48,275 nucleotides of DNA, taken from positions 1-48,275 of the forward strand of contig JAETQO010000039.1 in assembly GCA_021770655.1 (NCBI GenBank), read 5' to 3'. The notes below the pieces were generated by a model that saw only the letters and a program-made list of their open reading frames with translations, did no database searches and had not been told where the DNA came from. Positions 1-48,275 of the stretch are shown here, piece by piece. The DNA comes from Ruminococcus sp. Its GTDB lineage: Bacteria; Bacillota; Clostridia; Oscillospirales; Ruminococcaceae. Position 1 is the stretch's first letter. Each line of letters opens with the position of its first letter. A program made the position numbers and the translations under genes.

Positions 1-306
1 TCGATAGGTACTTCAAGGAGTAACGACTCAGCCCGAAGACCTCGCTTGCATGATTTTCTCAATAGCATTAAACCGCACATAGGCTGTATGGTGCAGTTTA
101 ACAACATTATAATGAATATGACAAAATAAAAGGGACAGACGAAAAACGCTTTCGTCTGTCTCCATTTTATTGTATTAGTTTCCCAAAAGCAAAGCAACGA
201 CAATTTTCTTCGTCCTCTTGATCACATAAATTTTACATACCGTTAAACCCGCAGTCCGTCTTGTTATTCCACACACCGCACCGCCCTTGCCAACAATTCC
301 TCATTC
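1..306 (+). repeat. E1 dispersed element, left end cut by the window
   Basis: The first 100 bases are an E1 terminal module (GGTACTTCAAGGAGTAACGA, then the GCCCGAAGACCTCGCTTGC core and AGCATTAAACC). Bases 230-306 carry the opposite E1 end type (CTTGCCAACAATTCCTCATT), which touches the recQ stop codon. No gene is visible here. The same two end types bracket the aspS-recQ gap, so this spacer appears to be built wholly from one element. Confidence 0.75.
133..170. terminator. Hairpin, likely bidirectional terminator downstream of recQ
   Basis: GACAGACGAAA (134-144) pairs perfectly with TTTCGTCTGTC (150-160) around a 5-base loop. There is a short T-rich run after it and an A-rich run before it, so it could end recQ transcription on the minus strand. 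The T-tracts are weak. Confidence 0.5.
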
Positions 307-2574
307 CTAATTGCCAAAGATTTCATCTATATTTTCATAAATAAACTCCTGCGCCTGTCTGGAATATATCACCGTGGTGTAAGGCCTGTTCAGAGCGGAA
401 ATGCGCTGAAGTTCTCTTATTCCCGCCTCTTCCGAAAGTATCGTCACCGATGTGACCGTGCGGCCGTTCTGCACTTCTTCGGTAAGATAATTTTCGTTTA
501 TCAGCCAGTCTTTAACAGCATTTTTCACAAGCGTCCTGTTAGCCGCTATCCCAAGCTGAGAAAGAATGTCGTCCGCAAGCTGAGTGAGGGTCATTTCCTC
601 GTCCTTTCCCTCAAGCTCTCCGCGGCGCGAACGAATGATACTAAACAGCTCCGAACCCTCCGAACCGTTTCCGGACGCATATTCGCCGCTTTTCGCCGCA
701 ATATTCTTCGCCTCGGGGTGTTCGTCAACATACCGCTTTACCGCATTTATAAAGTATTTTCCGTACCTCTCCTGCTTGGCTTTTCCCACGCCCGAAACAT
801 TAAGCAGTTCAGCGTTTGTCACCGGCAGTTTAAGACACATATCCCTCAAAGTCTGATCCGTAAAAATTATGTATGCAGGCATATTTATGCTCTTTGCGAT
901 CTCCGACCTTACCGACCTGAGAATGTCGAAAAGCTCAGTATCAATGCTGTAAACCCCGTTTTTATCGGGCTTCGCAGACCTCGTGTCACGCTTATCGTCC
1001 GGAAGCTTCATTATCACCTTTTCATTTTTCATCAGCACATCGGCGGCTTTTCTTGTAAGCGACAAAGTCTGATAATCTCCCGTGACCAGATACCCCTGAT
1101 CTTCCAGGTGATTTATTATCTGCCTTATCCTTACAAGCGTTTCACCTTTCATTATGCCGTATGTCGAAAGGGTTGAGAGCTGAAACTGGCGTATCTTATC
1201 ATTGTCCTTTCCGACCAGTATCTGTGCCACTACGCCTCCGCCGAAACGGAGATTGCGCTTGTGAAGTCTGTAAACGCAGGAAAGTATCTTCTGCGCCTCC
1301 ACCGTAACGTCAACGTCCTTGAAACTGCCCGCACAGTTTGAACAGTTTGAGCATTTCTTTTCCGCCCTTTCCCCGAAATATCGCAGAATATATTCTCTCA
1401 GACAATCGGAGGTCGTGCAGTAGCCCTGCATAAGCTTAAGCCTTTTCATATCCCGCTGTCTGAGCATTGCGGCAGTCTCGTCGTCTAACTCGGGATTATC
1501 GTTGGAATTTTCGATAAGGAAGATGTTTGTCCTCACGTCCTGTCCGCTGTATAAAAGCACGCACTTTGCCTCAGCACCGTCACGACCCGCTCTTCCGGCC
1601 TCCTGATAATAGCTTTCAATATTTTTCGGCATATTATAGTGGATAACATAGGAAACGTTGGACTTATCTATTCCCATGCCGAAAGCGTTCGTAGCCACAA
1701 TGACCCGACATCGGTCGAAGATAAAATCGTCCTGATTCCTGCGGCGTTCCTCATCGGAAAGTCCTGCGTGATAACGTGTAGCGGAAAAGCCGTCGGCAAT
1801 CAGCCTGTCGCAGACAGCTTCAACATTTTTTCTTGTGGAGCAATAAACAATACCGCTTTTATCCTTATTTTCCTCCACAAGTCTTTTTACCTCGCCGTAC
1901 TTGTCCTTGGGGTGTATCACTCCGAAATAAAGGTTTTCCCTGTCAAAGCCCGTAGTAATGCAGTAAGGTTCGTGCAGACCGAGCATTTTTATTATGTCGT
2001 CTCTTACCTGCGCCGTAGCGGTCGCCGTAAAAGCGGAAACCACAGGGCGGTAAGGGAGCCTTTGCAGAAATTCCGGAATCTTCATATAGGACGGACGGAA
2101 ATCCTGTCCCCACTGAGAAACGCAATGCGCCTCGTCCACAGCGAGCATAGAAATTTTGACCTTTGCCGCAAGTGAAATAAAGCTTGGCGTACAAAGTCTT
2201 TCCGGAGCGACATAGATGATCTTATATGCGCCGTTTTCGGCATTTTTCATAGCGGCGGCATACTGTGACGAAGAAAGCGAAGAATTAAGATAGGCGGCTC
2301 TCACTCCCGACTGGATAAGGGAATTGACCTGATCCTTCATGAGGGAAATAAGCGGAGAAACGACCACAGTTATCCCGTCAAAAAGCAGAGCAGGTATCTG
2401 ATAGCACATAGATTTTCCAGCACCTGTAGGCATAACGCCGAGGACGTCAATACCCGAAAGAATATGGTCTATAATATCCTCCTGCCCGTTGCGGAAACAC
2501 TTATGACCAAAAAAGTCATAAAGCACCTTATATTTTTCATCTTTGAACTTATCCGACCTATCCAACTCCTCCAT
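307..2574 (-). CDS. recQ: ATP-dependent DNA helicase RecQ
   Basis: RecQ-family 3'-5' DNA helicase for recombination and repair. Visible in order: FRxGQ Q-motif region near residue 28, Walker A PTGAGKS near 50, DEAH box (DEAHCVSQWGQDFRP) near 148, SAFTATAT motif III, helicase C-terminal domain with QEAGRAGRDG, a four-cysteine zinc site (C-x-T-T-S-D-C then CSNCSNC), an RQC winged helix, an HRDC domain (about 540-620) and an extra C-terminal winged-helix-like region of about 110 residues. At about 755 residues it is longer than E. coli RecQ (about 610). The reading frame is open up to a TTG at 2598 inside E1. I take the ATG at 2574, but its AAGGAG abuts it directly; TTG at 2565 has ideal 9-nt spacing and is a real alternative. 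Last gene of the hisS-aspS strand run. Confidence 0.93.
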   Translation of the reverse strand: MEELDRSDKFKDEKYKVLYDFFGHKCFRNGQEDIIDHILSGIDVLGVMPTGAGKSMCYQIPALLFDGITVVVSPLISLMKDQVNSLIQSGVRAAYLNSSLSSSQYAAAMKNAENGAYKIIYVAPERLCTPSFISLAAKVKISMLAVDEAHCVSQWGQDFRPSYMKIPEFLQRLPYRPVVSAFTATATAQVRDDIIKMLGLHEPYCITTGFDRENLYFGVIHPKDKYGEVKRLVEENKDKSGIVYCSTRKNVEAVCDRLIADGFSATRYHAGLSDEERRRNQDDFIFDRCRVIVATNAFGMGIDKSNVSYVIHYNMPKNIESYYQEAGRAGRDGAEAKCVLLYSGQDVRTNIFLIENSNDNPELDDETAAMLRQRDMKRLKLMQGYCTTSDCLREYILRYFGERAEKKCSNCSNCAGSFKDVDVTVEAQKILSCVYRLHKRNLRFGGGVVAQILVGKDNDKIRQFQLSTLSTYGIMKGETLVRIRQIINHLEDQGYLVTGDYQTLSLTRKAADVLMKNEKVIMKLPDDKRDTRSAKPDKNGVYSIDTELFDILRSVRSEIAKSINMPAYIIFTDQTLRDMCLKLPVTNAELLNVSGVGKAKQERYGKYFINAVKRYVDEHPEAKNIAAKSGEYASGNGSEGSELFSIIRSRRGELEGKDEEMTLTQLADDILSQLGIAANRTLVKNAVKDWLINENYLTEEVQNGRTVTSVTILSEEAGIRELQRISALNRPYTTVIYSRQAQEFIYENIDEIFGN

Positions 2575-2860
2575 CTCCTTTTTTAATTCGGGGTGCAAGG
2601 TACTTCAATGAGTAACAACTCAGCCCGAAGACCTCGCTTGCATGATCTTCTCCATAGCATTAAACCGCACATAGTCCGTTTGGGTGTTCTTCTTCAACTT
2701 TGTTATAATCGCTTTGTAGGGGACGATGAAAATTGTTGTTCGACTAGCTTACGACAATTTATCGTCCCACTTCGGACATTTTTATTTTGTAGCCCGAGGA
2801 GATGTTTCTCGGCAATGTACTTGCCCTTGCCAACAATTCCTAATTCCTCATTCCTAATTC
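2575..2860 (+). repeat. E1 element filling the aspS-recQ intergenic space
   Basis: The TTTTTTAATTCGGGG end begins at 2579 and supplies the A-rich run upstream of the recQ Shine-Dalgarno. The module core (GCCCGAAGACCTCGCTTGC) follows, then an internal inverted repeat (AATTGT...ACGACAATT, about 2727-2763). The other end (CCAACAATTCCTAATTCCTC) touches the aspS stop codon. Essentially no unique sequence lies between the two genes. Confidence 0.8.
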
Positions 2861-4636
2861 CTAATTGACTTCATTCCTAATTGAAATCGAGAGTTCCTCC
2901 AACTGCTTTTCATCTACCGTGGACGGGCAGGCGCTCATAAGCTCGCTGGCGTTCTGTACCTTCGGGAACGCAACAACATCTCTCAGACTGTCCGCATTGC
3001 ACATTATCATTGACAGCCTGTCAAGTCCGATTCCCATTCCACCGTGGGGCGGAGCGGCATAACGGTAAGCATCTACCAGAAATCCGAATTTCGCCTCTAT
3101 CTCTTCGTCGCTCATGCCCAGCGCCTCGAACATTTTCTGCTGAAGCTCATAGTCGGTTATTCTCATTGAGCCGGAGGAAAGCTCCGTGCCGTTAAGCACA
3201 AGATCCCATGCTTTCGCTCTTACGTTCGCAGGATCGCTGTCAAGATAATCAAGACATTCCTCCATAGGCATCGTAAACGGGTGATGCGCCGCAACCCATG
3301 TCTGATTTTCGTCGTCGTACTCAAAGAACGGCATTTCGGTTATCCATACAAAATTGAACTGTCCTTCGGGAATTACGCCCAGTCTTTTTGCACAGATAAG
3401 TCTGAGTGCTCCGAGAGTAGGCAGAACAACTTTGTTTTTATCTGCGCATATCAGCACCAGATCGCCTTTTTCCGCGCCGACAGCGGAGCAGATTTTTTCA
3501 AGCTCTCCCTCTCCGAGGAATTTTTTAAAAGAGCAGTTCGGCTCGTCCGCCCAGCGTATATAAGCAAGCCCCTTTGCGCCGATACCCTTTGCGTGTTCGG
3601 TAAGCTTGTCTATTTCTTTTCTTGTATATGTCGCCGCACCGTTTTTAACGTTGACAGCTCTAACCGAGCCGCCCTCTTCTATAGCGGACTTAAACACCAC
3701 GAAATCTATATCCTTTACCGTTTCCGTAATATCCTGTATTTCCATACCGAAACGAGTATCCGGCTTGTCCGAACCGAAACGGTTCATAGCGTCCGCAAAG
3801 GTAAGTCTTTCAAGGGGCAGTTTTATGTCTGTATTCAGGATTTCCTTGAAGAGACGTTTGATATAGCCCTCTATGCACTCCTGAATATCCTCAGCGTCCA
3901 CAAAAGACATTTCAAGGTCTATCTGAGTGAACTCAGGCTGGCGGTCCGCTCTCAGGTCCTCGTCGCGGAAACATCTGGCAAGCTGGATATATCTGTCGTA
4001 ACCTGAGATCATAAGCAGCTGCTTATATATCTGCGGAGACTGCGGCAGAGCGTAGAACTTTCCTGCGTGAACTCTTGACGGAACGAGATAATCTCTTGCT
4101 CCCTCAGGAGTAGATTTCATCATCATCGGAGTTTCTATTTCAAGGAATCCGTTTTCATAGAAATACTCTCTTGTGACCTGCGCAATTTTATGACGTGTGA
4201 TGATATTCTTCTGGAGTGCAGGATTTCTCAGATCGAGGTAGCGGTATTTAAGCTTGAGTTCGTCGTTAACCTTGTCGGAGTTTGTGACCTCGAAAGGCGT
4301 TGTTTCGGCTCTTGAGAGTATTCTCAGGTCGGTAACGGCAATTTCGATCTTACCTGTTTTCAGCTTGTTGTTCACGCTTTCACGAGGGCGAACCTCGCCC
4401 TTTGCCATAAGAACGTATTCGCTTTTCACGTTCTGAGCTTTTTCAAAAACCGCCCTGTCGGTCTCGTCGTTAAAAGCGAGCTGAACAAGACCTGTTCTGT
4501 CACGGAGGTTGATAAAGATCAGGTTTCCCATATCCCTAACTCTGTCCGCAAATCCGCATACGACTACCTCACCGTTTTCAGGCACCTCAGCGCAATAATG
4601 TGTTCTTCTCAAATCTTTCATACTGTCAAGTTTCAT
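2861..4636 (-). CDS. aspS: Aspartate--tRNA ligase
   Basis: Class II aminoacyl-tRNA synthetase charging tRNA-Asp; 591 residues, normal for the bacterial type. Domains in order: N-terminal OB-fold anticodon-binding domain (RDMGNLIFINLRDRTGLVQ), class II core with motif 2 (FRDEDLRADRQPEFTQID), the bacterial GAD insertion (about 290-400) and motif 3 (GGMGIGLDRLSMIM). ATG start with AAGGTGG 9 nt upstream. Upstream lie 640 bp of E1 repeats separating it from hisS and the two small genes, an unusual distance for a hisS-aspS pair. I infer that the T-box leader at 8500-8730 is meant to serve this gene as well as hisS. The gene ends NEVN and its TAG stop coincides with the first bases of the downstream E1 end. 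Confidence 0.97.
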   Translation of the reverse strand: MKLDSMKDLRRTHYCAEVPENGEVVVCGFADRVRDMGNLIFINLRDRTGLVQLAFNDETDRAVFEKAQNVKSEYVLMAKGEVRPRESVNNKLKTGKIEIAVTDLRILSRAETTPFEVTNSDKVNDELKLKYRYLDLRNPALQKNIITRHKIAQVTREYFYENGFLEIETPMMMKSTPEGARDYLVPSRVHAGKFYALPQSPQIYKQLLMISGYDRYIQLARCFRDEDLRADRQPEFTQIDLEMSFVDAEDIQECIEGYIKRLFKEILNTDIKLPLERLTFADAMNRFGSDKPDTRFGMEIQDITETVKDIDFVVFKSAIEEGGSVRAVNVKNGAATYTRKEIDKLTEHAKGIGAKGLAYIRWADEPNCSFKKFLGEGELEKICSAVGAEKGDLVLICADKNKVVLPTLGALRLICAKRLGVIPEGQFNFVWITEMPFFEYDDENQTWVAAHHPFTMPMEECLDYLDSDPANVRAKAWDLVLNGTELSSGSMRITDYELQQKMFEALGMSDEEIEAKFGFLVDAYRYAAPPHGGMGIGLDRLSMIMCNADSLRDVVAFPKVQNASELMSACPSTVDEKQLEELSISIRNEVN

Positions 4637-4647
4637 TTTTTATTCCA

Positions 4648-5286
4648 CCTTTTTTTTAATTCGTGTCGATAGGTACTTCAAGTAGTAACGACTCAGCCCG
4701 AAGACCTCGCTTGCATTAACTTCTCCATAGCATTAAACCGTTCTTTTTAATTCGTGTCGATAGGTACTTCAAGTAGTAACGACTCAGCCCGAAGATCTCG
4801 CTTGCATTAACTTCTCCATAGCATTAAACCGTTTTTTTAATTCGTGTCGATAGGTACTTCAAGTAGTAACGACTCAGCCCGAAGATCTCGCTTGCATTAA
4901 CTTCTCCATAGCATTAAACCGTACATAGTCCGGCTGGTTGTTCTCCACAACATTGTTGTAACCATCTGCATAAATGTAGGGGACGATGCCCACATCGTCA
5001 TGATTCGATTGTTCTTCTCTAACTTCGTTGTTACCGTTTTTGTTAAATGCAAAGAACGATGAAAATTGTCGTTCGATTATCTTACGACAATTTGACGCCT
5101 CAATTAAGGTAACACCGCACAACTACCGCCTAACGGCTTTGTGCGGTGTTGCCTTAAACCATAATCCGTTTGGCGGTTCTGCAACTTTGTTATAACCGTC
5201 ATAGTAAATTTATCGTCCCGTCCGCCCCGAAATCAGTCTTGTTGTTCTTCGGCAATGTTCCACCCTTGTCAACAATGCCTCATTCC
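4648..5286 (+). repeat. E1 cluster: three tandem 90-91 bp modules plus E1 body
   Basis: Three head-to-tail modules have their TTCGTG starts at 4660, 4751 and 4841. Each runs from a T-tract/AATTCGTGTCGATAGG end to AGCATTAAACCG. The third continues into the E1 body, which contains an AATTGTCGT...ACGACAATT inverted repeat and ends at 5286 with the CAACAATGCCTCATTCCTCA end touching the stop of the next gene. The body is interrupted by an E2 element at 5104-5157, so E2 arrived after E1. No gene is present. Confidence 0.85.
5104..5157. repeat. E2 MITE-like element, core-deleted 54-bp copy
   Basis: TTAAGGTAACACCGCACAA and its inverse TTGTGCGGTGTTGCCTTAA flank a short middle. The termini match those of the longer E2 copies at 42370 and 45843, with the roughly 120-bp core missing. 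It is nested inside E1 and would fold into a near-perfect hairpin. Confidence 0.8.
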
Positions 5287-5784
5287 TCATTTCTCATTCG
5301 CAATGGGCAGGCTTTTCAGATATGCCAGCAGCTTCGGCTTTTTCGTATCCCAGAACAACAGGATTATTCCCGCTATGCACACGCACAGGCTCACCAATGC
5401 GCCCGTATTTTCCTTGAGCGAATACAATATAAGCGCAAGAAACAATGTTATAAGCGCCCATACCGCTCCGAAAACGTAGGTGTACAGCGGCTTTCTGAAT
5501 TTTCCGTATACTCTTGTTCCGTTTTTGCTTTTTTCATAATGAGCATAAAAGCCGGTTTCCGAACCGTCGCGCTTTTTCGCCTGATGATAAAAAAGCTCAA
5601 AGCTGTCGGCGGTACGCCTGCCGTAATAAAGGCTTTCGGTTTTATGAGTTTTCATAAACTTTCCTGTGGAAAGCATGTTAAGCGTCGGACGGTACTCGGT
5701 CAACTCGCCGTCAAGCCTTCTCGCAAGCCTTTTAGGCGAAAGACTTGTTTCAAATTCATAAGTAACAGGGAAAATCAACAGCAT
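5287..5784 (-). CDS. Two-TM membrane protein of unknown function
   Basis: 165 residues. The N-terminal ~95 residues are soluble and mixed (KRLARRLDGELTEYRP; a basic Tyr-rich stretch), followed by two adjacent hydrophobic segments (about 103-123 and 127-147) and a short Lys-rich tail. I do not recognise the family. Its ATG overlaps the TAA of the preceding gene by one base (TAATG), so the two are translationally coupled and probably act together. It sits in the hisS transcription unit, but nothing visible links it to translation. Its 3' end abuts the E1/E2 repeat cluster. Confidence 0.75.
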   Translation of the reverse strand: MLLIFPVTYEFETSLSPKRLARRLDGELTEYRPTLNMLSTGKFMKTHKTESLYYGRRTADSFELFYHQAKKRDGSETGFYAHYEKSKNGTRVYGKFRKPLYTYVFGAVWALITLFLALILYSLKENTGALVSLCVCIAGIILLFWDTKKPKLLAYLKSLPIANEK

Positions 5785-6110
5785 TATTTATTGTCCTCTT
5801 TATCCTTTGGCTTGTCCGGATAGTCATTGGGGTCGAAAACCTTGTCGTTTATCTTTATCTGTCCGCCGGTATGCGTATTGCAGAGCATACCGTATATAGT
5901 GCCGCATTTTGTGCATCTGAACTGGTGGAACAGCTTTTCGGCGTACCATTTGTTATCCTTATCCATTATTTTATCCAGCGGGCAGGTCTGATAGACCATC
6001 TCCGCATCTCCTGCCAGCAGCATTCTCGCAAGAGAGCCTACGCAGAGCATATATTCCTCCGGAGTATGTATCTCTGTAAGCGGTATTTTTTCACATTGCT
6101 CACATCTCAT
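5784..6110 (-). CDS. Small putative zinc-ribbon protein
   Basis: 108 residues. It has an N-terminal CEQC pair and a later CTKCGTIYGMLC cluster (about 66-77), consistent with one or two zinc sites; the C-terminus is short, acidic and Lys-rich. No signal peptide or membrane segment. It starts 2 nt after the hisS stop, with its Shine-Dalgarno (GGAGAA) inside the last hisS codons, and overlaps the following membrane-protein gene by one base, so hisS and these two genes are probably one transcript. I do not recognise the family; a nucleic-acid or protein-binding role is only a guess from the Cys pairs. Confidence 0.75.
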   Translation of the reverse strand: MRCEQCEKIPLTEIHTPEEYMLCVGSLARMLLAGDAEMVYQTCPLDKIMDKDNKWYAEKLFHQFRCTKCGTIYGMLCNTHTGGQIKINDKVFDPNDYPDKPKDKEDNK

Positions 6111-6112
6111 TT

Positions 6113-7441
6113 TTAGTTCTCCTTTCCGAGAAAATTCTCAATATCTGCATCTATATCCTTGAACATTTCCGACATAAGCGCGTTTGAAAAGCTTTCCGCA
6201 AGACCGACGTCAAGCCTTATGTCAAGCTGTTCGCCGCTTCTCATGTTTTTCAGCCTTGCTTCGCCAGATTCGATCTCGTTATCACCCAGCACCATTACAA
6301 ACTTTGCTCCGATCTTATCTGCGTATTTCATCTGCGCTTTAAGACCTCTTCCCACAAGGTCGTATTCCACCAGACAGCCCTCATCTCTGAGCTCTGTAGC
6401 TATGCCCATTGCCTTGCAGACAGCCGCCTCACCCATGGGAGCGATATAAAGGTCGCAGGTTTTCTGCTCCATAAATCCCGCACCCTGCTTTTCCATTGTA
6501 AGTATAAGTCTTTCAAGCCCCATACCAAAGCCGAGAGCAGGAGTTTTCTGTCCGCCGAGCTGTTCGATAAGTCCGTCGTATCGGCCTCCGCCGCAGACCG
6601 TGCCCTGAGCGCCGATGTCGGTAGTGATGAACTCAAAAACGGTTCTTGTATAGTAGTCAAGACCTCTTACGATACGCGGGTTGATGTCAAACTCAATTCC
6701 CATGACCGAGAGATATTCCTGCAGCTTTTCAAAATGCTCTTTGCAATCATCGCAGAGGTAGTCGAGAATAACGGGAGCGTCCTTGGCTATATCCTGGCAT
6801 ATAGGCGATTTACAGTCAAGTATCCTCATCGGATTTCTTTCAAGCCTGCCTTGACAGGTCTCGCAAAGCTCATTCTTTCTTGCTGAGAAATATTCTTTCA
6901 GCGCCTTATGATACTCTGCACGGCAGGTCGGACAACCGATAGAATTGATGTTGAGCCTTATATTTTTCAGCCCTACTCTGTCAAGCACGCATTTTGCAAG
7001 AGAGATGACCTCGGCGTCGGCTCTCGGACTTTCCGTTCCGACCATTTCGCAGCCGAACTGATGAAATTCTCTGAGTCTGCCTGCCTGCGGTTTTTCGTGT
7101 CTGAAGCAGGAAAGAATATAGTAAGTTTTCTGAGGAAAGCCCTCGTTCATTATGCCGTTTTCAAGCATAGCCCTCATAGTACCCGCCGTACCCTCCGGGC
7201 GGAGCGTAAATTTCGAGTCGCCTGCGGCTGTCACAGTATACATTTCCTTCTGCACCACGTCGGTAGTTTCACCCACCGACCGAACAAACAGTCCCGTATC
7301 CTCAAAGGTAGGGATCCTTATTTCTTTAAAACCGTGAAGTTCTGCCGTTTCCGAAACAAGCTTTTCAACGGTATGCCACTTATAGGACTGCGACGGAACT
7401 ACGTCCATTGTACCCTTTGGTCTTTGTGTTATCAATGCCAA
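6113..7441 (-). CDS. hisS: Histidine--tRNA ligase
   Basis: Class II synthetase charging tRNA-His; 442 residues. The N-terminus ALITQRPKGTMDVVPSQSY is the usual HisRS start. Class II motif 2 region (CFRHEKPQAGRLREFHQFG), the HisA motif RGLDYYTRTVFEF, the GGGRYDGL motif, motif 3 (ALGFGMGLERL) and a C-terminal anticodon-binding domain are all present. The start is TTG at 7441 with an AAAGGA about 11 nt upstream; an ATG seven bases further up is closed by a stop and cannot be used. It lies 56 nt downstream of ydcF and is coupled to the two small genes that follow. It probably depends on the upstream T-box leader, whose specifier loop contains both an Asp (GAC) and a His (CAC) codon. Confidence 0.97.
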   Translation of the reverse strand: MALITQRPKGTMDVVPSQSYKWHTVEKLVSETAELHGFKEIRIPTFEDTGLFVRSVGETTDVVQKEMYTVTAAGDSKFTLRPEGTAGTMRAMLENGIMNEGFPQKTYYILSCFRHEKPQAGRLREFHQFGCEMVGTESPRADAEVISLAKCVLDRVGLKNIRLNINSIGCPTCRAEYHKALKEYFSARKNELCETCQGRLERNPMRILDCKSPICQDIAKDAPVILDYLCDDCKEHFEKLQEYLSVMGIEFDINPRIVRGLDYYTRTVFEFITTDIGAQGTVCGGGRYDGLIEQLGGQKTPALGFGMGLERLILTMEKQGAGFMEQKTCDLYIAPMGEAAVCKAMGIATELRDEGCLVEYDLVGRGLKAQMKYADKIGAKFVMVLGDNEIESGEARLKNMRSGEQLDIRLDVGLAESFSNALMSEMFKDIDADIENFLGKEN

Positions 7442-7497
7442 TTATATCATATCCTTTCAATGAAACAAACTATCTGATTCTCTATGACAGCCTGTCC

Positions 7498-8094
7498 CTA
7501 AATCTCAAAATCGTCCATAAGACCATTGTTTATATAATAACCGAATTTCATACATTCGTCAAGTGCTGTTTTTCTTCCTTTTTCGGTCATGAACCAATTA
7601 TCACGGCGCGTCGAACCGTCGTTTGCGGGGCATGGAATAAATTCGTACCGTGGCAAAAGCTTTTTTGCAGTCTGCAAAGCTCTCCGCATATGATAAGCGG
7701 TAGTAACGAGGATTATTTTTCTGCATTCCGGCAAATTCTTTTTTATAATATTTGAAGAGCAGGAAAAGTTCTGAACTGTGGCAAGTGAGGTTTCCTCAAT
7801 AAGTATCCTGTCCGACGGTATCCCCAGTTCTTTTGCGGCGGCAAGCATCGATTCAAACTCAGGCATAAAGCCGTACTTAGTCTGCTGAGCTTTCCCCCCG
7901 CAGAAAAGGAGCATATCCGCTTTATTATATCCAAAAAGCTTTGCGGCGAGCGGCACTCTGTACTCGCAGGCTTTTCTGCTGCCAAGAACCATTATCAGAT
8001 CGCCCTTTTCACCGCTGTAAGAAAGCCCCTTAAACAGCAATCTGTCCACCGTTTCCCTATCAAGCATTTCCTCTCTCAATCCACCAACAACCAC
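7498..8094 (-). CDS. YdcF/DUF218-family protein
   Basis: About 198 residues. It shows the DUF218 pattern: MVLGS near the N-terminus, YRVPLAAKLF, a GGKAQ loop, EETSLATVQNFSCS and the KIILVTTAYHMRRA helix. The biochemical role of this family is not settled; some members are linked to envelope processes. Most family members have a membrane anchor; none is visible here. I choose GTG at 8094, preceded by AAGGAGG with 5-6 nt spacing; a longer frame to 8136 exists but those codons are E1 sequence. First gene after the T-box leader, 56 nt upstream of hisS, so it is probably in the T-box operon. Confidence 0.85.
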   Translation of the reverse strand: MVVGGLREEMLDRETVDRLLFKGLSYSGEKGDLIMVLGSRKACEYRVPLAAKLFGYNKADMLLFCGGKAQQTKYGFMPEFESMLAAAKELGIPSDRILIEETSLATVQNFSCSSNIIKKNLPECRKIILVTTAYHMRRALQTAKKLLPRYEFIPCPANDGSTRRDNWFMTEKGRKTALDECMKFGYYINNGLMDDFEI

Positions 8095-8101
8095 TGTTTC
8101 C

Positions 8102-8510
8102 TCCTTTTTTTTAATTCGGGGTGCAAGGTACTTCAAGGATTTACGACTCCGCCCGAAGACCTCGCTTGCATTAACTTCTCCATAGCATTAAACCGTTCTT
8201 TTTAATTTGGGTCGCAAGGTACTTCAAGGATTTACGACTCCGCCCGAAGACCTCGCTTGTGTGGCCTTTTCCATAGCATTAAACCACACAAGGTGCGTTT
8301 GGCGGTTCTTCCGCAACGTTGCTGTAACTTTTTTAATTGGATCGGTGTGGGAATCGTTCCTTACAATTCATTTGAGCCTTGAAACAACGTAGTGGAAGAA
8401 CAACCAAACGGACTATGTGCGGTTTAATGCTATGGAGAAGTTAATGCAAGCAAGGTCTTCGGGCGGAGTCGTAAATCCTTGAAGTACCTTGCACCCCGAA
8501 TTAAAAAAAG
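8102..8510 (+). repeat. E1 composite: two direct modules and one inverted module
   Basis: Forward modules start near 8105 and 8203; an inverted module (GGTTTAATGCTATGGAG ... CACCCCGAATTAAAAAA) occupies about 8400-8510. The result is a roughly 400-bp unit with long terminal inverted repeats between the T-box terminator and ydcF. One T-tract end lies against the ydcF Shine-Dalgarno; the other continues directly from the T-box terminator T-run. Confidence 0.85.
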
Positions 8511-8730
8511 AAAAAGAAGCCGATCCCAACTAAGGGACGACTTCTACCGTGATACCACCCTAATTACCCCGGCGTACAGCAAGGGTCACTCTATGCCTTA
8601 ACGCGGCGAACGTCCACCCTTTTTCAGGCAGAAACTCCGAGGTGTCCTTCCCTTCGCATTTCCGCAAGCCCTTTCACCGACGGCTCTCGCTGAAGCTTCA
8701 ACACGAGGTACTCTCCTCTTCACAGTTTTG
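8500..8730 (-). promoter_or_regulatory. T-box riboswitch leader (Asp, possibly Asp/His)
   Basis: On the minus strand the order is a GAAGAGGAGAGTACC stem I start (8722-8705), a GCGAGAGCCG/GGTGAAAGGGC distal stem I pair, a specifier region GAAGGACACCTCGGAG (GGACACC at 8647-8641), the T-box motif AGGGTGGTATCACGG (8561-8547) and a terminator. GAC followed by ACC is the expected specifier position for aspartate; a CAC (His) codon overlaps it by one base. T-box leaders sense uncharged tRNA and allow readthrough into synthetase genes. The downstream genes ydcF, hisS and aspS fit. Confidence 0.88.
8503..8545 (-). terminator. T-box intrinsic terminator
   Basis: Minus-strand AGAAGTCGTCCC pairs with GGGATCGGCTTCT and is followed by TTTTTCTTTTTTT. 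The last T-run is also the T-tract end of the adjoining E1 module, so element and terminator share these bases. Confidence 0.75.
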
Positions 8731-8733
8731 TAA

Positions 8734-8762
8734 TTTATATTGATCGTCCCGGCTCAGAACAA
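8734..8762 (-). promoter_or_regulatory. Promoter of the T-box operon
   Basis: Minus strand TTGTTC (8762-8757), 17-bp spacer, TATAAA (8739-8734). Transcription would begin about 5 bases before the recognised stem I start of the T-box leader. Confidence 0.65.
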
Positions 8763-8801
8763 GCTTCCCTTCGGACTTTCTGCGGTTTGACCGCCGATCG
8801 T

Positions 8802-9209
8802 CTATACAGCCGTAGGATTTACTATGTCTCTCCAATCAAGGTCACCACGCTCAAGCGAATGTATAAGAGCCTCGGCTGTAGCTATGTTGGTCGCAACGGG
8901 TATATTGTGCACGTCGCACAGCCTGAGCAGATTCATATCGTTAGGCTCATGCGGCTTTACGGAGATAGGATCTCTGAAAAACAAAAGCAAATCGATTTCA
9001 TTGCAGGCTATCCTCGCCGCGATCTGCTGGTCGCCGCCCTGTGAACCGCTGAGATAACGCTGAACGTTAAGTCCGGTCGCCTCAGCAACCATTTTACCTG
9101 TCGTGCCGGTGGCACAAAGATTATTCTTGCTGAGAACTCCGCAATATGCAATGCAGAACTGAACCATAAGCTCCTTTTTGGTGTCGTGAGCAATAAGTGC
9201 TATATTCAA
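8802..9209 (-). CDS. mgsA: Methylglyoxal synthase
   Basis: Converts dihydroxyacetone phosphate to methylglyoxal and phosphate, a bypass of lower glycolysis; cytoplasmic. About 135 residues, the usual size. Family landmarks: [14 protein letters not shown] at the start, [24 protein letters not shown] phosphate-binding loop, [34 protein letters not shown] place the start at TTG 9209, with GGGGGGA 7 nt upstream giving the typical MNIALIAHD start; an ATG at 9224 would add five residues. A TATAAT lies just upstream (9226-9231), so it may have its own promoter. It follows minD by 118 bp; minD and mgsA are neighbours in many Clostridia, so this looks like the remnant of a min/mreB cluster. Confidence 0.93.
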
Positions 9210-9327
9210 AGAAAATCCCCCCATACATTATAAAATCATTGTTATATCCGATAAAAAATCAAACTTCTGAAAAGAATTTCTGCCGCAGTATGCAGACAGA
9301 ATATGCGGGATTGACCGTCGCTTATTA

Positions 9328-10065
9328 TCATACCTTGATCGAAAGCGGAATATGCTCGCCCTTTATTCTTCTTGAGATCGCCGAAAATGCTAAGAATCCC
9401 ATAGAGCTAGACGAAAGCGGCGCGCCCTTGCCTGTTGCAAGCGGAATCGCACTATCCTCAGGGATAACGCCGAGGAGCTGTACTCCTACCGTATCGATGA
9501 TAGCGTCAAGGTCGTCCATTTCCTCAAACTCAAAAATTCTCTTATTAGCCTTATTGATAACAAGTCTCTGCTTCTGGTTGCCTCTCTTATAGAACTCGTC
9601 CGACATCATGCGGGCGTCTCTTACGCAGACAGGATCCGGAGTTGTAACGATAAGAATAAGATCCGAATTGGTAACAATATCAAATACAGAACCGTTTATA
9701 CCTGCAGAGGTATCGATTATTATGTATTCAAAATATTTTCTCATTTCCTGAGTGATCTTCTCAATATCCTCCGCCTTGAGCTGAACAAAGGGATCCGACG
9801 GAGCGCAAAGAACGCTGAGGTTTGAAGCAAGCTTTACCGTCGTTGTTGCCTTATACACATCGCAGGTTCCCTCAAGCACGTCGCCCAGATCGTATGTGAT
9901 ATTTCCCTGCATACCAAGCATGATATCCATACATCTCAGACCGAAGTCAAGCTCGATAATAAGGGTTCTGTTGCCCTGCTTGGCGAGAGCGTAACCGAGA
10001 CAGGCGCTGATAGAGGATTTACCGGTTCCGCCTTTTCCCGAAGTAACTGCAATAATTTTTGACAT
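9328..10065 (-). CDS. minD: MinD-like ParA-family P-loop ATPase
   Basis: Deviant Walker A ATPase of the MinD/ParA family, expected to help place the division site at the membrane. About 245 residues: SGKGGTGKSS deviant Walker A near residue 9, LDFGLRCMDIMLG switch I-like region, IIIDTSAGI (Walker B) and the NKAN-type base recognition motif. It aligns with MinD (ITYDLGDVLEG, VTTPDPVCVRDA) but is divergent: a Glu replaces the usual Asp in IIELDFGLR, and the C-terminus lacks an obvious long amphipathic targeting helix. No minC or minE is visible nearby. Start ATG 10065 has AGGAG 11 nt upstream; ATG 10074 is the alternative. A FlhG-like or orphan ParA identity cannot be excluded. Confidence 0.82.
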   Translation of the reverse strand: MSKIIAVTSGKGGTGKSSISACLGYALAKQGNRTLIIELDFGLRCMDIMLGMQGNITYDLGDVLEGTCDVYKATTTVKLASNLSVLCAPSDPFVQLKAEDIEKITQEMRKYFEYIIIDTSAGINGSVFDIVTNSDLILIVTTPDPVCVRDARMMSDEFYKRGNQKQRLVINKANKRIFEFEEMDDLDAIIDTVGVQLLGVIPEDSAIPLATGKGAPLSSSSMGFLAFSAISRRIKGEHIPLSIKV

Positions 10066-10226
10066 AAAACTCATTGCTCCTTTCATATATCAATTCCGCG
10101 GAGCAATCCGCAGAACGCATTATCAGTTTTACAGCCGCGCCGCCGCTCTTTTTTCAGCCGTTTCATACGGCTTTGGAGCGCAGAGAACAAAAGCCTCCGC
10201 CGACAGCGGAGCGTTACCTAATTATT

Positions 10227-10254
10227 ATTTTACCACATATTTTGAAATTGTCAA
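10227..10254 (-). promoter_or_regulatory. minD promoter
   Basis: Minus strand TTGACA (10254-10249), 16-bp spacer, TAAAAT (10232-10227). It leaves a GC-rich, hairpin-rich leader of about 150 nt before minD (for example GCTCCGC/GCGGAG and AGCCGT/ACGGCT). Confidence 0.65.
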
Positions 10255-10477
10255 AGAAAAATGTACAAAGGAAAATCAAAATCGTTAATTCACATTAATA
10301 TGCTCTTTTACTTTTAGCTATTTTGCACAACAGAGTATTATCAAAAATCAAATAACATGAATGTACAAAACAAATCTGTACTAAGCAGAAAAATATCTTT
10401 AAGCCAAAATTAGTTTTCACAATCAAATATTTAAACCAAGGCTAATAACATTTTGAGTACAGAATACAGAAGTTTAA

Positions 10478-10515
10478 GTTGTCTTTCCCCCGCCGTACGG
10501 TGGGGGAAAGACAAC
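10478..10515. other. 38-bp near-perfect palindrome
   Basis: GTTGTCTTTCCCCC (10478-10491) pairs with GGGGGAAAGACAAC (10502-10515) around a centre that is itself palindromic (CCGTACGG). Only one wobble pair breaks it. There is no T-run on either side, so it is not a clean terminator; it may be an operator or a solo repeat. The rest of 10260-10580 is AT-rich and I see no gene in it. Confidence 0.8.
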
Positions 10516-10585
10516 AAATATATGGATCAAAATAAATTTCGTAATATATTTTGAAAACTGATTCACGTTTCTCTTTGAAAAACGT

Positions 10586-10637
10586 AGCACAATATCATTG
10601 CCGCACATCTGCACGACAATGGTTGTGCTGTGTTTTT
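10586..10637 (+). terminator. Possible terminator hairpin
   Basis: AGCACAA (10586-10592) and CATTG pair with CAATG and TTGTGCT (10623-10629), followed by GTGTTTTTAT. No plus-strand gene lies just upstream, so if real it ends a small RNA or antisense transcript. It overlaps the -35 of the promoter below. Confidence 0.4.
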
Positions 10638-10650
10638 ATAACATTATAAT
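10623..10650 (+). promoter_or_regulatory. Promoter of the DUF4830 gene
   Basis: TTGTGC (10623-10628), 16-bp spacer, TATAAT (10645-10650), with a leader of about 140 nt. Confidence 0.5.
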
Positions 10651-10796
10651 ACAGTATACAGTAAAATTATTAATGCTGTAAAAATTATTTTTGAAAATTA
10701 TTTTACCTTAGAGAAAAAATATTCATACAAGCTGTAATAAACGGCAGGGACATACATATAAATGTACAAACCCTGAAACGAAAGAGAGGATAAAAT

Positions 10797-11264
10797 ATGT
10801 TCATCAAGACGATCAAACTTAAAAAGCCAAACATTCTTGCGGCGGCGATACTTGTCGTAGCCGTAGCAGCGCTGGTACTTATTATACTCACGGCGTGGAA
10901 ATTTGCATCTCCGGCGGTATACGAAATGAAAACCGAGACGCAGAGGCAGGAATTTCTCAGCGAAATGGGCTGGGAGGTATCCGACGAATACGACGAATGC
11001 AAGGCGATAGTAATACCGGAAAAGTTCAATGATGTATACACACGTTACAACAAGCTCCAGAAACAGCAAGGATTTGATCTGTCAAAATTCAAGGGAAAAA
11101 CGGCGGAGATATACACATACAATGTAAAAAACTACAAGGATCACGACAAAGACGGCGAAGTCAAAGCAAACCTTATCATCTACGAGGGACAGCTTATCGG
11201 CGGCGACGTTTGCTCAACCGAATTAGACGGATTTATGCAGGGACTGAAAAACGGTACGATGTAG
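10797..11264 (+). CDS. DUF4830-family membrane-anchored protein
   Basis: 155 residues. A cytoplasmic Lys-rich start, one hydrophobic segment (about 13-35), then an extracytoplasmic domain with the DUF4830 pattern: FLSEMGWEV, VIPEKFNDVYTRYN, KQQGFDLSKFKGK, YTYNVKNY, ANLIIYEGQLIGGDVCSTELDGFMQGL. The function of the family is unknown. ATG start with AGAGGA 6 nt upstream. It appears monocistronic, with its own promoter and an E1 element starting immediately after its TAG stop. Confidence 0.8.
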   Translation: MFIKTIKLKKPNILAAAILVVAVAALVLIILTAWKFASPAVYEMKTETQRQEFLSEMGWEVSDEYDECKAIVIPEKFNDVYTRYNKLQKQQGFDLSKFKGKTAEIYTYNVKNYKDHDKDGEVKANLIIYEGQLIGGDVCSTELDGFMQGLKNGTM

Positions 11265-11265
11265 T

Positions 11266-11738
11266 TTTTTTAATTCGGGGTGCAAGGTACTTCTGGGAAT
11301 GACTTTTCCCGCCCGAAGACCTCGCTTGCATTAACTTCTCCATAGCATTAAACCATACAAGGTGCGTTTGGGTGTTCTTATTATATCTTGGTGTGAATTT
11401 ATTTATATTTTAATGCGATAGAAGAACAACCGAACGTACTGCGGGGCATTTGATTTACTAACGTTGCTGAGAACCACCAAACGGACTATGTATGGTTTAG
11501 TTTTTCAGCAAAGTTGCAGAAGAACAACCAGACGGACTATGTGCGGTTTAGTTTTTCAACAAAGTTGCAGAAGAACAACCAAACACACTCTGTACGGTTT
11601 AGTTTTTCAACAATGTGCAGAAGAACAACCAAACGCACCTTGTACGGTTTAATGCTATGGAGAAGTTAATGCAAGCGAGGTCTTCGGGCTGAGTCGTAAA
11701 TCCTTGAAGTACCTATCGACCCGAATTAAGAAAAAAAA
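11266..11738 (+). repeat. Complete E1 element with terminal inverted modules and internal tandem repeats
   Basis: A forward module (11266-11380) and an inverted module (about 11630-11732) flank a core that holds four copies of a roughly 50-bp unit (AAGTTGCAGAAGAACAACCA ... CGGTTTAGTTTTTCAACA, about 11462-11650). The left end begins right after the DUF4830 stop. The right end supplies the TAA stop of the CPBP protease gene on the other strand. Confidence 0.88.
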
Positions 11739-12766
11739 TTAGCGGCGATAAGGGATTCTATTATGGGGATTATGAGGCAAATGAAGTAAATTATTACGGC
11801 AGGGTTTGTGAAAACGGTCTTTTTGCTCTGCGCGGAAGTGAGGGCACAGCCCTGCTTGGAAAGATAAAGCCTTTTATAATTCGTAAACAATACCAGAAAT
11901 CCCAGCAGACCGATAAATATTTCCACCATGCTCAGCACGGTTTCGTATCCGGAAATTCCCATTGCTGTGGCAAGCGTTGAAAAATTCGCCGTGAGATTGT
12001 TCAGACAATGTATTATCACCGTCGGCAGTATCGAACCGCATTTTACTGCGATCACAGCATAGACCAGACCTGTTGCAAAAGCCGACGCCGCCTGCGGAAT
12101 GTTTCCGTGCATAAGCCCGAATGCAAGCGCTGAAAACAGCACCGCCGCACCCTGTCCGTAAGGCGCAAGGGCGCTTAAAATTATGCCGCGGTAAATAAAT
12201 TCCTCGATAAACGGCGCTATTATCACAACATATAACAACTGCATAATGACTGCGGCTGTCGAGGGCTGTTTAATAGAAAAATCGCTTGTGGGAACAGAAA
12301 CTCCGTTTGCGCCCAGAATTCCCGTAAGAATGAGCATAAACTGAGTAAGCAGTATGTTTATCACAAAGCAGGCAGGAAACCATTTCAACCCTAATGCGCC
12401 TTTTTTCACTCCCGGCGAGAGATAAGCTTTTATCCTGCCGCGGAACAAAAGACTGTAGACAATGAAAATCAGAACAAAGCTGCATAGAGTTATGAACAGA
12501 TTTGCGGTCATGTTAAATACCGTGGAGCTTACAAATTCACGCTGTTGCCTAAGATAGCTTATGACCTTTCCGTAGCTGAACGTGAATTTTCCGGAATGGT
12601 AAAAATATGCGCCGTAAAAAAACACATATGAAAATATCCTGTTAAGCAGATTATACAATATTAAAAGAACAGAAAGCTTTACACAGTCTGTGAAAAGCCT
12701 TTTTTTCTCGTACATCGCCTCGGCGGAAAGCCGATCGGCATTAATGATAGGTTCTGTATTATTCAA
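11726..12766 (-). CDS. CPBP-family intramembrane metalloprotease
   Basis: Polytopic membrane protein of about 346 residues with the CPBP (CAAX protease and bacteriocin-processing) signature: FIEEFIYRG (catalytic Glu pair and Arg), FGLMHGN (His) and IHCLNNL (His/Asn). Six to eight hydrophobic segments surround it. In bacteria the family is tied to bacteriocin immunity or processing and membrane-protein cleavage; the substrate is unknown. I choose TTG 12766 with GAGGTG 5-6 nt upstream; ATG 12796 is an alternative and the frame is open to 12820. The TAA stop lies in the CTTAATTCGGG border of the E1 element, so the present C-terminus (ANFFS) may be defined by the insertion. Confidence 0.87.
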   Translation of the reverse strand: MNNTEPIINADRLSAEAMYEKKRLFTDCVKLSVLLILYNLLNRIFSYVFFYGAYFYHSGKFTFSYGKVISYLRQQREFVSSTVFNMTANLFITLCSFVLIFIVYSLLFRGRIKAYLSPGVKKGALGLKWFPACFVINILLTQFMLILTGILGANGVSVPTSDFSIKQPSTAAVIMQLLYVVIIAPFIEEFIYRGIILSALAPYGQGAAVLFSALAFGLMHGNIPQAASAFATGLVYAVIAVKCGSILPTVIIHCLNNLTANFSTLATAMGISGYETVLSMVEIFIGLLGFLVLFTNYKRLYLSKQGCALTSAQSKKTVFTNPAVIIYFICLIIPIIESLIAANFFS

Positions 12767-12804
12767 AATTACACCTCGCGAAAAATAAATACCCATATAT
12801 TTAT

Positions 12805-12926
12805 AGGCAACACCGTACAACTATTGTGTGCGGATAACGCAGAAAATTTTTCGTTAGATTGTATAGAAACGACGCAGGAATACTTGTGTCTTTCAAGGAG
12901 TTTCTGTGCAAGATAACGGAAAATTG
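12805..12926 (-). repeat. E2 MITE-like element, one end missing
   Basis: It begins GGCAACACCGTACAACTA and runs through the E2 core (GTGTGCGGATAACGCAGAAA ... CTTTCAAGGAGTTTC ... GATAACGGAAAATTG). The far terminus is absent. It lies in the divergent region between the CPBP protease gene and htpG, about 30 bp upstream of the htpG -35. Confidence 0.8.
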
Positions 12927-12957
12927 TAAATAAAATCATAATATTCTGTTTCAACTC

Positions 12958-12985
12958 TTGCATTTTATCAAACGTGTTGTATAAT
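12958..12985 (+). promoter_or_regulatory. htpG promoter
   Basis: TTGCAT (12958-12963), 16-bp spacer, TATAAT (12980-12985), with the CIRCE operator just downstream over the transcription start. Confidence 0.75.
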
Positions 12986-12989
12986 ATAT

Positions 12990-13016
12990 TTAGCACTCGA
13001 GCAAAGAGAGTGCTAA
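12990..13016 (+). promoter_or_regulatory. CIRCE operator (HrcA binding site)
   Basis: Perfect TTAGCACTC-N9-GAGTGCTAA. CIRCE is bound by the heat-shock repressor HrcA, so htpG is predicted to be a class I heat-shock gene here. Bacillus htpG, by contrast, is not CIRCE-controlled. Confidence 0.95.
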
Positions 13017-13048
13017 ATATATGTAATAAAAGGAAAGGTCGATGTTTT

Positions 13049-14938
13049 ATGCAGACAAAAGAGTTTAAAGCGGAATCAAAAAGACTGCTGGACATGATGA
13101 TTAATTCAATCTATACTCATAAAGAAATTTTCCTCAGAGAGATCATCTCTAATGCAAGCGACGCAATTGACAAGCTGTATTTCAAATCTTTGACGGACAG
13201 CTCAGTGGGGCTTAACAAAGGCGATTTTGCGATCAATCTCGCTATCGACAAGGAAAACAGAACTCTCACCATTTCCGATAACGGTATCGGCATGACCGAG
13301 GAGGAGCTTGAAAACAATCTCGGCACGATTGCAAATTCCGGTTCATTTGCTTTTAAGAAAGACAATGAGCTGGGCGACGATGTAGATATTATCGGTCAAT
13401 TCGGCGTCGGCTTCTATTCCACATTCATGGTCGCAAAGGAAGTTACAGTTATAACAAAGGCTTACAGCAGTGACAAGGCTTACAAGTGGCAGTCGGACGG
13501 CGTTGAGGGCTACACGATCGAAGAATGCGAAAAGCCGGACGGCGTAGGCACTACCATTACGCTGAAGCTCAAGGACGATACCGAGGACGAGAAGTATTCT
13601 ACTTATCTTGAGCAGTATCAGATACAGGCTCTGGTAAAGAAATATTCCGACTACATTCGTTTCCCTATCAAGATGGAAGTTGAGCATACGCACTACAAAG
13701 AAGAGGGCGAAGAGCCTGAGATACACAAGGAGATCGAGACTCTTAACAGCATGACTCCTATCTGGAAGAAAAACAAGAACGAGCTTACGGACGATGATTA
13801 CAACAATTTCTACATGGAAAAATTCAACGACTATGAGCCGCCTGTTACTCACATTCACGCAAAGAACGAGGGCGTTGCGACATACGACGCTTTGCTGTAC
13901 ATTCCTGCCCGTGCGCCTTTTGACTACTATTCAAAGGATTTTGAAAAGGGTTTACAGCTTTACTCCAGCGGAGTAATGATAATGGAGAAATGCTCCGATC
14001 TTCTGCCGGACTGGTTCAGCTTTGTAAAGGGCGTTGTTGATTCGGAAGATCTGTCGCTGAACATTTCCCGTGAGCTTTTACAGCAGGACAGGCAGTTGAA
14101 GATAATTGCCAAGAATCTTGAAAAGTCCATTAAGAACGAGCTTTTAAAGATGCTGAAAAACGATCGTGAGAAGTACGAGAAGTTCTACGGCGTATTCGGC
14201 TTACAGTTCAAGTTCGGTATTTATCAGTCCTACGGTGCGGCTAACGACACGCTGAAAGACCTGCTGATGTTCCCGTCGTCATTCGAGGGAAAGAACGTTA
14301 CTCTTGCAGAATACGTTTCAAGAATGAAAGAGGATCAGAAGGAGATATACTATGCTTGCGGAGAGACCAAGGAAAGAATTGAAATGCTCCCGCAGCTTGA
14401 AAAGATCAAGGACAAGGGATACGAAGTTCTGTACTTCACCCAGGACGTTGACGAATTTGCGATCAAGGTAATGATAAACTATGAGGGCAAGCAGTTCAAG
14501 TCTATAAGCGACGCCGATCTCGACCTTGACACTGAGGAAGAAAAGGAAGAGGCTAAGAAGCTCGACGAAGAGAACAAGGATATGTTTACCTTTATGCAGG
14601 AGGCTATTTCCGACAAGGTAAAGACAGTTCGTCTTTCCAAGAAGCTGAAATCTCACCCTGTTTGTCTGTCCTCGGACGGAAGCATAACCATTGAGATGGA
14701 GAAGGTTCTGAACGCTATGCCGCAGAACGAGGGCAACAAGGTCAAGGCTGAGAAGGCATTGGAAATCAATCCTAATCACCCTATCTTTGAAAAGCTTAAG
14801 ACTCTTTATGCCGACGATCAGGACAAGCTGAAGGACTACACAAAACTGCTTTACGATCAGGCTTTGCTTATTGAGGGTATGTCCATTGACAATCCTGTTG
14901 AATTTGCAAATCTTGTTTGCGATCTTATGATTTCTTAA
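13049..14938 (+). CDS. htpG: Molecular chaperone HtpG (Hsp90)
   Basis: ATP-dependent cytosolic Hsp90 chaperone; 629 residues, full length. GHKL ATPase motifs are visible: [14 protein letters not shown] (catalytic Glu and Asn), [14 protein letters not shown] and GQFGVGFYS. The middle domain (NISRELLQQ, with the conserved Arg) and C-terminal dimerisation domain follow. ATG 13049 has an AAAGG about 10 nt upstream and begins [20 protein letters not shown] as expected. Regulation by HrcA/CIRCE and a sigma-A promoter is clear. The TAA stop is formed by the border of an E1 module (TTTCTTAATTCGGG), the same arrangement as at the CPBP protease gene. Confidence 0.98.
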
Positions 14939-15225
14939 TTCGGGTCGATAGGTACTTCAAGGAGTGACTACTCAGCCCGAAGACCTCGCTTGCAGGGTTT
15001 TCTCAATAGCATTAAACCTCTCTTTTTAATTCGGGTCGATAGGTACTTCAAGGATTCACGACTCAGCCCGAAGACCTCGCTTGTGTGGTTTTCTCAATAG
15101 CATTAAACCTCTCTTTTTAATTCGGGTCGATAGGTACTTCAATGATTCACGACTCAGCCCGAAGACCTCGCTTGTGTGGTCTTTTCAATAGCATTAAACC
15201 ATACAAAGTGTTTTGAGGTGTTCTT
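14936..15225 (+). repeat. E1 cluster: three tandem 91-bp modules
   Basis: TTCGGG starts are at 14939, 15030 and 15121, an exact 91-bp period. The first two copies end in CTCTCTTTTTAATTCGGG, i.e. directly in the next copy. The third continues to GGTGTTCTTCTCTTAAGTTG. The remaining 15226-15500 is AT-rich and holds no convincing gene. Confidence 0.88.
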
Positions 15226-15509
15226 CTCTTAAGTTGACAGGTCAAAAATTAACACACTGTACTTTCTTTTCACATTTTTCATAGTATTCTTTATACATCT
15301 GCTGTTTGTTATAGAATCTTGTATTACCCATTATTTTTTCAAATAATACTCGGCAAGTCCTTCTGTTAGACACCATGTTTCAAAAGTTTTGAACACATTT
15401 TCATCGGTAAGGACTCCAAACAACAGATAAATAATAAATTCGTGTCCGATAAAATAAAATGCAACAAGATAATATCTTTCAATACCAAACACATCTTGGA
15501 TCTTTAGAA

Positions 15510-15555
15510 ATCGGCAGGCTTTGAGCATATTTTGCTCTCAGCCTGTCGATTTTTT
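15510..15555 (+). terminator. Strong intrinsic terminator without an obvious gene
   Basis: ATCGGCAGGCTTTGAGC pairs with GCTCTCAGCCTGTCGAT and is followed by TTTTT. It reads as a plus-strand terminator. No intact plus-strand gene lies just upstream, suggesting a decayed gene or a small RNA in 15230-15500. Confidence 0.6.
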
Positions 15556-15556
15556 A

Positions 15557-15592
15557 TAAAGGCAACACCGCACAACTACCGCCTAAAAACTT
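15557..15592 (+). repeat. E2 terminal fragment
   Basis: AAGGCAACACCGCACAACTA followed by CCGCCTAA is the end of an E2 element; the rest is missing. Bases 15593-15820 show no gene. Confidence 0.7.
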
Positions 15593-15823
15593 TCACTTCA
15601 AATGATTTGTATGATAAAACCGAATTTAGGATATTGCACAAGCAGGGATTTGTGTAAAAACAACATAACCGAAAAGGTAAATTCGGTATATCCTACAAAA
15701 TAAAATATTTTTCATGAAAAGTGTGTACAAATTTACTTCAGTTTGTATCTTAATATATAAAGGAACAAAATTTTGTGAAAAACAGCTTCTGTCGTAATGA
15801 CTGTCTGTCTTATGATATGTTTT

Positions 15824-15850
15824 TTGACAGATCGCCTCGACGAATACAAT
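15824..15850 (+). promoter_or_regulatory. Possible cas3 promoter
   Basis: TTGACA (15824-15829), a short 15-bp spacer, TACAAT (15845-15850), about 40 bp upstream of the cas3 start. Confidence 0.45.
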
Positions 15851-15893
15851 TTATAAAATAAACAACTGCAAGAATGCAAAAGGGAGAATTATT

Positions 15894-18272
15894 ATGGAAT
15901 TTGCGGCACATATAAGAGAATATGACGATAAAGTCCAGACTGTTGAGGAGCATAACCAAAACGTCGCCGAGCTGTCGGAAGAATATGCAAAAAGCATTTC
16001 AATGCCCGCAACAGCTTACCTTATGGGCAAATGTCACGACCTCGGCAAGCTTACCGCCGACTTCAACGGCTATATCTGCGGCAAAAATAAATTCCGCCGA
16101 GGCGACCTCGACCACAGCTTTGCAGGTGCGAAATATATCTTCGAGCTTGCAGAAAAATTCAACATCGGTCATAACAAAAGCGTGTATGAAGTTTCCCGTT
16201 TTATCGCCCGTACAATCATCTCCCATCACGGACTTCACGACTGGGTGAGAGAGGACGGCTCAAGCTATTTCTCCGACAGACTTTCCAACAGCGAAAGATA
16301 CAATGAAATATCCCGTAATACCGAATATCTCTGCGGCGATACGGAGCTTTACCGCCTTCTGAAATCCGCCGCAGAAGAATACGGTAAAATAAGAAAAACC
16401 GTACAAAGCTTAAGCCCTAATGCAGAAATTTTCGCCTTTTACCTTGGTATGCTCGAACGTTTTATGCAGTCCGTCCTTATTGACGCCGACCGCACCGATA
16501 CCGCCGATTTTATGTCGGACTGTAAAACCGAAAAGCAGTTTAACACCTCTCATCTGTGGAACACAATGTCCGACCGCATGAACGCCAAGCTTGAAAGCTT
16601 CGGAAACAAAACCGACCGCATCTCTCTTCAGCGCAAAAGCATATCCGACCGCTGTGCCCGATTCGCAAACCATAAAGTAGGCGTATGCAGGCTGATCGTT
16701 CCCACAGGCGGCGGAAAAACCCTTTCATCACTGCGTTTCGCAATCGACTACTGCAAGAACAACGACATGGATAAAATAATCTACATCGCCCCGTTTATGT
16801 CCATACTTGAACAGAACAGCGACGAAATATGCGTCATAGCAGGCAAAGAAAATTTTCTTGAGCACTATTCCGACTTTGCTCAGAAACTCGATGATAAAGA
16901 AGAACTTGCCGAGTACGAACTGAGAACAGAAAAATGGGATTCTCCCGTCATCGCCACCACAATGGTGCAGTTTTTCAACACTCTTTTCTCAGGGCAAAGC
17001 GCCTCCGTCCGCAGAATGCACCGCCTGAGCCGAGCCGTCATCATAATCGACGAAGTCCAGTCCATACCTCTTAAATGCGTGCATCTCTTCAACCTCGCAG
17101 TAAACTTTCTCTCCCACATCTGCGGCAGTGCGGTCGTGCTTTGCTCCGCTACCCAGCCTATGTTTGAAAAAACCGACTACCCTATTATCCTTGACGAGCA
17201 GTCCAGTATGACAGGAGATTATTCCCGTGACTTCGAGGTTTTCAAACGTACCGAGATTATCCCACAGTTAAAAAAGGAAGGCTATACATACAGTACTGCG
17301 GCGGACTTCTGCTATGAAAAATATCTTGAAAACGGAAATCTCCTCGCCGTAGTGAACACCAAGGAATCCGCCTCGGAGATCTACATCGCAATAAAAGAGA
17401 AAAACGATTTGTCCCCCGACAGTGAAAAAGCAAACGTCGTGCATCTCAGTACCAATATGTGTCCCCAGCACCGCAGAAAAGCTATTTCCGAAATGCGCGC
17501 TATGCTCAGCAACGGACAAAAGGTTATCTGCGTGACCACTCAGCTTATCGAGGCGGGAGTCGATATATCCTTTAACTGCGTAGTACGTTCACTTGCAGGT
17601 CTGGACAACGCTGCACAGGCGGCCGGAAGATGCAACAGAAACGGCGAGGTAAGCAACGCCTGCCCCGTGTATATCATAAATATCAGCGACGAAAGGATCG
17701 ACAGACTTCAACAGCTTACGTCGGCGCGCTCGTCGTCGGAAAGAATAATCGCAGGCGGACAGTTCCCCGATCTGCTTTCCACCGACGCAATGTCCCTCTA
17801 TTTCCGAATGCTCTATAACGAGCGCCGTACCGAACTTTCCTATCCCGTGAAAGGAATCGGAACAGCGGACGATCTTGTCGATCTGCTGTCGCTGAACATA
17901 CACAGAAACAGAGACACGCTCACAACCTATGCCGAAAATAAATACTGCGCCCAGGCTTTCAAAACCGCAGGCGGCCTTTTCCGTGTGATCGATGAAAACA
18001 CAGAAGACATTATCGTCCCCTATGACGATGAAGCCGAACAGCTCCTTCTTCGGCTGGACTCCGACATAACTCCCCACGAAACCGCCGAGTTGCTGCGAAA
18101 AGCACAGAAATACACCGTTTCCGTCTACCCCAACACCAAAAAGAAACTTGACGAAAGCGGCGCGATCATGCCCCTTAAATGCGGCGCGCTGAGATTGCAG
18201 GCGGATTTCTATGACAGCAGTGCGTTAGGCGTATGCTTAAAAAGCCGCGGCAAGCCGCTCCTGTTGTTCTGA
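15894..18272 (+). CDS. cas3: CRISPR-associated nuclease-helicase Cas3 (type I-C, HD fused)
   Basis: Recruited by Cascade to nick and unwind target DNA. 792 residues. N-terminal HD nuclease: His20, CHDLGK (His48-Asp49), HHGLHDW near 110. SF2 helicase: Walker A VPTGGGKTLSS near 265, IIDEVQSIP (DEVQ box), LCSATQP (motif III), and AAGRCNRNG (motif VI). A short C-terminal domain follows. ATG 15894 with GGGAGA 7 nt upstream. All catalytic motifs look intact. In typical I-C loci cas5c follows directly; here a 2.5-kb insert with a guide-like RNA and a secreted-protein gene separates them, so cas3 and Cascade have separate promoters. Confidence 0.97.
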   Translation: MEFAAHIREYDDKVQTVEEHNQNVAELSEEYAKSISMPATAYLMGKCHDLGKLTADFNGYICGKNKFRRGDLDHSFAGAKYIFELAEKFNIGHNKSVYEVSRFIARTIISHHGLHDWVREDGSSYFSDRLSNSERYNEISRNTEYLCGDTELYRLLKSAAEEYGKIRKTVQSLSPNAEIFAFYLGMLERFMQSVLIDADRTDTADFMSDCKTEKQFNTSHLWNTMSDRMNAKLESFGNKTDRISLQRKSISDRCARFANHKVGVCRLIVPTGGGKTLSSLRFAIDYCKNNDMDKIIYIAPFMSILEQNSDEICVIAGKENFLEHYSDFAQKLDDKEELAEYELRTEKWDSPVIATTMVQFFNTLFSGQSASVRRMHRLSRAVIIIDEVQSIPLKCVHLFNLAVNFLSHICGSAVVLCSATQPMFEKTDYPIILDEQSSMTGDYSRDFEVFKRTEIIPQLKKEGYTYSTAADFCYEKYLENGNLLAVVNTKESASEIYIAIKEKNDLSPDSEKANVVHLSTNMCPQHRRKAISEMRAMLSNGQKVICVTTQLIEAGVDISFNCVVRSLAGLDNAAQAAGRCNRNGEVSNACPVYIINISDERIDRLQQLTSARSSSERIIAGGQFPDLLSTDAMSLYFRMLYNERRTELSYPVKGIGTADDLVDLLSLNIHRNRDTLTTYAENKYCAQAFKTAGGLFRVIDENTEDIIVPYDDEAEQLLLRLDSDITPHETAELLRKAQKYTVSVYPNTKKKLDESGAIMPLKCGALRLQADFYDSSALGVCLKSRGKPLLLF

Positions 18273-18356
18273 TTTTATCGTGCTTTTTCGACATATATTA
18301 ACAATCTGTCAATTTCCGCTGCTTTCCGTTGACAAATTATGTGCAGTATTACATAA

Positions 18357-18482
18357 TTAAGGTAACACCGCACAACTATTGTGTGCGGATAACGCAGAAA
18401 ATTTTTCGACAGATTGTATAGAAACGACGCAGGAATACTTGCGTCTTTCAAGGAGTTTCTGTGCAAGATGACGGAAAATATA
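18357..18482 (+). repeat. E2 MITE-like element, one end missing
   Basis: TTAAGGTAACACCGCACAA followed by the E2 core (CGGATAACGCAGAAAA ... CTTTCAAGGAGTTTCTGTGC ... GACGGAAAAT). Same truncation type as the copy at 12805. It lies between cas3 and the guide-like RNA. Confidence 0.8.
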
Positions 18483-18524
18483 CAGAAAATTGTGCGTTTT
18501 ACTGAATCGGCTCAATTAAAGTAT

Positions 18525-18609
18525 AAAAATCACCGCATGGGGTGAACCATGCGGTGAACAGCATTGATTATATCATTATACTATTTTCAATCCACGCCTA
18601 TACAGCGAC
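18525..18609 (-). ncRNA. CRISPR-derived guide-like RNA (degenerate I-C repeat, pseudo-spacer, terminator)
   Basis: Read on the minus strand, 18609-18584 is a 26-nt degenerate copy of the array repeat. It keeps the 5' GTCGC and the 3' GGCGTGGATTGAAA and has lost most of the 5' stem arm and loop. The predicted transcription start (7 nt after an extended -10) falls on its first G. The following pseudo-spacer (from 18583) contains AGTATAATGATATAAT. A perfect 10-bp hairpin CACCGCATGG/CCATGCGGTG (18556-18531) with ATTTTTAT then ends the unit. Pseudo-spacer positions 2-17 match 18709-18694, next to a TTC PAM. The layout resembles CreA/CreR regulatory guides of other CRISPR types; function here is inferred. 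Confidence 0.65.
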
Positions 18610-18615
18610 AAAATT

Positions 18616-18625
18616 ATTATATCAT
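18616..18625 (-). promoter_or_regulatory. Extended -10 promoter of the guide-like RNA
   Basis: Minus strand ATGATATAAT provides TG-N-TATAAT. No good -35 is seen (ACATTG at 17 bp). The same 10-mer occurs in the pseudo-spacer and in the target site, and TGATATAAT recurs in promoters at 33347 and 45820, so it is a common promoter string in this genome. Confidence 0.55.
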
Positions 18626-18674
18626 TTTTATAACAATACAATGTGAACAATTTGTAAATTCAAGTCTGCAACTA

Positions 18675-18713
18675 TTGACAAGTGCAGATAATTATTATAT
18701 CATTATACTTGAA
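18675..18713 (+). promoter_or_regulatory. Promoter of the FN3 gene overlapping a predicted Cascade target
   Basis: TTGACA (18675-18680), 17-bp spacer, TATCAT (18698-18703) points at the FN3 gene. On the minus strand TTC (18713-18711) is followed by a sequence identical to pseudo-spacer positions 2-17 (18709-18694). A Cascade-length footprint from 18710 down to about 18678 would cover -10 to -35, so binding would block this promoter. Confidence 0.6.
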
Positions 18714-18771
18714 GATAGAAGATAAGAGTGCTGTAAAAATAATATGATGTCATTGAATATATGCAAAATAA

Positions 18772-18794
18772 GTGACACATATATCCACTTTTGA
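18772..18794 (+). repeat. GACATATG-type motif, copy 1
   Basis: GTGACACATATATCCACTTT lies in the leader of the FN3 gene just before its Shine-Dalgarno. It matches copies at 20408 and 20652. Confidence 0.7.
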
Positions 18795-18807
18795 AAGGAG
18801 TTAAGTT

Positions 18808-20397
18808 ATGAAGAAAAATGTAAAAAGAATTGCCACGGTAGCTCTTGCATCGATGATGATAGGAATAGGTGCGGTAGGAACAGCTGTTGATTTCCCTCTT
18901 GTGCAGAACACATCTATAACGGCTGAGGCGGCAAGTGTCGGAAAGGTTTTGGGGCTTACATCGAAAACTCTTAGCAACAGTGAAATAAAGCTGAGCTGGA
19001 AAAAGGTCAGCGGAGCAAGCGGATATTCGGTATGTATGCGTAAAAATGGTAAGTATCCGCAAATCGCGGACGTGAAGGGTACGACTTACACTGTCAAGAA
19101 TCTACCGAACGCCACCAGAGAGAATTTCAAGGTTCGTGCGTACAAGCTTGTTAACGGCAAAAAGGTTTACGGTGCATATTCTGATAATTGGAACACGGCG
19201 ACAAATCCTCAGCAGGTAACTCAGCTTAAAGTGGCAAGCGTGACTTCTTCATCGGTAAAGCTTACATGGAAGAAGATTGGCTGTACGAATTACCGTGTTT
19301 ATCAGCTCAAATCGGGCGAGTGGAAAGAGATTGCTACGGTAACGTCAAATTCCTATATCGTTAAAAATCTCAGTGCAAATTCTTCATATCAGTTTAAGGT
19401 AAGAGCCTGCAAAAAGGACGATAAGAAAACAAATTACAATCATTATGGTAAATATTCAGATGCAATAACGGCGCAGACAAGTGTTGAACAAGTTCATAAT
19501 GTAAATGCTGAAACTCTTAGTAATAGTCAGATAAAACTGAATTGGAATAAGGTCAGTGGAGCAAGCGGATATTCAGTATGTATGAGAAAAAGCGGTAAGT
19601 ATCCGCAGATTGCTGATGTTAAAGGCACAAGTTATACTGTAAAAAATCTGCCGAACGCTACCAGAGAGAATTTTAAGGTAAGGGCTTACAAGCTTGTTAA
19701 TGGAAAGAAAGTGTATGGTTCATTTTCTGAAAATTGTCATTCAGCAACAAATCCTCAAAAGTCTGTTATAACAAGCAGTTCTGCATCAAAAAATTCAGTA
19801 TCTTTAAAATGGAAATCAATTGGTTGTACGTCATATCAAATTTATGTTTCTGAGAATAAGTCATGGAAGCTGTATTGTGAAACTAATGATACCAGCTATG
19901 AGATTAAAGGTTTGACAAGCGGAACGTGTTATGATTTTAAGGTCAGAGCTTTGAAAAAGGACGATAACAGAAAAACGCATTATGGCGAATATAGCGAAGT
20001 TGTTACAATTAAGACAAATGAGAATAAAAAAATAACTCAGGAAGACATCGACCAGATGCGTAGAGAGCTTCAGGAGTATTCCAACAGTCAGGCAAAATAT
20101 GTACAAGAACATTATACTGAATTTTGGCGTTATGGTATAGATTATACTACTTTGGAAGAATATTTTCAAATGTGTATAAATGAAAGTACGCCTGAAAATT
20201 CTGGATACGACAGTGTAGCAACAATAACTTTTGATACCGATGAAAATTTAGATAATATAAAATCAAATTTTTATTCTTATATAGATTATGAATATAAGGA
20301 AAGACCCAAGACTTATTACGTAGTTTATGTGGAAGTTTGTCCTAATGGTCATCGGGTAAATTCAAATCCATGTTGGGCGGTTTATTTTCTTACTTAA
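18808..20397 (+). CDS. Secreted protein with four fibronectin type III domains
   Basis: 529 residues. A Sec signal peptide (Lys-rich start, hydrophobic 10-25, likely cleavage after AEA near residue 41) is followed by four FN3-like domains (about 45-130, 133-227, 230-315, 318-405). Domains 1 and 3, and 2 and 4, are near copies (shared SGASGYSVCMRK and LPNATRENFKVRAYKL), so an FN3 pair was duplicated. Residues 410-529 form an unrecognised domain rich in Tyr, Glu and Asp with no visible catalytic motif. AAAGGAG lies 7 nt before ATG 18808. It sits inside the cas locus in the cas orientation, has its own promoter, and is more AT-rich than the cas genes, suggesting separate acquisition. FN3 domains usually bind proteins or glycans at the cell surface. 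It is not a known cas gene. Confidence 0.9.
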   Translation: MKKNVKRIATVALASMMIGIGAVGTAVDFPLVQNTSITAEAASVGKVLGLTSKTLSNSEIKLSWKKVSGASGYSVCMRKNGKYPQIADVKGTTYTVKNLPNATRENFKVRAYKLVNGKKVYGAYSDNWNTATNPQQVTQLKVASVTSSSVKLTWKKIGCTNYRVYQLKSGEWKEIATVTSNSYIVKNLSANSSYQFKVRACKKDDKKTNYNHYGKYSDAITAQTSVEQVHNVNAETLSNSQIKLNWNKVSGASGYSVCMRKSGKYPQIADVKGTSYTVKNLPNATRENFKVRAYKLVNGKKVYGSFSENCHSATNPQKSVITSSSASKNSVSLKWKSIGCTSYQIYVSENKSWKLYCETNDTSYEIKGLTSGTCYDFKVRALKKDDNRKTHYGEYSEVVTIKTNENKKITQEDIDQMRRELQEYSNSQAKYVQEHYTEFWRYGIDYTTLEEYFQMCINESTPENSGYDSVATITFDTDENLDNIKSNFYSYIDYEYKERPKTYYVVYVEVCPNGHRVNSNPCWAVYFLT

Positions 20398-20407
20398 TAA
20401 TTTTAAG

Positions 20408-20430
20408 GTGACATATGTATCCGCTTCTGA
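20408..20430 (+). repeat. GACATATG-type motif, copy 2
   Basis: GTGACATATGTATCCGCTTC lies just downstream of the FN3 gene. Similarity to copy 1 continues through AAGTTATGAAG, so the start region of the FN3 gene seems to have been duplicated here. Confidence 0.7.
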
Positions 20431-20442
20431 AAAAGAAAAGTT

Positions 20443-20562
20443 ATGAAGGGAAAATTAATTTTAACACTGCTTTATGGGATGCTTATTTTTGAGATATTGT
20501 CAGTATATGATGATAGATTCTTGACTTATTCATTTAATTGCTTGATTCATCTCACTATTTAG
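20443..20562 (+). CDS. Small hydrophobic peptide ORF (39 residues)
   Basis: ATG 20443 to TAG 20562 encodes MKGKLILTLLYGMLIFEILS followed by a polar tail ending LIHLTI: one possible membrane segment after a basic start. The start region resembles that of the FN3 gene (shared motif and AAGTTATGAAG), which supports a translated start; the Shine-Dalgarno (AAGAAAAG) is weak. It may be a short remnant of a duplicated signal peptide or a genuine small membrane peptide. I cannot tell which. Confidence 0.35.
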   Translation: MKGKLILTLLYGMLIFEILSVYDDRFLTYSFNCLIHLTI

Positions 20563-20651
20563 CACTTCTATTCGGTTTAAGCATAACTTTGGAAGGTTTG
20601 TTTGAATGCTGTAGCGGATCGAATTACAGAAAAAGGAAGATAAATGAAAAT

Positions 20652-20709
20652 GTGACATATGTGTCCACTTTTGAGGAAATGTGTTGACTTTTGCGACATA
20701 TGGGTGTAC
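20652..20709 (+). repeat. GACATATG-type motif, copies 3 and 4 at the cas5c promoter
   Basis: GTGACATATGTGTCCACTTT (from 20652) lies just upstream of the cas5c -35, and GCGACATATGGGTGTAC (20693-20709) lies between -35 and -10. GACATATGTGTC is an imperfect palindrome, so these look like sites for one regulator at both the FN3 and the Cascade operons. Confidence 0.6.
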
Positions 20710-20712
20710 AAT
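20684..20712 (+). promoter_or_regulatory. Promoter of the cas5c-cas2 operon
   Basis: TTGACT (20684-20689), 17-bp spacer, TACAAT (20707-20712), with a leader of about 95 nt before cas5c. Confidence 0.7.
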
Positions 20713-20813
20713 ATAAATTGTGCTATATATATCCATATTTAGATATGATTTCCACGGCAGTATCCCATAAAAAACTTTAATAAAACCAACTTGTAAAAAA
20801 GGAGATGATAATA

Positions 20814-21563
20814 ATGAGCAAACAAGTTTTCCGTAACACCGTCGAATTTGAGGTCAGCGGTCCCTATGCCTTGTTTTCCGATGTGCTTACAAGAGCCTCA
20901 GGTGAAAAATGCACCTATATGCTTCCCACCTACGAGGCGCTTAAAGGTATACTGCAAAGTGTGTACTTTAAGCCTACGCTGATATGGAAAATAGACTCAG
21001 TGCGCATAATGAATAGGATACAGACCGAGCGAAAAGGTATGCGCCCGATAAATTACAGCGGCGGAAACGATCTTGCATTTTACACTTATCTGAGAAACGT
21101 CCGCTATCAGGTCAGAGCGCATTTCGAGTGGAACATGAACCGCCCCGAGCTTGAATCCGACAGGAACGAACACAAGCACCATAACATCGCAAAACGTATG
21201 ATAGAACGCGGCGGCAGGCGCGACGTCTGGCTCGGAACCAGAGAATGTCAGGCTTACATCGAACCCTGCGTTTTCGGCGAGGGCAAAGGCTATTACGACG
21301 GCAGCGGCGAAATGATATACGGCCTGAATTACCATGGAATTACATATGCGGACGAGGCTGTCAACCCCGAAGACAAAGGAAAAATGACCGTCCGTTTCTG
21401 GAATCCCGTAATGCGTGACGGCATAATCGATTTTATTCCGCCGGAGGATTGTACGATAAAAAGACATATAAAAAATATGCCTATAAAGCCTTTCGGCAAA
21501 GAGAATAACAATTTCAGCGGACTTGATGAATTTACAGGAGGTGAGGCTGATGAGCTGGACTGA
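20814..21563 (+). CDS. cas5c: Cas5c (type I-C pre-crRNA endonuclease and Cascade subunit)
   Basis: In type I-C, Cas5c replaces Cas6: it cuts the repeat at the base of its hairpin and stays on the crRNA 5' handle. About 249 residues. The N-terminus VFRNTVEFEVSGPYALFSDV and the block LPTYEALKGILQSVYFKPTLIW are characteristic. A His/Arg-rich stretch (DRNEHKHHNIAKRMIERGGRRD) and WLGTRECQAYIEPCVFGEG follow. ATG 20814 with AAGGAG 9 nt upstream is preferred to ATG 20805, which abuts that site. First gene of the Cascade operon; it overlaps cas8c by 14 bp. Confidence 0.95.
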   Translation: MSKQVFRNTVEFEVSGPYALFSDVLTRASGEKCTYMLPTYEALKGILQSVYFKPTLIWKIDSVRIMNRIQTERKGMRPINYSGGNDLAFYTYLRNVRYQVRAHFEWNMNRPELESDRNEHKHHNIAKRMIERGGRRDVWLGTRECQAYIEPCVFGEGKGYYDGSGEMIYGLNYHGITYADEAVNPEDKGKMTVRFWNPVMRDGIIDFIPPEDCTIKRHIKNMPIKPFGKENNNFSGLDEFTGGEADELD

Positions 21564-23439
21564 TGAGCTTTATAAGATATACGAAAACAACTGCGGCAAA
21601 AATGACTTCGGCATACCAATGCTCCCCGTCTCCCATTCCACCGCCAACGCTCAGATAGAACTTACCCTGAAAGACAACGGCGAGTTCGTGAGCGCTCACC
21701 CCGTCGATAAATCCGACGCAGTAACGATAATCCCCGTAACGGAGGATTCCGGCTCCCGCAGCAGCGGTATTGCGCCTATGCCCCTTGCGGACAAGCTTGT
21801 CTATATAGCGGGCGACTACAGCGCCTACGCCGAGGGAAAACGTGCGGATAATTCCGATTATTTTGCCGCCTATCTGAAACGGCTTAAAGAGTGGCGTGAC
21901 AGCGAAAACTCTCACCCTGCGGTAAAAGCCGTCTGCGCCTATCTTGAAAAGAGCTGTATAATGAAAGACCTTGTGGAATCGGGCGTTCTGAAAACAGACC
22001 CCGAAACGGGCAGGCTTGACAGCAGTAAAATTTCAGGCATCGCTCAGCAGGACGCCTTCGTCCGTTTCCGTATCATCTACAGCGACGATACGACAGGCGA
22101 AAAAGAGTCCCGCACATGGTTCGACAGCGAACTTTACGACAGCTTTATCACATTCAACAGCGCCTCCATAGGTCACAGCCAGCTTTGCTATGCAACGGGA
22201 AAAATTCTCCCCTGCACATATAAGCACCCCGCAAAAATCAGAAACGCCGGCGACAAAGCAAAGCTTATTTCCTCCAACGACGAAACAGAAAGCTTTACCT
22301 ATCGGGGAAGATTTGCCGATAAGAAAGAAACACTGTCCGTAAGCTACGACTTCTCCCAGAAAATGCACAACGCCTTGAAGTGGCTCATCGCAAAGCAGGG
22401 AATGAACATCGAAAATTCGCTTATGGTCATCGTCTGGGCAAGCGCCCTCCAGCCCCTGCCAGATATAAGAAAAAGCTTTTCCCAGTGCTGTGACGACGAG
22501 TTTCCCGACGAAGAAGCGGAATATGTTCCCGATACCGAAGCCGCGTATTCTTTAATGCTGAACAAAATGATATTCGGCTATGAAAAAGATATGGATATGT
22601 CCTCAAAGGTAATGATAATGGGACTTGACGCCGCCACCACAGGCAGACTTTCCATAGCAATGTATACCGAGCTTGAAGGCTCAGCCTTTCTGGAGAACAT
22701 AAAAAACTGGCACAACGAAACTGCGTGGCCGCGTCTGAAAAAGATTTCGGATAATTACAAGAACATCATCGATTCTTTCGGCGTCTATGAAATTGCCGAG
22801 TGCGCTTTCGGAACGGAACAGAACGGCGTGCTTAAATGTAAGTCCGAAATAAAGACCGATACCGTCATAAGGCTTATCCCCTGCATCACAGAGGGAAGAA
22901 AACTTCCTGCGGATATAATGAGAAATCTCTATGAAAAAGCCTCCAATCCCCTCGCCTATGAAAGCGGCTATAATCACCGCAAGGTCGTTGAAACAGCCTG
23001 CGGAGTAATTAAAAAGTATAATTATGACCATAAGAAAGGAGTAATAAGTATGTCTCTCGATCACGACAATACTGAAAGAAGCTATCTTTACGGCCGTCTG
23101 CTTGCCGTAGCCGACAAAGCGGAATCTGATTCCTATGATGAAAGCGAAAAGGGCAAGCGCATTACAAATGCCAAACGCTACTGGAATAATTTTTCTTCCA
23201 GACCCTACCGCACATGGGGCGTTATTGAACAAAAGCTCAGACCATATCTCGATAAGCAGGGCGTAAATTCTGTCAAATACGAAAAACTTATACAGGAAAT
23301 AATGAACAAAATGGATAGTGAGGAATTTAAAAGTCCAAAGGCTCTCGAACCCTCTTATCTGCTTGGCTATCATTGCCAGCTAAGCGAACTGTATCCGAAC
23401 AAATCAAACACCGAAGGTATAGAAAACAAGGAGGAATAA
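21550..23439 (+). CDS. cas8c: Cas8c (type I-C large subunit)
   Basis: Large Cascade subunit that recognises the PAM (TTC in I-C) and helps recruit Cas3. About 629 residues, normal length. Typical blocks: ENCGKNDFGIPMLPVSHSTA at the N-terminus, PLADKLVYIAGDYSAY, QQDAFVRFRIIYSDD, GRLSIAMYTELEGSAFLENI, ESGYNHRKVVETACGVIKKY and a C-terminal SYLLGYHCQLSELY. In I-C the C-terminal part often also yields an internal Cas11 small subunit: the in-frame ATG at 23050 (MSLDHDNTERSYLYGRLLAV), preceded by AAGAAAGGAG, is a good candidate start for it. ATG 21550 has GGAGG 8 nt upstream inside the cas5c end. Confidence 0.95.
   Translation: MSWTDELYKIYENNCGKNDFGIPMLPVSHSTANAQIELTLKDNGEFVSAHPVDKSDAVTIIPVTEDSGSRSSGIAPMPLADKLVYIAGDYSAYAEGKRADNSDYFAAYLKRLKEWRDSENSHPAVKAVCAYLEKSCIMKDLVESGVLKTDPETGRLDSSKISGIAQQDAFVRFRIIYSDDTTGEKESRTWFDSELYDSFITFNSASIGHSQLCYATGKILPCTYKHPAKIRNAGDKAKLISSNDETESFTYRGRFADKKETLSVSYDFSQKMHNALKWLIAKQGMNIENSLMVIVWASALQPLPDIRKSFSQCCDDEFPDEEAEYVPDTEAAYSLMLNKMIFGYEKDMDMSSKVMIMGLDAATTGRLSIAMYTELEGSAFLENIKNWHNETAWPRLKKISDNYKNIIDSFGVYEIAECAFGTEQNGVLKCKSEIKTDTVIRLIPCITEGRKLPADIMRNLYEKASNPLAYESGYNHRKVVETACGVIKKYNYDHKKGVISMSLDHDNTERSYLYGRLLAVADKAESDSYDESEKGKRITNAKRYWNNFSSRPYRTWGVIEQKLRPYLDKQGVNSVKYEKLIQEIMNKMDSEEFKSPKALEPSYLLGYHCQLSELYPNKSNTEGIENKEE
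23050..23439 (+). CDS. Candidate internal Cas11c start within cas8c
   Basis: An in-frame ATG (23050) inside cas8c is preceded by AAGAAAGGAG at good spacing and would give a roughly 129-residue helical protein ending with the Cas8c C-terminus. Type I-C and related systems are known to make Cas11 this way. The ribosome site is clear in the sequence; the product is inferred. Confidence 0.6.
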   Translation: MSLDHDNTERSYLYGRLLAVADKAESDSYDESEKGKRITNAKRYWNNFSSRPYRTWGVIEQKLRPYLDKQGVNSVKYEKLIQEIMNKMDSEEFKSPKALEPSYLLGYHCQLSELYPNKSNTEGIENKEE

Positions 23440-23442
23440 ATT

Positions 23443-24303
23443 ATGTCAACGCTACAGAATAAAATTGATTTTGCGGTAATAATATCCGCAACCAACGCCA
23501 ACCCCAACGGAGATCCCCTGAACGGAAACCGTCCCCGCGAAAACTTTGACGGCTACGGAGAAATATCCGACGTATGTATCAAAAGAAAGATCAGAAACCG
23601 TCTTCAGGATATGGGCGAAAAGATATTCGTCCAGTCCGACGACCGATGCGACGACGGCTGTGACAGCCTGAAAAAGCGTGCCGAAAACTGCGCGGCTCTC
23701 AAAGCGTTAAGCAACGGCAAAAACACCAACCGTGACGATTATGCCAAAGCCGCCTGCGCCGAGTGGATAGACGTCCGCAGTTTCGGACAGGTGTTCGCAT
23801 TCAAGGGCGATACCGTTTCCGTAGGCGTAAGAGGTCCGGTATCCATTCAGCAGGCAGTGAGCATAGACCCCGTAGACATCGTAAGTATGCAGATAACCAA
23901 AAGCGTCAACAGCGAGAGCGCCAAGCAAGGTAAAGCCTCTGATACGATGGGCGCCAAACACAGAGTTGAATTCGGACTGTATGTCGTTAAGGGAAGTATA
24001 AACTGCCAGCTTGCCGAAAAAACAGGCTTTACCGACGAAGACGCAGACAAGATCAAGGAGGCTCTTAAAACCCTTTTTGAAAACGACTGCTCCTCCGCCC
24101 GTCCCGAGGGCAGTATGGAGGTCTGCCGCCTGTATTGGTGGAAACACAACTGCAAAACTCCAGCAAATTCCTCCGCAAAGGTTCACCGCTCCCTTAAAGT
24201 CAAGCTGAAAGACGGCGTTGCAAAGCCAATGTCCTTTGAAGATTACGACATCACCCTTGAAGAGCTCGACGGCGTAAAACCCGAGATCTACGATATGATA
24301 TGA
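23443..24303 (+). CDS. cas7c: Cas7c (Cascade backbone subunit)
   Basis: Binds the crRNA spacer as the repeated backbone of I-C Cascade. 286 residues. Landmarks: the N-terminal ATNANPNGDPLNGNRPR loop, ISDVCIKRKIRNRL, WIDVRSFGQVFAFKG, VRGPVSIQQAVSIDPV and the Csd2-type RVEFGLYVVKGSINCQLAEK. ATG 23443 with AGGAGG 7 nt upstream, 3 nt after the cas8c stop. It overlaps cas4 by ATGA. Residues 60-90 are Cys/Asp-rich (DDRCDDGCDSL), a modest family variation. Confidence 0.96.
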   Translation: MSTLQNKIDFAVIISATNANPNGDPLNGNRPRENFDGYGEISDVCIKRKIRNRLQDMGEKIFVQSDDRCDDGCDSLKKRAENCAALKALSNGKNTNRDDYAKAACAEWIDVRSFGQVFAFKGDTVSVGVRGPVSIQQAVSIDPVDIVSMQITKSVNSESAKQGKASDTMGAKHRVEFGLYVVKGSINCQLAEKTGFTDEDADKIKEALKTLFENDCSSARPEGSMEVCRLYWWKHNCKTPANSSAKVHRSLKVKLKDGVAKPMSFEDYDITLEELDGVKPEIYDMI

Positions 24304-24971
24304 CCTACAGCGAGGACGAATACCTGCTACTTTCGGGCATACAGCATTTTGTGTTCTGCCGCAGGCAATGGGCGCTTATACATATCGAACAGCAGTGGGA
24401 GGAAAACCTCCGCACTGTTGACGGAAGCATTATGCACCGCAACGTCCACGACAGCGGCTTTAACGAAAAGCGGGGAGAGCTTATAACCGCCAGATCCATG
24501 TCGGTCTCCTCTTCCCGACTGGGAATAAGCGGCGAGTGCGACGTTGTTGAATTCCGCCGCTCACCAAACGGAACAGAGCTTTTCGGCAGAGAAGGTAAAT
24601 ACTCCGTCACGCCCATAGAATATAAGCGCGGCGAACCCAAGGAAAATGAAAGCAATATAATGCAGCTTGCCGCACAGGCGATGTGTCTTGAAGATATGCT
24701 GTGCTGTAGGATTGACTTCGGCTACCTCTTTTACGGCGAGATCAGACGGCGTGTCAAAGTCGAAATATCCGACGACCTGCGAAAACGCACAGAAGACGTG
24801 ATCTCCGAAATGCACTCCCTTTACCGACGCAGGCATACCCCAAAAGTGAAAAGGACCCGGTCCTGCAACGCCTGCTCTCTGAAAAATATATGTCTGCCGG
24901 CGATCTGCGGAAATAAAAAAGCGTCCGACTATGTAAAGGGTATGCTGAACGGAGAGGAGGACATCAGATGA
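24300..24971 (+). CDS. cas4: Cas4 exonuclease
   Basis: RecB-like iron-sulfur nuclease that trims prespacers and helps select the PAM during adaptation. 223 residues. Visible: the N-terminal Cys (FCRRQW, about 19), a metal-binding His (MHRNVHDSG), GECDVVEF (Asp), PIEYKRGEP (Glu-x-Lys of the RecB motif), QLAAQAMCLE, and the C-terminal Cys triad SCNACSLKNIC for the 4Fe-4S cluster. The start overlaps the cas7c stop (ATGA) and the stop overlaps the cas1 start (ATGA), giving tight coupling. Confidence 0.95.
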   Translation: MTYSEDEYLLLSGIQHFVFCRRQWALIHIEQQWEENLRTVDGSIMHRNVHDSGFNEKRGELITARSMSVSSSRLGISGECDVVEFRRSPNGTELFGREGKYSVTPIEYKRGEPKENESNIMQLAAQAMCLEDMLCCRIDFGYLFYGEIRRRVKVEISDDLRKRTEDVISEMHSLYRRRHTPKVKRTRSCNACSLKNICLPAICGNKKASDYVKGMLNGEEDIR

Positions 24972-25999
24972 AAAAGCTTTTGAATACCCTTTATGTCACT
25001 ACTTCGAACAGGTACCTTTCCCTTGACGGAGAAAACGTGGTGATACTCTGTAAGGACGAGGAAATAGGACGCATACCGCTGCATAATCTGGAACGGATAA
25101 TGACCTTCGGCTATACGGGAGCAAGCCCCGCCCTTATGGGGAAATGCGCGCAGGACGGCAAAGAGCTTGTATTCATGAGCAGCAGCGGCAGGTTTCTCGC
25201 AAGAGTAGAGGGCGAAAACTGCGGAAACGTACTTCTCAGACGTCAGCAGTACCGTTTTGCAGACGATCCCGCCCAAAGCCTCGGCATAGCAAAATACATG
25301 ATAGCAGGAAAGCTTTACAACAGCCGCTGTGTGATAGAACGTACCCTCCGCGACCACGAGCTTAGAATAAATACGGAAAAATTCAGAAAGAAATCTCAGT
25401 TTCTGAAAGAAGCATCAGTCAAATCCCTGTCGGCAAAGGATATCGATACCCTCAGAGGTATCGAGGGCGAAGCCGCCTCGGTTTATTTTTCCCTTTTCGA
25501 CGATATGATCCTACAGCAAAAAGAGGATTTTGCCTTCACGGTAAGAAGTAAACGTCCGCCGCTTGACAAGGTCAATGCACTTCTGTCCTTCGCCTATTCG
25601 CTGGCAACAGGAATGTGCTCCTCCGCCCTGGAGTCCGTAGGTCTTGACCCCTATGTCGGGTTCATGCACACCGACCGTCCCGGCAGACGTTCTCTCGCTC
25701 TCGACCTTGTAGAGGAATTCCGCGCACTGATGTGCGACAGATTTGTGCTTACCCTTATAAATAAACGAACGATCTCAGCAAAGGATTTTGAACAGCGTGA
25801 GGACGGCGCAGTCCTGCTCACAGACAACGGGCGAAGAACCTTTCTTTCCTCTTGGCAGACCCGAAAAAGTGACGAGATCAAACACCCGTTCCTCGGAGAA
25901 AAAGTAGAATGGGGTCTGCTTCCGTATGTCCAGGCACTGCTCCTCGCCCGATATATCCGCGGCGACCTTGACTGTTATCCTCCCTTTATGTGGAAGTGA
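24968..25999 (+). CDS. cas1: Cas1 integrase (type I-C)
   Basis: Catalytic subunit of the Cas1-Cas2 spacer integrase. 343 residues. The N-terminal beta domain (LNTLYVTTSNRYLSLDGENV) is followed by the helical catalytic domain with the expected Glu (RGIEGEAASVYF, about 160), His (GFMHTDRPGRRSLALDLVEEFR, about 230) and Asp/Glu in the same block. All catalytic residues look intact. It is coupled to cas4 by an ATGA overlap and is followed 4 nt later by cas2. Confidence 0.97.
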   Translation: MKKLLNTLYVTTSNRYLSLDGENVVILCKDEEIGRIPLHNLERIMTFGYTGASPALMGKCAQDGKELVFMSSSGRFLARVEGENCGNVLLRRQQYRFADDPAQSLGIAKYMIAGKLYNSRCVIERTLRDHELRINTEKFRKKSQFLKEASVKSLSAKDIDTLRGIEGEAASVYFSLFDDMILQQKEDFAFTVRSKRPPLDKVNALLSFAYSLATGMCSSALESVGLDPYVGFMHTDRPGRRSLALDLVEEFRALMCDRFVLTLINKRTISAKDFEQREDGAVLLTDNGRRTFLSSWQTRKSDEIKHPFLGEKVEWGLLPYVQALLLARYIRGDLDCYPPFMWK

Positions 26000-26003
26000 A
26001 ATT

Positions 26004-26294
26004 ATGCTTGTACTGATAACCTACGACGTAAATACCCAAACCAAAGAAGGCAGAAAAAGGCTACGCCGGGTAGCGAAGCTCTGCGTAAATTACGGAGTCC
26101 GTGTGCAGAATTCGGTATTTGAGTGTGTGGTCGATAACGCCCAATGCCGCGAACTAAAGCATAAACTAACCAATGAGATCGACCGTGAAAAGGACAGCCT
26201 GCGCTTTTACTATCTCGGGGATAAATATAAAACCAAAGTGGAGCATATCGGTGCAAAAGAGGCGATTGAAGTAGATCAGCCTCTTATCTTCTAG
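26004..26294 (+). CDS. cas2: Cas2
   Basis: Structural partner of Cas1 in spacer integration. 96 residues with the ferredoxin-like Cas2 pattern: MLVLITYDVNTQTKEGRKRL (catalytic-type Asp in YDV), NYGVRVQNSVFECVVD and DSLRFYYLGDKYKTKVEHIG. ATG 26004 is 4 nt after the cas1 stop; the frame is open further upstream, but that part is inside cas1. The TAG stop is 170 bp before the first repeat. Confidence 0.96.
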   Translation: MLVLITYDVNTQTKEGRKRLRRVAKLCVNYGVRVQNSVFECVVDNAQCRELKHKLTNEIDREKDSLRFYYLGDKYKTKVEHIGAKEAIEVDQPLIF

Positions 26295-26464
26295 TGCGAA
26301 CCCCAAGCGCACATAAAAACACCGCCGTTTCGCACCGTAATAAAGTATTATTGCCCCCAAAAGAATTGTTGTTTATTAAGAACAAGACTATGTATTTGTT
26401 CTTTAATTGTCAAAATTGTACATTTCCGCACTTCTCACCGACCCATTTCTTGTACAATTTTGCA
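26295..26464 (+). promoter_or_regulatory. CRISPR leader
   Basis: A 170-bp AT-rich leader between cas2 and repeat 1. A promoter TTGTTC (26396-26401), 17-bp spacer, TACATT (26419-26424) would start transcription about 35 nt before the array. A perfect 12-bp inverted repeat, CAAAATTGTACA (26411-26422) and TGTACAATTTTG (26451-26462), ends 2 bp before repeat 1. Confidence 0.8.
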
Positions 26465-28013
26465 GTCGCCCTCCCCACGAGGGCGTGGATTGAAATATAA
26501 CATTTTGAAACTGTCGGCTTGGAATCATGCGTCGCCCTCCCCACGAGGGCGTGGATTGAAATTTTGCCATTAAGTAAATAATCTACAGTGCAATTTGTCG
26601 CCCTCCCCACGAGGGCGTGGATTGAAATAGTATATAAAGAAACTATGCAAAGACGGTAAGCTGTCGCCCTCCCCACGAGGGCGTGGATTGAAATTATATA
26701 AAAGCCCACCTTTAGGGTGGGTTCAATGTCGCCCTCCCCACGAGGGCGTGGATTGAAATTTCTTTTTTAAAATGCTGTCAAAGCCTTTGGGCTGTCGCCC
26801 TCCCCACGAGGGCGTGGATTGAAATCGCATTTTTAGGGTTAGATAGCTTTAGTGTGAACATGTCGCCCTCCCCACGAGGGCGTGGATTGAAATTATATTT
26901 ACATTTTAATAACGCACTATTCCAAAACGTCGCCCTCCCCACGAGGGCGTGGATTGAAATACACTTGACCTTGAACAGCCCGTAAAGTTGGTTAGTCGCC
27001 CTCCCCACGAGGGCGTGGATTGAAATAACCCAACCTGTCTTACCATCATCGTGCCAGGGGCGGTCGCCCTCCCCACGAGGGCGTGGATTGAAATATTTCA
27101 AGGCTTGCAATAGTCAGTAATGTAATAGTCGCCCTCCCCACGAGGGCGTGGATTGAAATTTTACAAGAGATATGGTTTTAGTTTTGCGCCTTGTCGCCCT
27201 CCCCACGAGGGCGTGGATTGAAATTCTGTAATTCTGTCCTCTGATTTGTAGCATACTCTACGTCGCCCTCCCCACGAGGGCGTGGATTGAAATATTCTTA
27301 ACTGCAAGTATTGGTCTTATGCCCTCTATGTCGCCCTCCCCACGAGGGCGTGGATTGAAATATACTCGTCTATATCGTATGTATAACCCGTCTGTAGTCG
27401 CCCTCCCCACGAGGGCGTGGATTGAAATATCATACTTTTTTTGTTGCTCTGCTGTACGTTCAGTCGCCCTCCCCACGAGGGCGTGGATTGAAATCCACAA
27501 AATCACAAATATTTGTTGACCTGCACAAGTCGCCCTCCCCACGAGGGCGTGGATTGAAATAACATTGCCTCTTGACAAATCTCCTGCAATGTGCGTCGCC
27601 CTCCCCACGAGGGCGTGGATTGAAATATAGCCATATCAAGTTTGTCCACGCTATCAGCAGTCGCCCTCCCCACGAGGGCGTGGATTGAAATAAAGAGTGT
27701 GTTATCATTAAAGTGCTATCAAAAATAAGTCGCCCTCCCCACGAGGGCGTGGATTGAAATACCCTGATAGTTGTCAAAAGGGTGGTCATAATCGTCGCCC
27801 TCCCCACGAGGGCGTGGATTGAAATAAACCACAGCCTGCCTCGCTTGCCGCCACGGTTAGTCGCCCTCCCCACGAGGGCGTGGATTGAAATCTCGTCAAG
27901 TTCGTTGAAAAAATTCTGCGGAGTTTCCCGTCGCCCTCCCCACGAGGGCGTGGATTGAAATTGTTGAGTATTTACACAATTGTAATCTTCCTGAGTCGCC
28001 CTTCCCACGAGAG
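26465..28013 (+). CRISPR. Type I-C CRISPR array, 24 repeats and 23 spacers
   Basis: The 32-bp repeat starts GTCGCCCTCCCC and ends GCGTGGATTGAAAT, with a CGCCCTC/GAGGGCG hairpin. Starts: 26465, 26531, 26597, 26663, 26728, 26794, 26862, 26929, 26995, 27063, 27128, 27193, 27262, 27330, 27397, 27463, 27529, 27595, 27660, 27729, 27794, 27860, 27930 and a degenerate, truncated last copy at 27995. Repeats 1-23 look identical; spacers are about 33-38 bp. The degenerate copy at the far end and the leader at the cas2 side agree on orientation. No spacer is repeated. Confidence 0.99.
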
Positions 28014-28022
28014 CTCAGACTC

Positions 28023-28073
28023 AAAAAGAACCGAACCGGTCCTCTCATCTCAGATAGCCGGTACGGTTCTTTT
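28023..28073. terminator. Bidirectional terminator between the array and the NSS transporter gene
   Basis: AAAGAACCG and CCGG pair with CCGG and CGGTTCTTTT, with T-runs on both strands. It would end both the array transcript and the convergent transporter transcript. Confidence 0.8.
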
Positions 28074-28082
28074 ACATTTTAT

Positions 28083-29453
28083 TTACTTGCCGAAAAAGCT
28101 GTATAATCCCATAACAAACACAAAGACAACAATAACAGGCAGAACATAGGTCATATATCCGCGCATAAACCGCTTTATCTTCAAACCCTTTCCCGTGTTG
28201 GCCTCAGCCGTGAAATTGTCCCAGCCCCAGCCTTTTTTGCTTACGCAGAAAAGTATAAACACAAGCGACCCCAGCGGAAGTATTATATTGCTTACCAGAA
28301 AATCTTCCAGATCCATAATGCTGGTCCCCTTGCCTAAAGGCTCTATCCCTTTAAGCAGATTGAATCCCAGCGCGCAGGGCAAAGACAGTACAAACATTAT
28401 CACGCCGTTAATAAGACAAGCCTTCTTCCTGCTCACTCCGATAGCGTCTACAGTGCAGGAAATTATCCCCTCAAAAACCGTAAGTACCGTCGAAAGAGCC
28501 GCAAAGGAAAGAAATACAAAGAATAAACTTCCCCAAAGCCTTCCCATAGGCATATGATTAAAAATGTTCGGCAATGTTATAAATATCAGCCCCGGACCGC
28601 TGCCTGCCTCAACATCATAAGCAAAGCAGGCAGGAAAAATAATAAGCCCCGAGGCCAGCGCCACAAATGTGTCAAGCATAGCCACATTTACCGATTCGCC
28701 AAGCAAAGCCCTGTCCTTGTCAATATAACTTCCGAATATCGCCATAGCGCCCATACCAAGACTCAGCGTAAAAAACGCCTGATTCATTGCGCTTACGATA
28801 ACATTGGCAACACCCGCCTGTTTCATTCTTTCTATGCTCGGGAGCAAATAAAAGGCAAGTCCCTTTTCTCCGCCCTCCATAAAAAAGCTTCGCACCGCCA
28901 GTATCACCATTATGCCGAGCAAAGCTATCATCATCGCCTTTGTGACCTTCTCCAGACCGTTCTGTAAACCGAAGGAGCATACGATAAACCCAATCGCGAC
29001 CGTGACCGCCATAAAGAAAACCATCTCAGGTGCGCTCGCCTTCATGGTCTCAAAATATTCCGCAATCCTCTCGGAATCAAGTCCCGCAAAATCTCCTTTT
29101 GCAGTTGAAACAAAATAATCCAGCATCCAGCCCGCCACAGTAGTGTAAAACATCATAAGCAGATAATTGCCGCTCATAGCCACAACACCGTGAAAATGCC
29201 ACTTCGTACCCTCCGGTTCAAGCTCCTGATACATCTTCACAGGACTCTTCCGGCTGGCACGTCCTACGGAAAACTCCATAGTCATAACGGGAACACCGAT
29301 AATGAGCAGGAAAAATAAATAGATAAGAACAAATATCCCGCCGCCGGACTGCCCTACAATATATGGAAACTTCCATACGTTTCCTATCCCGATAGCACAG
29401 CCTGCGCTGAGCAGAATAAAACCAAGCCTGCTTTTAAGCTTTTCTCTTTTCAA
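28083..29453 (-). CDS. Sodium-dependent transporter, NSS (SNF) family
   Basis: Na+-coupled symporter of the neurotransmitter:sodium symporter family; bacterial members carry amino acids or amines. 456 residues, about 11-12 membrane segments. The N-terminal signature LGFILLSAGCAIGIGNVWKFPYIVGQSGGG (unwound TM1 with Na+ site residues) is intact, and SAMNQAFFTLSLGMGAMAIFGSY is the TM6 region. The substrate cannot be read from the sequence. Start TTG 29453 with AAGGAG 9 nt upstream. Monocistronic, convergent with the CRISPR array and separated from it by the terminator above. Confidence 0.94.
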   Translation of the reverse strand: MKREKLKSRLGFILLSAGCAIGIGNVWKFPYIVGQSGGGIFVLIYLFFLLIIGVPVMTMEFSVGRASRKSPVKMYQELEPEGTKWHFHGVVAMSGNYLLMMFYTTVAGWMLDYFVSTAKGDFAGLDSERIAEYFETMKASAPEMVFFMAVTVAIGFIVCSFGLQNGLEKVTKAMMIALLGIMVILAVRSFFMEGGEKGLAFYLLPSIERMKQAGVANVIVSAMNQAFFTLSLGMGAMAIFGSYIDKDRALLGESVNVAMLDTFVALASGLIIFPACFAYDVEAGSGPGLIFITLPNIFNHMPMGRLWGSLFFVFLSFAALSTVLTVFEGIISCTVDAIGVSRKKACLINGVIMFVLSLPCALGFNLLKGIEPLGKGTSIMDLEDFLVSNIILPLGSLVFILFCVSKKGWGWDNFTAEANTGKGLKIKRFMRGYMTYVLPVIVVFVFVMGLYSFFGK

Positions 29454-29576
29454 AAAGACGATCTCCTTTCAAGAAGTCTGATTACGGATCAAAACAGATC
29501 CGCCGCTCGATTATAAGCGACAACCCTATATGTTTATCATATCCAGGAAAAACTGCCTGAAACAAATTTCTGCCGC

Positions 29577-29606
29577 AAAAAAGCGACCGACAAAAAGACA
29601 GTCGCT
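29577..29606 (-). terminator. Terminator of the GNAT gene
   Basis: Minus strand AGCGAC ... GTCGCT followed by TTTTTT, about 95 bp after the acetyltransferase stop. Confidence 0.7.
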
Positions 29607-29698
29607 TTCTCCTCCCGCTCCCTGAGCGAGAGCGACATATTTTTATACTGCTTTTCAAGTGATTGTAATTACAAGTTAATGTGATAATCAGAATCTAT

Positions 29699-30184
29699 CT
29701 ATCTATTTTCCATAATCAATTCTTTGCATTTCCATTCTTCACCAAGAATACAATATTTTTCTGTTGCATCAAGAACTACATCTCTAAACCCGACTGCTTT
29801 ATAACAGTAATAAGCCGGGAGATTATTCTCAAAAACACCCAATGATACTTTTTTTGCTCCATATATTTCAAATGCAAATTTTAGACCTAGCTGTAGCATA
29901 GCTTTTCCATAGCCTTTTCCTCTCTTGTGAGGATTTACAATAACAAATCCAAAACGTAATTCATCTAATGATTCATCAGGATTCCGTAGTGTAAAAAAGC
30001 CGACAATTCCTGTTTCATCAAATGCAGTAAACGGCATTAGAGATTCAATAAAACAAAATTCTTTTTGTGTTATAGGGTAATTACCGAGTATACCTGCTGT
30101 CCATTGATAAAATGCTTTTTCATCTTGACACCACAATAATATTGTATCTACATCTGAATCTTTATATGGTCTTATTCTAATCAT
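29699..30184 (-). CDS. GNAT-family N-acetyltransferase
   Basis: 161 residues. N-terminal MIRIRPYKDSDVDTILLWCQDE, the acetyl-CoA binding motif A (RGKGYGKAMLQLGLKFAF) near 110, and the C-terminal ENNLPAYYCYKAVGFRDV (motif B). Closest in style to RimJ/RimL-like transferases; the substrate is unknown. ATG 30184 with GAGGAA upstream. It is noticeably more AT-rich than its neighbours, suggesting recent acquisition. Confidence 0.92.
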   Translation of the reverse strand: MIRIRPYKDSDVDTILLWCQDEKAFYQWTAGILGNYPITQKEFCFIESLMPFTAFDETGIVGFFTLRNPDESLDELRFGFVIVNPHKRGKGYGKAMLQLGLKFAFEIYGAKKVSLGVFENNLPAYYCYKAVGFRDVVLDATEKYCILGEEWKCKELIMENR

Positions 30185-30251
30185 ATGTTTTTCCTCGCAA
30201 ATTCCGATTTATCTCAGTAAAATTATAAAACATATCATTCGATTTGTCAAT

Positions 30252-30302
30252 AAAAAACACAAAAACCACAGCACTTCCGACTGAAAATCAAAAATGCTGT
30301 GG
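30252..30302 (-). terminator. Terminator of the GH5 lipoprotein gene
   Basis: Minus strand CCACAGCA (30302-30295) pairs with TGCTGTGG (30273-30266), followed by TTTTTGTGTTTTTT. Confidence 0.8.
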
Positions 30303-30328
30303 CTTTAAAGTCTTTATTTCCTTATGAC

Positions 30329-31594
30329 CTACGCCGCGGCTTTATCGCCTTCCTCATACCCCTTCGGAGCAGGAATAACATAGCTGTCATCGGAATTAAC
30401 CGCAGTTATCATCGCCTTAACAAGCTCAGGCTGAGTGATCTCCATAGTGACCCTGTCTATGATTCCGAAGCCCTTGTTGCCGTTGTAGCCGTTGTCCCAG
30501 TAAATGCAGATAACGCCGTTCTTCTTCGCCGCAGTAATAATATACTCCGTCCAGTACCGTCTGAACTCGCCGAAATCAGGGAACAAGGAAGTCTTATCCT
30601 GAACGCCGAACTCTCCGATTATTACAGGATAGCCTTGACTTACGAACTTCTCGTTAAGCAAAGACATCTGCTCGTCCACATAGTCCTCCTGGCCCCAGTT
30701 GTCACGGTTCGCCACAGCATATTTTCCCCACTGAGTCTTTGCACTCTTGTCGTTCTCGTCAAGGGTAAAATTATACGGGTCGTAATAATGCACCGAGATC
30801 ATTATTCTCTTTCCGTCCGCCTTACAGCCCTCGTCCTTCGGTATCTCAAATCCGTAATCCCCCGCAGTGTATTCAACATTCGTGTTCCAGCCGGGGATAA
30901 GAAGCCACCTCTTCTCATTGTTAGAGCCGGTCTTTCTTACCGCGTCCACAAATATCTGATTGTATGCGTTGATATTCTCATATCCGTACGGGTCGGGCTT
31001 ACCGTAATCGTTGTTGAACTCCTCGTTCATCGATTCAAAAATCAGATGCTCGTCATAATCCTTGAAACGGTCGGCAATCTGCGTCCATACCTTTTCATAC
31101 TTATCCTTTATCTCTTTCTGCTTTTCCTCGTCCTCGACGCAAAGAAGCCAGCTTCCGTCAATGGTGTAGTAACCGTCTCCGTGCATATTAACGACAGCGA
31201 ACATATCGTTATCCACAACATAGTCCACGACCTCCTGCACTCTGTCGAGCCACTCCTCATCGATAGTATAATCAGGGCCGTCGCCTATTTTGGAAAGATA
31301 TGTAACAGGAATTCTTACAGTTTTAAAGCCCTGTTCCTTTATCTTGTCGATAAGCTCTTTCGTGATCTCAGGATTGCCCCATGCGGTTTCACTCGGCGTA
31401 CCCGCATTGACAGCCTCCATCTGATTTCCCAGATTCCAGCCAAGACCCATAGCCTCCGTGATCTGCGCCTGGTCAAGCTCGTCCCATTTGCTCTTTTCTT
31501 CTTTTTTCTCCGAATCGCCCGAACCGCAGGCAGTCATTGCCGCCATTATGCCTGCCATAAGCAAAGCGGCAGTTCTTTTCAGAACGTTTTTCAT
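30329..31594 (-). CDS. GH5-family glycoside hydrolase lipoprotein (cellulase type)
   Basis: 421 residues. Lipoprotein signal with lipobox MTAC (Cys23), a short Lys/Glu linker, then a clan-A barrel from about 40. GH5 landmarks: LGWNLGNQME, KTVRIPVTYLSKI, VVNMHGDG (His), FESMNEEFN with the acid/base Glu near 191, and VIIGEFG with the nucleophile Glu328. The Asn-Glu-Pro motif of most GH5 enzymes is Asn-Glu-Glu here. It probably cleaves beta-glucan or a related hemicellulose at the cell surface. No carbohydrate-binding or dockerin domain. ATG 31594. Its strand-opposite frame is open for 441 codons, a shadow of its codon use. Confidence 0.93.
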   Translation of the reverse strand: MKNVLKRTAALLMAGIMAAMTACGSGDSEKKEEKSKWDELDQAQITEAMGLGWNLGNQMEAVNAGTPSETAWGNPEITKELIDKIKEQGFKTVRIPVTYLSKIGDGPDYTIDEEWLDRVQEVVDYVVDNDMFAVVNMHGDGYYTIDGSWLLCVEDEEKQKEIKDKYEKVWTQIADRFKDYDEHLIFESMNEEFNNDYGKPDPYGYENINAYNQIFVDAVRKTGSNNEKRWLLIPGWNTNVEYTAGDYGFEIPKDEGCKADGKRIMISVHYYDPYNFTLDENDKSAKTQWGKYAVANRDNWGQEDYVDEQMSLLNEKFVSQGYPVIIGEFGVQDKTSLFPDFGEFRRYWTEYIITAAKKNGVICIYWDNGYNGNKGFGIIDRVTMEITQPELVKAMITAVNSDDSYVIPAPKGYEEGDKAAA

Positions 31595-31755
31595 AAAATA
31601 ACCTCTTTTCTGATAAATTCATGATTTCGTGCAGATCATTACTTGCAACACATCTGTAATCGTTTACCCGATCCTGCACACTACATCTCAAACAAAACAA
31701 TAAAACTCAACCCTACACTCGTAATTATACCACAAAAACTCACACATTTCAATAC

Positions 31756-32590
31756 CTTTTTTTAATTCGGGTCGATAGGTACTTCAAGGATTCACGACTC
31801 AGCCCGAAGACCTCGCTTGCATTAACTTCTCCATAGCATTAAACCGCACATAGTCCGTTTGGTGGTTCTACACAACGTTGTTTCAACGCTCAGACGAATT
31901 GTAGGGGTAGATGAAAATTGTCGTTCGACTAAACCCCGACAATTTATCGCCCCGTAATTCATCACCATAAAACTTGTGCAAACAAATGATTTATCTTTTA
32001 ATTTGACAACATTTCAGTAATTGTTGCATAAAAAATGCAACTTTTCTCGCCCCACGCCCTATAAATATAAACCTTTTAATTCGGATTAAATTGTACTACG
32101 GTTCGTTAGGAACGTCAAATTGTCGTAAAGCAAGCAAATGATAATAATCATCATTACATACACGTCTTTTCGTGCTTTGAAACAACGAAGTTGAAAATCA
32201 CCGGATAGACAAAAAAAATTAACGGAACAATGAGGACATTGTTCCCTACATATTTTTTGTGCCTTGAATCATTATTGAGAATATCCAAACGGATAAAGTA
32301 CGACTTAGTTTTTCAATAAGGTTGCTGAAGAATCACTAAACGGACTATGTGTGATTTAGTTTTTCAACAAAGTTGCTGAGAACAACCAAACGGACTATGT
32401 GTGATTTCGTTTTTTCAACAAAGTTGCTGAAAACAACCAAACAGACTTTGTGTGATTTAGTTTTTCAACAAAGTTGCTGAAAACAACCAAACGCACTTTG
32501 TACGGTTTAATGCTATGGAAAAGCCTTTGCAAGCGAGGTCTTCGGGCTGAGTCGTAACTCCTTGAAGTACCTTGCACCCCGAATTAAAAA
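31756..32590 (+). repeat. Long E1 element with inverted terminal modules
   Basis: A forward module (31757-31880) continues into the E1 body (AATTGTCGTTCGACTAAACC inverted repeat near 31915-31955). An AT-rich filler (31960-32280) follows, then about four copies of a roughly 50-bp unit (AAGTTGCTGAAAACAACCAA ... GATTTAGTTTTTCAACA, 32280-32490) and an inverted module ending CACCCCGAATTAAAAAA at 32590. No gene is visible within it. It is the longest E1 copy in the window. Confidence 0.85.
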
Positions 32591-32804
32591 AAAGGGTGCG
32601 AACCCTGAGAATAACTGAAAATTGAATGCACGTAAAATAAACACCCTGAGTTGGCGTACGGTCTGCGGCGTGCCGCCCCGTCAGTTGTTCCGAATCCGTT
32701 CTTACATCGGTCAAAGTTGCGTGGAGGTCTTGGGGAATTCGATGGGAAATTCTGTCCTGCCGCTCCTTTCCGCTCCGTAAGAACACCCAGCTTGACAATT
32801 GAAT
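32591..32804 (-). other. Unassigned segment ending in a short terminator
   Basis: This patch is more GC-rich than the flanking repeats. On the minus strand it ends with AGGGTTCGCACCCT and a run of T shared with the neighbouring E1 end, so it may be the tail of a transcript. Two frames are open across it but have no start with a good ribosome site and run into E1 sequence. I do not recognise an RNA family; signal recognition particle, RNase P and tmRNA signatures were not found. Confidence 0.3.
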
Positions 32805-33312
32805 ATTGCGAATGAGGAATTGTTGACAAAGACTGAACGTTGTAGAAGAACCACCAAACGCACAACAAGTCTAACGGAGAGATAAGTTGTCGTGAGTTAG
32901 CCGAAAAGCAATTTTCGCCAGCCCCTACGAATTTTTGAGCGTCGAAACAACATTACAAAAAGTTACCAAACGAACTGAGGGAGAACTGTCAAATTGCCTT
33001 GAGTTAGCCGAACGACAATTTTCACCAGACCCTACATTTATATAATCGGCTACACCAACGTTGTGAAAAACCACCAGACGGACTATGTGCGGTTTAATGC
33101 TATGTAAAAAACCATGTAAGCGAGGTCTTCGGGCGGAGTCGTAAATTCTTGAAGTACCTATCGACCCGAATTAAAAAGAACGGCTACACCAACGTTGCAG
33201 AAAACCACCAAACGCACTCTGTACGGTTTAATGCTATGGAGAAGTTAATGCGAGCGAGGTCTTCGGGCGGGAAAAGTTACTCCCAGAAGTACCTTGCACC
33301 CCGAATTAAAAA
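32805..33312 (-). repeat. E1 composite with two inverted-orientation modules
   Basis: It starts with the GCGAATGAGGAATTGTTGAC end type and contains two E1 bodies with TTGTCGTGAGTTAGCCGA-like inverted repeats. It ends with two modules in reverse orientation (to about 33172 and 33312). The last module carries the variant hairpin GGGAAAAGTTACTCCC, also seen at 11290. Bounded on the right by the promoter of the pseudouridine synthase gene. Confidence 0.82.
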
Positions 33313-33317
33313 AAAGC

Positions 33318-33347
33318 TTTACTTTGGTGGGGGAAGTATGATATAAT
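33318..33347 (+). promoter_or_regulatory. Promoter of the pseudouridine synthase gene
   Basis: TTTACT (33318-33323), 18-bp spacer with TG-A before TATAAT (33342-33347): an extended -10. It begins immediately after an E1 end. Confidence 0.6.
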
Positions 33348-33456
33348 GACGATAAGGAGCGGCGCACTTATTATTGGAGTTCTGCCGTGTTTTTGCTTTC
33401 TGCGGCATTGCAAACTTTTGACGTATATTAGTAAAATCATGGAAAGGAAAAATCAA

Positions 33457-34173
33457 ATGCGACTTGATAAATTTATTTCTTCACAGAGAAGCGACCTTTC
33501 ACGAAGTATGGTTAAGGAGCTTTGCCGAAAGGGTCTTATATATGTAAACGGAAAGATCATCAGGAAATCCGACGCACAGGTCACGGAAACGGACGATGTT
33601 GCCGTGAACGGCGAAAAGATAACCTACAAACAGTACGTTTACATTATGATGAACAAGCCGCAGGGCGTGGTCTGCTCCACAAAGGACGGAGAATCGACTA
33701 CGGTGCTGGAGCTTGTGCCGCCGGAGCTTTTCCGGGAGGGACTTTTTCCTGCGGGGAGGCTCGACAAGGACACAGAGGGATTTGTTCTGCTTACCGACGA
33801 CGGCGCGCTTGCACACAGAATGCTTTCGCCGAAAACACACGTCCCTAAAACCTACTTCGTAAGACTGAGAGATGAGTGGTCGGAGGATTACAAAAAAGCG
33901 TTTTCTGAGGGCATGATCATAGACGGCGGCGAAAAATGTCTGCCGGCAGTGTTTTCGGGCAGTCCCGACAATCCTTTTGAATGTACAGTTGTGCTTAGCG
34001 AGGGAAAATATCATCAGGTAAAAAGAATGTTTGAAAGGCTTGGAAACAAAGTGGTTTTTCTGAAAAGAACCGCTATCGGAAATCTGCCTTTAAACCCTGA
34101 TCTGCCGCTCGGAGCGTGTTTGGAAATTATGCACAAAGATGTTGAAAGATTATTGGCATCGAAATCGTTTTAA
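33457..34173 (+). CDS. rsuA: Ribosomal RNA pseudouridine synthase, RsuA/RluB family
   Basis: Isomerises a uridine in rRNA; the length (238 residues) and short form suggest 16S Psi516 (RsuA type). N-terminal S4 RNA-binding domain (MRLDKFISSQRSDLSRSMVKELCRKGLIYVNGK), linker MMNKPQGVVCSTKD, catalytic motif GRLDKDTEGFVLLTDDG with the essential Asp, and the C-terminal EGKYHQVKRMFERLGNKVVFLKR block. ATG 33457 with AAAGGA about 9 nt upstream gives the standard MRLDKF start; the frame is open to 33346, but that part overlaps the promoter. Which rRNA it modifies is inferred. Confidence 0.9.
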   Translation: MRLDKFISSQRSDLSRSMVKELCRKGLIYVNGKIIRKSDAQVTETDDVAVNGEKITYKQYVYIMMNKPQGVVCSTKDGESTTVLELVPPELFREGLFPAGRLDKDTEGFVLLTDDGALAHRMLSPKTHVPKTYFVRLRDEWSEDYKKAFSEGMIIDGGEKCLPAVFSGSPDNPFECTVVLSEGKYHQVKRMFERLGNKVVFLKRTAIGNLPLNPDLPLGACLEIMHKDVERLLASKSF

Positions 34174-34251
34174 TGTAAGTATTTGCCTATTCTCTGTGAA
34201 TTTTCGTCAATATTTATAAAGAGATATAATAAAGTTTAGTAAAAAAAACTC

Positions 34252-34280
34252 TTGCGGGTATGTCAAAAATTTGTTATGAT
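34252..34280 (+). promoter_or_regulatory. Promoter of the ABC ATPase gene
   Basis: TTGCGG (34252-34257), 17-bp spacer, TATGAT (34275-34280), about 55 nt before the start. Confidence 0.6.
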
Positions 34281-34334
34281 TATATCATAGCTAATTAGGA
34301 GATTAGTAAAATTCAAATAGGGAGGTCCTTTTTA

Positions 34335-35477
34335 ATGGCAAGTGTATCATTAAGGGAAATTTATAAGAAGTACGCAGGCGGAGTTATCGCCGTTTCGGAC
34401 TTCAACATCGAAATCAAGGACAAGGAGTTTATCATTCTTGTCGGTCCTTCCGGCTGTGGTAAATCCACAACCCTGAGAATGATTGCAGGTCTTGAAGAGA
34501 TCAGCGAGGGCGAGCTTTATATCGGCGACAGACTGGTCAACGATATCGCTCCTAAGGACAGAGATATTGCAATGGTATTCCAGAACTACGCTCTGTACCC
34601 TCACATGACGGTTTTCGAGAACATGGCATTCGGACTCAAGCTTAGAAAGGTTCCTAAGGACGAGATCGCAAGAAAGGTTGAAGAAGCCGCAAGAATCCTT
34701 GACATTGCTCACCTGCTCGACAGAAAGCCGAAGGCTCTCTCCGGCGGACAGAGACAGCGTGTTGCTCTTGGTAGAGCTATCGTTCGTGAGCCTCAGGTAT
34801 TCCTGCTCGACGAGCCTCTTTCAAACCTCGACGCTAAGCTGAGAGCTCAGATGAGAACTGAGATCTCCAAGCTCCACAAGAAGCTGGGTACTACATTTAT
34901 CTACGTAACCCACGACCAGACAGAGGCTATGACAATGGGTGACCGTATCGTAGTTATGAAGGACGGTTACATCCAGCAGATCGATACTCCTACAAACCTC
35001 TATCAGCGTCCTGTAAACCAGTTCGTTGCAGGATTCATCGGTTCTCCTCAGATGAACTTCATCGACTCCAAGCTGCTCAAGATCGACGGCAAGTATGTTG
35101 TTGAGTTCGGTTCAGAGGATACCAAGACAACCAGAGGCGTTAAGTATCAGGTTGCTGTTCCTGAGTCCAAGGCTGATCCGGAAGCTCTTGAGCCGCTGGT
35201 AGATCAGGAAGTTGTTCTCGGCGTTCGTCCTGAGTGCATTCATGATGAGCCTGCTTTCCTTTCACAGGCAACTACAGGTATCATCAATACTACAGTAGAA
35301 GTAACCGAAATGATGGGTGCGGAGACTTATCTCTACCTCAATTGCGAGGGTATTCAGCTTACTGCAAGAGTTTCTCCTCGTTCAGACGTTCGTCCTCAGG
35401 ACGAGATCAAGGTTGCTATCGACCCGAACAGAATCCACATTTTCGACAAGGAAACAGAGAAGACTGTTCTCAACTAA
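34335..35477 (+). CDS. ugpC: Sugar ABC transporter ATP-binding protein, UgpC/MsmK type
   Basis: ATPase that powers carbohydrate uptake 1 (CUT1) ABC importers. 380 residues: Walker [11 protein letters not shown]-loop [12 protein letters not shown], signature [14 protein letters not shown], Walker [18 protein letters not shown]-loop VTHDQTEAM, then a regulatory MalK-like OB-fold domain (about 240-380). No permease or binding-protein gene is near, so it is probably the shared ATPase for several sugar importers elsewhere, as MsmK is in other Firmicutes. Start ATG with GGGAGG 9 nt upstream. Its codons (CTCTTCC, CCTGAG) look optimised for high expression. Confidence 0.95.
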
Positions 35478-35503
35478 TAGTAAATCCATTGGTTTTATAC
35501 ACG

Positions 35504-35534
35504 AAAGTACGGGCAATTTTGTCCGTACTTTTTG
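35504..35534 (+). terminator. Terminator of the ABC ATPase gene
   Basis: AAGTACGG (35505-35512) pairs with CCGTACTT (35523-35530), followed by TTT and a T-rich tail. Confidence 0.8.
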
Positions 35535-35638
35535 TGTTTACGGGGGAACGAAACCGTTTTCAGTTCTATTACAACAGATTCGGTATCATAACAATAGAAA
35601 CAATATAAGAAAAAAATAGATTCGGAAAGGAAAAAATC

Positions 35639-36886
35639 ATGAATACGAAAAGAATACTTGCGTTTTGTCTGAGCGCTTTGATATGCGCGTCGGCGCTTGG
35701 CGGATGCGGCGACAAGCAGGAAAACACCAAGGTTGAAAGCAATGCCGAGGTTTCATCATCTGAGGCTGAAAAGATGCCGGAGACGGACGAGGAATGGAAT
35801 GCGGCTATGCTGAAGAAAGCTATGGTTTCCTACGGCAACACCTCGATGATGCAAAAAGTCATCAAAAAGGCTCAGTCGGGCGAGGACGTGACTGTGGCGT
35901 ATCTGGGCGGTTCTATTACTGAGGGAATTTCCGCAGGGGCGGACGGCTGTTACGCAAAGCTCACCTACGACTATTTCGCAGAGAAATTCGGTACGGGCGA
36001 CAATGTGAAATACTGCAATGCCGGACTCAGCGGCACGCCGTCAAAGCTTGGCATACTCAGACTTGATAGGGACGTTCTGGCGTCCGATCCGGACATCTGC
36101 TTTATTGAATTTGCTGTAAACGACGGAAACGATCAGGATCATCAGAACGCTTACGAGTCCATTGTCAGAACTTTACTTGAAAAGGACATTACGCCTGTTC
36201 TGCTTTTCTCCGTTACTGCGGAGGATTATTCGGCGCAGGATTATATGAAGCAGATAGGCGAATTTTACGATCTGCCTATGATCTCTTACTGCGACGCGCT
36301 GAGATTTCTTTTTGAGAACAACAGATTGACTTGGGAGGAATTTTCCGACGATCAGTCGCACCCGAACACGGAGGGTCACAAGCTTGTGGCATCTATGGTG
36401 GACTATTACTTCGACACAGTAATGGATATAGAGCCTGAGGGAGAATATGTTATGCCGACGGAAACGGTATTCTCGCCCAGAGAGGTCAACGCTCACATGG
36501 CGGAGGGCGACGTACTTACGCCCGTAAGCCTTGGAAGCTGGACGGAGGGCACGGACATTGCAAGCTTCGGAAAGGGCTGGACGCATGCTGTTGACAGCGG
36601 AAATGAACCTATCGTATTCGAGCTTAATGACAAAAAATTCCTTTATATGATATACAAGGAGGTCAAGCAGGGTAATTACGGCAAACTGCACGTTAAGGTC
36701 ACTGCAAACGGTGAGATCTACGACGAAGCGGATTATGAAGCGGTAAGTCCTTCAGGCTGGGGAAATCCGCAGGTACAGAACATTGCGATGATGCCGGAAC
36801 AGACCGATTTTACTGTGGAAATCTCCATGGCTGAGGGCGACGAGGAAACCGTGGGAGAGATACTCGGCTTCGGATTTACGGAATAG
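35639..36886 (+). CDS. SGNH/GDSL-family esterase lipoprotein
   Basis: 415 residues. Lipoprotein signal (lipobox LGGC, Cys23), an acidic linker to about 80, then an SGNH hydrolase: GGSITEG with the nucleophile Ser (block I), GLSGTPS (Gly), VNDG (Asn, block III) and DQSHPNTEGH with the catalytic Asp and His (block V). The C-terminal ~120 residues form a beta-rich domain. Related enzymes deacetylate polysaccharides such as xylan, which fits the neighbouring GH5 genes, but the substrate is inferred. ATG 35639, with GGAAAGG upstream. Confidence 0.9.
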   Translation: MNTKRILAFCLSALICASALGGCGDKQENTKVESNAEVSSSEAEKMPETDEEWNAAMLKKAMVSYGNTSMMQKVIKKAQSGEDVTVAYLGGSITEGISAGADGCYAKLTYDYFAEKFGTGDNVKYCNAGLSGTPSKLGILRLDRDVLASDPDICFIEFAVNDGNDQDHQNAYESIVRTLLEKDITPVLLFSVTAEDYSAQDYMKQIGEFYDLPMISYCDALRFLFENNRLTWEEFSDDQSHPNTEGHKLVASMVDYYFDTVMDIEPEGEYVMPTETVFSPREVNAHMAEGDVLTPVSLGSWTEGTDIASFGKGWTHAVDSGNEPIVFELNDKKFLYMIYKEVKQGNYGKLHVKVTANGEIYDEADYEAVSPSGWGNPQVQNIAMMPEQTDFTVEISMAEGDEETVGEILGFGFTE

Positions 36887-37015
36887 CGGCGGATTTTCGG
36901 TATCAGAAAACGCCGGCTTTTTCAATGCAGGTTTCGCTTTCTGTGCAAAATGTATATTATGGTATTGTCTATTTGTGCAAAAGGGTAATTTTTTGTACTT
37001 GATACAAGGAAATTC

Positions 37016-37045
37016 TTGACTTGTGTTTTGATTATATGTTATAAT
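37016..37045 (+). promoter_or_regulatory. Promoter and long leader of the dynamin operon
   Basis: TTGACT (37016-37021), 18-bp spacer, extended -10 TGTTATAAT (TATAAT 37040-37045). The leader to 37305 is about 255 nt and holds consecutive hairpins: CCGCTTTTTAGCGG, CTGCCGAAAGGCAG, and TACCGA/TCGGTA. Confidence 0.7.
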
Positions 37046-37305
37046 TATAATAATGGTACAGCGGTAATATTGTTATTATACAATTACTTGTTAGTGTATA
37101 ATTTATTAAGGGCGCCGCTTTTTAGCGGTTCTGCCGAAAGGCAGTAAAATACCGAGAGCATAAGCTTATCGGTATAAGGAACTGTTTTCAGGATACTGTG
37201 CGGAAAGTTCTTGACAATGCCGCACATATCTTTATGGGACGGGTTCCGAAAAATCTGAAATGTACTGCAAAAATCACCTGTAATACTCAGGAACGGAGGC
37301 TTGTG

Positions 37306-39357
37306 ATGAAAAAGCAAATCGATTACGGCAGCTACGCTTCATACAAGGAAACGGTAAAGGGGCTTACTCAAAGCCTGGAAGCACTGCTGGGACTAAGCGA
37401 GGAAATTGCGCTCGTCAATACTGCGGAATCTATCAGGGAAACATTGGAGAAAACTGCCGAAGAGCATTTTGAGGTTGCTATCGTCGGCGAATTCAAGAGG
37501 GGCAAAAGTACCCTTATCAACGCTATGCTGGGACAGGAGGTTCTTCCTGCGGACGTTCTTCCCGCTACTGCCACGCTTAACAGAGTGACCTACAGCGAGG
37601 AGCCCTACGTTCAGGTAGAATACAAGAACGGCAACAGCGAAAGGGTCGATATAAACAAGCTGGAGGACTATGTTACAAAGCTTACCGCCGAATCGGAGGA
37701 AAGAGCCGAGACAGTCAAGGAGGCTACCGTTTACTATGACACCGAGTTCTGCAAGAACAACGTGGATATTATCGATACTCCGGGTCTGAACGACGACGAT
37801 CAGATGACCAACGTCACTCTGTCCATACTGCCGAAGATCGACGCGGCGGTTTTCGTTATAAGCGCAAACTCGCCTTTTTCACAGTTTGAAAAGGAGTTCC
37901 TTGAAAAGAAGATGCTTACTTCCGATGTAGGAAGGATCATCTTTGTCGTAAACTGTTTCGGAACCTTTTCTCAGGCGGACGAAAACAAGATCGTCGAGAC
38001 TGTAAGAGGCAGGATAGGCAAGTATGTAATGGAAAAGGCCAAGAAGGTCATGGGAGAGGATTCCCGTGAATTTGCGGTCTATAAGAGAAAGATCGGCACG
38101 CCGAGAGTTATTGGAGTTTACGCAAAGCAGGCTCTTCTCGCCAAGGAAAACGGCGACGCCGAGGCTCTTGCAAAGAGTAACTTCCCCGAATTTGAAAGCG
38201 CGCTGGAAACAATGCTCACCAAAGAGAGGGGCGTTATCGCGTTACAGATACTTGCAAACAAGATCACAAACTCAGGTACGGAGATACTCCGCTCCGTTGT
38301 TATGCAGGAAAACGCTCTGATGATGGCAAACGACGAATTTATGGAGAAATACGACGAGGCTATCAAGGAGATCGACGAGATAAGAAACAAGAAAAGACAG
38401 GAATTTGTAAAGATAAACGACGCCGCAAATCAGGTCTTCAACGATTTACAGCCTGTGCTTGACAACTACTGGACCAATATCGAACAGACGGCTATGGATG
38501 TTATCGACAACTTCCAGATGTCCTCAGACGACTTCAAGAAAGACCAGCTCAAGATGGTAACGGCTAAGCTCACCGAAAAGATAAAGGAGAGCATCGAGGC
38601 AAGGGCACAGATAATCTGCGAGCAGATACAGAACAACATAAACGTTGCGGTAAGCTGTGAGGCTGAAAGACTTCAGGAATTTGAGGACGAATTCTTCGAG
38701 TCGGTAACAAAGATACAGCAGATGTTCATCATTTCCGACAGAGTTACCAAGAACGGCGGCGTTGTGGACAAGATCATCGGCGTTGCTATCGGTTCCTACG
38801 GCGTGGGCGGACTTTTCCTCGGCTTCAGAGAGTCGGGCGTAAAGGGCGCGCTCCTCGGCGGAGCGACCGGTTTTGCAGGTTTCTACGCTACATATTACAC
38901 CGCTTTCTTCTTTGCGGGATTCCTTGGTATCACGGCTACTCTTCCCGTTACCTTATGCCTTATGGCTCTTGCGGGAATCGCCGGTACTTTTTCTTCAAAT
39001 TTTGCGGTAGATAAGATACTTGTTAAAGAAAGGATCGACAAGTATAAATCCAATTTCAAGACCCAGGTCAGAAAGCAGTTCCACGAAATGAAGCTGAACA
39101 ACGACTTTACCGAAACGGTCCGCCGCCAGGTATTCTCGGCTTTCGAGGGACTTAAAGGCAAGATCGAAAACGAAACGGAGATCATTCTACGCGACACTCA
39201 GGAAACTCTTGATAATCTTAACGACCTTAAAACCGAAAAGAGCAACATTTCCCAGAAGGAAATGGAGCGCTTACACGACATTGCGGAAAACGCAAGCGCT
39301 ATAGTTCAGGTCGCTTATCAGGTAAGAAGAGTTCTTACGGAGGCTATGGAAAGCTAG
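37306..39357 (+). CDS. Bacterial dynamin-like GTPase with membrane hairpin
   Basis: 683 residues. Large GTPase of the dynamin family: P-loop GEFKRGKST (61-69), switch Thr in PATATLNRVTY, G3 motif DTPGLND near 160, then a long helical region. A hydrophobic stretch (about 525-605: GVGGLFLGF ... AGFLGITATLPVTLCLMALAGIAGTF) would serve as the membrane paddle. A coiled-coil tail follows. Such proteins tubulate, fuse or protect membranes. ATG 37306 with CGGAGG 6 nt upstream; the frame is open to 37198 but lacks a ribosome site. First gene of a three-gene operon; the next starts 44 nt later. Confidence 0.92.
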   Translation: MKKQIDYGSYASYKETVKGLTQSLEALLGLSEEIALVNTAESIRETLEKTAEEHFEVAIVGEFKRGKSTLINAMLGQEVLPADVLPATATLNRVTYSEEPYVQVEYKNGNSERVDINKLEDYVTKLTAESEERAETVKEATVYYDTEFCKNNVDIIDTPGLNDDDQMTNVTLSILPKIDAAVFVISANSPFSQFEKEFLEKKMLTSDVGRIIFVVNCFGTFSQADENKIVETVRGRIGKYVMEKAKKVMGEDSREFAVYKRKIGTPRVIGVYAKQALLAKENGDAEALAKSNFPEFESALETMLTKERGVIALQILANKITNSGTEILRSVVMQENALMMANDEFMEKYDEAIKEIDEIRNKKRQEFVKINDAANQVFNDLQPVLDNYWTNIEQTAMDVIDNFQMSSDDFKKDQLKMVTAKLTEKIKESIEARAQIICEQIQNNINVAVSCEAERLQEFEDEFFESVTKIQQMFIISDRVTKNGGVVDKIIGVAIGSYGVGGLFLGFRESGVKGALLGGATGFAGFYATYYTAFFFAGFLGITATLPVTLCLMALAGIAGTFSSNFAVDKILVKERIDKYKSNFKTQVRKQFHEMKLNNDFTETVRRQVFSAFEGLKGKIENETEIILRDTQETLDNLNDLKTEKSNISQKEMERLHDIAENASAIVQVAYQVRRVLTEAMES

Positions 39358-39401
39358 GGCGCGGCTTTAAAAATCATTAAGATAATCAGGGAGGAAAGGT
39401 C

Positions 39402-40391
39402 ATGAGTGGAATAACAACGGAAAGAGAAAATCCGCTACTTCAGATCGACACGAACTTCCGCACATATTTAAACGCTTATACAAGAAGTTATCAGAATCAT
39501 ATTGTGGACGGCGTACTGGACTATGCTTTCGAGTCTGATTTTGCGGTCCGGCAGAAAATAATGGGACTGAGCGGCTGGGGAAAGCTTTTCAAGGCGGCCG
39601 GCTCTCAGGACGTTTCCGCCGAGGCAAAGCATTTGTTTTTGAAATGCAACCAGGTGGGACCGCTTAAATATCCGGATATATATGATATTGTGAAAAAATG
39701 CAGTGAACGGCTTGAATTGGTAGTGCCTATAGTCTTTATCAGAGAGGATATGGACAGAGCGCTCATCTATTCCATTGCAAGCGACATCATCGATCCCTGC
39801 ATTGTTATTTCAAAACAGCTTGTGGATATGTGCCACAGCGACGAGCTTATGTTTCTCATCGGCTGTGAGTGCGGAAGGATACAGAATAATCACTGCGCCT
39901 ACAACATGGCGTTCACGTATTTGAACTACAACAAATTTGTTTTCAGACCCGTTGAAAAATCCTACAAACAGACGGTGAGCAAACAGCTTTTCGCCGCACT
40001 GGTACAGTGGGTCAAATATGCTGATATTACCGCCAACAGAGCGGGTATCATCTGTCTTGACAAGCCGGGAATGTATACAAAGATACTTTCGGGGCTTTAC
40101 GCTAAGGGTTACATTGACTTTTACGGCAGACAGCAGAAGGATATTGACGCCGAAGAGCTTATATCCCAAGCGGCGCAGGTACACGCTGTGGCATCAAGAA
40201 ATCTCAGGACCGAAAGCGGTCTGAGCGACATCGAGAGGCTTATTATCGCCGCCAACGAATTTCTTTACTGCAGTACGCTGTATGAGTGGCGCAAGGATAC
40301 GGACAGTTCGGACAGACATCTTGTTTCGGGACAGATATGCGACGTGCGAAGCAGTGTGATCATCGGAAACGGAGGGCAGATTGGTGGGTAA
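39402..40391 (+). CDS. M48-like protein with degenerate zinc site
   Basis: 329 residues, no signal peptide or clear membrane segment. The region SDELMFLIGCECGRIQNNH (about 146-164) aligns with the M48 peptidase zinc helix (ELxFVLGHELGHIxxGH), but both zinc-binding His of HExxH are changed: Cys155-Glu156-x-x-Arg159. Further on, ADITANRAGIIC resembles the M48 third-ligand segment (SADRAGLLC) with Asn for Asp. It is therefore probably an inactive pseudopeptidase used for binding. Start ATG with GGAGGAAAGG upstream. It lies between two dynamin-like GTPases and overlaps the second by 8 bp, so the three probably form one complex. The M48 relationship is my reading of motifs, not a database match. 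Confidence 0.75.
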   Translation: MSGITTERENPLLQIDTNFRTYLNAYTRSYQNHIVDGVLDYAFESDFAVRQKIMGLSGWGKLFKAAGSQDVSAEAKHLFLKCNQVGPLKYPDIYDIVKKCSERLELVVPIVFIREDMDRALIYSIASDIIDPCIVISKQLVDMCHSDELMFLIGCECGRIQNNHCAYNMAFTYLNYNKFVFRPVEKSYKQTVSKQLFAALVQWVKYADITANRAGIICLDKPGMYTKILSGLYAKGYIDFYGRQQKDIDAEELISQAAQVHAVASRNLRTESGLSDIERLIIAANEFLYCSTLYEWRKDTDSSDRHLVSGQICDVRSSVIIGNGGQIGG

Positions 40392-42156
40392 CGTTAATAT
40401 AAAAACCGCCGAAGAGGATATTGCGGCTGTCCGCGCCAAGATGAACGCCTTTATGGACGATGAAAAGATCGCGAAAATGCTTGGCAAGGACTTTATCTCA
40501 GAACTGAAAGACTGGGATAATCTTATTGAGAAAAAAAGTGAAGAGCCGTTTACGCTTGTTATCCTCGGAGAATTCAAGAGGGGCAAAAGCACCATTATAA
40601 ACGCTCTTCTGGGCAAGGAGCTTGCGCCTATAAACGTAACTCCCGAGACCTACACCATAAACGAGATCTCCTTCGGTCACACGCAGTATGTGGAGGCTAT
40701 TCTGGAAAACGGACAGAGGATACCTCTTACGCTGGAGGACATAACGAGGGAAAAGCTGGAACAGAGAATGAAGCTGTTCCCTGCTAACATCAGCTATGTT
40801 CAGATAAAGGACAATTCACCTATTCTGAAAGAGATAAGAATCGTGGACACACCGGGACTTTCGGATCTGGAGTCGCTGGACAAACAGGTCATGGATTACA
40901 TTGTCAATGCGGACGCTATTATGTACGCCGCGTCATGCCTGCTCCCATTTTCCGAGACGGAGCAGATATTCTTGGCGAGCCACGTTCAGCCTCAGCGTTT
41001 CGGCATGCTGTATATTCTCGTTAACATGATAGACGCTATGAATTCTCAGAGGGACGCGGACAAGATACTAAGGAGAGTAAGGAACATATCAGAGAGGATA
41101 GTTCCTAACGCTATTGTTTACGGTATAAGCGCATCAGACGAGCTGAGCAGAAAGCTTGACCGTGAGAGACCCGCCGACAAGGGAACGAGAGAGTTCTATG
41201 AGACACAGTTCTTCCAGTTTGAGCTTTCTTTACAGAGAGACATTATCATGCAAAAGGACGTTATACGCTCAAAAAGAGTGCTTACCATGCTGGGACAGAT
41301 GTGCACGGAAACTGCGACGAAGCTTGGTATCATTAGCGACATGGCGGAGCTTGACAAGCAAAAGCTTGACGACAGGGCGAAGGAATTCGAGGAGCAATGC
41401 GAAAAGCTTTCTCAGGCGCTGGAGGAGAAAAAACCTGCTTTGCATCTTTCTATATTGGAAATGCAGCAGGAGGCGGAGACGTGGATGTACGAATTTTTCT
41501 CCAAGCTGAGAGCGAGTATTCTCGAATGCCGCAAAAAGGACGAAAACGGCAACGATATTTACAGTCCTGAGGACATAGAGAAATACTTCTATTCTTTCCT
41601 TATGGAAAAGGTGGGAGAGGCTTACAGAAACTGTATTGAAAGTCACCGAGACAGGATAGCGGATATTGTGGAAAGCACCAGCAGAGAGCTTGCAAGCGCG
41701 CTTGGAATCGACGACCTTTCAAAGGCGGTCAAGGCGCCGTCGGTAGAGAGAATAATGATGTCCCTTAACAAGAACGTTACACGTTCGGTCATGGGCGTAA
41801 AGCTGTTCGGCACAAGCGAGACTTTCCCGCCCGCAACCATGTCGGTTTTCAGCCTGATACTGAAAAAGAAAAAGCAGACGGACGTTATCGACATTGCGCT
41901 TGAAAACTACGACGATATAAGAAGCAACATTGTCAAGGACATAAAGACCGTATATCAGGATCTGGAAACAAAGGCGATCTCACGGCTCGACAGTTTGTAT
42001 CAATATCAGGTGGAAATGGGCAGAGAGGCGCTTGTTCAGGCACAACAGCTTATGACCGATTACGACAACGACGAAATAAGAGAGACGCTGGCGCAGGCAA
42101 AGGAGATGCTTGCCGAGCCGGTTAAAATTCTCGAATGGTATGACAGCAACTCTTAA
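40384..42156 (+). CDS. Second bacterial dynamin-like GTPase
   Basis: 590 residues. P-loop GEFKRGKST (62-70, identical to that of the first dynamin), PETYTINEI switch region, DTPGLSDLESLD G3 motif, and VNMIDAM as a likely G4. The C-terminal half is helical (coiled-coil-like ELDKQKLDDRAKEFEEQCEK and later segments), with no clear transmembrane hairpin, unlike the first copy. I take GTG 40384 (GGAGG 8 nt upstream); TTG 40381 is the alternative. It overlaps the M48-like gene, so it is translationally coupled. Paired dynamins with one membrane-inserting and one soluble partner are known in bacteria and include anti-phage modules. Confidence 0.92.
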   Translation: MGNVNIKTAEEDIAAVRAKMNAFMDDEKIAKMLGKDFISELKDWDNLIEKKSEEPFTLVILGEFKRGKSTIINALLGKELAPINVTPETYTINEISFGHTQYVEAILENGQRIPLTLEDITREKLEQRMKLFPANISYVQIKDNSPILKEIRIVDTPGLSDLESLDKQVMDYIVNADAIMYAASCLLPFSETEQIFLASHVQPQRFGMLYILVNMIDAMNSQRDADKILRRVRNISERIVPNAIVYGISASDELSRKLDRERPADKGTREFYETQFFQFELSLQRDIIMQKDVIRSKRVLTMLGQMCTETATKLGIISDMAELDKQKLDDRAKEFEEQCEKLSQALEEKKPALHLSILEMQQEAETWMYEFFSKLRASILECRKKDENGNDIYSPEDIEKYFYSFLMEKVGEAYRNCIESHRDRIADIVESTSRELASALGIDDLSKAVKAPSVERIMMSLNKNVTRSVMGVKLFGTSETFPPATMSVFSLILKKKKQTDVIDIALENYDDIRSNIVKDIKTVYQDLETKAISRLDSLYQYQVEMGREALVQAQQLMTDYDNDEIRETLAQAKEMLAEPVKILEWYDSNS

Positions 42157-42162
42157 AATTCA

Positions 42163-42236
42163 AGGAAACTTTGCATAAATTATGCAAAGTTTCCTACAAT
42201 TCCGCAGGGGTGACGAAAGCTTTCCTGCGGTTTTTT
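42163..42236 (+). terminator. Palindrome plus terminator after the dynamin operon
   Basis: A perfect palindrome GGAAACTTTGCATAA ... TTATGCAAAGTTTCC (42164-42194) is followed by CCGCAGG (42202-42208) and CCTGCGG (42224-42230) with TTTTTT. The second hairpin is a textbook terminator. Confidence 0.9.
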
Positions 42237-42280
42237 ATCGCATACCAACAAAGACGATAATAAAAAATAACATAATATTA

Positions 42281-42309
42281 TTGAAATATTTAATTTTTTG
42301 TGATATAAT
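42281..42309 (+). promoter_or_regulatory. Promoter of the GH5-like lipoprotein gene
   Basis: TTGAAA (42281-42286), 17-bp spacer, TATAAT (42304-42309). It is separated from the start codon by a complete E2 element, giving a leader of about 250 nt. Confidence 0.7.
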
Positions 42310-42369
42310 TAACATGATGTATATAATGCCGCTGTTTGCGCAGGGCAGAAACAATACGGCTTGATGCAA

Positions 42370-42547
42370 TTAAGGCAGCACCGCACAACTACCGCCTAAC
42401 GGCTTTGTGTACGTCTAACTTGCCAATTTTCCGTTACCTTGCAAAGAAACTCCTTGAAAGGCACAAGTATTCCTGCGTCGTTTCTATACAATCTAACGAA
42501 AAATTTTCTGCGTTATCCGCACACAATAGTTGTGCGGTGCTGCCTTA
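42370..42547. repeat. Complete E2 MITE-like element (178 bp)
   Basis: TTAAGGCAGCACCGCACAAC at one end and GTTGTGCGGTGCTGCCTTAA at the other form perfect terminal inverted repeats. The core is shared with the copies at 12805, 18357 and 45843. There is no open frame of note and no transposase. It lies between the promoter and ribosome site of the next gene. Confidence 0.92.
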
Positions 42548-42565
42548 AAAGAAAGGAAAATTATT

Positions 42566-43786
42566 ATGAAAGTAAAAAAATGGCTGGCTTCGTCGCTTGC
42601 TGTGCTGATGATGATCTCAGTTGCGGGATGCGGCGACTCCTCAAGCAGTTCCCGAACCGATTCTTCTTCAAAGGCTTCGGGCGGGGAAAGCTCTTACACA
42701 CCTGTAGTCCCTGAGGCGGCTATGCCGGAAAAGGACTTTGAGACTACTACGGACGGCTCCGCAAGGATCACTGTTGACGGCACTAAGTTTATGGTCGGCG
42801 ACAAGGAGCTTTGGTTCAACGGTGTAAATGCTCCCTGGGACAAGTGGAACGATTTCGGCGGCGAATTCAATTTTGAATTCTGGCAGGATCATTTTTCAAA
42901 ACTTCACGATTCAGGCGCAAACGCCGCAAGAATCTGGGTAGTTTGCAACGGCGATGTGGGAATGATAATTTCCGCCGACGGAACATTCGACGGCGCTACT
43001 ACGGCACACTGGGAAGATCTGGACAATCTGTTCTACCTTGCCGAGCAGTATCAGATCTACATAATGGCTACGGTTCAATCCTTTGACAACTTCAAGAACA
43101 CAAACCAGACCTATGAGGCGTGGAGGACGCTTATTCAGGACAGCGACAAGACCGACAGATTTATTGACAACTACCTTGTTCCGTTCGTAAAAAGATACGG
43201 AAAGAGCGATTATTTCTGGTCTGTGGATCTGTGCAACGAGCCTGATTGGGTAGTTGAGAACGACGAATGCGGAAAGCTTGACTGGTTATATCTTGAGCAG
43301 TACTACGCCAAAGCGGCGGCGGCTATTCATGAAAATTCAGACGTACTTGTAACGGTCGGTCTTGGTATGATAAAATACAATTCCGACCAACAGCAGGGAA
43401 ACAAGATCTCCGACGCTGAACTTCAAAGCGTAATGAGCGGCGACAAGTATGACAAGAGCCTTGCTTATGTGGACTTCTACTCTACCCACTGGTATACATG
43501 GATGCAGGGTATGTGGGGGTATCCGTTCGGCGAGTCGCCCACAGATTTCGGTCTTGACGGCACAAAGCCAAGCGTGATCGGCGAAAGCCCCGCTGTTGCC
43601 GAAGATTCAAGCTTTGACATAGTTTCCGCTTATGAGGACGCTTACAACAACGGCTGGAACGGAGTTTTCGCTTGGAAATCCAGCGGACAGAACGACAAAT
43701 GCGGACTGTGGCCCGACATTAAGCCTGCTATCGACAATATGTACGGAATTTGTCCTGATAAGATATTCCCTAACGGAAAGAAATAA
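42566..43786 (+). CDS. Clan-A glycoside hydrolase lipoprotein (GH5-like)
   Basis: 406 residues. Lipoprotein signal (lipobox VAGC, Cys22), a Ser-rich linker to about 55, then a barrel domain: LWFNGVNAPWDKW, ANAARIWVVCNGDVG, DLCNEPDW with the acid/base Glu225, STHWYTWMQGMWG, and VIGESPAVAED with the nucleophile Glu340. The NEP and GES motifs fit GH5 endoglucanase or mannanase enzymes; the subfamily cannot be fixed. ATG 42566 with GAAAGGA 7 nt upstream; the frame extends back into the E2 element. The enzyme is expected on the outer face of the membrane, degrading plant beta-glycans. Confidence 0.9.
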   Translation: MKVKKWLASSLAVLMMISVAGCGDSSSSSRTDSSSKASGGESSYTPVVPEAAMPEKDFETTTDGSARITVDGTKFMVGDKELWFNGVNAPWDKWNDFGGEFNFEFWQDHFSKLHDSGANAARIWVVCNGDVGMIISADGTFDGATTAHWEDLDNLFYLAEQYQIYIMATVQSFDNFKNTNQTYEAWRTLIQDSDKTDRFIDNYLVPFVKRYGKSDYFWSVDLCNEPDWVVENDECGKLDWLYLEQYYAKAAAAIHENSDVLVTVGLGMIKYNSDQQQGNKISDAELQSVMSGDKYDKSLAYVDFYSTHWYTWMQGMWGYPFGESPTDFGLDGTKPSVIGESPAVAEDSSFDIVSAYEDAYNNGWNGVFAWKSSGQNDKCGLWPDIKPAIDNMYGICPDKIFPNGKK

Positions 43787-43793
43787 TATATTA

Positions 43794-43828
43794 CAGCGAA
43801 CGGAAAAAATTCTGTTCGCTGTTTTTTC
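43794..43828 (+). terminator. Terminator of the GH5-like lipoprotein gene
   Basis: CAGCGAAC pairs with GTTCGCTG (43814-43821), followed by TTTTTT. Confidence 0.9.
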
Positions 43829-43870
43829 GTCATTATGTGCAAATTTTTTGTTAAGAATTTGTGTAATATG

Positions 43871-43899
43871 TTGACTCGTGCGATTTAAAGTGTTATAAT
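43871..43899 (+). promoter_or_regulatory. Promoter of the antiporter gene
   Basis: TTGACT (43871-43876), 17-bp spacer, TATAAT (43894-43899). Confidence 0.75.
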
Positions 43900-43918
43900 A
43901 ATTATCGGTAAATCAAAG

Positions 43919-43956
43919 ACGATTTGCAGAAGTAATTCTGCGGATCGTTATTTTTT
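43919..43956 (+). terminator. Leader terminator (attenuator) before the antiporter gene
   Basis: ACGAT and GCAGAA pair with TTCTGC and ATCGT around a GTAA loop, followed by TATTTTTT. It starts only about 13 nt after the predicted transcript start, so it would stop transcription before the gene unless overcome. A second hairpin-prone stretch (GGCATTTCGCC, 43957-43967) follows. Confidence 0.7.
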
Positions 43957-44024
43957 GGCATTTCGCCGAATATAATGTTCTGGCAAAATGCTGAATTCTG
44001 GTATCGGGAAAGGTTGAATGGATC

Positions 44025-45305
44025 ATGGACGCTTTTGAAGAATACAGCTACATATTATTTATTGCGCTGATATTGCTTTCGACAAAAATTCTGGGACTTG
44101 TCACAAAGAAAATGAAACTTCCCCAAGTCGTGGGAGCGCTTTGTGCCGGAGTTATCCTTGGCCCTGCCGTACTTAACATTGTAAAGGACACTGAGTTTAT
44201 TTCCGAGCTTTCGGAGCTTGGCGTTATCGTACTGATGTTTACTGCGGGACTTACGACTGATATTAAGGAGCTTAAAAAGACGGGAAAGGCTTCTTTTGTC
44301 ATTGCTCTGCTGGGCGTTATTGTACCGCTTCTGGGCGGTTTCGGGCTTGCGGCGGCTATGGGTATCGGAAAAGGCGACGACCTTAACTGCTCGCCTATGC
44401 TTCAGCACGTTTTTATCGGCGTTATACTTACTGCCACATCTGTATCAATTACAGTTGAAACTCTCAAGGAGCTTGGAAAGCTTTCAACAAGGGCAGGCAA
44501 CGCTATACTCGGCGCGGCTATAATTGACGATATTCTCGGCATAATCGCCCTTACGCTTATCACAAGCCTTGCGGACACAAGCGTACACGTTATTACGGTA
44601 CTGCTCAAAATAGCTGCATTTTTCGCATTGGCTATCGGCTGTGCGGCGGCTTATCACATTGTATTTACAAAATGGAGAAAAAGAGACAAAAGGGATCTTA
44701 GACGTCATGTTATCATTTCCTTTGTATTCTGTCTTCTCATGGCGTTCCTTGCCGAGCTTTTCGGAGTTGCGGACATTACAGGCGCATTTGTTGCGGGTCT
44801 TGCTATTTCCAGCGAGAAAGACGTTAAGTATATTTCAAACCGTTTTGAAACGCTTTCCTATATGTTCCTTTCGCCGGTATTCTTCGCAAGCATCGGTCTT
44901 TCAATGTCAAATCTCAATATGAACAGCAAAATGGTACTGTTTACGGTACTTCTGCTTGCCGTTGCGATTCTTACAAAGATAATCGGCTGTGGATTCGGCG
45001 CTAAGCTTTGCAAATACTCTAACAAAGAGAGTATGCAGATCGCTATGGGAATGATCTCCAGAGGAGAGGTAGCGCTTATTGTTGCCGCCAAGGGACAGAA
45101 GCTAGGACTTATGGGCGACGAGGTTTTCGCACCTATAATCATTATGGTCGTTGCCACTACTATCCTCACTCCTGTATTTCTGAAATTCGTTTTCAAGAGC
45201 AGCGCTCCGGAAGCAGAGGTCAAGGACGATCTTCTCAGATCCGTCGAGGAACGCTATCAATACGAGCAGGATCTTCAGGAATTGTCAAGAAGCGGAAAGA
45301 AATGA
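44025..45305 (+). CDS. Cation:proton antiporter, CPA2 (KefB/NapA-like) family
   Basis: Membrane antiporter exchanging Na+ or K+ for H+. 426 residues with about 12 hydrophobic segments. Family features: KLPQVVGALCAGVILGPA in TM2, LGVIVLMFTAGLTTDIKEL, AAIIDDILGIIALTLI with the ion-binding Asp-Asp pair, GAFVAGLAIS, and MGMISRGEVALIVAAKG near the C-terminus. There is no RCK/TrkA-N domain; the tail is a short charged helix. ATG 44025 with GAAAGG upstream. The gene is preceded by an attenuator and followed directly by an E1 module after its TGA stop. Confidence 0.93.
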   Translation: MDAFEEYSYILFIALILLSTKILGLVTKKMKLPQVVGALCAGVILGPAVLNIVKDTEFISELSELGVIVLMFTAGLTTDIKELKKTGKASFVIALLGVIVPLLGGFGLAAAMGIGKGDDLNCSPMLQHVFIGVILTATSVSITVETLKELGKLSTRAGNAILGAAIIDDILGIIALTLITSLADTSVHVITVLLKIAAFFALAIGCAAAYHIVFTKWRKRDKRDLRRHVIISFVFCLLMAFLAELFGVADITGAFVAGLAISSEKDVKYISNRFETLSYMFLSPVFFASIGLSMSNLNMNSKMVLFTVLLLAVAILTKIIGCGFGAKLCKYSNKESMQIAMGMISRGEVALIVAAKGQKLGLMGDEVFAPIIIMVVATTILTPVFLKFVFKSSAPEAEVKDDLLRSVEERYQYEQDLQELSRSGKK

Positions 45306-45562
45306 TTTTTTTAATTCGGGGTGCAAGGTACTTCAAGGAGTAATGACTCAGCCCGAAGACCTCGCTCGCATGATTTTTTACATAGCATTAAACCATACAT
45401 AGTCCGTTTGGTTGTTCTTCTGCGACTTTGCTGAACTATAAAACTTAAAAGCGCAATGCTGTTAAGGCGTTGCGTTTTTTTGTGTCGCTAATGCGGCGAT
45501 GTAGTCTAACGGGACGATAAATTGTCGTGAGTTAGCCAAACGACAATTTTCATCGTTCTCTG
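45306..45562 (+). repeat. E1 element downstream of the antiporter gene
   Basis: The TTTTTTTAATTCGGGGTGC end begins right after the stop codon. The module core follows, then a short insertion with its own hairpin (AAAAGCGCAATGC/GCGTTGCGTTTTTTT, a likely terminator near 45448-45482), then the E1 inverted repeat ACGATAAATTGTCGTGAGTT ... AACGACAATTTTCATCGT. Bases 45563-45810 show no gene. Confidence 0.8.
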
Positions 45563-45811
45563 CATTTTTGTGAGTCCGTCTGCCGTGCAGCAGCCCTATT
45601 CTTATCTGCAAAGCGCCGGGAATATACGTTTATACATACCCAAATATATTAACTTTGTCTGATAATATTATCGTTGCGAGTTTCTTATGTTTTACTATTT
45701 TTGGCAAGCTTGATTTGCAAAGGTACATTAAAATTTGAACGTTTGCTATATGTATACAAAAAATCCGGGGGTTATTTGTTCAATAAGCTAATTTAAAAAA
45801 TCCGCCTTATA

Positions 45812-45820
45812 TGATATAAT
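45812..45820 (+). promoter_or_regulatory. Extended -10 promoter of the secreted GH5 gene
   Basis: TGATATAAT with TATAAT at 45815-45820; no good -35. An E2 element follows before the ribosome site. Confidence 0.5.
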
Positions 45821-45842
45821 GTAAAAGCAGATATTGTACAAA

Positions 45843-45986
45843 TTAAGGTAACAACGCACAACTATTGTGTGCGGATAACGCAGAAATACTTGTGTCTTTC
45901 AAGGAGTTTCTTTGCAAGATAACGGAAAATTGGCAAGTTAGACGTGCACAAAGCCGTTAGGAGGTAGTTGTGCGGTGCTGCCTTAA
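45843..45986. repeat. E2 MITE-like element (144 bp) with both ends
   Basis: TTAAGGTAACAACGCACAAC and GTTGTGCGGTGCTGCCTTAA are the ends. The core is in the orientation opposite to the 42370 copy and lacks about 35 bp (between AACGCAGAAA and TACTTGTGTC). Again it lies between a promoter and the start of a glycoside hydrolase gene. Confidence 0.9.
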
Positions 45987-46002
45987 GAAAGGATTGAATT
46001 TT

Positions 46003-48275
46003 ATGACCGCAGGATTAAAAAAATCTCTGAGTCTGGTTTTGTCACTGTTTATAGCGTTGACCGTATTTGCAGGACTTGACTTAGGCGGATATGAGGCGCA
46101 GGCGCTTTCAGGCTCCGCTTTACAGGACGCTGATACCGAAACCATTCTCGCAGATATGAAGCTGGGCTGGAACCTTGGAAACTCCCTTGACGCAACGGGA
46201 GGTTCGGGGCTCGGTTCGGAGACCTCGTGGAGCAACCCTAAGACCACTCAGGCTCTTATCGACGCTGTTAAGGCACAGGGGTTCAACACGGTGAGAGTTC
46301 CCGTTTCGTGGGCTAATCACACCTCAGGCTCAGATTACACTATCGACTCTGCTTGGCTGGCAAGAGTCAAGGAGGTGGTGGATTACTGCTATAACAACGA
46401 TATGTATGTTATACTCAACATTCACCACGACAACAATTCAAGCTCAAATAAAAACGGCAAAGGCTATTATCCCGATTCAGCAGGGTATGCTAATGCGGAA
46501 AAATTTGTTTCCTGCATATGGAAACAGGTTGCGGAATACTTCAAGGGTTACGACTATCATCTGATCTTTGAGACGCTTAACGAACCTCGTCTTATCGGCA
46601 CGAACAGCGAATGGTGGTTTCCTGTAAACAACCCGGGTTCTACCGTAAACGACGCTATCAACTGCATAAACAAGCTTAATCAGAAAGCTGTCGACACTAT
46701 CAGAGCCACCGGTTCAAACAACACCGGCAGACTTATTATGTGTCCGGGCTATGATGCGTCCATTGACGGTGCGACCGTTTCAAGCTATAAACTTCCAACG
46801 GACATTTCCGGCAACAAGAACAGACTTGTGGTTTCCGTTCATGCTTACACGCCTTACAACTTTGCAATGAATGTCGGAAGCGGTTCGACTGCTACATATT
46901 CAAGCTCTATAAAGAACGAACTTAAAAGCCTTTTTAACACTCTGAAAACCAATTTCAGGGACAAGGGCATTCCTGTTATTATCGGCGAGTTCAGCTCTAC
47001 CGACAAAAATAATACTGCGGAAAGAGTTAAGTGGGCAACGGATTACACCGCTCAGGCAAGCGAGCTGAACATTCCCTGCGTGCTCTGGGATAACAACGCT
47101 TTTGCGCGTTACTCAAACGGAAGCATAGTTCTTAACTCTGAATATCACGGATACATCAACAGAAATGGCAATACGGTTTCAAGCCCTGCCAAAGAGGTCA
47201 TCGAGGCGCTCATGCAACCGTATGCGGCGGACATTCTTACGCTGAACTGCGCAGGCTCAGTGTCCTGCACATATGGAGAGACAAGCTCTATCGCGGCCTC
47301 GGCAAATCAGGACGGTGCGATTATAAGCTTTTCAAGCCAGAACCCGAACATCTGCTCGGTTGACGGTTCGGGCAGGATCACAGGACTTAAAGCCGGTACT
47401 GGATATATCACAGTTACGGCATCGGCAAACGGTTTTGAGAGCGTTTCAAAATCCGTTAAGGTGACCGTATCGAGAAAATCCATAAGCGGTGCAGCGGTTT
47501 CCGTTGACCCTAAGTCGTTTAACTATGACGGTTCGGAGAAAAAGCCGGCTGTCACCGTAACGCTGAACGGAAAGGTTCTGACAAACGGCACAGACTACAC
47601 GCTTGCTTACAAGAACAACATCAATGCGGGAACTGCATCTGTAACGGCTGCGGGAAAAGGCAACTATTCCGGCACTGTTTCACAGAGTTTTTCAATAATC
47701 GGCACGAGCATTTCCGGTGCGGAGCTGACTCTTTCTTCAAGCTCCTACATTTATGACGGAACTGCCAAAAAGCCTGCCGTTACCGTTAAGGTCGGCGGAA
47801 AGACGCTTGTAAACGGCACTGATTATTCCGTAAGCTATTCGGGCAACACCAATGCGGGAACAGCTACAGTCAAGATAACAGGCAAGGGCGGCTACACCGG
47901 CACGGCGTCTAAGACCTTTGTCATTCAAAAGAAAATGATCTCCGACTGCACGGTTTCAATGCCGTCTGCTCAGAGCTTCACAGGCTCGGCTATCGCTCCG
48001 ACTGTTACGGTAAAGAACGGCGACAGGACTATGACCGCCAACACCGATTACACTCTTGCTTACAGCAACAACAAGAACGTAGGCACTGCTAAGTTCACTG
48101 TTACGGCAAAAAGCGGCAATTATACGGGAAGCGTTACAAAGACGTTTGTGATAAACCCTGCAAAGCAGACGATTCAGAAACTTGAAACCCGTTACAAGGG
48201 ATTCTACATCGACTGGGCGCAGAAGGGTTCGGCTACGGGATATGAAATACAGTATGCGACAAATTCAGGCTTTAC
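46003..48275 (+). CDS. Secreted multidomain GH5 endoglucanase, incomplete at the window end
   Basis: 757 residues visible, continuing beyond the window. Signal peptide (about 1-34), GH5 barrel (about 45-395) with LGWNLGNSLDA, NTVRVPVSW, LNIHHDN, FETLNEPR (acid/base Glu195) and VIIGEFSS (nucleophile Glu329); this combination fits GH5 subfamily 4-like endoglucanases. Then a bacterial Ig-like BIG2 domain (about 405-490; GLKAGTGYITVTAS), three repeats of about 75 residues with the pattern YDGSEKKPAVTV ... NGTDYTLAYKNNINAGTA (MBG-like), and the beginning of an FN3-type domain. No dockerin is seen in the visible part. ATG 46003 with AAAGGA upstream. Expected to be extracellular and to act on cellulose or beta-glucans. 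Confidence 0.95.
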   Translation, partial: MTAGLKKSLSLVLSLFIALTVFAGLDLGGYEAQALSGSALQDADTETILADMKLGWNLGNSLDATGGSGLGSETSWSNPKTTQALIDAVKAQGFNTVRVPVSWANHTSGSDYTIDSAWLARVKEVVDYCYNNDMYVILNIHHDNNSSSNKNGKGYYPDSAGYANAEKFVSCIWKQVAEYFKGYDYHLIFETLNEPRLIGTNSEWWFPVNNPGSTVNDAINCINKLNQKAVDTIRATGSNNTGRLIMCPGYDASIDGATVSSYKLPTDISGNKNRLVVSVHAYTPYNFAMNVGSGSTATYSSSIKNELKSLFNTLKTNFRDKGIPVIIGEFSSTDKNNTAERVKWATDYTAQASELNIPCVLWDNNAFARYSNGSIVLNSEYHGYINRNGNTVSSPAKEVIEALMQPYAADILTLNCAGSVSCTYGETSSIAASANQDGAIISFSSQNPNICSVDGSGRITGLKAGTGYITVTASANGFESVSKSVKVTVSRKSISGAAVSVDPKSFNYDGSEKKPAVTVTLNGKVLTNGTDYTLAYKNNINAGTASVTAAGKGNYSGTVSQSFSIIGTSISGAELTLSSSSYIYDGTAKKPAVTVKVGGKTLVNGTDYSVSYSGNTNAGTATVKITGKGGYTGTASKTFVIQKKMISDCTVSMPSAQSFTGSAIAPTVTVKNGDRTMTANTDYTLAYSNNKNVGTAKFTVTAKSGNYTGSVTKTFVINPAKQTIQKLETRYKGFYIDWAQKGSATGYEIQYATNSGF

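Follow-up and report, generated by a model that had tools for sequence, protein, structure and literature searches.

CreR acts in effector-mediated autorepression of cas genes, and its primary description reportedly appeared in Cell Host and Microbe in 2023. As far as excerpts of three articles go, CreR is named for types I-B, I-E and V-A (PMC13131331), given for type I and type V-A generally (PMC12737573), or mentioned with the subtype unstated (PMC12948488). CreA, the guide RNA of CreTA modules (type VIII toxin-antitoxin), is described as pairing with its target at positions 1-5 and 7-11 next to TTC; the creA gene of H. hispanica contains a single repeat and is closed by a terminator (excerpts of PMC8501985). 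In CrePA, the Cascade-repressed protein toxin CreP typically possesses a KilA-N domain and stops division (excerpt of PMC12737573). A further example is scaRNA-Cas9 of F. novicida, where a CRISPR-derived RNA regulates a non-cas chromosomal gene (excerpt of PMC9458426).

The DNA analyzed here (48,275 nucleotides from Ruminococcus sp., called the window below) contains a guide unit that can be compared with all of these systems. With CreR it shares a crRNA-like RNA (here predicted), a mini-CRISPR beside the cas genes and partial complementarity to a cas promoter (excerpts of PMC13131331, PMC12737573 and PMC12948488), as well as, probably, autorepression through the effector. It differs from CreR in its subtype (I-C), in the combination of one repeat with a terminator, in the presumed processing by Cas5c, in pairing through positions 16-17, and in the foreign gene that separates the promoter from the cas operon. 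As in CreTA, the repeat is degenerate, the PAM is a 5' TTC, pairing involves the seed and position 6 is free (excerpts of PMC8501985); however, the guide is not directed at a small toxic RNA, and no CreT-like mini-ORF was found at the target. As in CrePA, a protein-coding gene lies behind a Cascade-guided promoter (excerpt of PMC12737573), but this gene, FN3, encodes a predicted secreted protein that is not known to be toxic, and the promoter itself goes back to the cas genes. The scaRNA system also resembles the window in its logic, whereas it belongs to class 2 and uses another RNA and another effector (excerpt of PMC9458426).

The initial annotation of this DNA had proposed a CRISPR-derived, partly complementary guide with a type I-C PAM on the promoter reading into the FN3 gene, and the sequence supports this proposal. 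Judging from the sequence, we consider it very probable that this is a type I-C guide of the CreR kind, which regulates cas genes, with this promoter (P1) as its target. No type I-C CreR was found in the literature searched, and the primary CreR paper may list such loci. What may be new is the subtype I-C, the CreR class itself being already known.

Type I-C locus and guide unit

The locus comprises cas3 (15894-18272; HD and helicase domains), cas5c (20805-21563), cas8c/csd1 (21523-23439), cas7c (23443-24303), cas4 (24300-24971), cas1 (24968-25999) and cas2 (25926-26294), all on the plus strand. They are followed by a CRISPR array (26465-27994, plus strand) with 23 identical 32-nt repeats and spacers 33-38 nt long, and from 27995 on there is a last, decayed repeat. 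This set of genes, together with the array of 32-nt repeats, is that of type I-C. The cas5c ORF opens at 20805, but its relatives align from residue 4, so that the true start may be 20814. Three array spacers match sites in the window at 16 of their first 20 positions, the neighbouring trinucleotides being CCA, ATA and GTT. The interval between cas3 and cas5c holds the guide unit and the gene for the 529-aa FN3 protein.

The guide unit is a minus-strand mini-CRISPR (18624-18525) consisting of a promoter, a shortened I-C repeat, a 17-nt guide and a terminator. Its extended -10 element (TGATATAAT, 18624-18616) predicts a transcription start at 18609, which is 7 nt further on and is the first base of the repeat copy. 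No good -35 element was seen upstream; extended -10 promoters tolerate the absence of a good -35. In the degenerate repeat (18609-18584), the sequence GTCGCTGTATAGGCGTGGATTGAAA (18609-18585) is a copy of the array repeat GTCGCCCTCCCCACGAGGGCGTGGATTGAAAT without the inner part of the hairpin; a 4-bp hairpin (CGCU-GUAUA-GGCG) is kept, and the 5' handle reads UGGAUUGAAAA (such handles are 11 nt long). The 3' part of the repeat, GGCGTGGATTGAAA, occurs 24 times in the genome, i.e., 23 times in the array and once at the guide unit. The guide (pseudo-spacer positions 1-17; 18583-18567) is followed by an intrinsic terminator (18557-18525) with an 11-bp stem (18557-18530) and TTTTT, which replaces the 3' repeat. 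All parts of the unit listed in the initial annotation (extended -10, degenerate repeat, pseudo-spacer, terminator) are present; its terminator hairpin with T-run was correctly recognized, only the stem has 11 bp and not 10. As in CreR, a lone degenerate repeat with its guide adjoins the cas genes.

Just past the terminator of the guide gene lies one copy (18360-18479) of a MITE-like 120-nt repeat, which is 95% identical to the other copy at 12805-12924; a 23-nt piece of it recurs at 15556. Elsewhere in the window, a T-box leader is located on the minus strand (8530-8732).

Target site and promoter P1

The target (18694-18713, minus strand) consists of the PAM TTC (18713-18711), which is the usual PAM of type I-C, and a protospacer (18710-18694). 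Guide positions 2-17 are identical to 18709-18694, and position 1 is mismatched. The target overlaps the plus-strand promoter P1 (18675-18703), which is composed of TTGACA (18675-18680), a 17-nt spacing and TATCAT (18698-18703), agrees with the consensus at 11 of 12 positions, and aligns with the cas5 promoter of a related locus (L032). The distance from P1 to the ATG of the FN3 gene (18808) is 105 nt. Both the 16-nt identity beside TTC and the overlapped promoter reading into the FN3 gene were as originally described. A full 34-nt footprint from 18710 would extend to 18677 and thus cover the -10 and most of the -35 element.

In 3000 dinucleotide shuffles of the region 18611-18830, a core match of at least 14 together with TTC was never obtained, and neither was a 16-nt identity; with any PAM allowed, such a core match appeared twice. 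The PAM-plus-core pattern has a single exact place in the whole genome, the 18710 site, the next best place having 2 mismatches and 26 places having up to 3. Within the window, no guide site except 18710 was found (core of at least 11, TC or TT adjoining), which rules out that the guide also targets the window's cas5c or cas3 promoter.

The same guide logic would apply to a CreTA module, in which P1 would produce a small toxic RNA and the guide would be the antitoxin, and a 16-codon ORF opening at 18744 can be read by eye in the FN3 leader. However, a scan for the features of CreTA (small RNA, strong ribosome site, rare-codon mini-ORF) revealed no mini-ORF preceded by a ribosome site in the neighbourhood of the target. 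CreTA was rejected for the window on these grounds, and we regard it as highly improbable here.

Guide units in other type I-C loci

A cas5c search of genome contigs provided a first set of 69 loci. Together with the window, they contain 47 lone matches to the 3' part of the repeat (up to 2 mismatches), of which 17 were picked by hand because they lie a short way upstream of cas5c or cas3 on the minus strand or, for the window, at 18597. For these 17 units, all sites within 700 nt were ranked by identity over 20 guide positions, with the PAM and positions 6 and 12 unweighted. The first-listed site was upstream of cas5 or cas3 (in the window, P1) in 16 of the 17 units; in L053 a second site scores equally well, and in L033 the site on the promoter is tied for the best score and listed second. 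The PAMs of the 17 sites were TTC (13), TTT (2), CTC (1, L053) and CTA (1, L045).

The set was enlarged by 60 regions from the family and 29 further loci (2 left over from the family search and 27 that a search of the order found in other genomes). This gave 159 oriented loci, or 146 non-redundant ones after removal of identical cas5c stretches; one cas5c place (G681) is left out of the survey. A unit was counted if its handle had at most 1 mismatch and its core matched at 13-15 of 15 positions (positions 6 and 12 were left out of the selection) with a TTC- or TTT-flanked site within 400 nt. Such units were present in 33 of the 146 loci, the window included, with TTC in 28 and TTT in 5 cases. 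Their targets are located at most 320 nt upstream of cas3 (18 loci) or cas5 (13 loci), i.e., in 31 of 33 cases, the exceptions being the window and L161. In 31 of the 32 other units, therefore, the guide is partly complementary to a cas promoter and the site has the PAM of the subtype, as in CreR. By the same criteria, no unit was found in 113 of the 146 loci (11 of the 146, without a cas3 start having more than 250 nt before it, were incompletely tested), and thus the unit is common but not universal.

Below the threshold, and not counted, are L045 (shifted by one, PAM CTA), L053 (PAM CTC), L173 and L074 (handles with 2 and 3 mismatches, respectively) and L194 (core 12). Six scrambled handles gave no locus at up to 1 mismatch and 4, 4, 1, 0, 1 and 0 loci at up to 3 mismatches, compared with 35 for the real handle; note that scrambled handles are themselves rare sequences, and this control therefore mainly bounds the joint criterion.

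A similar guide to a cas3 promoter, with PAM TTT, is present on the plus strand of L093 (6798-6893), a type I-C locus from a metagenome bin labelled Treponema; if this label is correct, the design extends past Firmicutes. In L161 (1530-1800, with cas5 forward; the same region is found in L232), a plus-strand guide unit has a TTC-flanked target on the minus strand at 1699, at a distance of 913 nt upstream of cas3. Below this target, the minus strand carries a ribosome-site-like GAGGTG, the short frame ATG ATA ATG ATC CGT GCA CCA TAG and a hairpin with a T run. This region is possibly a CreTA module inside a type I-C locus.

Guide-target co-variation

The 33 guides are all distinct, with a mean pairwise identity of 6.8 of 17 positions; 11 guide pairs have at least 13 of 17 letters in common, and the loci are therefore not all independent. 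Over positions 1-17, the numbers of mismatches in the 33 loci are 1, 0, 0, 0, 0, 23, 0, 2, 1, 1, 1, 16, 1, 0, 2, 1 and 13, the low counts in the core being in part due to the choice of loci on the core. Mismatches pile up at positions 6 and 12, and pairing stops at 16-17; positions 18-30 are mismatched at 67-89% (27 loci). Cascade pairing has a 5+1 periodicity, and the observed pattern is, at the level of sequence, the one expected for Cascade.

In a swap test with 27 loci, own guide-target pairs scored 13-15 of 15, and at least 13 was reached by 3 of 702 swapped pairs. Guide and target thus co-vary, as they do in CreR, and the check that had been suggested for related genomes was passed strongly. 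The co-variation excludes, as the sole cause, a simple promoter duplication, i.e., that guide and target are alike only through a shared AT-rich -10 origin. A similar string (15/20, PAM TGT) is indeed present at the guide gene's own -10 (18632); however, guide and target change together across differing guides, along with the PAM and the 5+1 periodicity, and the shuffles gave no match with TTC in 3000 attempts. We give this explanation next to no credence.

In 28 of the 33 loci, including the window, the handle directly adjoins a hairpin with a stem of at least 4 bp, compared with 31% of shuffles; terminators were detected in 24 of the 33. Two features of the window count against a CreR, namely the mismatch at guide position 1 and the hairpin of only 4 bp. 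Together with the shortened repeat and the foreign gene within the operon, they could mean that the unit is a formerly working CreR that has been unused since the insertion. Yet hairpins of only 4-5 bp occur at several other loci as well, and the handle, the TTC, 16 contiguous paired positions, the terminator and the -10 element are all intact; a mere relic is in our opinion very unlikely.

The FN3 gene as an insertion

The FN3 gene (18808-20397, plus strand) encodes a predicted secreted protein of 529 aa. A signal-like hydrophobic N-terminus and FN3 domains recognized by Pfam are consistent with the secreted multidomain protein of the first description. There is no sign of a CrePA toxin, which would typically contain KilA-N: Pfam identifies FN3 and no KilA-N domain, and NCBIfam has no match. 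A single-sequence structure model has a mean pLDDT of 61.2, with values below 50 for residues 398-529.

The cas3-cas5c distance, the low GC and the lack of relatives found identify the gene as one inserted behind a guided cas promoter. The starts of cas3 and cas5c are 4911 nt apart in the window, compared with a median of 2387 nt and a next largest value of 2868 nt among 138 loci. The GC content is 37.1% (GC3 32.8%) versus 46.8-50.3% (GC3 53.8-59.2%) for cas3, cas5, cas8 and cas7. No relative was found among the 69 first-set I-C loci (tblastn, 1e-3), and the C-terminal domain was matched in 3 of 297 genomes of the family, the own genome counted; the two relatives whose ORFs were read are small proteins that have a signal-like N-terminus and linkers rich in Thr. 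That FN3 is a common accessory of type I-C loci was rejected, since no relative turned up in the 69 loci and its C-terminal domain is rare in the family genomes. A phage origin was rejected as well, as viral contigs contained no relative of the C-terminal domain and no phage DNA resembling the guide region was found. When the guide region was used as the query of a wide DNA search, the matches in other genomes were all short, and no cas or FN3 gene was found at three of the best-placed ones (L010, L011 and L012).

The history of the promoter can be traced by comparison with L032, where the region 8424-8660 consists of terminator, guide, repeat, promoter and cas5c start, and cas5 follows directly. 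The window block 18522-18744 aligns with this region with a score of 140 (shuffles: mean 33.6, sd 5.8), whereas the gap before cas5c (20396-20830) scores an unremarkable 40 against L032 (shuffles: mean 29.8, sd 5.2, maximum 51). P1 is therefore the former cas5c promoter. The initial annotation regarded the guide as aimed at the cargo gene; this part is not upheld, given that 31 of 32 other units target sites upstream of cas3 or cas5 and that the window aligns with the cas5-promoter block of L032. With FN3 having landed behind a cas promoter that was guided before, the parent class would be CreR, and the cargo a passenger or a secondary target.

A 23-nt motif (GTGACAYATRTRTCCACTTTTGA) is present at 18772-18794, 20408-20430 (with 2 changes) and 20652-20674, so that its copies flank the FN3 gene and precede a possible second promoter, P2. 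It occurs only at these three places in the own genome (up to 3 mismatches) and, when 120 genomes were searched (up to 2 mismatches), it was not found in any of the 119 others; it might serve as an operator or be the footprint of an insertion. Past the second copy, a hydrophobic ORF of 39 codons (20443-20562) has a start that resembles that of the FN3 gene, and may represent a decayed duplicate or a small membrane peptide.

P2 and the control of the cas genes

P2 (TTGACT-17-TACAAT, 20684-20712, plus strand) agrees with the consensus at 10 of 12 positions and lies 93 nt upstream of the cas5c ORF. As it stands directly before cas5c and has no guide match, the cas genes may have left guide control. 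On the other hand, no terminator-like site was found on the plus strand between 18270 and 20830, and P1 transcripts may therefore run on into cas5c. Depending on which of P1 and P2 dominates, the system would be either a plain autorepression circuit carrying a passenger gene or a switch that has been rewired.

In the latter case, the cas genes would be transcribed from P2 alone, the guide would control essentially only FN3, and Cascade loss or an anti-CRISPR would switch FN3 on. The logic would be CrePA-like, with a secreted protein replacing the toxin, and is compatible with a CreR origin. The presence of P2 fits this scheme, as do the guide's only exact genomic target on P1 with none near P2, a guide-target match kept intact despite the insertion, and the locus-only 23-nt motif beside both FN3 and P2. 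However, nothing resembling a terminator separates FN3 from cas5c, a role of FN3 in defence has no support, and both the C-terminal domain in the family and FN3 relatives in I-C loci are as scarce as described above. We consider such rewiring possible but rather doubtful. It is a speculative and unlikely extension that, with the cas genes served by P2, the insertion turned the cas guide into a Cascade-controlled FN3 switch in which Cascade loss or inhibition triggers export of FN3 as a surface alarm or decoy.

Proposed mechanism

For the CreR-type guide that we favour, we infer, from the precedent of CreA and CreR, the following course of RNA production, processing, binding, repression and read-through. 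The guide RNA would run from ~18609 on the minus strand to the terminator. Cleavage by Cas5c at the foot of the small hairpin would leave the handle before the guide, and the guide would be loaded into Cascade (Cas5c-Cas8c-Cas7c). The complex would bind the TTC-flanked P1 site via positions 1-5, 7-11 and 13-17. Because pairing ends at 17, it would block RNA polymerase instead of licensing Cas3. Since P1 originally served the cas5-8-7-4-1-2 operon, the circuit would be one of autorepression: more free Cascade would lower cas transcription, and competition by crRNAs or an anti-CRISPR would lift the block. The FN3 gene, together with its own leader, was inserted between P1 and cas5c. FN3 would now be the first gene behind the repressed P1, and the cas genes would be fed by read-through from P1 plus the share of P2. 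Cascade with CreR thus probably represses P1 and hence FN3 and part of the cas5-cas2 transcription.

Biological implications

These data suggest that RNA-guided autorepression of cas genes extends to subtype I-C. The signature derived from 33 loci, each with its own guide (mismatched positions 6 and 12, end of pairing at 16-17), can be used for finding such guides elsewhere and for predicting their targets base by base. Furthermore, the window illustrates how Cascade control can be extended to a gene that happens to insert behind a guided promoter, which is a plausible route to CrePA-like devices.
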